Of a stretch of DNA of 64,000 bases, positions 1-64,000 are shown in pieces. Position numbers and translations under genes: made by a program. The stretch is from Mesostigma viride. Lineage: Eukaryota > Streptophyta > Mesostigmatophyceae > Mesostigmatales > Mesostigmataceae. Numbering within the stretch: the stretch's first letter is position 1; every line of letters begins with the position of its first letter. The stretch covers positions 310,001-374,000 of the forward strand of contig RPFO01000819.1 in assembly GCA_009746045.1 (NCBI GenBank), in the 5' to 3' direction. The notes under the pieces are model-generated. The model searched no databases. It was not told the DNA's origin and saw nothing but the letters and a program-made list of their open reading frames with translations.

Positions 1-639
1 AAATCGACAAGGACGCCTTTTACCTTTAATTCCGTGGACTTTCCGGTTTGGGTCTTCTTCGTCTTGTTTGTTTTCAGTTTCTCCAGCATATCGTAATGCC
101 TTGGACATCTCGGGTATCCTAAAAAATCCGCGGAAACGATTTATAAGAGGGAAGTATCTAACTTGGCGATGTGCCCTTCTTGTTGTTACTGTCTCTCCAT
201 TTCTATCTTCGTATTGTTCATATCTATTGTTTTTACATACTGGGCAGGTCTGGACTTCTTTTGTTTTGTATATATATTTTTCACAGGGGCACGCGTCATA
301 TACACGCATATCTAACCCTAAACCCTTCATGACTTTCTTGGCTTCTTTTACACTTTCTGGAAGAGAATTACCGGCTGGCAGAACTTTGCTGATGAAAGTG
401 AATACCTCATCCGCTAGGGCAGCCGATGCAGAATGCCTGCCGAGTATAGACAAGAGTTCCAACGCGCTAGCTATGGCAGTGTTACTGGATCCTGAATAAA
501 GTGGTGTGTCTGCTGATATTTTGCCTACTGTAGCTGCGAAGTTTCTGGCAAACGCTTTTGCATCCTCCTCCCCGGTACCAGGCAGATGATCGTCCCCCTC
601 CTGTAAAAAATCATCTATGCTACAGTTCAAATCCGCCAT
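1..639 (-). CDS. CACTA/EnSpm transposase, N-terminal part (open to window edge)
   Basis: Reading the minus strand from the ATG at 639 to 637 gives 213 uninterrupted codons running off the left edge. The middle holds a zinc-type pattern, DACPCEKYIY followed about 10 residues later by CPVCKNNRY. A region near residue 165 reads RYFPLINRFRGFF and then PEMSKALRY. This order (YDAC..C, CPVC..RY, then K/QV.YFPL..R...F..P..A..LR) is the hallmark of the region before the catalytic Transposase_21 domain of plant and algal CACTA transposases. The catalytic core lies outside the window. It is divergent from the accessory gene at 1149 and is tied to the element end at 5246. No frameshift is visible, so this copy may be young. 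The family assignment is from motif memory and is fairly secure; the start codon is the first ATG. Confidence 0.8.
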   Translation of the reverse strand, partial: MADLNCSIDDFLQEGDDHLPGTGEEDAKAFARNFAATVGKISADTPLYSGSSNTAIASALELLSILGRHSASAALADEVFTFISKVLPAGNSLPESVKEAKKVMKGLGLDMRVYDACPCEKYIYKTKEVQTCPVCKNNRYEQYEDRNGETVTTRRAHRQVRYFPLINRFRGFFRIPEMSKALRYAGETENKQDEEDPNRKVHGIKGKRRPCRF

Positions 640-1148
640 TGTTAGTATTCAGGAATAAATAAGACAGTAAATGTAAAGTCACGGAAGGCCCCGCGTCAGA
701 CTTGATGCGAAATCGTCGAAGCCACAGCAGACCTCAAAACGAACGCGTTGTTTAAGTTGCGCGGTGCTCCCTCTGTCGGTAGGTGCCGTTTGGTGCCGCC
801 GCGTGAATCGCGCGGACGCGTCAACACACTGCGGCTGACGTCGATGAGTGCCAACCGACGGCTTGGGTCACTTCTCTGGAGAACTTAAGGTAAGTTAAGT
901 TAATGCAGACCAGTGGTCGCACGCGTTGGGAACCGGCCAACGGCTCTCCTGCAAGACAAAAAAAAGCGGGATACTGCATGAGTCGTCGGATCGGTGCAGA
1001 TGGACGGTCAAGATTTCAAGATGATGTATGCGTTCAATTTGCCGCGTCCACTGAAAGGAGTCGTTGTTGCCATGGAGCCGCAAACACAGGCGGCCGACGC
1101 ATTGACCCAGGTTCCAACTTTTCTACCCAACCGCCGTTGGGTAGTTAC
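640..1148. promoter_or_regulatory. Divergent intergenic region inside the CACTA element
   Basis: About 500 bp separate the transposase start (639, minus) from the accessory gene start (1149, plus), so both promoters should lie here. It is GC-rich and contains no obvious TATA box or other recognisable site. An alternative open frame starting at 994 (reading MQMDGQDFKMMYAFNLP) looks protein-like. It could be a 5' exon of the accessory gene, joined near 1133 to the acceptor at about 1190; I could not decide this. Confidence 0.4.
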
Positions 1149-4100
1149 ATGGCAGCAGAGCAGGATGGGCCTTACATGGCCACAGAGGAAGAGTGGCGCT
1201 CATTCCGTGTTAACAAGATCAGCGAGGAAGTCCCTTTGCCATTTGTCGCCGAGAGTAACCGGCTGGCAGTCCTCCGCAGCCAGATAGCGGTGCTATCGCG
1301 GAGGTACCTTCACATTGGGGACCCAAAAGCTAAACAAGATGCTGCGTTAGTTGCCGCAGTTGTCGATAGACTGCTAAAAATATGCGATTTTGCGGGGGCA
1401 TTAGCAAACTCAGTTTTTGAGTCAGCAAAGCGGAGGTACGAGGAATTGCATAAAGTGGACCCCGCGAAGGCGGGCAAGGCTCCGGTATTCCAGCCGGCGC
1501 GGAAATTTGTAGCCGCCGAGCTGTCTCGATACTTGTCGAATTCGAAGTACAAGGCAAATAGCGGGAAGCGCGGCGTTCGCAACCCGGACGAGGGGGGTGC
1601 CTTGGCCAACCTAACCAACCTGGACACGCCAAAGGTATAGCTAAGCTCTACATTGGACTTATTCGAACTGAATGCTTTTCTTTTCCCGATGCAAAGGCAA
1701 CCGAACTTCATGCATGCAATATTTTCTGATCCGGCACCATTAGTATTGGAGTAAAATGTGTACTTGCCGCTAGCTTCGACGTCAAGTTCCTTCTTTTAAT
1801 TGATTTGCTTGTCTTTGTCCTCACAATCGTCGTATCACTCGCACGATCTTAGGTGAAGGTCGGGGTGCCAAAGCCCAAGATGGCGAATCCCAAGCAACAC
1901 AAGACTCACCTCGAGCCACAAGCCCCGGCCAAGGTAGGTTACGGCAAGAAAGCATTCTGGCTACTAGCTTACTGTATGTCGTCCGCAAAGATTGTTGCTT
2001 TCCACTCTCCATGCTCGTGACCATGTTCTTTTTAAACCGTGGGCATTCACGCGCCCTTATATAAATCTGGTTAAGAAATGCTACAGTGACTGACAAGCCT
2101 ATAAAAAAATTTTAATACATGTAATCCATGCCAGCACCCCACCCCATTTATTTTTGCATGCCAGCACCCCACCCCATTTATTTATGCATGCCAGCACCCC
2201 ACCCCATTTATTTATGCATGCCAGCACCCCACCCCATTTATTTATGCATGCCAGCACCCCACCAACCTGTTACGCCCGCCTTAAGGCGGCGGGCTCCGCT
2301 TTGCCTTTGCCATTTTCAAGCGCCCCCATGTCAGATGAGCAAATAGCTCAAGAAATCACGTCCTCTAACTATTGTACCTAGTTGGTTGTGTCCGTTTCCC
2401 CGAAATTGTGGCATGCGCAGGTCGAGAACACCCTGACGCCCCAGGAGCAGGAAATCGCGCTCCTCCGGGCCAGGCTCGCTGCACTTGAGCAATCTACAAA
2501 GCCGGCCTCAGCTTCAGAACAGTCGGTCGTCTATATCATGGCGCCGCCCCCTGTGCCACCAAGGAACCCTGTCCTTGCCGTGGCCGCTTCCCCATCGGCC
2601 ACGTCGGCTCCCCCCGCCGCAGAAACCGCGGCGCCGGCAGCCAAGGCCGCGGCGCCGGCAGCCAAGGCCGCGGCGCCGGCAGCCAAGGCCGCGGCGCCGG
2701 CAGCCAAGGCCGCGGCGCCGGCAGCCAAGGCCGCGGCGCCGGCAGCCAAGGCCGCGGCGCCGGCAGCCAAGGCCGCGGCGCCGGCAGCCAAGGCCGCGGC
2801 GCCGGCAGCCGAGGCCGCGGCGCCGGCAGCCGAGGCCGCGGCGCCGGCAGCCGAGGCCGCGGCGCCGTTCATTCCAAAGACGCAGAAAAACAAAGTAGAG
2901 AAGAAAGCTGATGTGCCGCCAAAGAAACTCAAGAAGGAACGGGAGCCCCAAATAAAAAAGGAACGCGGTACCCCCCTCGACCTGGGCCTTGGTCACTTTC
3001 TGCCGCAGCTCAGCCGCGTGGCCACCATCCGAAAGGATGCCCAGCCGAAAATCGGGATGTTCATCGCCGTGCGGTTTCTCCTAGAGGACCCTAAGAAGGA
3101 CCAGGATGAGTGGATCTGGGAGTTTGGTAAAGTCTGCTCCATCAACAAGAAAAGGAAGATCCCACACTCAATCCTGTTCGTCGAGCATGACGGCGCAAGC
3201 AAGACTTACGAGCTCGCCCTCAACGACCTCCCCCAAGACGAGAACAGCAAGGAAATATGTGCTTGGGTGGCTCTTGATGGAGTGTACCCCGAGGACATGA
3301 CGGCGTACCGAGTCCTCAAGCGGTCCCAAGCAGCCGTGAAGGCTGCTGCCTCTGTGGACCCCAACAACATGCAGGATCCGGTGAAAAAGAGACAGGTGGA
3401 GGAGTCCGCGCAGCAGGTGCCTGTGAAGCGTGCGAAGGGAGTTGTGGCTGGGGCTGCGGTGCAGGGCAGCGAGGCAAAGGCAGGGACAAAGGTGGTAGTC
3501 ACCACGCCTGCTGTGGAGAAAGCCAAGGCGGAGGTTGCCACGGCGGCGGCGGCGCAGGCCAAGGCGGAGGTCGCCACGCCGGCAGCGGCGCAGGCCAAGG
3601 CGGAGGTCGCCACGCCGGCAGCGGCGCAGGCCAAGGCGGAGGTCGCCACGCCGGCAGCGGCGCAGGCCAAGGCGGAGGTCGCCACGCCGGCAGCGGCGCA
3701 GGCCAAGGCGGAGGTCGCCACGCCGACGGTGCTGTCGGTTGCGCCTGCTAAACTGGAATTCAGCGACGTGGATATGGAGCTCGAGCCGGATTTGAAGGAG
3801 GCAGAGCGAGAACTGGCCAGGCTAGAAGCCCTCCTAGCAAAACAAAAGGCCCTTGTTCGCGCCCGGCAGCAGGGTACTGCGACTATGGACATCTCGACGG
3901 CAACGGGGATGACATCGGTAAGTATACCTTTTTAGTCGTGCCTAAAAATAAGTTGTTTGCATCTTGCATGCATGCCATATTGTTGTTCATGTAATCATGG
4001 TAAATTATGTTGGCTGATTAGGTTTTGTTGTTTTTCCCCCTATGATTTCTGAAATTTTGTTCCGCTATAAAAATCGCCATTTATTGATAGCATCTTTTTT

Positions 4101-4563
4101 CTGCAATTAAGTTTTCCTGAACATGATTTAGTTGACTTCCTTGTATGCCTCTTACTTGCAGGTAAACTGGACCGCCTTCGAAGAACAACGTGGTGGGAGG
4201 ACTGACACTGACGACGCCGATGACGATACCATGTCATCGGCGTCGTCAGTTGCATCACCATCCAAGGTTAGCTGCACTGCTTTCATTTGGGGGGGAATTA
4301 TAGGTGTCATGTTTTTGGCATTTGAAGGTATAGATGTTTATCTGCAAGGGCCTGTTTTTTTTTCCCCTCTTGCATGCATGGATGTGTGGAATTGTATGTT
4401 GCTTGGTTTGATTTGCCATACACATTTGCTGCATGGATTGTTAGGTGGTGATGAGCTCAAGATCATTGTAGAACGCTTACATCTATGTCAAGGATCTGAT
4501 TTCTTTTCCTCTTGCATATATTGTGTCGGTTTGCTTGATTTCTTGCAGGCACCACGAGAATAA
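1149..4563 (+). CDS. Accessory protein of the CACTA element, Ala/Lys-repeat rich, five exons
   Basis: Exons 1149-1634, 1853-1933, 2421-3917, 4162-4266 and 4549-4563 all join in phase 0 with GT..AG borders, giving about 727 codons and ending ...SKAPRE-stop. The start is uncertain: in-frame ATGs also occur at 903, and a spliced alternative exists. Residues 1-160 are mixed helical sequence. Exon 3 begins with a leucine-rich heptad stretch and then about 11 copies of a 7-residue AAPAAKA-type unit. A basic stretch (KKKLKKERE-like) follows. Next is a compact domain around 3010-3300 (IGMFIAVRFLLEDP..W.WEFGKVCSI...SILFVEHDG) with the feel of an SH3/Tudor-like barrel. About six copies of a 12-residue AEVATPAAAQAK unit follow, then an acidic tail. 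No enzyme motif is seen. Inside the CACTA element it is likely the second, DNA- or chromatin-binding element protein; that role is inference. Confidence 0.65.
2128..2262 (+). repeat. 30-bp tandem repeat, about 4.5 copies, in an intron
   Basis: The unit ATGCCAGCACCCCACCCC plus ATTTATTTATGC is repeated head to tail between exons 2 and 3 of the CACTA accessory gene. The copies are almost identical, suggesting recent expansion. Confidence 0.9.
2629..2862 (+). repeat. 21-bp coding minisatellite (A-A-P-A-A-K/E-A)
   Basis: Eleven copies of a 21-bp unit encode AAPAAKA and, in the last three, AAPAAEA. They are in frame within exon 3 of the accessory gene and nearly identical at DNA level, so they arose by recent unequal exchange or slippage. 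Confidence 0.9.
3529..3725 (+). repeat. 36-bp coding minisatellite (QAKAEVATPAAA)
   Basis: Five to six in-frame copies of a 36-bp unit lie in exon 3 of the accessory gene. This second repeat is independent of the 21-bp one, and both raise the Ala/Lys content. Confidence 0.9.
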
Positions 4564-4897
4564 AAAGTCAGCATGTGACGCCCTGTCGAGCGGCCCGCGA
4601 TGTTAGCTAGCTGCCATATAGTATTTGATGAAAGGCATTGAATGCCGAAGATGTCATAACGCCATTACAGACTGCATGTGTTGAACAGGCATTGAATGCC
4701 GAAGATGTACATAACGCCGTAACAGTGTTGAATAGTTGAATCAACGGACCCGTTCTTGCAGCTGTAAACATTAAAATTATTCAAACATTTAATGAAAAAA
4801 TCATGATTGTTCGTGCTGTTTTGAACAGCGGTTGTTACTGGCACTGCCTGCATGTGCATGGCTGCCAGCATATTGCATTATGGGTGTGTTTTTCAGC
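4564..4897 (+). other. 3' region of the CACTA accessory gene, no further gene
   Basis: After the stop at 4563 the sequence is AT-richer. It holds two copies of a block around GGCATTGAATGCCGAAGATG (about 4633 and 4688) followed by TAACGCC. The inner GGCATTGAATGCC is nearly palindromic. I see no open frame worth annotating. Confidence 0.4.
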
Positions 4898-5240
4898 GCT
4901 GTGTTTTCTCACTTTTCTCACTTTTCTCACGTCCTGTTTTTCTCACTTTTCTCACTTTTCTCACGTCCTGATTTTCTCACTTTTCTCACGTTTCACACCT
5001 CCCGTTTTTCTCACTTATCTCACGTCCTGTTTTCTTGAGATTTTTCTCACGTTTTTCCCCTTTTTTGACCTTTTTGGGGCAATCTCACCCGGGTGAGAAA
5101 CGTGTTTTCTCACCCATTCTCACCCCATTCTCACCCTTTTTTCTCACCTTTCTCACCCATTCTCACCCATTTCTCACCCTTTTTCTCACCTTTCTCACCC
5201 TTTTTCTCACGATTTCTCACCCATTCTCAAAGCCGAGTTC
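4898..5240 (+). repeat. Subterminal TTTCTCAC repeat zone of the CACTA element
   Basis: About 340 bp consist of TTTTCTCAC / TTCTCACCC motifs repeated more than 25 times, mostly in one orientation. There is one perfect palindrome, TCTCACCCGGGTGAGA, at 5083-5098. CACTA elements characteristically carry such short repeated transposase-binding motifs just inside their termini, and this block ends a few bases before the TAGTG terminus. Confidence 0.75.
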
Positions 5241-5246
5241 CTAGTG

Positions 5247-6500
5247 CACTTCGGTGCGCACTTCCTACGGGACCACGCCACCATGCCCTTTACAGAACCT
5301 TGGGTGTGTGGCAGGGCTGCGTGCTGTCGCCCTACCTGTTCATGATCGTTGTCGAATACGTAATGATTCAGGCGCGCAAGCGATTTGCCCGCATCGTGGG
5401 TAGGGCCACCAGGGGTGCAGGTCGACAACCGTTTCTGGCATAGCGGGGCGGAAACGGAGATTCGGCTGGCGGACATTATCTATGCAGATGACACGTACCA
5501 CGTCCGGCTCTTCAAGAGCACTGAGCCGACGTGCAGACGTGGCTTGACTGCCTGGCAATAGAGGCCCGTGCAGTGGGCCGGCTTGAGGTCAGCAAGAAGA
5601 CAGAGGCTTTGGCGATTGGGCTCACTCAGCCACCGCCACCGCCCCTCTATCTCCTAGCTGGACGGCTCGATCTCGAGTCCTGTATCGGGACCGCGTCAAG
5701 TTGCTGGCCGGGCAGCCTCCTCCCCACTGCTGCGAGGCCGATGCGGACCACCGTATCTCTCTCGCCTGGCACGCTTTACGCCATGCAATACCGGGCCCTG
5801 TGGCGCAGGCCCTTGGGCAAGATAGAGAAACAGGACCTGTTTAAGGTCGTGGTCCTTCCTGTTCTTACGTACGGGGCCGAGACGTGGACCCAGTCAAAGC
5901 TGACCTAGCTAGCCAGAAAGCTGGACGGCGCGGTCACCAACATGCTGCGATCCATCTTCCCGGAAGTTGTTTGGCCGCTGTCCTGAGGGATTCTTCCGTG
6001 TAGGATATGCTGCTCATGTTCGCAATGAGGACCTGTACCTCGGCATGCCATATATCACAAGCACCATTAAGCAGCGTCGCCCGTGCAGCTAGTAGGGCAC
6101 TTAGCTCGCACCAACCAGGTAGATACCTCACGTGGCCCCCCCGCGGGACTGCGCCCAGCTCAGCCTGGCCAGCACCTCCTTACGTGGGCCGGGCCCCGCG
6201 ATGCTCGACGCCGCAAGGCCCGCACCTTCAAAGAACAGCTAGTAGAGGATATGGGGGGCCTAGGCCTCTCCGTGATTTGGACGAAGATTCATGATGGACA
6301 AGGCCAAGTGGGCCCAGGTCATAGAGGACAACGAACCCCCCCCCGTGGGGAAGCGCCCGCGTTTACAAACACGCGCCGGGAAGCACGCCAGACAGAGTCC
6401 CATCGAGTAGAAAGCTTAGACTAGAGTTGGCTTGATGTTGTACATAGATTAGACCGGTGGTTGTCTCCTTGAGATTAGACCGGTAGGACAGTGTGCGTCC
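5247..6500 (+). pseudogene. LINE-A copy 1: reverse transcriptase 3' part, decayed
   Basis: Broken frames give GVWQGCVLSPYLFMIVVEYVM (about 5300-5370), then ADIIYADDT at about 5464-5491, the YADD catalytic box of a non-LTR reverse transcriptase. Next come YGAETW (about 5870), a LDGAVTNMLR region (about 5920) and VGHLARTNQVDTS (about 6100), the usual C-terminal block of RTE-like LINE polymerases. Frameshifts and a stop (for example at 5906) disable it. Its 5' part is cut by the CACTA element. It shows the empty sites for two insertions found in copy 2: a single TTAA at 6067-6070 and another at 7620-7623. The clade is suggested, not proven. Confidence 0.8.
6446..6483 (+). mobile_element. 14-bp family E stub with 12-bp target-site duplication
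   Basis: TGGTTGTCTCCTTG (6458-6471) is flanked on both sides by AGATTAGACCGG (6446-6457 and 6472-6483). LINE-A copy 2 (about 14249) and the inverted tail at 10033-10044 have that 12-mer only once and no insert, so this is an insertion relative to both paralogues. The 14 bases equal the 3' end of family E. Confidence 0.85.
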
Positions 6501-7614
6501 CCATCCATCCATCCATCCATCCATCCATCCATCCATCCATCCATCCATCCATCCATCCATCCATCCATCCATCCATCCATCCATCCATCCATCCATCCAT
6601 CCATCCATCCATCCATCCATCCATCCATCCATCCATCCATCCATCCATCCATCCATCCATCCATCCATCCATCCATCCATCCATCCATCCATCCATCCAT
6701 CCATCCATCCATCCATCCATCCATCCATCCATCCATCCATCCATCCATCCATCCATCCATCCATCCATCCATCCATCCATCCATCCATCCATCCATCCAT
6801 CCATCCATCCATCCATCCATCCATCCATCCATCCATCCATCCATCCATCCATCCATCCATCCATCCATCCATCCATCCATCCATCCATCCATCCATCCAT
6901 CCATCCATCCATCCATCCATCCATCCATCCATCCATCCATCCATCCATCCATCCATCCATCCATCCATCCATCCATCCATCCATCCATCCATCCATCCAT
7001 CCATCCATCCATCCATCCATCCATCCATCCATCCATCCATCCATCCATCCATCCATCCATCCATCCATCCATCCATCCATCCATCCATCCATCCATCCAT
7101 CCATCCATCCATCCATCCATCCATCCATCCATCCATCCATCCATCCATCCATCCATCCATCCATCCATCCATCCATCCATCCATCCATCCATCCCCATCC
7201 ATCCATCCATCCATCCATCCATCCATCCATCCATCCATCCATCCATCCATCCATCCATCCATCCATCCATCCATCCATCCATCCATCCATCCATCCATCC
7301 ATCCATCCATCCATCCATCCATCCATCCATCCATCCATCCATCCATCCATCCATCCATCCATCCATCCATCCATCCATCCATCCATCCATCCATCCATCC
7401 ATCCATCCATCCATCCATCCATCCATCCATCCATCCATCCATCCATCCATCCATCCATCCATCCATCCATCCATCCATCCATCCATCCATCCATCCATCC
7501 ATCCATCCATCCATCCATCCATCCATCCATCCATCCATCCATCCATCCATCCATCCATCCATCCATCCATCCATCCATCCATCCATCCATCCATCCATCC
7601 ATCCATCCATCCAT
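6501..7614 (+). repeat. (CATC)n microsatellite, about 1.1 kb
   Basis: About 278 uninterrupted tetranucleotide units with a single irregularity (ATCCCC at 7191-7196). It is the 3' microsatellite of LINE-A; copy 2 has only about six units at 14278-14303. Open frames through it (HPSI or WMDG repeats) are artefacts. Confidence 0.95.
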
Positions 7615-7616
7615 CA

Positions 7617-7683
7617 GGGTTAATGCTCCGTGACTCCCCAACGGGAGCATGATGAGTCTAATCAATTAATTAATTAGTTAATT
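7617..7683 (+). mobile_element. LINE-A 3' terminal hairpin and TTAA-rich tail
   Basis: GGGTTAATGCTCC is followed by a stem-loop (TGCTCC...GGGAGCA with CCGTGACTCCCCAACG between) and AATTAATTAATT. The same module ends LINE-A copy 2 (16218-16276) and recurs inverted at 8072-8126. It marks the true 3' end of LINE-A beyond the (CATC)n tract. Confidence 0.7.
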
Positions 7684-7689
7684 TTTTAA

Positions 7690-8071
7690 TTAATTGTACA
7701 TGTACGCCTATTATGGGCCCCATACCAGCTGACGCATTCATGCATTAGTTAACCATGTACATGTGTGCCTATGATGTGCCACACACCACTGACGGATCGA
7801 TGATGCCTAGCTTTATTTAGCTATGCTGTGCCCACGCAGAGAGCTGCTCTCTGCTGAGATGCCACGCTCGAGCCATTGTCTAGCCTTGATGTCTGTGATT
7901 GGCCCCCCCTCTGCCGGCGCCCCTCAGGTGCCTGATTGAATACAGAGGTGGGCTGCAGGTGCACTTCGTGCACCCAGAGTAGGTGGCAGTTTACATTCCC
8001 CCAGTGACCTGCAGGAAGTAGCCAAGAGTGTATTAAAAGCCACTGGATGCCCCTTCTCAGGGCTATTAATT
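7690..8071 (+). mobile_element. Family C retroelement, 3' region only
   Basis: This stretch aligns with 9598-9998 and 22140-22535. Shared blocks include a GCAGAGAG..CTCTCTGC hairpin, GGTGCA..TGCACC, a CCTGCAGGAAGTAGCC-like block, a GTATTA block and CCCCTTCTCAGGGCTAT, then a TTAA tail. It is 5' truncated and wedged between two inverted LINE-A ends. Confidence 0.65.
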
Positions 8072-8140
8072 ATTAATTAATTGATTAGACTCGTGCTCCC
8101 GTTGGGGAGTCACGGAGCATTAACCCCGATGGATGGATGG
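8072..8140 (-). mobile_element. LINE-A 3' terminus, inverted fragment
   Basis: On the minus strand it reads CCATCCATCCATCGGGG, TTAATGCTCC, the hairpin and then TTAATTAATT. That is the last 70 bp or so of LINE-A in opposite orientation, forming an inverted repeat of about 65 bp with 7617-7683. Confidence 0.7.
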
Positions 8141-9998
8141 GTTCCGAATCTATTACGCAATATATGACGAGCAAACGCCCCTCGACGCAACGCAGTTTGG
8201 CGGATGCGCTCGCCCATGAAAATGCGGCAGCTGACTGAGGCTGCAGCTTCGCCAGATCCGGCAGGCAGCGGTGACACTAGTCGTGCACTGGTGGTCGCCC
8301 AGCAACCTCCCGGGCTCAATGCCTCGCCATCGGCATCGCCTGACCCTAAACGCGCCCGCTCAACCGACAAAACAGCAGGAGGGGCTTCACGCCCCTCGGA
8401 ACCGCGCTTTCGGCTCCAACCTTTCCAGGTCGATGATCACGACTGGACCAACATGTCTCCGGACGTCCGATGCTATGCACTGCATCTTCTACGGGGACTA
8501 CGCCTCGCTTTACGACCTGTGCCTCCATCTCCACGCCACCGGACGCCTCCTCGTCACCGACGGCCGTCGCTGGCACGTACAACGTCAGCATGGTTTTCGG
8601 CTCCCCCTGCCCCGCCCTCCAGCATGCCATCCTCAACTCCCTTCTCCAGGCTCGCTCTGACGGCGAGATCTCGGGCCCCATCCGTTTCCGCCCCCACCCT
8701 CCGTTCCATCCTCACGGAAGCCTTCCAGCAGCACATGACCCCCCTTGCTGCCGACGTAGCAGCAATGGGTGGCACGCTGGCTACTGAACTTCCTCACATT
8801 TCCACCGCCGCCGCCTCCACCTCCGCACTGCCATTTCCGCCTCCACTGCCGACATCAAACGGCCCAGCTCCTCGACCTCGACCAACGCCTTCAAGCCACC
8901 GCCACCGCCCTTGAGTGCTTGCATGACACCGCCGGCCTCACCGCCCAGGCGGTGAAGGACATCGCCGCCCAGCCGGAACCTGCTGGCCCGGCCGGCGATG
9001 CTCCCTCCACCTGGGCGGACTTGCTTAAGCATCACACCACCTCCACCGGCCACCTCCACCATCACGGCACAACTCAAGCAACAAGCCCTCGACCTTCGCG
9101 AGGAAGCCGACATCGCCAAGCGCAGCTAGCCACAATGTCATCCGGTCAAGCACTTCGACCAGCCGGCAGGTGAGACCTCCACGAGCCTTCTTGAGGCATT
9201 TAAGCGCGACATTTTTGCCCCCATGCTACTCACTGGTGAGCTGCGGATGTCGGCTCAGTGTCCGCCTCCCCCGCGCGCGGGGGAAGGCTGGCCCGGCACC
9301 CGTGCTCCTCACCTTTAAGTACATGGCGGACAAGCTGGCGTTCCTTGAAATGCCGCAAGAAGCTCTCGGAGACTCGCTTCACGCTGGACGACGACTTGAC
9401 CCTGCATGGCCCAGCAACAGCGGCGACGCGAGCTATGGCCGACCAAACTTCAGCCGGCTCCGGCAGAGCGAAAGGGGGAAGCCGGTATACTGGAGGGGGG
9501 CGGTCATCCACGTTGACCACAAGCCCTGGCAGGCCCCTCCAGTGCCACCTCAGACTAGGGAATATATACCAGTAGTATAGATTAGTCAGGCTTTAATAGC
9601 CTAGCATGTGGCCCACGCGCATGTGCGCCCATAATGGCCCCCATGGATGATGCCTTCAGAATTTAGCCAAGCCATGCCTATAATGGGACCCCCGCATGGA
9701 TGTTGCATTAAGAATCTAGCCATGCCTATGCAGAGAGATGCTCTCTGTCGAGAAGCCATGCCCTAGCTCTTGTATAGCCATGATGATATTGCCCCACATG
9801 ACATGCTCCCCCTTAGCTGGGCATAGCGTGATAGATCATGAGGGTGCAGGTGCCCTGGTGCACCTAAACTAAAGCAAGGGTAGCTTACATTCCCACCCTT
9901 GCAGGAAGTAGCCTAGAATGTATTATAGGCCATCTGCCCCTTCTCAAGGGCTATGTGCTACAGATACTCCCAACGGAGTTATGTTCCTAATTAATTAA
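8141..9998 (+). pseudogene. Family C retroelement: ORF1-like gene plus structured 3' UTR
   Basis: The coding part (about 8200-9580) is frameshifted. The C-terminal piece reads VLLTFKYMADKLAFL, then LDDDLT, then KPVYWRGAVIHVDHKPW. That resembles the ORF1 (nucleic-acid-binding) proteins that precede reverse transcriptases in plant and algal LINEs, where 'LTF...KL..LR...L....LDDDLTP...YWRG..' is a recurring pattern. A stop (about 9578) is followed directly by 400 bp of structured 3' UTR and a TTAATTAATTAATT tail (9979-10002), with no reverse transcriptase between. The copy at 22004 has the same junction. I infer an ORF1-only, non-autonomous 'half-LINE'. The N-terminal part (SPDPAGSGDTS..) is low complexity and unrecognised. 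Confidence 0.55.
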
Positions 9999-10003
9999 TT
10001 AAT

Positions 10004-10105
10004 TATGGATGGGTGCAAACAGTCCTACCGGTCTAATCTATCTACAACATCTATCTACAACATCTATCTACAACATCTATCTACAACATCTATCTACAAC
10101 GTCAA
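10004..10105 (-). mobile_element. LINE-A 3' tail fragment, inverted
   Basis: Minus strand: GATTAGACCGGTAGGACTG, TTTGCACCCATCC, preceded by five AGATGTTGTAGAT-type units. It matches the end of LINE-A copy 2 (14215-14283). It has the uninterrupted form of the site that carries a stub in copy 1. Confidence 0.7.
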
Positions 10106-10122
10106 AGCAAACAAGTCTAAGC

Positions 10123-10215
10123 TCTCAGGGCTATGTGCTACATATCAAGGAGAGGCTACATATGGTTGTCTCCTTGACATATACTCCCAACGGAGTTATG
10201 CTCCTAATTAATCGA
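10123..10215 (+). mobile_element. Family C 3' fragment carrying two nested stubs
   Basis: Without the inserts it would read GGGCTATGTGCTACATATACTCCC, as in the intact ends at 9951 and 22484. GCTACATAT occurs at 10137-10145 and 10155-10163 around a 9-bp insert CAAGGAGAG (10146-10154). ACATAT at 10158-10163 and 10177-10182 flanks a second insert, GGTTGTCTCCTTG (10164-10176), in the opposite orientation. Confidence 0.75.
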
Positions 10216-10275
10216 GTCCAGTTCTCAAATTCTCAAGTTCTCGAATTCTCAAGTTCTCAAGTTCTCAAATTCTCA
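10216..10275 (+). repeat. (TTCTCAAG)n-like minisatellite
   Basis: Six to seven degenerate 9-10-bp units (TTCTCAAGTTCTCAAAT type). Confidence 0.7.
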
Positions 10276-10875
10276 AGAGGACGTTTAATTCATTCCGACT
10301 TCTTCATTTTCACCGATGTGTCCAAAAAGGATCACTTATATCCCCGACTTTTCCGTAAAATCTCATCGACCGGGTTTCGAAACAACCCACGAACGCCGTA
10401 GATGCAGATCTAACGGAGCAAACAACGTCAAGACCGACGCGGCACCAAATAGTCGCCTAGGATTCTTTTCTGCGAGCCTTTTTACAACGTCGTGCCGCGT
10501 CGTGTACCTAAGCCCTTTTCTGAATGTTGAGTTGAGTTGAGTTGATTCCCGCGCCGGTGGTCCCACAGGGTTTCTGAACGTGAGATGCAAAATCCGCTTG
10601 CCAGACCGGGAACTCCGTCCAATTGCATCGTGCAGTACCACCAATGCACTACCATTCAAATCACCGATATCGCTGGAGGTTAACCCAGGGTACACCTCAT
10701 ATTTAATTTCGCCATCTAGAAACGTCTCCGCGACACTACCGCGACTTCAGTACTTTCCGTCACCCTTGACATGTTGTCGTACAATACTACAAATTAACGC
10801 CAATAGAAACTCGCCTCCGAAAATATATGATGTCATTGCTTTCGACAACCCTGATTTCGCAACTCATTTGTATAT
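10276..10875. other. Unassigned spacer with (TTGAG)n and CCCGCGCCGG motif
   Basis: There is no coherent gene. At 10525-10562 a TTGAG pentamer run is followed by ATTCCCGCGCCGGTGG. The same module occurs at 31597-31665 and 31709-31743, so it is part of an unidentified dispersed repeat. Confidence 0.4.
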
Positions 10876-11258
10876 CAAGGAGACAACCAGCGCAGGCCAG
10901 AAATCGGGAGAATCCGGACCATGGTAGCTCGAGCCTGCCGTTATCTTGTCCGCGTGTTCGAGTCGTTCAGGATGATGAAGATGAATGGTGATGGAAATGT
11001 GTATCCTTGTGCATTGAAATTATGGCTGGCTTACGTGTAGAGCGACTAGATGACCTAGACGGTGGGGCCGGAAACAGCATGCTTGATCAGGGCGTGTGTT
11101 TTGAGCCTAACTGGCCGGGAGTGTCTAGTGGTGAGCACCATTGCTGCGATCGCCGCTCTCCCACCATTTACGAGGAAATACCCGCAAATGGAGAACCACT
11201 GAAAAGGTCTAGCTAGTCAGTCATCACGTTAGCCATGCCATGATTCCAAACGCCCAAG
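10876..11258 (-). mobile_element. Family E short retroelement, copy 1
   Basis: About 383 bp, sense strand minus, ending ...CTGGTTGTCTCCTTG at 10876. It aligns along its length with copies at 21961-22877, 27641-28022 and 43898-44094. A conserved 69-codon frame on the antisense strand is a shadow of the repeat and not a gene. No reverse transcriptase and no clear pol III A/B boxes were seen, so it is either a SINE-like element or the 3' end of a larger LINE. Confidence 0.75.
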
Positions 11259-11387
11259 ATCTGCACACATTAGCATATCACCGCTGGTCTGCCTGGCATC
11301 TACCCGCAAGCGTCCCTCACATTAAAGCTCACGTCGGAGGATACTCATTGCAAGTACCTCGATCTTAACATTACCCTAGCTGTATGA

Positions 11388-12155
11388 AGGGTCCACCACT
11401 TCGGTGCGCACTTCTTACGGGACCACGCCCCCGTGCCCTTTACAGAAGGGTGTGTGGCAGGGCTGCGTGCTGTCGCCCTACCTGTTCATTATTGTGGTCG
11501 AATACGTAATGATTCAGGCGCGCAAGCGATTTGCCCGCATCGTGGGTAGGGCCACCAGGGGTGCAGGTCGCTAACAAATACTGGCATGGCGGAGCGGACA
11601 CGGAGATTTGGCTGGCAGACATCATCTACGCAGACGACACCACGGCCTCTTCGAGGACACTGGGCACGCGCAGACATGGCTTGACTGCCTGGCTATCGAG
11701 GCCGGTGCCGAGTGGGGCTTGAGGTCAGCAAGAAGACAGAGGCCCTGGCGGTTGGGCTCACCCCGACTCACCGCCACCCCTCTATCTCCTCGACGGCTCT
11801 CGAGTCCTGTATCGGGACCGCGTCAAGCTGCTGGGCTGCCAGCCTGCTCCCCAGCTCAGTGCGAGGTTGATGTGGACCATCGCATCTCCCTCGCCTGGCA
11901 CGCTTTACGCCAGTACCGGGCCCTGTGGCGCAAGCCCCTGGGCAAGATCGAGATACAGGACCTGTTCAAGGTCCTCGTCCTTCCTGTTAATCTCACGTAT
12001 GCGTCCGAGACGTGGACCCTCACCGCCGACCTGGCCCGCAAGCTGGACGGCGCGGTCACCAACATGCTGCGTTCCATTTTCAGAGTAGGATATGCTGCTC
12101 ATGTCCGCAATGAGGACCTGTACCAGGGCATGCCATACATCACCAGCACCATTAA
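11388..12155 (+). pseudogene. LINE-A copy 2, reverse transcriptase, first segment
   Basis: GVWQGCVLSPYLFIIVVEYVM (about 11453-11515), ADIIYADDT (about 11617-11643) and an ETWTL..LDGAVTNMLRSIFRVGYAAHVRNEDLY block (about 12008-12123) mark the palm and C-terminal regions of a LINE polymerase, with frameshifts. The element is interrupted at TTAA 12152-12155 and resumes at 13845. Confidence 0.8.
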
Positions 12156-13844
12156 CCCCTAAATGGTCTTGCGGCCGATTTTCCGCCAAAAATCGAGTTC
12201 CAGCCGATGCATCGGCCCCTTCTCGGGCGACCAAATGCCGCGAAAACTATTGAGAATTAGGAAAAGTTTAGCTGAGAAGATCGAAAGTTTATAAAATACT
12301 CTAAAGCATGGTATATGGGTTTGCATACTTCTGACAAAGTTATAGAGGTGTTCTGGCCGGTCAAAGTACAAGGGGTCAGGGTACTTTTTCACGTACAACG
12401 TGCATTCCGGAAAACGACGACCTGGCCATGGCGGCTTGCGCCCACGCATGGCATTTACGTTTTCGTTCGAATTTTCTGACCAAACTTAGGATATTGATTT
12501 TATACGTCCTAAAGATCATACAGGCCAATTTTTGGTTCGCGGGAATGCCATTTGATAGGTGTCGGCAGCGTTCTTGCTGGAAAAAACTGCGATCAGGCCG
12601 GACGATAGAAACGTTGACAGCAATACCTTTCCGGCGTATTTTAAAGGATATATCGGTCTCTTTGTACTTTTTATGATACATGGTAGTCGTAAGCGTGCAA
12701 GGGTGGCCAGAAATCGCCGAATCCAGCGACCATGCTGCACAACTTTGGTGTGCCGAAATGCGCCATTTTGCGGCCACCGCCTGGGCCAAGGTAACGCCAT
12801 CCATGCCTGGTAAAGCTTAATCATCGTTTTCCTATCGATGTGTGACGTTTATATATACGTTTTAGCTTGTGTAGCACATTCTTTTTGCATTATTCATGCT
12901 CTTTCTTGACCCTGGCCTGGCCCCTTTCTAAAACACCCTTCTTAGATGCTTCCCTCAGTCAGTTGACCTGCCACAGGGTGATGGTGATAAGTTTTAGAGG
13001 CTGTATGGGTTTGAATACCTCCATATATGTTTGCTATACATTTCCCATACACATATTGCATGAGTGTGAGGCAGTTGGCTGGTCTCTGTGGCATCATCAA
13101 GCACGTAACTGGTGAGTAAAAGATTCCCATTGACAGCATGTGCCACCAGGTGTGCTGGCCATCACCTGGCAAGCTATAGCAGCTTAGGCCTAGTTTATCC
13201 TTGCTAGGGCAGGCTGAAATAGGCTCAACATCACTAGTTTGTTGGTGGCTGCCTCCTAGAATGCATGCCTTGCGTAGGGTATCCGTACCACGTTACCTAC
13301 GTGCATGGACAAGGTAGCACCTGCACATAGGTGCCATGTAAGGGCAGTGTGATGATGCAGTTATGTTTCCCCATCATTGTGGAAGGGAAATGTATTGTTT
13401 GGCATGGTTGGTGGCCATATTAGTAGGTAGTATGCCCACCCTTACCCCCTTGGTTGCTTTTTACCAACGGTACCCCTATGGGCTTTACTGGGTGTAACTG
13501 CTGGTATACCCAACCAAATGATGACCCCAATGGCTCAAACTGTTCAGCAACTAATTGTTTATCATCCCTGAAGTGGTAGGTGCCTAGCTCTTATAACATA
13601 ATTCAAAATGCACATTCTACCAAAAATGAAAACGCGCGTCTTGACCCCCCTGACTTTGACGGCAGTTATATATGGCCTACCCTGCATATATGTGAGGTTG
13701 TGATATACCAACCCGAAGGGCAACTCATGGACATGCTTGGCCCCCAAGGACAGCCTTTGGATATGGGTAGGTTGGATGGCATCTGGTTTGCAAAATTGTG
13801 AAGATCCAGCCGATTTATCGGCAGGATCTCAGACCATTTAGGGG
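12156..13844. mobile_element. TTAA-flanked non-autonomous DNA transposon (piggyBac-like), 1689 bp
   Basis: The ends are CCCCTAAATGGTCT and AGACCATTTAGGGG, perfect 14-bp inverted repeats starting with CCC. Each abuts TTAA (12152-12155 and 13845-13848). LINE-A copy 1 at 6061-6075 has the same flanks with one TTAA and no insert. Subterminal palindromes GCCGATGCATCGGC (12203-12216) and GCCGATTTATCGGC (13809-13822) probably act as binding sites. None of the internal frames resembles a transposase, so it must be mobilised in trans. TTAA with CCC termini is typical of piggyBac; another TTAA superfamily is possible. Confidence 0.85.
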
Positions 13845-14311
13845 TTAAGCAGCGGCGCCTGCAGCTAGTAGGGCACTTAGCTCGCACCAACCAGGTAGAC
13901 ACCTCACGTGGCCCCCCCACAGGACTGCGACCAGCTCAGCCTGGCCAGCACCTCCTGACGTGGGCTGGGCCCAGTGATGTTAGACGCCGCGAGGCCCGCA
14001 CCTTCAAAGAACAGCTAGTAGAGGACATGGGGGGCCTAGGCCTCTCCGTGATTTGGACGAAGATGATGGACAAGCCGCCAAGTGGGCCCAGGTCATAGAG
14101 GACAACGAGCCCCCCCCTGTGGGGAAGCGCCCGCGTGTGCAAACCCGCGGGAGGCACGCCAGACAGCTCCCCTAGGGCAGCGTGCGGCTGTCCAGATAGA
14201 TGCTGTAGGTAGAATGCTGTTAGATAGATGTCGTAGGTAGCTGATGTAGATAGATTAGACCGGTAGGACTGTTTGCACCCATCCATCCATCCATCCATCC
14301 ATCGGGGTTAA
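13845..14311 (+). pseudogene. LINE-A copy 2, second segment (C-terminus and 3' tail)
   Basis: It continues copy 2 after the insertion: RRLQLVGHLARTNQVDTS..., ARTFKEQLVEDMGGLGLSVIW, then ATAGATGTCGTAG-type repeats, GATTAGACCGGTAGGACTG and six CATC units ending in CGGGG TTAA (14308-14311), where the next element is inserted. Confidence 0.75.
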
Positions 14312-16217
14312 GGGGACTCGCACGTCCAAAAGCCTGAAAAACTGACTTAATGAATTTCAGTTCCAATGCACTCGGGAACCATCTAGTGATGATTGAGTAC
14401 CATAAATATGATGTTTGGACATTCATGCCACCACTTGTTGGGGGTACTACGCCCAACCACGCACCGGTGGCGAGCTAAAAATAGAAAAAGACGCTATTTA
14501 TGAGATATTTTGCCCAAGACAAACCACTTATCCAAATGACCTGCCCATACATTTCTGCAAAGTTCCCCCACTTTTTTAAAAGCTGGGCTATTTACATGGC
14601 CAAAATGGTCACATTTGTTTGAGTTATTAATTTTCCCGCAAAATGGGTACTTTTTTGAGCCAAAAAAAATAAATCAAATCATTAACACATCAGATTGGGT
14701 CATCCATACATTTTACATTCCACTGAGTGGGGGGAAACACAACCCCAAAGTTTGAGCTCATTCTGACAAGCGTAGCTCAAGTTATTGATTTTCCTGTGAT
14801 GCCACCTGGGTAGACGCTAAAAGAGAATTGAGCTAGTGCTGAGCCAAAATGACATCTGTTTTGCTACCCTAGACACCCAAAAACATGCCCACTTTGATCA
14901 CGGAGTGTGAGGAGGATGTCCGGAGCGTCATACGCCCCACCCCTCCATCGTCACAGCCAGCCTTGTGAGTCTACCCTTAACAACAAGGCTGGTAGGACGA
15001 CACGCCTGAGCAGCATATGTCATGCCTATCTCAGGCTAATAATGTGTGATTTTGTGCCAACAACCAAGTTGTTCCACCCAACAACACATTAAAAACCCTC
15101 TTCCAAAATGCCCAACAAGCCGGACATGTGGAGGACCACACACGCAGTATATAAAGAGAAAATAAGCTGACTTTTTATCCAGCCAACCTGTGGCTAGCTG
15201 CTCTGGTTAGCATGACAAAGGCTATCATTTACTCAGTGGGAAAGGTGAAGAGACCATTGGAACAACCTACCTGATGCATGTGCCACCAAAGCATTGTGTC
15301 CCGCAAAATGCACACTGCCTCCTTTCTAACAAGCACGAGCCACTTTCTTTAGGAGACAGGTGCCAGCTCGTCAGTGTCTGGGGAAAATGATGCCGCTGCT
15401 TAGGAAGACCGCGTGAATTTCCTCGAACACAACTGTCTATAAAGCAAAAGAAATTTCAGAGAAGCATGGAAATAAAAGCATTACACCTTCCCGACAGGTT
15501 GTGGGCCACGCGCTGCAGCAAGCCAGCCACGTCACAGACGAACTTGCTAAAAAACATCCAGGAATCCAGCGATGCAGCGCCAGGACCCGCAACTTCATGG
15601 CTGCATCTGGCCGGAAAGAAGGCAAAAAGCTTACGCTCAACGAGCTAAGAAAGCAGGAAAGCGCTATCTTAGGACGTTTAATACAAGAACGTACCATAAC
15701 GGGCATTTATTCGTGCCCAGGCGCACAAGAAAGGCCACCCTTTCATGGAGAGGTCGGGCGCGCATCGCGCAGGCCTAATGTTATCTTACCGCAAAATGAC
15801 GGGAAAGGTAAAGATAGCAGCGGGAATTTTTACGGCTTTAGAAACATCATTAAACTAGCTTCCATTAGGACCATCAAAACTGGCAACAATCGACAATCAC
15901 ACCTGCAGGCATCAATTATACTTAATTCATCCCGACAGAAATTCAGGCCGGACCCCCCCTGCCGATGGTAAAGAAAAAGAGCCCGCGACATTATAGATCG
16001 CAACTATCCCACCATAAATTAGAATCAGTAACTAATTTTCTCCAAGAATCGAGCATTTTTTCTGCTTTCCGCGAGCCAGATTTGTCACGTTTCGTCTTAA
16101 AGCAGTCGCCATGGCCACTTCCGCAAGGGGTGCGCGCACCGTGCACCCACTTTTCACGGTACGGAGGGTACCGCGGAATTTTTTTGGCGCGGAAAATATT
16201 CGCCGCGCCGAGTCCCC
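14312..16217. mobile_element. Kolobok-like non-autonomous element (1906 bp) in the LINE-A TTAA
   Basis: The left end GGGGACTCG follows TTAA (14308-14311) and the right end is CGAGTCCCC (9-bp inverted repeat). Interior blocks resemble the autonomous element next door: CCATAAATATGA near the left end, GAGCTCATTCTGAC, an A-rich tract followed by TCAAATCA, and near the right end GGTACCG(C)GG then TTTTTTGGCGCG. Right of it the LINE-A tail resumes as GCTCCGTGACTCCCC, but the second TTAA is lost (GCG instead), so one target duplication has decayed. The open frame 15501-15971 is not recognisable. Confidence 0.7.
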
Positions 16218-16276
16218 GCGCTCCGTGACTCCCCAATTACGGGAGCACGAGTCTAATTAATTAATTAATTCATTAA
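16218..16276 (+). mobile_element. LINE-A copy 2, terminal hairpin and TTAA tail
   Basis: GCTCCGTGACTCCCC, AATTACGGGAGCACGAGTC, then TAATTAATTAATTAATTCATTAA. The last TTAA (16273-16276) is the left target site of the 3.8-kb element that follows. Confidence 0.7.
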
Positions 16277-16292
16277 GGGGTCCGGACACACC

Positions 16293-17128
16293 TGAACCCC
16301 CCCAAGTTGAATACACGTGTTTTGCACTCAATACCCATTCTGGCAATGCAAATTATGATGGGGGGCCATAAATATGACCCTTGGGCATGCATCTGGCTAC
16401 TTTTTGAGTTCAAGGTCCATCACCATACATGTGCACGGAGCTATTTTTAGCGCGCACACCCCCTAAAAGCACGGATTGCCTAGGACAACCCCCCCACACT
16501 TGTGGACCAAACACCTCATTTTTGTCAAATCCCCACCCAGACCAAAGAATGGAGCTAATTTGCAGCACCAAAATCGCACGTCTGGGCATACTTATGCAGT
16601 TTACCGAAAAATACGTCTTTTTTGTGACTAAAAAAAAAAAATCAAATCAAATACGCATGGGTTGGGCCCAGGGAGTCAAAAATAACTTCCACAGGGTGGG
16701 AATATCAATGGGACCAATTTTCAGCTCATTCTGACCACGTATGTGAACAGTTATGTTCTGTTGTATGAAAAAAAAAATGCACGAAAATACGGTTTTATGC
16801 CAAATGGCTGCACCAATCACAACCTTGCCCACCACAGTGTGGGCCAAACAAGGTGCCAGCAAGTTATTTATCATGCAAACTATCTTGGAATCAAAATTCA
16901 GGTCGTTCTGAGCTAGACTGATGGCATAAACTAGTGTCCTCAACTACCACCCTGTAAGCCATGCAACATGCAGGCAAAGGGGTTCCACCAATACATGCAT
17001 AGACAATCCCCCTGCTGGGGCAGGGCAGAGTCAATAAACATCATGAAAGTAAAAATAAACAACACCATGGTCCTACCATGCAACACCCATGATGGCATGA
17101 GGCACCTAATAACACATGGCGGCTAGGA
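16293..17128. other. Left non-coding arm of the Kolobok-like element
   Basis: About 830 bp of A/T-rich non-coding sequence, including the 3' UTR of the transposase (stop codon at 17131-17129). It shares blocks with 14330-15000. I see no gene. Confidence 0.5.
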
Positions 17129-19597
17129 CTAGTCCTCATCTGAGCTGTCACCCTCCCCACAGCAGTTGGGGCAAAACCACGGTTCCCGTTCCTGGGGCAG
17201 GGTCTTGAGGGTGAGACCAACGCACAGCATGTGAGCCCCATGCCCATCCACATCCGGGGTGTCGCACAGCAGGAAGGGGTTGGCGTCAGTGCTAGCCGCC
17301 CCCATGCATTTGATGCACAACACCCTGTCCACGCCATCATCAGAGCTGGTACTGCTGGCATCTCCCCCCTCGTCCTCCCCGCTGGCCACATCCTCATAGC
17401 CGCATCCATGCTCGTACTTGGCGGCTGCCTCCTTCTCCTTGGACCAGTTCAGCCCCTTTGCAATCCGCGACCGCTTCTGCTGCCGTCTCTTGAAGTTAGG
17501 GTCCCGCTTGGTTTCCTGCTTCAGGGTGCGCTCCTTCCGCAACGTCTCCAGCTGGTCCGTCACCGCCTCGGTCACCGCTATGCCCAGCTTGGCCGCCAGC
17601 ACTGACCACCAATCTTCTCCATCACGGGCCTTGAGCACGCCCATCATGCAGGCATACGGCCAACGCAAACCCGCAAAGCCCCCCTTGCCCCCTGGCACAA
17701 AGCCGATCTGCACGGAGTGGTGGAATTCATTCATGTTGGACGAGGCATCATGGTTGCAGCGGTCAAGCAGTGCAGGGTTCACATACTTCTCAACGGCGTT
17801 GTCCACCACACCACGCACGTCCACAATCACCCCCTTGCTGGTAGCCTCGGCAGGCGGCAGCCAGCGTCCTCCCTTCCAGCCCGGCCTGTTGCTGGTTCCC
17901 TTTGCCACGCCACACCAATCCTCCTTCGTCACCTCCTTAGTCTCCTTGTCCTTGTGGTGGTTGCAGTACGTCTCACACCCGTCGTGCTTGTTGAAACAGT
18001 GGTCTATCAGGTTGTGCATTGCCTGTGACAGCCACTCCCCCTTCATGTGCCCATTAATGCGAATGCACCACCTGAAACTGGTACATATGTGGGTGATGAC
18101 ATCATCTGTGAGAACCTTGGGCAGCTTGGACAAGTGCTCCTTCCTTGCTTTCAGAAGTGAACCATACAGGCAGTTGCCTAAATGGTTCAGATCTTCCTGC
18201 TTGGCTGGCACGTGCTCCGTGAGCTTCTCCTGCACCACAGCGTACCAGGATGTGTCACCATCGCTGACCACCTCTGCTGCGTACAGGCGCTGCTGCCTTG
18301 GCTTAGCACAATCCCCCCCTCCCCTCCCTCCCCTCTCTCCTTGCACACCATGCCAATGTTGAGGCCATCCTGCAGTGACATGAGGTCATTTAAGAGGGCT
18401 ACCGCCCCCCATGCCTCCATGCTCTTGCTGGACCCACCGTGATTCCGCCAGCACACGTGCTCAGCCCCTCATCATTGCTACCCCTTGGTTGCTCACACGT
18501 GGGGCACCACCTACCTGAGATGTGGATACCAACAACCTTCTTGCTGGGGCTATGGATCAAAAGCTGCTGCCCCCACAAACTCTTGAACCCCCTATTGGCC
18601 CAGCTCCCATCAAAGCTCACCCTGCAGCCCTGCCTACCCTTCCCATCCATCTTGAACCGCTTGCACTTCATCTCCATCTCTCGTACCGCCACTCTGTTCT
18701 CCTTGATCACCTCAATCAGATGCTCCATGACCACCTGCTCCACAGCACGCACATCCTTATCCCACGTGTCGTGCCCACGTGGGAACCTAATGCCAAGCAC
18801 GACGGAGAGACGCACAAGCTGTTGGCGGGACAAGCCAAAGAGCACACCTGCACACGCCAGCAGGCTGCTACAAGCATTGCGCCTCACACCCAGCCTCAAA
18901 TCTGAGTTGGGCTGAAGAAGGGGAAAAGGCTGCCACCACGGCTCATTCTCATCACCCGCACCCTTTCCCCTCCCATCCGGGGCCGTGCTCAGCCTCAGTG
19001 GGCTTGCAAAAGGGATTGGTGCACCACAGCACAACATCCGAGCAGCTGCCCGCTTCGCGCTTTGGCTTCTCCAGCATGCCCAGCTTGAGAGTGAACCCTA
19101 AACAGCATGGGCACGGGAGGGCGGCAGCCATGGCCTCCAGCCCACAAGAATCCACAATAAGCCGGGGCATATCAAAAGGCAAGCCCTTGTCCTCGACAAC
19201 GGGAGGCAGCACGACAGCATCTCTGACTTGTTTACCATGCGGCAGCACTTTCTCATCATCGGGGCGACGGCCGGTAGTGATGTGGAGGATTCCTCGCTCG
19301 CTCCGCATCGCGCAGCACTCCCTCGTCCTCGACAGATGGAGCACCACCCGAATCGCCACCAGCTGTCGCCGTCAGCCCTTCCACCCCCGCGCTAGCAACC
19401 CATTCTGCCCGAGTCTGCTCATCCGCGGACTTACGAGGCCGCCCACCACGACGTTTGGCCTCATTTGTAGTCCCCGGCGGCCTGCCTCGACCCCTGCGCT
19501 CCTCAACAGGCGCAGGCAGCTCCACCCCGGATTCGTGTGCTGCGCGTTCTTGCTCCCAACGCGCATATTGAGCTCGCGATTGCCGCGTTCTGCCCAT
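17129..19597 (-). CDS. Transposase with AT-hooks, Mutator-type core and C-terminal PHD-like finger (interrupted)
   Basis: The N-terminal exon (19597-19257) has two AT-hook motifs, RRGRGRPPG and RRGGRPRK. The next block (about 19170-18960) has a zinc pattern CPCC...C..C. The core reads CRVSFDGSWANRGFKSLWGQ (about 18660-18600), then ISGRWCPTCEQP, VCWRNHGGSSKSMEAWGA (about 18460-18400) and AEVVSDGDTSWYAVV (about 18270). That is the order of the transposase domain Pfam calls 'Mutator-like'. The last 60 residues are PHD-like: CIKC, LLCD, H..C, WFCPNC; one ligand cysteine after LLCD appears missing. A probable intron lies at about 18297-18348. A one-base deletion in a G run (C run on plus, 18465-18468) shifts frame in the core, and another junction near 18950 is unresolved. 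This copy may therefore be dead, or the base may be a sequencing error. Confidence 0.7.
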
Positions 19598-19639
19598 GAT
19601 ATTGCGCTAATGCTCTGACGTGCTGGCCGGGGTCAAAAT

Positions 19640-20047
19640 CTACTTGCGAGCCCTAGACGGTTTGAAGCCGGTGTATTCCCCCCCGGCGTCGGGCCAGCGC
19701 TCATGAATGATCGTCTCTACCTCTTCGGGCAACTTTTTCGCTCCGCCCTTCTCGTCAAACCAGTTCATTTCTTTGGCAAAATGCCGGTATGCGGCGTGCC
19801 TGAATGCTTTGTTAGAGGCGTCCACCGTTTGCGGGGGGCGGTGATCCTCTGCAGCTGGGCGATTAATAAGATATTTCCTACCCAGAATTGGGATTAGCGG
19901 GACGTGCAACAAATTATTTTTACGCATCCACACGTACAGCTTCAATTGACAATCAACTTCCAGCTCTACGTCCGCGCAACTGTCCGCCATTTCCACCCCG
20001 CACACACTTTCCATTTCGCATTGCGAATTTCTGTGGTCCGGAGTCAC
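19640..20047 (-). CDS. Accessory ORF of the Kolobok-like element, P2X7-intracellular-domain-like
   Basis: 135 codons, stop at 19640. The C-terminal half reads FRHAAYRHFAKEMNWF, then KKLPEEVETIIHERWPD, then GGEYTGFKPSR. The succession 'AYR.F..W......LP..V...I...FP...GEYTGF' recalls the cysteine-rich intracellular 'ballast' domain of P2X7 receptors, which also circulates in many transposon-linked eukaryotic proteins. That resemblance is from memory. It lacks most of the zinc cysteines. It sits between the right terminus and the transposase, so it probably serves the element. Function unknown. Confidence 0.5.
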   Translation of the reverse strand: MTPDHRNSQCEMESVCGVEMADSCADVELEVDCQLKLYVWMRKNNLLHVPLIPILGRKYLINRPAAEDHRPPQTVDASNKAFRHAAYRHFAKEMNWFDEKGGAKKLPEEVETIIHERWPDAGGEYTGFKPSRARK

Positions 20048-20289
20048 TTTCGGTACCGGCGGGAATTTTTTGGCGCGAAATAATTCCGGTGTGTCCGGAC
20101 CCCTTAATTAACATTACCCATAACAAGAAGGGCTGGCGTACGGCTGTCTATGATAGGCGCAAGGATCCTAAATACCAGCAAATTCCTTTTATTCGTTACC
20201 CCGATATTCACAGTCTCAGGACTTTCCCACACAGCAAAATATGGTGTTGTTCTTAGTCAGTTACATCGTTTTTCCCGTCTTTGTTCTTA

Positions 20290-21590
20290 TTGTGTCGATT
20301 TCATCATGACGTGTATGATCGAGGGGTCGACCACTTCGGTGCGCACTCAACACGGCATTACCCCGCCCTGCCCACTGCAGACCGGCGTCTGGCAGGGTTG
20401 CGTCCTGTCGCCGTACCTGTTTATTATTGTAGTGGATTATGCTATGCGCCAGGCACGTGCTCGCTTTGCTAGCATTGCAGGCCGTGCCCCTGGCCTAGCG
20501 ATCACGAACGAGCTTGGGGAAGGGGGGCCGACTAACAAGCAGAATTTACTAGCTGACCTCATTTACGCCGACGACATCACGCTCATCGAGAAGCCGGAGT
20601 CTGCCCAACTTTGGCTGGACTGGGCCTGGCGCTCGAGGCTCGGGCGGTTGGTCTAGAAATCAGCCCCAAAACGGAGGCCCTGGCCCTCGCCATGGCAGGG
20701 CCCCCACCCACACTCCGCCTCTTAGACGATGCCGAGGTCAACTACCCTCCTTCAGGCCGCTTCAAGCTGGCAGCTCGGCAGTTGGCTTCCCGACTGCGAG
20801 GACGACATGACGACACGGATCGGCATGGCGTGGGCGCACCTCCATGACCACCGCCGCTGGTGGAGCAACCCCGCCCTACCCCGGATCGTCAAGCGTGACC
20901 TCTTCAAGGTCGTCATTCTGACGATCCTGACCTACGGCGCCGAGACGTGGACACTGATGGCAGCACTGAGGAGCTGGAGCAACGACTCGACGGCGCCGTC
21001 ACCAAGATGCTGCGCATTGAAGGCCCTTAACATCCCCTTTGGCTTGCACATTAGTAATGAGGATTTGTACGCTGATTTGCCCTATGTTTCCCACATTATT
21101 AGGCACAGGCGCCTGGGCCTAGCCGGGCACCTGGCCCGCACAGATCAGGTAGATACATCAGATAGACTAGCTGGCACCAAGCCCGCCCAGCCTGGGCGAT
21201 ATGTCCTCACCTGGCGTGCCCCCGGCCGCGCGCGGCAGGGCCGCCACCCGTGGACTTTTCGTGATAGACTCGGCATGGACATGTGCTACACTAGACGTGA
21301 CGGGCTCACCCCCGGGCAGCCTCCTGGTTTGTCTGTAATATGGAGGCAGATGGTGCGCAAGGATAGATGGCAAGTAGTGATGAAGGAGACCACCCCCAAG
21401 CCTGCGGGGGGCTCCGCGTGTGACCAAGTGTATGGCATTCATAGCGATTCGGGCCGCGGTGCCCACACCCCTGTAACTAGGACCTAGATAGCTTATACCA
21501 TCCATTCCATCCCATGTTCCGCTCCCACTGAGGACTTATGCTCACGTGACGCAGTCACGTGTCTATTAATTAATTAATTAATCACGACGC
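20290..21590 (+). pseudogene. LINE-B copy 1: reverse transcriptase remnant with hairpin/TTAA tail
   Basis: GVWQGCVLSPYLFIIVVDYAMRQARARF (about 20390-20465) and LADLIYADDITLIEKPES (about 20548-20602) carry palm motifs B and C; the YADD box is intact. After a frameshift follow AETW (about 20940), LHISNEDLYADLPYVSHIIRHRRLGLAGHLARTDQVDTS (about 21048-21160) and a C-terminus ending near 21487. The 3' end is GGACTTATGCTCACGTGACG, CAGTCACGTG and TATTAATTAATTAATTAAT. About 65% protein similarity to LINE-A is my estimate by eye. The 5' part is absent. Confidence 0.8.
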
Positions 21591-21960
21591 TTGTTGAACT
21601 CTTGCATTGTTTGTTGGTCAAAGACTATGACCGAGACATTATGCTCCGTCAAGTCCGGTGTTTTTTGCAACGTCACCCACATCTGTTAGGTGCTGCCCCT
21701 TGGCACAAGCTCTGCAAACAGGTCGTGGACCGGCTGGATCGCGCAGTATCTCCGCACATCTGAACCCTGTGGTGCCAGATCTCAAGGAGACAACCAGCCA
21801 GATCTCCTTTGCGGCCGCCGGTTCCGAGCCTGGAACTGGATTCGTTGTTCACATCGTCGCGTCGCTGCAGCAACACGATGTTTTCTGGCATACGCGGGCT
21901 TTTGGTTCCCGCCGCACATTTGAAAGTGCTATCCTCCGGATTTTTGCCTATGCAGTTTAG
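21591..21960. other. Unassigned 370 bp holding a family E stub
   Basis: No gene recognised. It may be additional 5' sequence of the family E copy that follows, which is longer than the others. The stub is at 21783-21796. Confidence 0.3.
21774..21805 (-). mobile_element. 14-bp family E stub with 9-bp target-site duplication
   Basis: CAAGGAGACAACCA (21783-21796) lies exactly between two copies of GCCAGATCT (21774-21782 and 21797-21805). It is the same 14 bases, in opposite orientation, as the stub at 6458. Confidence 0.85.
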
Positions 21961-22877
21961 TTGGACGTTTGGAAACATGGCATGGCTAACGTAATGACTG
22001 ACTGCCGGTCTACTGGAAGGGGGCGGACATCTACGTCGCCCACAAGCCCTGGCAGGCGACCCCTGCCGCCCCCGCCACCCCAGCCACCCCAGCCTAGGGA
22101 ATATATAGCAGTAGTGTAGACTAGAAAGCTTAGTGATGTGGCCATGTATGCCTACGTGATAGGCCCACACCAGCCCTTGCAATAGCCGTAGCAATTTCGA
22201 GTCATGCTTTGCCCATGCAGGGAGTTACTCCCTGCTGAGAGGCCATGTGTACCCTAGCTATAGCCTAGCCACATACCTTCCACCCCATATGTCATGCAGG
22301 CCTTCTCTAGAGGCCCTCTCCTCAAGCCCCCCCTGGGTGCCTGTGCTTGTTTAGGAGGCATGAACCATCATGGAGGTGCAGGTGCACCTAGTGCACCCAG
22401 AGCAGGTGATAGTCGTACATCCTACACCTGCAGGTTGTCGCCCTGATTGTATTACAAACCCATAGATGCCCCTTTCTCAGGGCTATGTGTTACATATGCT
22501 CCCCACGGAGCTATGATTTTAATTAATTAATTAATTAATGACTGACTAGCTAGACCTTTTCAGTGGTTTCCCATTTGCGGGTATTTCCTCGTAAATGGTG
22601 GGAGAGCGATCACAGCAATTGTGCTTACCCCTAGACACTCCCAGTGGCTCGAAGCACACGCCCTGATCAAGCAAGCTGTTTCCGGCCCCACCGTCTAGGT
22701 CATCTAGTCGCTCTAAACGTAAGCCAGCCATCATTTCAATGCACAAGGCTACACATTTCCATCACCATTCATATTCATCATCCTGACCGACTCGAACACG
22801 CGGACAAGATAACGGCAGGCTCGAGCTGCCATGGTCCGGATTCTCCCGATTTCTGGCCTGCGCTGGTTGTCTCCTTG
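21961..22877 (+). mobile_element. Family E copy 2, split by a family C insertion
   Basis: Segments 21961-22003 and 22548-22877 together align with copies 1 and 3 on the reverse strand. The sense strand is plus here, ending CTGGTTGTCTCCTTG at 22877. The interrupting piece is described separately. Confidence 0.75.
22004..22535 (+). mobile_element. Family C retroelement, 5'-truncated, with TAATGACTGACT duplication
   Basis: The insert begins inside the end of ORF1 (VYWKGADIYVAHKPWQ), continues through the structured 3' UTR and ends in TTAATTAATTAATTAAT. TAATGACTGACT stands on both sides (21992-22003 and 22536-22547; the first two bases could belong to the tail). Family E copies elsewhere show the uninterrupted target. 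This is a textbook 5'-truncated target-primed insertion and defines the true 3' end of family C. Confidence 0.85.
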
Positions 22878-23225
22878 ATATCTTGATCTAGAGGCACGCC
22901 TCTTATTGAATTTAAAGGTACCTCTTAATTCATCTCGGCCCCCGCCCTCTGAGAACTTGAGAATTGAGAACCAAAAGCCAGTTTTATACCTATTGCAATA
23001 ATACTAGTTTGATCACGACTCAATCCCACGCTTCAATCCCACGGCCAGTAAGGGGGAGCCACTTGATACACTCAGTACACCGCCTCTACACAGATCATTA
23101 ACAGGTACCCATGCCGTTTATATATGAGACAACCAGACTACATGTGCTTGTCATGATCATCCAAGAAGAAAAATCAGATATCAAAGCCCCCCCCGTTAAT
23201 CAGTGTCTAATATCCACAGTCTCAC
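22878..23225. other. Downstream spacer of the saposin-like gene
   Basis: 3' flank of the gene ending at 23226. A partial match to the family E end (GAGACAACCA, 23126-23135) has no flanking duplication. Nothing else seen. Confidence 0.4.
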
Positions 23226-26200
23226 TTAGTACTCTTCCCGCCGAAAAGCCCGCTCCGCCGCGGCCGCCTGCTCCGCAGCCAACTTCTCCCTCTGCACCCT
23301 CTCCGCCTCCTCCCTCTCCCTCTGCACCCGCTCGGCTGCCTCCCGCTCCCTCTGCGCCTTCTCTGCGGCCTCCCTCTCCTTCTGTGCCCTCAGCTGCGCC
23401 TCCCTCTCGCGCATCGCCGCCTCCTCCCTCTCCATCTGCGCCCGCTGCGCCGCCGCCGCCTTTTGTGCCGCCGCGGTCGCCTCCAGCTTGCTCCGCTCGG
23501 CCTCCTCCTCCGCCATGCGTTGCTCCTCCGCCTGCCGGGCCGCACGGTTCCTCTCGCGCTCCTCGTAGGCCAGCTGCTCACGCCGGCGCAGCTCCTGCTG
23601 GAACCACTCCTCGCGGCGCTCGACCAGGCCACCCGCCGCGGCCACCTGGGCGGACACCTCGGCGGCGGAGCACGCTGCGTGGGGCAGAATAAGGAACAAT
23701 CAATGTGTTGTGATGGTTTTTTGGGGGGAAGGGGTGAGCAGGAGGGTCATGTGGCCGAGAGATGCCGGTCAGCTGACGGTAGGGATGGGACTGCCTGTCA
23801 GAACAAACGGAAGTGTACGAAGTAGACAACCACCGTAAGTAGGACAAACTGTTCCTGGACGCAGTGGGACAACTATTCCTGGCGTTCCAAAGTCGGGCAA
23901 TGACTAGAGCAGTTGTCTGAGAGGCTTATGTTCTTTCCAGGGGTTAGGTAATGCGGTGCCTACATATGTGGGGCATTTGATGCAGTCACTGGATGTACAC
24001 TGCCTGCTACGCTATACTGCGCAACATGGTGGGTTGGAAAAACATGTAAAAAACTTCTGCGGCAAATTGTTCACTATATCTTTATAGGGAACCATTTTTA
24101 TATATTCCTGTATGGCTGCAGGTAAGCTTTTTGCACCGTTCTATGAGTATGCAAACTACAGTGCTCCTGTTATAAAAGCAAGTGTTCAGTGGCAAAAAAA
24201 AAAAACTGTCTGATACAGCTCCCAGCACAAAGTGGCAAAATACTTCTGGCTATCAGAATGCCTGTCATTACAATCGGAAACTGCCTGTTCGTCAGATAAA
24301 CATATAGGTAAGCGATGCGATAATAGGCTGCCTTGCAAAGCCATAGCAACGCATCACTATGCCAAGCACGCGCATTGCTATGCCAAGCACTCCTCACTTC
24401 ACCACCTGACACAAACAATAACTTAACACCTGCCATGTGCTACATGGACGAGGTCTTGAAAAAGGAAGCCAGGGAACAACGGGAAAAGCAGGGGGGCCAT
24501 GATAATATAAATAGAAACACAGGCCTGCCATAATGATTAAGACAGACGGTCATGGGGAACAAGAACGGGCGGACGACCCTGCTATGCTGTAAAGGAAGAA
24601 AGCCCTCACCGGCGAAATATAAAAAGAAACACAGGCCTATTTTCAGGCCTATTTTCAGGCCTATTTTCAAGGCAGATTATACCACAGGCTTTTTCTTCCT
24701 TCTTATAAAAGAGGGGGGGAAAAAGGCCTTCGGGGACACAGACCTGAGGCCACCTCAGTGCAGAACCGGATGCCACGCGAAGACTCCTCCTCGTCGGGCA
24801 GCATAAACAACTCCTCCAGCTGAGGGCGGTACCCTGACAGCAGCTCCCCGCACTGCCTCTCCAGCGCGGACGTCGGCGGCTCGTGGTGCATCGCCAGCTC
24901 ATCGCAGATGTCACCCACACGGTTGCGGACCGAGTCCTCTGGGAAGCTTCCCTGTGACCTCGCGAACGGGTACTGGCGCGCCAGCTGGAGCTCAAGATTG
25001 TCAACGACCGCCAGGCACCCTGGAGGGGTGAGGGGAGGGGGGGGGGGGGCGAAAGAAGGGGGGGAGGAGGGTACGTGTGTGAGATGCAACCCGGATCATG
25101 GAAAAACCTTGTTATAGGTGATCACGCTGTTTACCCATCACTATTACCTACCTATCATCTACCTATTAGTCCTAGTCGTGTTATCATCCACCTGATAGTA
25201 GTATCAGGCCCGTTCTGCATACCGGGGGCCTGACACCCCCAATAATGACATCAACTTGCCCCCCCCTCTTTCGCCAGGGGATATATCCGGACCCAGTATA
25301 CAGGTAAAAATCGCAGGTATAAGCCGGCAAGTCAAGAGGGAGGGGAGTACAATCCCGTTTTGAAAGGTTTAGATGGCGACCCCCTGTGACCTTGAGAACG
25401 AGCCTAGTAATGTTTTTATATCATCCACTTGCATAATCTATGTTGGGGAAATGTATGCGGTGGCGGGATGTACCCCAGAGATGCAAGAGACAAGAGCAAG
25501 AGCAATTTTACATAGTATGTACATAGTATGGTATCTGCCATAGTCATGTTGCGGTGGCATGGGCTGCGAGATGACTTGAAAGGAGCATCCTGAGTGCCAT
25601 CTCTATACTGCCACTACATGGTAGTGCTGGCACAGTCTTATACCTACACGGTACCCACCAAAACAGCGACAACTCCACAAGACGCAGAAATATAAGAGCA
25701 ACACGACACGCCCGCGTTGGGCAGCGAAGACAACAGCCATCAAAGGCGAAATTGATGACAAGAGCAAGCACCACGCAGTGCACAGTTGGAGCCCACTGTA
25801 TAGGCCTCCACTGTGTAGGAGTAATGACTAGGAGCCACCAAAGTCACTGTGGGGCGACCATTCAACTCCCCCACGGGCAAATTAGGGGTTACACACGGAG
25901 GGCACCCAGAGACATCCGCTGCAGGCGCGCTAAAAAGTGGCTACCATTACATCGCGATGCCGTCATATATTTTGCATGTGGGCAACCAAGCCCCGAGAGC
26001 TGATTCACCTTTCGCCGATTCATGCCCCGACTAGGCCCACCCTGCGATCCTCAGCACTTCAATTAGCACACGATACATAGAGTGGTAATTAGATAATCGA
26101 TTACCAGCACAGGCCTGACATCGCGAGGACATTGCCACATCTTGGCATGTCCATAAGACATATGCTCATGCCGGCATGTGCTTATGGGGGCATGTGCCCA

Positions 26201-29200
26201 AGGGGTCATGTGCCTACGGGGGCATGTGCCTATGGGGGCATGTGCCTCTAGCTGTCCCTGGGCCAACATTATCGCATGCCAACCCCTTTTTGGGTCCCTT
26301 ACCCTGGCACTTGGGGGAGACACCGGGCACCTGGGCCACCTTGGCCGGTGGGCACACTGGTGATGAGCGCAGCAAAGGATGCCACACGAAGGAGGAGAAG
26401 AAATAGCAGATACAGTGTCTCAAGGTGTCAGCACCAAGCAAGTTGAAGCGGGCACACTGGCACTATGACGTGGGCAAATGACAGGGCAATAAGAAGGCGG
26501 TAGGGTCGAGAAGAAGAGGGTAGAAGAAGCAGGCAGACAAACAAAAACGGCAGCAGGCGCACAGTCGTTGTGAAGTCATCATTTTTACGAGTAGGGGCAA
26601 AAGCACGACCTGACTCCTGTGCGCGACATCACAGACAGGATCTACATCATTACAGACAAGATACGCAGGGTAGGCTCGGGCGTGCAGCGTAGATGACGCC
26701 CCCCTTTGTGGCTCATGGACTCCCGAGGCCACCCACATGCACCCTTTCCCGTCCACACCCGCCAGATGCAACTTGATGATCCGTATGCAAGTAAAAACGA
26801 GATCAAGAGCTGCGGTACAGACAGGACCTCAAAAGTGGGCAAAGCCAATGGCAGGACCTGGGGGAAGGACGAAGCAGGGGGGGAGGAAAGAATGGAGAAA
26901 GAATTGAGGAAGTAATGGAGTTAACTGCGACAACGGTTTCCTTCCTTGAAGGACATGATCCAGAATTGATTCCTCTACTTGAAGCAGCTGTCACAAGCGC
27001 AACATCTCAGCGGTGAGGCATATCATGCCCAACGGTTGAACAGTGGATATGCCTTGTCTTGCCATTCGTGGCGACTACCCTCCACCTCTCATGCCTCAAA
27101 ATCAGGCACACATAGACAAGAGGGATATACCTGCCAGTGCTCCGCTGCCATCCACTATCCATCCCGAGCCCCCACCAACTTCCTCCCCTCCAAGTGCCCA
27201 CCCCATCCATTCCCCCCCCAAACTATCCCACTGCCATCCATCCCACCACCATCCATCCCACCACCACCAAGCGCCCCCCCACCGTAAAGTGCCCCCCCCC
27301 AAAAAAAGTCCCCCACGCAGAAGCTTCACAGGGCACCCCTCCCTTTGCACTTGAAAATTGGATTTGCAAAAGTAGGCTGGTGAAGTAGGTTCGTTAAGTG
27401 GGCTGGTGAAGTATGCTGGTGAAGTCGGCTGGTGAAGCAGGCTGGTGAAGAGGGCTGGTGAAGTGGGCTGGTGAAGTAGGTTCGTAAAGTGGGCTAGCAA
27501 AACGGTAGTAGGACGGCAGAACCCTACCCCAGTTGATGGCCAAGGCGCATGGTGACCTGACCATGTCATGAGAGGAGGGCACAGGCTTGTCATGAGAAAA
27601 GACTGGTATGTCTGGCATGACGAATTGGAATCCGATACATCAAGGAGACAAGCAGTGCAGGCCAGAAATCGGGAGAATCCGGACCATGGTAGCTCGAGCC
27701 TGCCGTTATCTTGTCCGCGTTTTCGAGTCGTTCAGGATGATGAATATGAATGGTGATGGAAATGTGTAGCCTTGTGCATTGAAATTATGGCTGGCTTACG
27801 TTTAGAGCGACTAGATGACCTAGACGGTGGGGCTGAAAACAGCTTGCTTGATCAGGGCGTGTGTTTCGAGCCTAACTGGCCGGGAGTGTCCAGTGGTGAG
27901 CACAATTGCTGCGATCGCTCTCCCACCATTTACGAGGAAATACCCGCAAATGGAAAACCACTGAAAAGGTCTAGCTAGTCAGTCATTACGTTAGCCATGC
28001 CATGTTTCCAAACGTCCAAGAACCGATACATGCACACAGACACAAAATAGAAAGATGGGGTCTGAAGGGTTAGGGTCTCAACAATTAGGAGGTGTTTTCC
28101 TACGGTCTGCGCAAACAGGGTCTGCAAAATCAAAGGCAAACAGGGTCTGCCTACTAAGGCAAACAGGGTCTGCCCTTAGTAGGCCTGTCCAAACATCGCT
28201 CACCGACCACGTCATTTTCATTCAAAACAGAGCATTGCATCACCATGCTTTGACACCCCCCTGCTTGACATGTACCCCACTCCCGTCCTCAACCTCGCTC
28301 CCCCCCTCACCTTTCTCCGCCTCCACGCAGATGTGGTTCTTCATCTGATCCAGTGAGCGCAGAGCGCACAGGGCGCGGTGGGCACATGGCACATAGCAGA
28401 GTGGGCACAGGGCACATAGCAGAGTGCGCACATGGCACATAGCAGAGTGGGCACATGGCACATAGCAGAGTGGGCACAGGGCACATAGCAGAGTGGGCAC
28501 AGGGCACATAGCAGAGTGGGCACAGGGCACATAGCAGAGTGGGCACATGGCACATAGCAGAGTGGGCACAGGGAGGGGACGGATGCAAGAAGATACAGGG
28601 GTCGGATGCAAGAAGATGATCCCACGAGTCAGAAGCAAGCAAGGTTATCGATTGTCAGCTTGTCCAGTTTAAAGCGAGAAGGTGACCACGCGGAACAGCG
28701 GAGCAGATGATGATATGATGATCCCCCTTTGGAAGTGACAGGATGACCACGTGAGCGAGCGGAATACATGCGCGAGGGGCTTGCCTTGCAAAGCGCTGCG
28801 AATAGCAAGCGAGTCGGCCAAGCTGCCGGTCGGCATGTGTGGGGAACTACCATTCCCAAAGCAGCGGTCCCTGCATAGAGTGACTCCCGAGGGGGAGATA
28901 AACGAAAATTCCTGCTGGGGGAGAATGGAGATAAATAAAAATTCCTGCTGGGGGAGAATGGAGATAAATAAAAATTCCTGCTGGGGGAGGAAAAAAACAA
29001 TTCTGCACAATTTCTGTTGGGGGAGAAAAAAGACATTTCAAGGGTGGTTGGAATCCCAATTCTAGTTGCGCCTGTCCTGTCTCTCACCCTCCCCTTGCTG
29101 GCTGGCATGCCGAGACTCCCTACCCTGTGATGCTTCCAACAGGGGCACAGGAGCTTTATTGCCAAACCTGTTCCCATTATGCATGCTGAACATTCACCAA

Positions 29201-31243
29201 ATAGTCTTGCTTGTGTCTGTCCTGGTTTTCATACGTCTCACAGGTTAGTGGTTTTCATACGTCTCACAGGTAAGTGGTCGGCATGCTTAGGGATAGCTTC
29301 GGCATTATAGCGCTTGGAATGATATTATTAGCTCCGCGTTATATAGTACCTTAAACTAGCTCTTGCTCCAGCTCGTGGCCATTAGCTTGCGCTTTAGCCG
29401 ACGTCTTGAGCCTACCTTTCTTCTAGCATAAGCTAGGCGTGAGCCCACCTACAGTACTGCATGGTTGTATTGCACCCACAGTGTTGCGCCCCGGCACCCT
29501 GCTGTGGAGAGAGCGCTCTGTGGCCTGCCCACTTGTGGCAGTGAGAGAAGGTAGGGCGCCCTCCTTCCTCATGGTGTACAGGGGTTGAAGGTTCCTTTAC
29601 TTTGTATTGGCACCCACGTGACGCAGTCACATGTTAAACTATTAATTAATTAATTAATTAATTAATTAATTAAGTAATTAAGTAATTAAGTAATGCCTAC
29701 CACCCACCCAGTAGGCGTGCGCGTGTCCTTCCTGTCCCTTTCCCCTGCTCTGTGTCTCCCCTCTCGCGGGTTAGCGGTCGGCATGCCTACCACGTACCCA
29801 GTAGGCGTGCTTGAGCTCAGGCGAGGACCCCAGCCCCAGGAACGCGTTCACAAAATCGTCCTTCTTGCTCGCCACCAGCTGGCGGCAGCCACGGATGGCG
29901 TTGGCAGGGTAACCGTCCCAGCGCCCGTCCACGCACATCTGAAGCACCTTCTCAGCACGTGCCTGCCCAAGGCAACACACAAACACAGCAAGGACAAAGA
30001 GGGGGGCAAAGGAGGGAGCAGAAAGGGGGGAGTGCCTTAGGATGGCGCCTGGTCAGCGCAGCTGAAGCGATTCCTCAGCGCGCGCCAACGGGACGACATG
30101 TGAACAAAGGGGGGCAAACTACGCTCCATCAGAGCAAAGGGGAACAAAGGGGGCAACCAAGCGGGGGACAGAGGGGGGAATGAAGAGAGGAACAAAGGGA
30201 GGAGCACCATTTGATGGTGTCTAGTCAGGTGTTGGCACACACTTTGTCTGCGCATGCCTGGGGGCAGCGCGGCGAGAAAGGGGAGGGGAAAGGGGAGGAG
30301 AAAGGGGAGGAGAAAGGGGAGGAGAAAGGGGAGGAGAAAGGGGAGGAGAAAGGGGAGGAGAAAGGGGAGGAGAAAGGGGAGGAGAAAGGGGAGGAGAAAG
30401 GGGAGGAGAAAGGGGAGGAGAAAGGGGAGGAGAAAGGGGAGGAGAAAGGGGAGGAGAAAGGGGAGGAGAAAGGGGAGGAGAAAGGGGAAGAGTAAGGGGA
30501 GGAGAAAGGGGACGGCTTGGAAAGAGAGGAAAGTTTGGAAATGAAGGGAAAACTGGAAGGGGAGGTAGGGAGGAAGGGGAGGTGCCGGTAAGCAGCTTGC
30601 GATGTGCATGGTGTCGTGTCGTGCCGTCCGCCATCTTTTGCCGCCCATGATTAGACGTCATTAATAGACACGTGACTGCGTCACGATTAGACGTCATGGG
30701 GTGGGCCAAAGGGGGGATGGTGTAGCCGAGGGTGAGGCACTTTGCCAGATCACAAATGAGGAAATTCAACATCACCAATCTAGGGCCATGGGTGGGCAAC
30801 CTACAAACCTACCACGCCGGACCACGAAATAGGTAATAACGTATGACGGTACAACGCGCTTACCGTTAAGGCCTCGACGGAGACTGCCTTCGCCGCCCCG
30901 CTCTGTAAGTAGGCCGTCATGTCTTGAGTAAGCATCTCCGATATTAATTCACAGGCTGCAGATGGTCGCCACGCGAAACCAAACATTCATAAACACATTG
31001 TCAGAACAAGCGACTCAGTTAGAAAGATAGACAAGCGTACTCCTGGCTAACGGCAGCAATAAAAACACTACGTGCTTCCCAGCGATATGGCTTCAACAAG
31101 TTAAGCCGAGCAATAAAAAACTGTAAGAGCGTCACTCGGTATAACTAACCTGTGCAGAGTGAATTGAGTGGTAAGGGCGCGGCTGCCTGCCCAGCCTGGC
31201 AAACACAGGACAGAACAAGCAAGGTCGCGATCAAAGGCCGCAT
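23226..31243 (-). CDS. Secreted/ER saposin-fold (Canopy-like) protein with C-terminal coiled coil, six exons
   Basis: Exons (minus): 31243-31150, 30955-30864, 29962-29798, 28344-28311, 25019-24744, 23674-23226. They total 1110 bp, i.e. 369 codons and a stop, with matching phases (1,0,0,1,1) and GT..AG at each border. Residues 1-20 are a signal peptide (MRPLIATLLVLSCVCQAGQA). Then comes LCTACELISEML, a CxxC start typical of Canopy/DUF3456 saposin-like proteins, with further cysteines in MCVDG, GCRQL, ICVEAEKGCL, ICDEL, QCGELL, FCTEV and ACSAAEV. This is the disulfide-rich helical bundle of ER co-chaperones for receptor folding. The last 140 residues are an Arg/Glu/Ala coiled coil ending RREEY, without a KDEL-type signal. 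Introns of up to 3.3 kb hold retroelements and minisatellites. Family assignment is by cysteine pattern, so moderate; the exon model itself is strong. Confidence 0.8.
23675..24743 (-). other. Intron 5 of the saposin-like gene
   Basis: 1069 bp between phase-compatible borders (TCAG/GTCTGT and CCACGCAG/CG). It contains a GGCCTATTTTCA triplication (24638-24672) and no gene. Confidence 0.6.
26165..26250 (+). repeat. GGGGGCATGTGCCTAT minisatellite
   Basis: About five 15-17-bp units in the 3.3-kb intron 4 of the saposin-like gene. The units contain the palindrome GCATGTGC-like core. The rest of 25020-27373 holds no gene I can support. Confidence 0.7.
27374..27495 (+). repeat. GGCTGGTGAAGT minisatellite
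   Basis: About ten 12-bp degenerate units (GGCTGGTGAAGT, GTTCGTAAAGT variants) in intron 4 of the saposin-like gene. Confidence 0.8.
27632..28031 (-). mobile_element. Family E copy 3, complete insertion with 9-bp duplication
   Basis: The element 27641-28022 (382 bp) is flanked by CCGATACAT at 27632-27640 and 28023-28031. Sense is minus, as for the host gene, whose intron 4 it occupies. It gives the element's borders: 3' end ...TCTCCTTG, 5' end TTCTTGGACGTTTGG on the sense strand. Confidence 0.85.
28379..28572 (+). repeat. 23-bp minisatellite next to exon 4 of the saposin-like gene
   Basis: About eight copies of GGGCACAGGGCACATAGCAG plus AGT, some with CATGG for CAGGG. It replaces the expected polypyrimidine region upstream (on the minus strand) of the 34-bp exon 28344-28311. 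Confidence 0.85.
28893..29040 (+). repeat. 36-bp tandem repeat (CCTGCTGGGGGAG unit)
   Basis: Four copies of AAAAATTCCTGCTGGGGGAG followed by AATGGAGATAAAT, diverging at the last. It lies in intron 3 of the saposin-like gene. Confidence 0.8.
29615..29693 (+). mobile_element. LINE-B 3' end (hairpin plus TTAA tail), severely truncated
   Basis: CACGTGACGCAGTCACATG, TTAAACTATTAATTAATT and so on equals the last bases of LINE-B (21541-21585) with a longer tail. It is in an intron of the saposin-like gene, opposite strand. Confidence 0.7.
30288..30525 (+). repeat. (AAAGGGGAGGAG)n purine minisatellite
   Basis: About 19 units of 12 bp, all purine on the plus strand and almost perfect. It sits in intron 2 of the saposin-like gene, where the transcript would carry polypyrimidine. 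It is capable of triplex formation. Open frames through it are artefacts. Confidence 0.95.
30649..30697 (-). mobile_element. 23-bp LINE-B stub with 13-bp target-site duplication
   Basis: Bases 30662-30684 are the last 23 bp of LINE-B on the minus strand (core CACGTGACTGCGTCAC). They are flanked by GATTAGACGTCAT at 30649-30661 and 30685-30697, a perfect 13-bp duplication. It lies in intron 2 of the saposin-like gene. Confidence 0.85.
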
Positions 31244-32618
31244 CGTGGAGACTGCTTGCCACAATTATAAAGGCCGGTGTCTCTACTGCAGAGAAAGAAT
31301 TCCGACAAATGGTAAAAAGAAAGGGCACGCTGTGCTCAAGGCACCTTGTCGAATTATCTGTTCGCCCTAGTCTAGTATGTTCTCCGGACCGACCGGCGAC
31401 CTGACGCCCTTTAATTAGCTTTACCAGAAGGCGACAAGATAGAAATCGCCTGTCGCGACAGTCGCGTGAAGAGGTCCGAGGTGTCAGCTCCCATGCGGGG
31501 CGCGGCCCCCCAGCCCGCGTCGCTGCGCTGCCCACGTGGCGATAGTTTGAGTTTGTTGCCCACGCCGTTTGAGTTGCCGCTAATAACCCTGTCGGACCAC
31601 CGGCGCGGGAACAAACTCAACTCAACTCAACTCAACGCCGTTTGAGTTTATTCCCGCGCCGGTTCAGACGAAGGGATTACAGTTAGTTTTGGTACCTTAG
31701 GCAATCTCGGAGTTGAGTTGAGTTGAGTTTATTCCCGCGCCGTTCATTCTCGGCTGCACACGGCGGCGTGGGAAACAACAACAACAAATTTAATTAGGAT
31801 TCGCTGATACTCATTTCCCCTCTCACCTCTTTGGTCCATAATTGGCTAATAAAAATATACCCATTTCCCCGAAAAAACAACAACAACAACAACAACAACA
31901 ACTTGGGCAATATTAAGAACTAGAGATAGTAGTTTTCGGCCGTTTCCAAATTCTCTGCTAGCCCATGTCCGGCGTGGGCAACAACAACAACAACAACACA
32001 TAGTTGTGACTTGGTAGCCAGGCGTTGCGCGTTGGACAGCCCTGGCTCTTGCCCTGGATTTGAAGCACCCTAAAATAGTTTTCATTCAACCTGTGGCCAC
32101 TGGCCACTGGCCAGTAACATAACTGTGCATGCTTGCGAACCTCACGAAAAGCCCAGCGAGCGGACGAAGATATAGCAGCCATTTTTATGATCTGGCCAAG
32201 GCATAATTGGGCGCACGTCCGCCTAACAGGAGACACGCATTGTGAATTCCTTTTTGAACCTGAATAAACTGGTATGTTTACCTCGGCGGATGCATGGAAC
32301 AAGCCTAATCGGCACGAGTAGCCCGGTAAATTTGACACAGCAGCCTGCAAGATCATGGAATGCGCAGGCATCGACGATATCGCCTGACTATGGTGGATCG
32401 GTTGAGCACATGCTGCTTCAAAACTGCGTCATAAGAGTTTAGGATACCATCCACTTGGAAAGGATTCCCACCTCATTCGGAGAGTATCGTGCAATAGAAG
32501 TTCATGGGCAACCGCTAATATCTGGACTTGCCATGAGGCAGTATAATAGCCGACGTCGGCCAATTTGGCCACCAAGCTGCCATGAGCAAACCACATTGTT
32601 GACTGGCAAGCATTGAAT
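31244..32618. promoter_or_regulatory. Shared divergent upstream region of the saposin-like and kinesin genes
   Basis: 1375 bp. It contains (TTGAG)n/CCCGCGCCGG modules at 31597-31665 and 31709-31743, (CAA)n runs at about 31771-31788, 31875-31904 and 31977-31998, and an imperfect palindromic TGGCCACTGGCCACTGGCCA at about 32095-32114. No core promoter element was identified with confidence. Confidence 0.5.
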
Positions 32619-45611
<12,993 letters not shown>

Positions 45612-46004
45612 ACGGAGCATAATCCAATGATGTGAATGTACAGAGAACTCTCATGGGTGGTGACCGAGTACCATGCAACTTTGGTTGGCGAAAAACGTTT
45701 TTACTGTTGGTGGAGCTTGGGTGATAAACTAGTTATCTGCTTGGACAAAGATTGCCAGGGAGGGACACATAGCCCTTACCCTGCTACTACAAGTTTCATG
45801 GTTGATAATATAGTAGTATTCACACTACCTTTAGCTCTTCATAATTATCACAACTTCTGCCGCCTGCATCAATAAGTCACGCGCTCCCGTTGCGCCATTG
45901 CGGAGCACAATAATAATACAGAATATTATGGTGCTTACCATCCCTGTTTTTTGCACACCGAGAAGGGGGGCAGAAACTCCTGTCTGCATATAGGTACAGT
46001 GGGC
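45612..46004. other. 3' flank of the kinesin gene
   Basis: There is no gene. At 45883-45906 GCTCCCGTTGCGCCATTGCG then GAGC is a degenerate LINE-A-type terminal hairpin. Confidence 0.4.
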
Positions 46005-46189
46005 ATACATATGCGCCGGCTCCGGGAGGACCGCCTGGACCTGGAGGGCCAGGGGGCCCCTTGGTCGGCGCGGATCGACCTGGACGTCGTACTGGCGCCA
46101 ACGCCTTTCGGTAGCGCTTACCCGGGCTATGGCTGACATCTTGCTCCGCCGGACGCGGGCTGACTTTGCAGCGCAGCACGGTTATTAGG
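46005..46189 (+). pseudogene. LINE-D 3' terminal fragment
   Basis: RLREDRLDLEGQGAPWSAR, then after a one-base frameshift TWTSYWRQRLSVALTRAMAD and ILLRRTRADFAAQHGY-stop. It matches the C-terminus of the larger copy at 60250-60425 almost residue for residue. Confidence 0.8.
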
Positions 46190-46779
46190 CTGTTTTAATT
46201 CATTCCGCGGTGTGGATCGAGCTAGTGACCCATGCCGGCTGTAGTTATTTGGTCGTGGTATCTCTTGTTAGCGTTGGCTTTGTTCATGTTTAATTGGGTG
46301 TCTTCACTCTGATGTAAGTCATTATACTTTTTAATACATATGCGCCGAGGATCGACACTCAAGTCAACTCACCCAAAAGTGGCACTCCCTTGCAAGCTCA
46401 GACGCATTTGTGTACTAGCTAGCCACATTGCAATCTCCTTTCATGCACAAGACTTGATATTCGATCGAATGAAAAAAAGGTAAAGATGACAAAATTACCA
46501 ACACGTTATCATGGTGAGCATGAGCTGACATTCATTCATTCACACGCCCCCGTTGGGAGAGTCACGGCCTCACGAGGTACCAACTTTTTGAATTGGTGCA
46601 CACCTTTCATCCCTGTTTGTTGCACAGCAGGGAGGCATGGGACCCCCCAGCTTATCTCGTTGCCTTGAAAGGCAGGCCTGCCCCAGGTTGATTCTGCTCA
46701 CTGAGAGAGTCCATGGCAACTACTGTGGGTGCAATAAACCCTCGACATAGCAAAGGCATAGCAGATGCAGTAAGGCGGC
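46190..46779. other. Spacer with inverted LINE-A hairpin
   Basis: There is no gene. 46545-46580 reads, on the minus strand, CCGTGACTCTCCCAACGGGG, close to the LINE-A terminal hairpin. The rest is unassigned. Confidence 0.4.
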
Positions 46780-47010
46780 CCCGTGGTCCAGAGGCCACTG
46801 AAAGGCTTGGCACTACATTTAGAGGCGCCGGTTTGGGATCGAGAATATGAATTATATGAAGGCCTAGCTCTCCCGGACCCTTAGGGGTTGTAATTAGGGG
46901 CATATCCAGGACTGTAGGTGTAAGTTGGCGATGCCATGGTATCCGGAGACGTCCGTCCTATAGTCAGCAAAATTGGTGCGAGAGGTCCCCAGTTCGATTC
47001 CGGTCGGATT
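46780..47010 (+). other. Two degenerate tRNA-like segments
   Basis: GGCCCCGTGGTCCAGAGGCC (about 46784) resembles a tRNA 5' half with an A box. AGGTCCCCAGTTCGATTCCG (about 46982-47001) resembles a T arm with a B box. Stems do not close properly and no anticodon arm is evident, so these are tRNA pseudogenes or tRNA-derived SINE pieces at best. Confidence 0.25.
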
Positions 47011-47203
47011 CATTTGCAGATCGCGTTTTCCGCGTTTTCCGCGGCCTGGCACTGAACGCAAAGGTTTTCACCTTTGCGGAGTGTCTGATCAGAATATCCA
47101 GGGTTCACCCACAAACCCCTGTGATCTGACAATGGAATTAGGTAATAGGGGGCAACAGTTATATAATGCGGCCGTGTTTAGCGTTTACTGTTATACGTAC
47201 ACT

Positions 47204-48430
47204 GAATTAATTAATTAATAGACACGTGACTGCGTCACGTGAGCATAAGTCCTCAGTGGGAGGGCAACATGGGATGGAATGGATTATGTAAGCTATCCAG
47301 GTTCTAGAACTATACAGGGTTGTGGGCACCACGGCCCGAATCGCTATGAATGCCATACTCGGTCACACGCGGAGCCCCCACAGACTTGGGCCGGGGTGGT
47401 CTCCTTCATCACTACTCGCCATCTATCCTTGCGTACCATCTGCCTCCATATTACATGCACACAAACCAGGAGGCTGCCCTGGTGTGAGCCCGTCACGTCT
47501 AGTGTAGCACATGTCCATGCCTAGTCTATCACGGAAAGTCCACGGGCCGGTGGCGGCCCTGCCGCGCGCCTGGGGCACGCCAGGTGAGGATGTAACGCCC
47601 TGGCTGGGCGGGCTTGGTGCCAGCTAGTCTAACTGATGTGTCTACCTGATCTGTGCGGGCCAGGTGCCCGGCTAGGCCCAGGCGCCTGTGCCTAAGAATG
47701 TGGGAAACATTAGGGCAAATCACTGTACAAATCCTCATTACGAATGTGCAAACCAAAGGGCCTTGCGCAGCATCTTGGTGACGTTGGGCCGTCGAGTCGT
47801 TGCTCCAGCTCCTGCGTCAGTGTCCAGGTCTCGGCGCCGTAGACGTCACGATCGTCAGAATGACGACCTTGAAGAGATCACGCTTGATGAGCCGGGGTAG
47901 GGCGGGGTTGCTCCACCAGCGGCGGTGGTCATGGAGTTGCGCCCACGCCATGCCTAGCCGTGTCGTCAGGTCGTCCTCGCACGTCGGGAAGCCAAGTCTG
48001 CCGAGCAGCTTGAAGCGGCCTGAAGTAGGGTAGTTGAGGCGACCTCGGTGTCGTCTAAGAGGCGGAGTGGGGGCGGGGCCGGCGGCCGGCCATGCCGAGA
48101 GCCAGGGCCTCCGTTTTGGGGCTGATTTCTAGACCAACAGCCCGAGCCTCGAGCGCCACTGAGGCAGTCCAGTCAAAGTTGGGCCGGCAGTCTGACTCCG
48201 ACTTCTCGATGAGCGTGATGTCGTCGGCATAAATGAGGTCAGCTAGTAAATTCTGATTTCTGCCTGTTGGTCGGCCCCCCTTCCCCAGGCTCGTTTGTGA
48301 TCACTAGGTCACGGCCAGCAATGCTATACTAAGCCGCAAAGCGGGCGCGTGCCTTGCTCATAACATAATCCACTACAATAATTAAACAGGTACGGCGACA
48401 GGACGCAACCCAGTGCCAGACGCCAGCCCT
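47204..48430 (-). pseudogene. LINE-B copy 2, inverted, reverse transcriptase remnant
   Basis: The minus strand gives, from 48410 down: GVWH..GCVLSPYLFNYCSGLCYEQGTR-like text, a LADLIYADDITLIEKSES block (about 48255-48195), SPKTEALALGMAG, VILTILTTSTAPRPGH, HILRHRRLGLAGHLARTDQVDTS (about 47700-47630) and the LINE-B tail CACGTGACGCAGTCACGTG plus TTAATTAATT at 47240-47204. It has several frameshifts and is closest to LINE-B copy 1. Confidence 0.8.
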
Positions 48431-48499
48431 ACCAGCCATTAAGAATGTACTCCAGCACGCAAAATGTACTTCGTACCGAAGTTTGTCTTTTTATGCTGA

Positions 48500-49290
48500 A
48501 AATTGTCATGCATGATGTTTGCAACCAAAATAGACCTCGTACAAAGTTTGGTATCGATCGGACGTCATCTTGGTGACATTTGCTAGCAATAAAGGTACAT
48601 TTTTGTCATTTTTTGTTAAATTAAATAGTAATAAATAGGAAACAGTACTAAATCACGTCAAACCATCATGGATATTTGCAAGCAACCTAATTACCACTAG
48701 AATAGACCATGCACAAAGTTTGGGGTCAATCTGAACTCAAAATAGTGACGTTTGCTAGCATAAATACTGCATTTTTTGCCATTTTCAAGCATTTTGCTCA
48801 GTGTAAGCTACTAAACAATATCAAACTACGTCATAAAGCTATGAAATATTGGAAGCAACCTAAACACCACTAGATTAGACCATGGGCCAAGTTTGGGCTC
48901 AGTCTGACGTCAAAATAGTGACGTTTGCTAGCATAAATGGTGCATTTTTTGCCATTTTCAAGCATTTTGCTCAGTGTAAGCTACTAAACAATATCAAACT
49001 ATGTCAGAAAGCTATGAAATGTTGGAAGCAACCTAACACCACTAGATTAGACCATGGGCCAAGTTTGGGCCCAGTTTGATCTCAAAATAGTGACGTTTGC
49101 TAGCATAAATGGTGCAATTTTTGCCTTTTTCAAGCATTTTGGTAAGTATAGTTGCCTCAAACTATGTCAGAAAACTGTGAATTGTTGTAAATAACCTGTT
49201 TGCCACTACATTAGACCATCCTCAACTTGTAAGGTCAGGCATAGGTAAAGGTAGTGACATTTGCTAGCACTATATACAAGCATATTATGC
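48500..49290 (+). repeat. About 185-bp diverged satellite, four copies
   Basis: Each copy holds AGACCATGGGCCAAGTTTGG, a TAGTGACGTTTGCTAGCATA block and GCATTTTTTGCCATTTTCAA, then CATTTTG(C)TCAGTGTAAG. The copies decay toward both ends. It is AT-rich, unlike its surroundings, and has no coding potential. Confidence 0.8.
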
Positions 49291-49914
49291 CTCTTTTCGC
49301 ATATACACATTAAAAATAACAAGACATCATCATATCATGGCCTTAATACAAGGTGTGCAAATGCAAATCACACCAGATCGGATGACCAATGATGGGTGGC
49401 TGCATGCCATCACATCTACCAGGCTGCAGGGTGAGAGGCCACATCGCTACAAGACAGGAATCCTCGCAATTGCACAACACCGCTAGTACACTGTGCACAT
49501 ACCCCAAGAGGATTTGGCTACAAGCCATAAAAGTTTGGCCATGCTAACACATTCTTCATCCAAGCAAAATGCAGCCTCTCCAAACTCAACTCATTGATTT
49601 AAATTCAGCTAGGCCAGGCGTGCATGCTCTACTTGCCGACAACCATGAGTAAACTTGTCTACCACTTCATTCCATGCGCCGGTAGATGGCACCGTCTCAT
49701 CTACCAGTCATCCCCGGCTCCCATTCCGCATCCTCCTCTCCCTCTCCCTCTCCCTCTTCCTCCTCCCCCTCCCCCTCCCATTCTCCCTCCCCCTCTCCCT
49801 CCTCCTCCCTCCTCCTCCCCCTCTTTCTCCCCCTCTTTCTCTCCCTCTTCCTCCTCCTCCCCGCCTTCACTGTCACTGTGCACAGCAGGGACGGCATCGT
49901 CTATGTGGGTGCCA
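49291..49914. other. Spacer with CT-rich tract
   Basis: No gene. 49732-49862 is a polypyrimidine run (CTCCCTCTCCCTC type). Confidence 0.5.
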
Positions 49915-51673
49915 TCACCTGCGTTCACGGTGCCAGCCTAGCTCCTGTGGAAAGAAGCGAGCGCGGCCAAATGCCTCGACTGGGTGTGGGCAGCCGCACA
50001 CGAACTGCGTCACCTCCGCCAGGGCATGATAGTCCTCATACTGCCCATCAGCCCACATCGCCTTGATGAGCAGGTGACCTCCCCTTTCCTGAACCTTAGT
50101 GACCCAGCCATGGAAGCGCTCCCTCTTCCTCGCTATCCCCGGAAACAGGGCACACAGGCGCATCCCGATAAGCGCACGTGCTCCATGCTCGGCAAAGTAG
50201 GCATTGCAGTCATCCTTTGCTGCTGCCCTGGCGGCGGTGGCAGTCTTGTAATGCTCAAAGTCAATCTGCGGGTGCTCTTTCAACGCCGCCACCGTGGCAG
50301 CTGACAGTTTGCCGGTACTGATCAGCTCAGGCTGGTGCACCTCTGCCGTACCGCCCACTGTCCAGTGCTGCAGGTGTACATCAGAAATGGGGACCGTCAT
50401 CCCTGCGCTGCCGCCACCTAATGTCACTCTAGAAAACTGGCCCGTCCACGACGGTGCGTAGTAAGGAGAGGCGACAATGCTGTCACGCTCCGTGCGATCG
50501 CCTTCCAGATCAAGGACCTTCACCAGCATGTGTGGTGCCCACGGCATTCCCTGCCCGCAGGTGACGGCTGGCCGCTTAACAACGAGTAGGTCGCTGCGTC
50601 GTATGAGGCTTCCATTCACCTTGAAGGTGTGCCTGCCGGAAATCAGTGTGCGCAAAGCGGGCGTTGCCGTTGATGTGCTCCCTCGCGCAGCGGGCGCACA
50701 TGCGCGGTTGATCTGCGCTTGAATCTCGCGGGCAGGGCAAGCGACGTGTGAGATTACTTGTTTTATGGGCAGCCTCAGTGCTCGTGTTGCCCGCGCAACC
50801 GACTGGTCGCCTGCAGATCGCAGCGGTAAGGGTACCGCCTTGTTCGCTTGCAGTTCACGCTTCTCTTTGAGCTTTTGCTCCATGATGTCGAACAGATTCT
50901 CGTTGTTGGCACGCACATCCTCCACGGACTTTGGCACCTGCTCAATCCATCCGTCCAGCAACTGCTGCTTCTCAGCGGCGACGATGTCAGGAAAAAGGCT
51001 GTGAAGGCTAGCGCAGGTACATCTCCTGGCACCGCCCTCGTCCCATTCAAAAAGCGGCACTAGACCAGGACTTCCTTTGGGGGCCTTGCCACGCTCTATG
51101 AGGAGGCACCCATAGACAGGATCTCCCTGCGGGGTGTACCCAATGGGCGTGACCCCGTCACAAGCCTCGCCATTAGGCCCTGTGGGCTGCCACTTGTTCA
51201 CCGGTGCATTTACCAACGTCTCCGATGCGGCTAGGCGCCAGCGGACATACACGGTCATATCCGGGCCCCAAAACACTTCGAGATCGAACACCTTCGAAGA
51301 GCGGTGCCTCTCCCTCTCGGCTTCGGTTGCTGGCTCATCATCCAAGTCGGCGGTGGCGCCCGCGCCCGCACCCGCGCCGGCGCCTGCGCCCCCACCCCGC
51401 CCGCGCCCGCGCGCGCGCCTTGGGTGGCGCCCGCGCCCGCACCCGCGCCGGCGCCTGCGCCCCCGCCCCCGCCCCCGCCGGGCCCGCGCCCGCGCCCGCG
51501 TCTTGGGTGGCGCCCGCGCCCGCACCCGCGCCTTCTCCCCCGCCCCCGCCCCCGCCCGCGCCCCCGCCCGCGCCATGGGTGTGGCCCGCGGCTGGCTTCT
51601 TCGGAAATGCGTCCATCGATTTCACCCACCGGCCGTCAGCGGTGGATGCACCCTTTCGGCCACGTTGTGACAT
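49915..51673 (-). CDS. Large uncharacterised protein with Arg/Ala/Gly repeats and SH3/Tudor-like C-terminus
   Basis: The frame ending at 49915 is open for 553 codons. A second frame starting at ATG 51673 (MSQRGRKGASTADGRWVKSM, then DAFPKK) looks like the true N-terminus. The two meet in a GC-rich repeat (51355-51580) where frame is hard to follow, so either slippage in the repeat or a small intron joins them. The centre reads VFDLEVFWGPDMTVYVRW, then GYTPQGDPVYGCLLIERGK and AEKQQLLDGWIEQVP. The C-terminus reads IGMRLCALFPG..RFHGWVTKV....LIKAMWADGQYEDYHAL, like the barrel-type domain of the CACTA accessory protein. No enzymatic motif seen. It is possibly transposon-borne; function unknown. Confidence 0.6.
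51355..51580 (-). repeat. Coding GC-rich repeat (GCGCCCGCGCCCGCACCCGC type)
   Basis: Three large imperfect units of about 60-80 bp, each starting GGTGGCGCCCGCGCCCGCAC. They lie in the N-terminal part of the preceding gene and encode R/A/G or P-rich stretches depending on frame. Confidence 0.8.
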
Positions 51674-52101
51674 CAAGCGCGGCGTCCCCAATAGAACAGT
51701 CATGCAATATGAATAATCATTAGTATCAACGATGCGTTCATGCAGGCGTGAACTGTGAAATACAACAAGCATGCAACAACGACTCCAGCACACTTAGTAA
51801 ATACTGCTCATAATATCTGTGGCACATGCAACATGGTTAAAACACACATGGATGACCTGTATGGCTGCACATGAACTGTCCACCTAGAGAAGACTAGAAA
51901 TTCAGCATGATATCAAGAGCCATCCACACAAATATATGTCTTACCGCAGCTTAGGGCTTCTTCGGGTTGAGTTGGCGAATCGAGCTTGTTGAGCCCTGCT
52001 CGAAGTAATGCTCAAATGCGATGCCCAGGCCCGCCAGCACATCATCAAATGTGATTAGTTTCACAGGTGGTCCGAAGAGTTCCAAACGTGGTTGCTAATT
52101 T
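51674..52101. other. Spacer between two minus-strand genes
   Basis: About 430 bp. No gene or motif recognised. Confidence 0.4.
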
Positions 52102-52608
52102 TCAGGCAGTGCCTGAAGGCCGCCTCGAAAGTGAAACGCGAAAGTGAAAAGGGGTCACAAACCCTATGTTCATATCCTTGACTCCCCCGTCGAGAACGAA
52201 CCGAAAACCAGCGCCATGAACGAACTTGTGACGAGTAGATGACGACATCGTGGTTATGGCGTCGTACCCCCCCTGGTGCAGCTGCTGCTTTATCGCCGCC
52301 TTCCTGTCCTCTTGCTTCCGCCCGGGCGAAAACCAGGCGCTTCGCAATGCCTGGAGATGTGATATTCTAATGGGCTTCATGCACTCGTGGCCGCACTTAC
52401 AGTCGAACGTCTCGTCGGTCACTAGGCTGCCGGCATGGGTGCTGCCGCTTAGCACTATGGCTGCGAACTTGCGCTTCCCATGGTGTCCCATCACCATGAT
52501 AGCGAAAGCCAGGAAGCAGATAGCCACGATTATGTCCCAGCAAAGCCATAGCACACCTTCCGTTTCGACCGCCATGTCGGCCACTAGTCCGGATAGCTCA
52601 ATGTGCAC
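52102..52608 (-). CDS. Small membrane-anchored or transposase-N-terminal-like protein with CKCGHEC motif
   Basis: 168 codons starting MHIELSGLVADMAVE. Residues 19-42 (VLWLCWDIIVAICFLAF, AIMVMGH) form a plausible transmembrane helix. A cysteine/histidine cluster FDCKCGHECM follows, then SHLQALRSAWFSPGRKQEDRK. The pattern 'C.C...C......L...R..FF...R..R..' occurs near the N-terminus of many DDE-transposon proteins in protists and animals. This resemblance is general. The end after about residue 145 may be intron read-through. Its first exon is duplicated in inverse orientation by the palindrome 52535-53149. Confidence 0.5.
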   Translation of the reverse strand: MHIELSGLVADMAVETEGVLWLCWDIIVAICFLAFAIMVMGHHGKRKFAAIVLSGSTHAGSLVTDETFDCKCGHECMKPIRISHLQALRSAWFSPGRKQEDRKAAIKQQLHQGGYDAITTMSSSTRHKFVHGAGFRFVLDGGVKDMNIGFVTPFHFRVSLSRRPSGTA

Positions 52609-53149
52609 CTGACCTTGACACTAATCGCACAAACAGCCACAATTTTGCAAGCAAGAAGACATGGCTACCTCGGCATTTCATGAAATGTACTTCGTGAAAT
52701 GCATTTCGTGAAATGTACTAAGGAACGTGATTGGCCGGCGTTCGCTCGCCAAATCTCGCAAAATGTACTAAGGCACGTGATTGGTCCCGCAAAATGTACT
52801 AAGGAACGTGATTGGCCGGCGAAGATTCTGTAGGGAATTTTAATTGCAGCAAACAGAATCTTCGCCGGCCAATCACGTTCCTTAGTACATTTTGCGGGAC
52901 CAATCACGTGCCTTAGTACATTTTGCGAGATTTGGCGAGCGAACGCCGGCCAATCACGTTCCTTAGTACATTTCACGAAATGCATTTCACGAAGTACATT
53001 TCATGAAATGCCGAGGTAGCCATGTCTTCTTGCTTGCAAAATTGTGGCTGTTTGTGCGATTAGTGTCAAGGTCAGGTGCACATTGAGCTATCCGGACTAG
53101 TGGCCGACATGGCGGTCGAAACGGAAGGTGTGCTATGGCTTTGCTGGGA
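52535..53149. repeat. 615-bp inverted repeat: 297-bp arms, 21-bp spacer
   Basis: Arms 52535-52831 and 52853-53149 are exact reverse complements wherever I compared them. Positions pair symmetrically around 52842, so no indel separates the arms. The arms include the first codons of the gene at 52608 (so a second copy starts at 53076 on plus), a block of TTTCATGAAATG-type palindromes, and three GTACTAAGGAACGTGATTGG units. Confidence 0.95.
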
Positions 53150-53770
53150 TGATTATCATCGTAGTACATCATATGTATTACAGTACATTTCACGAAGTAC
53201 ATTTCATGGAGGCAGAGGGAAAGTTCCTGTTCATGGTGAGTCGGGGTTAGCAATCACGGCAATGTCGATACATGTACTTGCAGTATATACAAATGCCATA
53301 ATGTCCTTAGATGCAGCATGAATGTCTATTGTTCGGATTTCTTTTATCACGATGCTTAGGATGCCTTCCGACAGAAATCTGCTGCGCTACAGGTCGGGAA
53401 TACCTGAACTTGATATGCGTGGCCAGTGGCCATGGCAGCCGGGGTCGGTAAGAATTAACTTCGATAGCCATGAATAATGCGGAAAGTGAACGTTGTCCAC
53501 CCGCTGCACAGGGAAAATGGCTGCACAGGAACGGCCTGACGTGATACTGTCGCAAAGCAGTTCTCATAAGCCGACAATTACACATTCGACTTATGATCGA
53601 TAATCGGCGCAGGCCTTCGACATTCAAGCGCGCATCGAAACGTCGTGAGGATTTCGGACATTTAGATGAAGTTGGATTGTTTTCGGCCCTCGTATTTGCC
53701 ATGATCTTGGCCATCCAATCTTTTTGCTTCGTGCACAGTTTGCGTTTGCAGTTAAGCGTAGGTACATGAC
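53150..53770. other. Spacer right of the palindrome
   Basis: No gene. The first 30 codons of the gene at 52608 are repeated on plus (53076-53160) and then run into unrelated sequence. Confidence 0.5.
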
Positions 53771-53862
53771 AAGCTTGCGTTTGCGTTTGCGTTTGCGTTT
53801 GCCTTTGCCTTTGCCTTTGCGTATACATTTGCATGTGCGCTTGCGTTGCCGTTTGCTTATGC
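53771..53862 (+). repeat. (GCGTTT)n / (GCCTTT)n hexamer repeat
   Basis: About 15 hexamer units in sequence TTGCGTTTGCGTTTGCCTTT, degenerate at both ends. Confidence 0.85.
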
Positions 53863-54348
53863 GTCCCAATGTATGTCTGGCTTTGGGCAATTCTATTTCC
53901 TTGTCGTTGGGATATGAGTGGGTGCTGGCGGTGGTGTTACTGTCGGCAGGTAGAGTGGCAGTGGCTTCAACTTCTGTTGCTTTTTCATTGCATTTGCATT
54001 TTCATTGGGTCTCTGTAGTTAACAACTGCTTTAAATATCTTTGTTAATAGCCGGCTTCAGCTGTAATTTCGATTGCATGTTGCTTTTGAATTGCATTCGC
54101 ACTGGGCACATGCAGTGGGCATTAGGCATTGGTAGTGCAATTACACATGCAGTCACACTTGCAATTGCAATGAAGTTGAAATTGAAGCTGCAGCTAAAAT
54201 TTGCTACGTGCCTACTGGTACAGTCGCATGTGCAGTCAACTTTGTGCTTGTTTATTATTATTATTTCTTCTTCTTATAATTTCTTCTTATTATTATTATA
54301 ATTTCTTCTTGCTTTTCGTAATGTGTGGTGGTTAGAATGGTGATGGCA

Positions 54349-54516
54349 GGGGCAGGAGCAGGGGCAGGGGCAGGGGCAGGGGCAGGGGCAGGGGCAGGGG
54401 CAGGGGCAGGGGCAGGGGCAGGGGCAGGGGCAGGGGCAGGGGCAGGGGCAGGGGCAGGGGCAGGGGCAGGGGCAGGGGCAGGGGCAGGGGTAGGGGCAGG
54501 GGCAGGGGCAGGGGCA
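54349..54516 (+). repeat. (GGGGCA)n array
   Basis: About 28 units, perfect except GGGGTA once and GGAGCA near the start. The G-rich strand is plus, suited to G-quadruplexes. Confidence 0.95.
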
Positions 54517-54796
54517 ATCATGAGTTGCTTTCGGCCTGGCATGTGCACCAGAACTGGCATATGTGCTCGCAATGCAGCTTGCTACTCTTGTTCCTTTTGT
54601 TTGCCTTTTCTTTTGTTTGGGAACTGTTCGTGCAGGGGGGTGGGATGAGGCCGCGAGTCTCTGGGCAGGGGCATTGACGTGGGTAGGTGTGTGTCTGGGC
54701 TAAGTCTGCAATTGTCGCTGCTGTGCTGTACTTCTGGCTGTGGCTTACGGTGCATTTGTGGCTTGGAGTAGGGGTGAGGCTAGGGTGGGCGCAGGC

Positions 54797-55580
54797 GCGG
54801 GCGTGGGCGTGGGCGTGGGCGTGAGCGTGGGCATGGGCGCGGGCGTGGGCGTGGGCGTGGGCGTGGGCGTGGGCGTGGGTGTGGGCGTGGGCGTGGGCGT
54901 GGGCGTGGGCGTGGGCGTGGGCGTGGCATGGGCGTGGGCGTGGGCGTGGGCGTGGGCGTGGGCGTGGCGTGGGCGTGGGCGTGGGCGTGGGCGTGGGCGT
55001 GGGCGTGGGCGTGGGCGTGGGCGTGGGCGTGGGCGTGGGCGTGGGTGTGGGTGTGGGCGTGGGCGTGGGCGTGGGTGTGGGCGTGGGCGTGGGCGTGGGC
55101 GTGGGCGTGGGCGTGGGTGTGGGCGTGGGCGTGGGCGTGGGCGTGGGCGTGGGCGTGGGCGTGGGCGTGGGCGTGGGCGTGGGCGTGGGCGTGGGCGTGG
55201 GCGTGGGCGTGGGCGTGGGCGTGGGCGTGGGCGTGGGCGTGGGCGTGGGCGTGGGCGTGGGCGTGGGCGTGGGCGTGGGCGTGGGCGTGGGCGTGGGCGT
55301 GGGCGTGGGCGTGGGCGTGGGCGTGCGCGTGCGCGTGGGCGTGGGCGTGGGAGTGGGCGTTGGAGTGGGCGTGGGCGTGGGCGTGAGCGTGGGCGTGGGC
55401 GTGGGCGTGGGCGTGGGCGTGGGCGTGGGCGTGGGCGTGGGCGTGGGCGTGGGCGTGGGCGTGGGCGTGGGCGTGGGCGTGGGCGTGGGCGTGGGCGTGG
55501 GCGTGGGCGTGGGCGTGGGCGTGGGCGTGGGCGTGGGCGTGGGCGTGGGCGTGAGCGTGGGCGTGGGCGTTGGCGTGGGT
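54797..55580 (+). repeat. (GGGCGT)n array, large
   Basis: About 130 units with scattered GGGTGT, GAGCGT and GGGCAT variants. Four consecutive units make a G3N3 quadruplex motif, so the whole plus strand qualifies. Open frames here are artefacts. Confidence 0.95.
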
Positions 55581-55680
55581 AGGTGTGTGTCTCAGCTACG
55601 TCTGCTATTGTTGCAGCTGCGCTCTACTTCTGGCTGTGGCTTTGGGTATAATTGTGGCTTGGAGTAGGGGTGAGGCTAGG

Positions 55681-55866
55681 GTGGGCGTGGGCGTGGGCGT
55701 GGGCGTGGGCGTGGGCGTGGGCGTGGGCGTGGGCGTGGGCGTGGGCGTGGGCGTGGGCGTGGGCGTGGGCGTGGGCGTGGGCGTGGGCGTGGGCGTGGGC
55801 GTGGGCGTGGGCATGGGCGTGGGCGTGGGCGTGGGCGTGGGCGTGGGCGTGGGCGTGGGCGTGGGT
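55681..55866 (+). repeat. (GGGCGT)n array, second copy
   Basis: About 31 units. The 95 bp before it (CTTCTGGCTGTGGC, then GTGGCTTGGAGTAGGGGTGA) duplicate those before the first array at 54730-54796. Confidence 0.95.
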
Positions 55867-55889
55867 GAGAATGGGCGGGTGCGGGGGCA

Positions 55890-56000
55890 GGGGCATGGGC
55901 ATGGGCGGGGGCGGGGGCGGGGCGGGGGCGGGGGCGGGGGCGGGGGCGGGGCGGGGGCGGGGGCGGGGGCGGGGGCGGGGGCGGGGCGGGGGCGGGGGCA
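55890..56000 (+). repeat. (GGGGGC)n tract
   Basis: About 18 units of GGGGGC or GGGGC. Polyguanine continues sporadically to 56113. Confidence 0.9.
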
Positions 56001-56113
56001 TGGGCGTGTGCATGGGCGTTGGGGGGTCAGGGGGGCTGGGGTTGGGTTTGGGTGGGTGGGTCATTGGTGCAATGTTTGGAGTTGGGGCTTGTGTGTGTGT
56101 GGGGGGGGGGGGC

Positions 56114-56749
56114 ATGGGGATTGCCATGCGCGTGCACGTGGGCGTCCGCGTGATCCTCTGTTCGTGTACATGTTCATGCATGTGCCATGACGGCACAATG
56201 CATGTCAGATTCGTGACTTTATCGTGTGTTCCCTAGTTGCAAGTATTACTGCTAAAATTCATTGCAGCATTCCATTCCTTGCATAATGCTTGATTGCTTG
56301 CATCAGTTCATTCTATACTTCGATCATGACCTGAAGTGCTTAAGTATTACCAGACTCTCGCGCAGTGTCAGAATGTCCAATTTTTAGCACACATGCATGT
56401 TTGCACACCAAAGCCCTCATTCCCATGTTGATAAGGCTAAGTAAAACTTTTTTTTTTGTGCGGTGATCCACGAAATGCAGCTGTGAATGGCTCTAGGAGG
56501 TCACCAATGGTGGCCAGACCTGTTATTGAGCATTGGGAGACGTTACAGGGGCATCAATCACAGTTACATTTAGTTCATATGTAGTTCAATTTAGTACATT
56601 ATAGTATAAATGTAGTAGAAAATAGTACAACCTAGTATATTGTAGCATATACTAGTTCAACTACCTCCAGATGAGATCCAGGGGCTATGGGGACACTTTT
56701 TATGCAAAACTGAACTTGAAACAAGCAAAAAACAAGAAACTTGGAAAAA
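56114..56749. other. Spacer with TAGTA-rich stretch
   Basis: No gene. 56565-56660 is a run of degenerate TAGTTCA/TAGTACA units. Confidence 0.5.
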
Positions 56750-56775
56750 CTCAAAATGTACTTGTGCTGGAGTAC

Positions 56776-57490
56776 ATTCTTAACGGCTGGCAGGGCAGAC
56801 TGTCTGCAGTGGACATGGCGGGGTAAAGCCGTGTTGAGTGCGCACCGAAGCACTTGGTCGACCCCTCGTACAGCGTGCAGATGACGGTAATCAGGGGAGT
56901 GGGGGGCCGCGAGCGCGAGCAAGGACAGCCCATAGAGCGGCCCGGCAGAGGACAGCATCAAAAGCCTTGATGAAGTCGACGAAGATCAGGATGGCAGGAA
57001 ACTCACCAGGTTGCAGGAGAGAGCGGTTTCCTCGAAGAGGCCGGGCGCGCGACGAAGATGGCCATGACGGTGTTGCGCTTAGGACGAAAGCCTATGTTTC
57101 TGTGAGAGCAAAACGCAGCAGGCGGTTGAGGATCATGCGCATGAACAACTTCAATGCGCCGCTCTGGATGCAGATCGACTCGATCCGCGGTACTGAGTTA
57201 ATTGGCAGGGTCGTCAGGGGAACCGGCTTTGTTTTTGTACAGCATAGTAAACGGTAGTAGCTGTGCTGCCACTCAGGAATCGGCGGCGCTTCGGCAAGCA
57301 GGATCTGGTTGCAGTCGTCAAGCAGGAACCCCGTGAGCGCCGTCAGTTTAACTTGTCACGGGGGCGGGGAGCTGGTCAGGTCCAGGCGGCGGCGTAGAAG
57401 CGGAGTTGCTTGGCGGCTGTGCTCAGCTCGATCGCTCGGTGCAACGGCGGTAGCTCGTTGGCCGGGGTGGGCCAGGGGGTACACTGAATA
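56776..57490 (-). pseudogene. LINE reverse transcriptase fragment (motifs 0-A), inverted
   Basis: Minus strand: LTALTGFLLDDCNQILLAEAPPIPEWQHSYYR..., VPRIESICIQSGALKLFMRM, ILNRLLRFAL, then LIFVDFIKAFDAV (about 56990-56945) with catalytic motif A (F.DF.KAFD), then LYEGSTKCFGAHSTR where LINE-B continues to GVWQ. It supplies the upstream half that LINE-A and LINE-B copies here lack. Stops and frameshifts are present. Confidence 0.75.
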
Positions 57491-57689
57491 TCGGAAAGCA
57501 ATACTCACTATTAATTAAGTAACAAAATACCTAGCGTGTCTATTCATTAGCAATATTAATTAATACTACTATTAGCATTCCATTCCGCCGCTCGGCGCTC
57601 GGCACCATTCATGCAGTACGTTTACTATACTTGTTTCTTGCCTCGACAATTAATTAACTGCTGGTTGACATGAATACAGTCTGCTGATC

Positions 57690-58870
57690 GACAATGAATA
57701 CTGCAGATTGACCACTCCCTCAATACCACGGGGTGTGGCAAGGATGTGTCCTGGACATCCGGCCCCATATATCTGTTCATTATTGTCGTTGATCACGTCA
57801 TGCGCCATGCAGGCATGTGCGCGCTTTTATACAGCTCTTATTAAGGTTTTTGAGCCTGGCTTCAATGTCCAACATCCTTGTCGATCGCGAAAAGGGCGGT
57901 GGTGGCCCTGGCTACCGCCTGTCCGACCTGATTTATGCTATGATACCACCCTCATCGAGCGCCCCGAGCAAATTCAGACCTGCATGGCTGGACTGTTTGG
58001 GCTTGCCGGAGGCGCGGGTAGTGCGGTTGGAGATTATGTAGTGCCAAAACCGAGCCCGGATGCCGGTGCCGGATTGGGGCTACCAGTTGCCCGCCCCGGC
58101 CGCTGCTGCTGACGCGAAGTCCCGTTCTGTGAGCGCTTCAAGCTGCTGCCAGGGAGCATGCTCCCCGACACCGTCGACGATGTGAACACCCGCATTGGCC
58201 TAGTTGGCCTGGGCCAGGCGCCGCTCGCTCAATTACACCTTAGTACTGGCACTCGAAGGACCTGGGCGAGGACTGCAAGCGCGTGCTCTTCAAGGTCCTG
58301 GTCCTCACGTGGTGCTCACTAGCCACGGCACCGAGGCTCGGGCGCTGACGGACAAGCTGGCCACCCGGCTGGACGGCACGGTTCACATGCAGGAGTGCTC
58401 CGCCCGGGTCCTGAACGTAGGGTTTTCCACACATAGGTCATTAGAGTCAGTACAAGGGTATGCCTCGCATTACGGACGAGATTAGGAAGCGTAGGATAGC
58501 ATTCGTAGGACTGATCTTGCTCGCACCAGTCAGGTAGACACCGCCCAGCTCGGTCTGACCGGCCCCCAGCGCGGCTTGGCCAGCGCCCGAGGGTGGCATA
58601 TCCTGACCTGGCCTGGCCCCTTGGAAGGACATTCCCAGAAAGGTTGGTAGGCCTGCCATGAACTATAGTATCCAGCAGTTGCTGGCCAACCTAGTGGACA
58701 GTGGTCCCAGCCCAGTTTGAACACCACATTTCCTCCCTCTCTCTTGCTTGTTGGACTGCTATGCAGAACAAGAAGAGGTGGCAGACCATTGTCCAGGCAC
58801 ACACGCCAGCTCCCCTGTGGGCAACCCGGCCCCACCCCCCCAGGAGGAAGGGGCGCTTTGCTGAGTAGAG
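57690..58870 (+). pseudogene. LINE reverse transcriptase fragment, decayed
   Basis: YLFIIVVDHVMRHAG (about 57771), LIYAMIPPS/DTTLIERPEQIQTC (about 57930-57985, YADD box lost), EARVVRLEI, then LARTSQVDTAQLG (about 58515) and a C-terminal KKRWQTIVQAHTPAP (about 58770). It resembles LINE-B but is more diverged. The 58870-59030 tail has CTCCCCACGGAG and TTTAATTTAATT, a family C/LINE-A-like end. Confidence 0.7.
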
Positions 58871-59099
58871 TAGTTAGGATTTTCTAGATAAGCTTAGAGT
58901 TAGCTTAGTTCGGAACTTGCGCGGCTTCGCTCACCTCCATCCACGTACCAAGCAATTAAGGGAATCTAGGTGCTACATGATCTCCCCACGGAGTCCGATG
59001 TGATACTTCAATTTTACTTTAATTTAATTGACATGAATGCGCTATTCTTTTTTGGCCATGCCTAAGAAAATTGATCGCACAATCGATTGTCATCTATAT

Positions 59100-60425
59100 T
59101 TATTGAGAATTGTCATATATATAAATTCTCCCCGGCCCTAGCCTGCCAGCTCGATCACTCCATGCCGCATTGGCCACCCTCCGTCCCCTGCCGCATGGGC
59201 GGGTGTGGGCTCACCCTCGCCGCCCGCCTCGCCCCGCGCCGCCTTCCTTGGCTCTGTTGCTCAGGCCTGGGCGGAGATCCGCCGGTTGGTCCCCAGCGCC
59301 GTCAGCGCCATTCCCGACCATGGTCACCCCTGCATCCCCCTTCCCCTTTGTGCAGGCTGTGCAGGATTCTTACCTCGGGATCCAGCAGGCCTGCGACCTC
59401 GTCCGCCCCGCCCAGGCCGTCCACCGTCGCCTGCCCCGGGGCACGCCCGGCGTGTCCACTGTCGTCAGTCCTAGTGTCTTCCCTGCCTGCGTTCATGAAA
59501 ACAACAAAAGACCGGCTACGCGGGTATACTACACTGTGCCGACTGGATGGGTCTGCATGCGAGCTTGAACGATCAGGGGAAGGCTTGGCTTCACTCTGTT
59601 TCCCTTGAGGGGAGCGTGGGGGCCGCATGCATACCGCTGCGTGCCCTCCCCTTTGTTCACGCTGGTGCCGCGGCCGGCCTTTACCGGCCATCGCTCTCCA
59701 CCACCAGCTGTTTGCCCCGCAACCTCTCATGCATCATGGCGGGTGCGTCCTGCGGCAGCTGCGGGCTTGCAGTCTCGATACTACTGGGACGCACTACATC
59801 GCGTGCATGGGTGGCCATGAGAACCAGATCTGTCGAACCCGCCAGCAGAACCAGATCAGTTCGAACTGGTTCCTCTATCTCCATTCCGCTCTCCTCAGGG
59901 TGGTGTGTGCCATGGTTCGGTCGGTCTTTCCCCACTCCACCATCAAGTGCGAGGACGCGGATGGGGCCGCCCTTTACTCACCCAACCACCGCCCCAACAT
60001 TACCGTGCTTGACTACAATGGGCAGGGTGGCCACCTGCTCATCCATGTCTCCGTGGCTCGGCCGCTCTCCGGTCGCCACATCCTCCGGCCGGGCGGCTGT
60101 GGATGCCGGCGCTGCGCAGCCGCTGTGGCTGAGTGCGACAAGTTTGCCTCCTACGGCAATGTGGGGCCGGCCCACCGGGTCATCCCCTGTGTCCTTGAGG
60201 AGTTCGGGGCCATGGGCCCCAAGACGGCGGAGTTTTTCCACGAGTGCTGCCAGCGCCGTGAAGACCGCCTCGACCTCGAGGGTCAGACTGGCCCGTGGTC
60301 TGCCCGCACTGATGTGGTCCTCGTATTGGCGGCAGCGCCTGTCACCGATCGCCCTCACTCGCACCGTGGCTGATGCGTTATTCCGCCGCACCCGGGCCGA
60401 CTTTGTCGCGACCCATGCGGTCTAG
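59100..60425 (+). pseudogene. LINE-D: C-terminal region of ORF2 with zinc knuckle and endonuclease-like domain
   Basis: Several frames in succession read MGGCGLTLAARLAPAAFLGSVAQAW, then CGSCGL..DTTGTHYIACMGGHEN, which recalls the CxxC..D..GDH..SC..GG..RHN knuckle of many LINE C-termini. Next are NITVLDYNGQGGHLLI.VSVARPL, then FASYGNVGPAHRVIPCVLEEFGAMGPKTAEFF, and RREDRLDLEGQ..WSAR/TWTSYWRQRLSPIALTRTVADALF ending at 60425. This layout is that of non-LTR elements of protists and plants. At least three frameshifts. Related fragment at 46005. Confidence 0.7.
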
Positions 60426-61108
60426 ATCCCTCCCAGGCCTGCATGGTGGGCCGGCAGCGATGATGCTGCGTCTCGTAGTTTTGTGACGTAATTAGTTGTA
60501 CCTTGTGCAGCTGGCGTGATCCTTGAATGTCCGCGTGTCAGATTACTATTAATTTCTTCAGGGTTCTTCTTCTTTTCGGGGTTTTCCTTTTGTTGCATGC
60601 CAATCTCACCTCCGTAACTTATCATTCTCAATTAATATATATTAAAAAGTATTTATATCAAAGAGACAACATTTATATTTTTATAATATATATATTAAAA
60701 AGTATAATTACTTACATCAGAGTGAATTGTCATATAAATGATGCTGCGCACAGCGCATGCGTTGAACTACCAAAAAAGTGCATGCATGAAAATAGTACCA
60801 CCATACATTTAATTCTGCAATAGCTAGCGTAGATCCCATCGTTTACTACATTATGAAACGCCCGGCCAGTGATCTGAAAAGGCCTCTGTTATAGTTTTAA
60901 CTGGATTCAATCCCTTCACTACTCTGGCCCGCAGTACAAGTGGCACTGTACATCATGCCAGCGAGCATTGCCTGCACGAAGGAGGACTGACCCCTGCATA
61001 AAAATCCATGGTCATGTGCTGCGGGATAATCACGTGCAAGAATAAAAAAAACACGCAAATCCTTCGTACAGTTCCAATCCATCCTGGGGATGTGCCGGGC
61101 AGCAGCCC
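60426..61108. other. AT-rich spacer, 3' flank of the metallopeptidase gene
   Basis: Contains a family E-type stub (60659-60670). No gene. Confidence 0.5.
60651..60678 (-). mobile_element. 12-bp family E-like stub with 8-bp duplication
   Basis: CAAAGAGACAAC (one mismatch to the family E end) between ATTTATAT at 60651-60658 and 60671-60678. The site is AT-rich, so chance is somewhat more likely here than elsewhere. Confidence 0.65.
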
Positions 61109-64000
61109 TCACGATTTACACAGCGGGACAACCTCGCGCACGAACTCCGACGGCTGCCGCATCTGCACCAATATCTCCGCCAGCGCCTTCCCGGCCGGCT
61201 CGTCCTCCAGATCGCAGCTGTCCAGGATCTTGATAAATGTGCCCTCAAAGTCCTCCAACACGGCCAGCGCGTGCCGTTCCTCGATCACGAGCTTCTTCTC
61301 CTCGTTGAACCGCAGCATGCCGTGCTTGTGGTACGTGTTGTGCGCGTGGATCGCAAAAGCGATGTACGGCTGCATCGGCTGCGAGTCCCACTTGCTGAAA
61401 TACCGCAGCCCGTCAAGCAGCATGTGGATCAGGTACTTTGTGACGTCCTCCAGCGACAGGGTGCCCTTGCGGTACAGCAGCAGCATCGCGTACGTGGCCG
61501 TCAGCTCCGCGCGAGGCTCCTCCAGCAGCATCTTCGATGCGTCCGAGAAGTGCGGGCCGCGGCTGCGGAGGTGGTAGATCGCGTGGCCAACCTCGTGAGC
61601 GGCCACGTGCCAGACCAGGTGGTCGATCGCATCAGGCTGGTAGCGGTCCAGCACCGAGGTCTCCCCGTCGGCAAACAGCTGCCGCACCTTGTTCTTGATC
61701 TGCGTTCCAGTGGGAGCATCCATGAGCGCATACATGAGCACGTGGGTTGCGTGATGGCTCGCACACAAGCCCATACAGGGGGGTCGCAACGATAGTCTAT
61801 GTAAGACTATATAGATGGTCTAGATAAGACTATATAGATAGACTATATAAGATATGTGCAATTTGATGATGGCACAGGCGCAAGACTATGGGGTGGTAAG
61901 CGATACCACTTACCAAGCCTGTGCAGAGGATGGCAGCTCATAGAAGGTGGTAGCCCGCCGTGGCGCTGTACGCATTTATTTCGTCCTTTATCTAGTTCCT
62001 TATCCATAAGCAAGCGTTGGTTATAATATCGTCCTTTATCTAGTTCCTTATCCATAAGCAAGCGTTGGTTATGATCTCGTCCTTTATGTAGTTCCTTATC
62101 CATAAGCAAGCGTTGGTTATTATTTCGTCCTTTATCTAGTTCCTTATCCATAAGCAAGCGTTGGTTATGCCAGCCCGTGCAACGGCCAGGTGCCAAGCTC
62201 TTTCACTCGTGTTCTCTCTACGACAGGGCTTGGCATCTGCATCATTGTAGGATGTGAGCTGGCAGCATGCACCTTTCCTGGGGGGGAAACCACAAAGTGC
62301 GACAAACTTCAGAGCGCGCTCACAGAAACGCAGTATTTACTAATTGTAGAGGGTGCTCACATGGGCCGGTTGGTTGAATGAAACACGGTCCGGGGCACAT
62401 GGCAGCCGCAGTTGCCTAGAAACAGTCACATCAGATCAAGTAATTTTGTTCGGATTATATTCCTCGCATTACCAGGTTTGCAATGCATGTATCACAAACC
62501 ACAGCTTGGTACTTCACTAATTTATTTGTCACACATAGGTCTCCTACAGGAAGTGCACGTACCAGCTATGCCACTTGGCAGTGTGCGAGAAATCGACAAG
62601 CTCACATTTTTAATGTGGTGCTTGTACAATTGCAAAGCTCACGAATCACCAATGTACTTGTACGTGACAAAGCTCGCTGGTAGAAAGCACGGTCCACCCA
62701 ACGTCCCCTGCTTGATTTAACATTGCAACTGCGCTGCTTGTCTCGTTGATACCACTTGTAATCCCTCCCACCCACCCACCCACCCACCCACCCACCCACC
62801 CACCCACCCACCCACCCACCCACCCACCCACCCACCCACCCACCCACCCACCCACCCACCCACCCACCCACCCACCCACCCACCCACCCACCCACCCACC
62901 CACCCACCCACCCACCCACCCACCCACCCACCCACCCACCCACCCTGCTTACAATCTCGATGCTCTCATATCATACATATCATATCACATATCATGTATC
63001 ACATCGTGTTGATGCCACATTACTCCCCACCAACACACCACCCTTCTCCCCCCCCCCCCCCCCCCCCCCTGCTTACAATCTCAATGCATGCTGTGACCAC
63101 ACCCACCCCTGCCCACCACCACCACACACACACAGCCACCCTACACTCACAATCTCGATGCGTGCCCTCGTCTCATCCACGTTGAAGTAGATCTTGACGC
63201 CCTTGTCCTCCTTGACCGCCTGCCGGTTGGGGACCGACTGCCCCGAGAACGTGAACACGAGCGAGCAGCCCGCGTGGTACGGTGAGTAGTAAATGCCAGC
63301 CATCGTGTGGGACAGCGCCCGCAGGCCCGCGCGGGAGAGTGGGGTTGGGCGGCCTCGGAAAAACTCCTCCAAAAGCCCCTGGATGGAGGCGATGGTCGTG
63401 TTGGCGGCCGCATACTGCTCGTCGAGGAATCGGACCGAGAAGTCCGGGCCTTGCTTCACGCGCAGGGGGTCACTGTAGCCAGTCTCGATGTCTGTTGTTG
63501 TTGGAGGGGGGGGGACGGAATGGTTGGGCGGGGGGGGGACGGAATGGTTGGGCGGGGGGGGGGGAGGTTGTATTGTCGACCGGGGGGGATTGTTGGGGTG
63601 GGTGGGTGGGTCAAATTGTTGGGGCGGGGGGTGAATTGTGTGTGTGGGGGGGTGAGTTGTTGTGTTGCCCTCCCTGCCAACCCCCCAATAACCTTCCCTG
63701 CCACTCCCCCGTTGGCCCTCCCCGCCACCCCCAGCCACCCACGGGACCGCTTACACACTCTCCTTTACCCACAAGAGTCACGCAGAAAACACAACACAAC
63801 GACTGTGGGGGGAGCTCGCCATGCCTTGCTGGGCGTCAACCCTGCTGCATCACGTCACATGCACGATGTGGATGTAGGGCCCTCACCGTGCACAATCTGG
63901 ATCGGCCCCCGGCAGTCCATCCACTTGCGGTCCGTCGCCTCCCACTGCGCCTCCAATTTTTCCACGTCACGCTCCGCCATTGCGTTACGATACTCCTTCA
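61109..64000 (-). CDS. HEXXH zinc metallopeptidase, 3' part (open to right edge)
   Basis: Supported exons (minus): 64000-63887 (KEYRNAMAERDVEKLEAQWE..., phase 1 donor), 63491-63151 (DIETGYSDPLRVKQGPDFSV..., 113 codons, phase 0) and a last exon from about 61750 to the stop at 61109. The last exon has WHVAAHEVGHAIYHL (HEXXH at 61597-61583) and, about 20 residues on, LLEEPRAELTATYA. HEXXH followed by an E-E-x-R-A-E motif recalls the M49 (dipeptidyl-peptidase III) family and its plant/bacterial relatives, but spacing is shorter. I hold only 'gluzincin-like peptidase' as secure. The phase between the second and last exon does not match directly, so a small exon between 61790 and 63150 is missing from my model. 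Confidence 0.75.
61979..62168 (+). repeat. 49-bp tandem repeat, four copies
   Basis: TCGTCCTTTATCTAGTTCCT, TATCCATAAGCAAGCGTTGG, TTAT.. repeated, copies 95% alike by eye. It lies in an intron of the metallopeptidase gene. Confidence 0.9.
62766..62944 (+). repeat. (CCCA)n microsatellite in the metallopeptidase intron
   Basis: About 45 perfect units. It ends at a duplicate of the exon end described at 62945. Confidence 0.95.
62945..63096 (-). repeat. Two duplicates of a metallopeptidase exon end with splice donor
   Basis: The true exon end is GCATCGAGATT/GTGAGT (63162-63146 on minus). GCATTGAGATT/GTAAGC (about 63087-63071) and GCATCGAGATT/GTAAGC (about 62963-62947) lie in the intron, both with usable donors, followed by a poly-G and the (GGGT)n array respectively. 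Confidence 0.8.

Follow-up and report, generated by a model that had tools for sequence, protein, structure and literature searches.

Penelope-like elements (PLEs) are described as having a common ancestor with telomerase reverse transcriptase (RT), and endonuclease-deficient PLEs exist (PMC3846280). For an anole PLE, in vitro work found cleavage at AT-rich DNA and initiation of reverse transcription internal to the RNA (PMC11167929). Among truncated human LINE-1 insertions, an excerpt of PMC2912911 gives microhomology at nearly 80% of 5′ junctions and extra nucleotides at 14.6%. What happens at the start of target-primed reverse transcription is difficult to observe in living cells, since failed attempts usually leave no recognisable trace.

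The window analysed here, the whole 64,000-nucleotide stretch of Mesostigma viride DNA, contains insertions of only the last few bases of a repeat, family E, bounded by target-site duplications. In these stubs, failed attempts can apparently be read: the fixed 3′ end and the defined duplications would make them a genome-wide record of enzyme progress, so that sequence alone could show where a PLE starts, which targets it chooses, the lengths at which it aborts and how the 5′ side is sealed.

Minimal insertions of a repeat 3′ end

The short family E insertions of the window, with their duplications, are as follows.

21783–21796, minus strand: 14-nt stub of the family E 3′ end, reading CAAGGAGACAACCA (sense TGGTTGTCTCCTTG); empty in six paralogous loci
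21774–21782, minus strand: target-site duplication of the 21783 stub, copy 1, GCCAGATCT
21797–21805, minus strand: target-site duplication of the 21783 stub, copy 2, GCCAGATCT
6459–6471, plus strand: 13-nt stub GGTTGTCTCCTTG in the 3′ end of a LINE-A copy; 14 nt counting the shared T at 6458
6446–6458, plus strand: target-site duplication of the 6458 stub, copy 1, AGATTAGACCGGT
6472–6484, plus strand: target-site duplication of the 6458 stub, copy 2
10164–10176, plus strand: 13-nt stub in a LINE-B end, with the duplication ACATAT at 10158–10163 and 10177–10182
10146–10154, minus strand: 9-nt insert made up of 8 nt from the E end and one additional base, adjoining the 10164 stub on the opposite strand
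10137–10145 and 10155–10163: duplication of the 10146 insert, GCTACATAT
60659–60670, minus strand: probable 12-nt stub with one mismatch, GTTGTCTCTTTG
60651–60658 and 60671–60678: duplication of the 60659 stub, ATTTATAT; AT-rich context, less certain
43536–43549, minus strand: exact 14-mer without a clean duplication, possibly an old stub
36833–36846, plus strand: 14-mer with one mismatch and without a clean duplication, possibly an old stub

The stub at 21783 is flanked exactly, on both sides, by GCCAGATCT, and positions 6458–6471 are the reverse complement of its 14-mer, flanked by AGATTAGACCGG (13 bp counting the shared T). Both arrangements had been put forward in the original prediction and both were borne out, with empty paralogues. 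The window holds the 14-mer 12 times (seven exact copies, two with one mismatch and three with two), against a mean of 0.50 over 100 shuffles; given the sites at 43536 and 36833, not every such 14-mer is a proven stub. A scan of the window for an insert between direct repeats, blind to the 14-mer, returned 273 matches, mostly tandem-repeat DNA as judged by eye, and these included the sites at 6446, 10137 and 21774.

Longer copies of family E are also present.

27641–28022, minus strand: 382-nt 5′-truncated family E copy with a 9-bp duplication, ATGTATCGG (sense)
43898–44094, minus strand: 197-nt 5′-truncated family E copy with a 14-bp duplication, ATACTGGCACTGTT (sense)
10876–11268, minus strand: family E copy of about 393 nt; exact duplication not found
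about 20108–22877, plus strand: long copy of family E that includes the tail of the RT open reading frame (ORF) and has the 21783 stub inside

The lengths and duplications predicted for the 382-nt and 197-nt copies were confirmed; no duplication was found for the long copies at 10876 and 22864. The copy at 20108–22877 is interrupted by LINE-A (about 20308–21577, inferred) and by LINE-B (22004–22535). This LINE-B, within the long E copy, has a 12-bp duplication of its own, TAATGACTGACT, at 21992–22003 and 22536–22547.

Elsewhere in the window, about 1.1 kb of CCAT repeats (6504–7615) directly follows a LINE-A 3′ end, and two mirror-image clusters of short repeats with AGTACATTTCA/TGAAATGTACT motifs face each other at 52681–52995. 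An ORF on the minus strand (61109–61819) has 71 protein-database homologues at E 0.001, four of them with PF25448.

Empty sites in paralogous DNA

Alignment of paralogues showed each window insertion to be a clean gain. The site of the 21783 stub is empty in six aligned loci (L024, L026, L036, L037, L038 and L041), of which L036 and L037 form a single segmental duplication and L038 occurs twice in the alignment. The 6458 site is empty in one paralogue within the window and in L045 and L049, the latter with a few base differences there. LINE-B paralogues in the window, L045, L050 and L007 lack both inserts of the 10137–10182 region.

Abundance across the assembly

Of the check proposed in the original prediction, exact copies of the 14-mer were counted across assembly G000 (439,911,974 bases in 2,243 contigs), and flanking repeats were tested against shuffles at sampled sites. 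The exact 14-mer occurs 7,971 times, compared with two occurrences of the reversed control. Matches to the element ending at exactly 13, 14 and 15 nt number 546, 925 and 621 (controls 8, 2 and 0); many sites of the 15-nt class have A before them, which is read as GCGC decay in long copies.

Duplications were sought within 3 nt of the 5′ junction, the null being obtained by shuffling downstream flanks among sites. For 54 short sites, defined by an element match of 13–17 nt and by being unlike a long copy in ungapped comparison (a few decayed long copies remain among them), an exact duplication of at least 6 nt was present in 20, against 1.02 on average and at most 5 in 200 shuffles. At a threshold of at least 8 nt the figure was 12 of 54 (shuffled mean 0.37, maximum 3). 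Twenty sites matching exactly 14 nt and twenty matching exactly 13 nt had been fetched, and 15 of these 40 have an exact, abutting duplication of at least 6 nt, which upholds the claim that the last few bases of family E alone were retro-inserted with target-site duplications. Extrapolation of this fraction gives about 550 proven-type stubs in the 13- and 14-nt classes alone.

Shorter matches were sampled as well. For matches of exactly 7 nt followed by ATA, a duplication of at least 7 nt was found in 5 of 21 sites (null mean 0.41, maximum 2); by eye, one other repeat family accounts for six of the 21 and a second one for two, and a further three are long copies that have decayed. The genome-wide 7-nt count (1,094, reversed control 86) is not used as a stub number because it lies close to the Markov expectation of 842. 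An unrelated dispersed repeat with GAGCAAGCTCCTTGATATC inflates the counts of 7-nt E ends (L091, L093, L097, L100, L103 and L105). The by-length duplication test included matches at 4–5 nt that are tandem repeats.

Among copies that had not been selected for shortness, the proportion with a duplication was lower: exact duplications of at least 6 nt flank 3 of 26 copies of 14–23 nt, 7 of 19 of 24–52 nt and 10 of the 47 longer ones with their 5′ end in hand. By eye, some unselected short copies have a duplication with one or two mismatches (L014, L039 and L146) and many have none. In a 280-kb scan, an exact duplication of at least 7 nt was found at 0 of 13 sites matching 18–25 nt. When the same 280 kb was searched for inserts between direct repeats, the commonest 6-nt end of inserts of 5–20 nt was TCCTTG (seven duplications at five loci), followed by CACACA (5); at 20–60 nt TCCTTG and ACAAAG were level (5 each), and above 60 nt other repeats led. 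Inserts ending in a family E suffix accounted for 34 matches, many of them tandem repeats, compared with 9.4 on average and at most 26 when ends were shuffled.

Evenly spaced E ends lie at C25:571996–572220 and C113:3038825–3039160 of G000, with periods of 35 and 40 bp; the stubs there seem to have become part of tandem arrays.

Two length classes

Insert lengths at the 21 sites with an exact duplication of at least 8 nt were 5, 7, 7, 7, 8, 8, 9, 10, 10, 11, 12, 12, 13, 13, 13, 13, 14, 15, 15, 29 and 46 nt, a set that over-represents 7 and 12–15 nt, such sites having been fetched on purpose, and that was searched only near the exact element match length after tandem-repeat duplications had been filtered out. 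Lengths of copies containing the 14-mer came from an alignment with the L037 copy that covered 98 of the first 100 places on contig C1: 17 measured 14–16 nt, 9 measured 17–23, 6 measured 24–33, 8 measured 34–39, 5 measured 40–52 and 7 measured 53–136, with 46 beyond, six of which were cut by the fetched stretch. Grouped, 45 copies are of 52 nt or less (26 of 14–23 nt and 19 of 24–52 nt), 7 of 53–136 nt and 46 longer. Density per nucleotide is highest at 14–16 nt, is about a hundredfold lower at 76–136 nt and increases once more beyond that.

The products thus form two classes, one very short and one from 137 nt to over 900, and do not have a single length of 14 nt. The original prediction was open to refutation by a smooth distribution without an excess at 9–14 nt. 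The observed one has an excess of very short products and two humps, with density highest at 14–16 nt among copies of at least 14 nt, but no single spike. A near-constant length of 14, taken to suggest a defined primer-length or small-RNA intermediate, was not recovered; proven inserts measure 5–15 nt and copies continue through 16–57 nt. The apparent length arose because the search used a 14-mer, and a dedicated 14-nt intermediate is not needed. Scaling 26 of 98 to the 7,971 copies gives roughly 2,100 of 14–23 nt, an estimate from one contig to which inserts below 14 nt would be extra. It is this ultra-short class, in size and in share, that is unusual.

A few additional bases are present in several longer E copies (L044:2237, L037:6410, L026, L029 and L022), roughly 9 or 14 nt from the 3′ end, as if synthesis had paused and then restarted.

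A shared ATA target

A duplication that starts with A directly after CCTTG, as originally proposed, proved a strong rule rather than an absolute one: the next base is A at 56 of 60 short-match sites (a set containing a few decayed long copies) and at all 43 longer-match sites. The triplet is usually ATA (39/60 and 32/43, respectively). Since ATA is common to short and longer matches, they share one target, as expected if one reaction starts both. On the 5′ side, 15 of the 21 inserts proven by their duplications have microhomology of at least 1 nt, a figure inflated because several sites were picked by exact match length, and four have an extra base.

Tail-to-tail E ends occur in L051 and L026, separated by ATAT or 21 bp, as if the duplicated ATA target had been struck again on the other strand. 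Head-to-head stubs, such as would result if both ends of a cut were primed, are rare, with six places genome-wide and none in the control; one of this kind, with mismatches, lies in L054.

The reverse transcriptase of family E

In L038, family E runs upstream into a 419-aa ORF, located about 1,835 to 578 nt before the 3′ end, whose relatives align with the RT core (QxIGIPMGTNCA and YIDD). Searches of Pfam and of PDB sequences with the family E RT gave weak results; the LINE-A RT of the same window has a Pfam RVT_1 match slightly below the curated cut-off. Protein P0072, 86% identical to the 419-aa ORF over 92%, was modelled with a pLDDT of 87.7, and PDB matches 1–10 in Foldseek are all telomerases (E 2.5e-07 to 5.3e-05). 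TM-scores to these are moderate, at 0.33–0.56, and the RTs of retrons and group II introns come next; R2 appears only at rank 47 among the 50 PDB matches listed, a position that does not point to a non-LTR-type RT. On this modelled telomerase-like fold, family E is classed as the 3′ end of a Penelope-like element and not of a LINE.

Other hallmarks were sought in the recovered parts. Target-site duplications and 5′ truncation, as in PLEs, are present, and L034 holds two adjacent E copies in the same orientation, which bears on pseudo-LTRs or partial tandem copies. Pfam gave no match to a GIY-YIG endonuclease in the ORF or in ten RT relatives, the N-terminal part of the element being outside the recovered sequence. 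In L036, L037, L038, L041 and the window, where the relevant part may be absent, no Rfam model reached its gathering score, hammerhead ribozymes included.

Discussion

The stubs probably arise by target-primed reverse transcription that often aborts within the first ~7–50 nt, repair then sealing the product, in many cases at microhomology; this reading is drawn from the sequence patterns described above. An endonuclease, which the element would encode or borrow, would nick the target and leave a primer ending in TAT-3′, as the duplication begins with ATA. The primer would then be extended along the element RNA, starting always at the G of ...CTCCTTG. The RT would stop very often within the first ~7–20 nt and again often by ~50 nt, presumably by early dissociation. 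Once the second strand had been cut about 8–20 nt away, host repair may connect this very short cDNA with the opposite end, frequently through 1–4 nt of microhomology, such end joining at the 5′ junction yielding a stub with a normal duplication. A fixed 3′ end followed by ATA fits either an internal start or pairing of the TAT primer with the RNA. The low share of exact duplications among unselected short copies (3/26), their absence from the 13 sites matching 18–25 nt and the failure to find a GIY-YIG domain in the recovered sequence count against this reading.

The short copies without a duplication would also suit a history in which the stubs are footprints, a longer copy having later been deleted or excised so that only its last bases were left between the duplications. 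The proven stubs, however, keep both duplications intact and abutting, and their common insert end is the 3′ end of the element; a deletion would need to stop exactly at the duplication every time, and we regard this origin as unlikely. The same copies without duplications, together with the microhomology and the few extra bases at some 5′ junctions, could instead reflect short element cDNA captured as filler by end joining at unrelated double-strand breaks. Against such capture stand the constancy of the 3′ end, the position of the duplication immediately behind it in proven cases and the ATA preference that longer copies also show, which indicate one endonuclease-primed reaction, and the fact that direct-repeat inserts of 5–20 nt share the end TCCTTG rather than having random 3′ ends; we consider it quite improbable.

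That 14 is the commonest of the exact match lengths 13, 14 and 15 genome-wide is what a template of fixed length, a small RNA or snap-back primer of about 14 nt, would produce. Yet the lengths of proven inserts and the continuing series of longer copies show no such constancy, and part of the peak is a shared base, as L053, L058, L063, L066 and the 6458 stub match 14 nt with inserts of 12–13 nt; a template of this kind is very unlikely. Chance repeats around a common word hardly merit belief: short duplications can arise in AT-rich DNA, as perhaps at the 60659 site, but flank shuffling gave a mean of 1.0 against 20, control counts were near zero and sites are empty in paralogues. For the stub class as a whole, the shuffles and empty sites refute a chance origin.

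A stable 3′ hairpin was not supported as the cause of stopping, the predicted fold being no better than those of shuffles (z −0.64; 47 of 200 as good). In a second fold, of 40 copies, several predicted pairs were broken in many copies and, by eye, no compensating changes were seen.

We further offer, as a tentative proposal to which we give somewhat less than an even chance, that abortive initiation is the normal outcome for this element: a distributive start phase of the RT would release products of ~7–20 nt, each abort would be sealed, and about half or more of all insertions would be cryptic stubs. If so, these would be invisible to repeat annotation while scattering duplicated words of 8–20 bp through the genome. 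Counts may underestimate how many copies of such elements exist and how often they insert, and among short indels bounded by repeats some would be retrotransposition scars.

Titles and abstract openings in the open-access literature yielded no reports of such stubs. Among described PLEs, Penelope of D. virilis, the anole Poseidon PAc and Pen of Adineta vaga resemble family E in their telomerase-like RT, 5′ truncation, duplications and AT-rich target, and the fixed 3′ start of family E would fit the internal initiation of PAc (PMC11167929). Family E differs from these in that insertions of only the last 5–20 nt are frequent; the main text on PAc (PMC11167929) and passages on A. vaga report none. 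No endonuclease, pLTR or hammerhead ribozyme was found in its recovered parts. Truncated insertions of human LINE-1 share with the stubs a variable 5′ truncation, duplications and 5′-junction microhomology, but the RT is of a different lineage and family E has no poly(A) tail. The products of family E are much shorter than the 5′-truncated insertions of human LINE-1. In the insertion of telomere repeats by telomerase, as presented in an excerpt of PMC2246262, a telomerase-type RT likewise adds a short stretch at a DNA end; telomerase is thought to act there at double-strand breaks, whereas the stubs consist of the 3′ end of an element placed at ATA sites with duplications.
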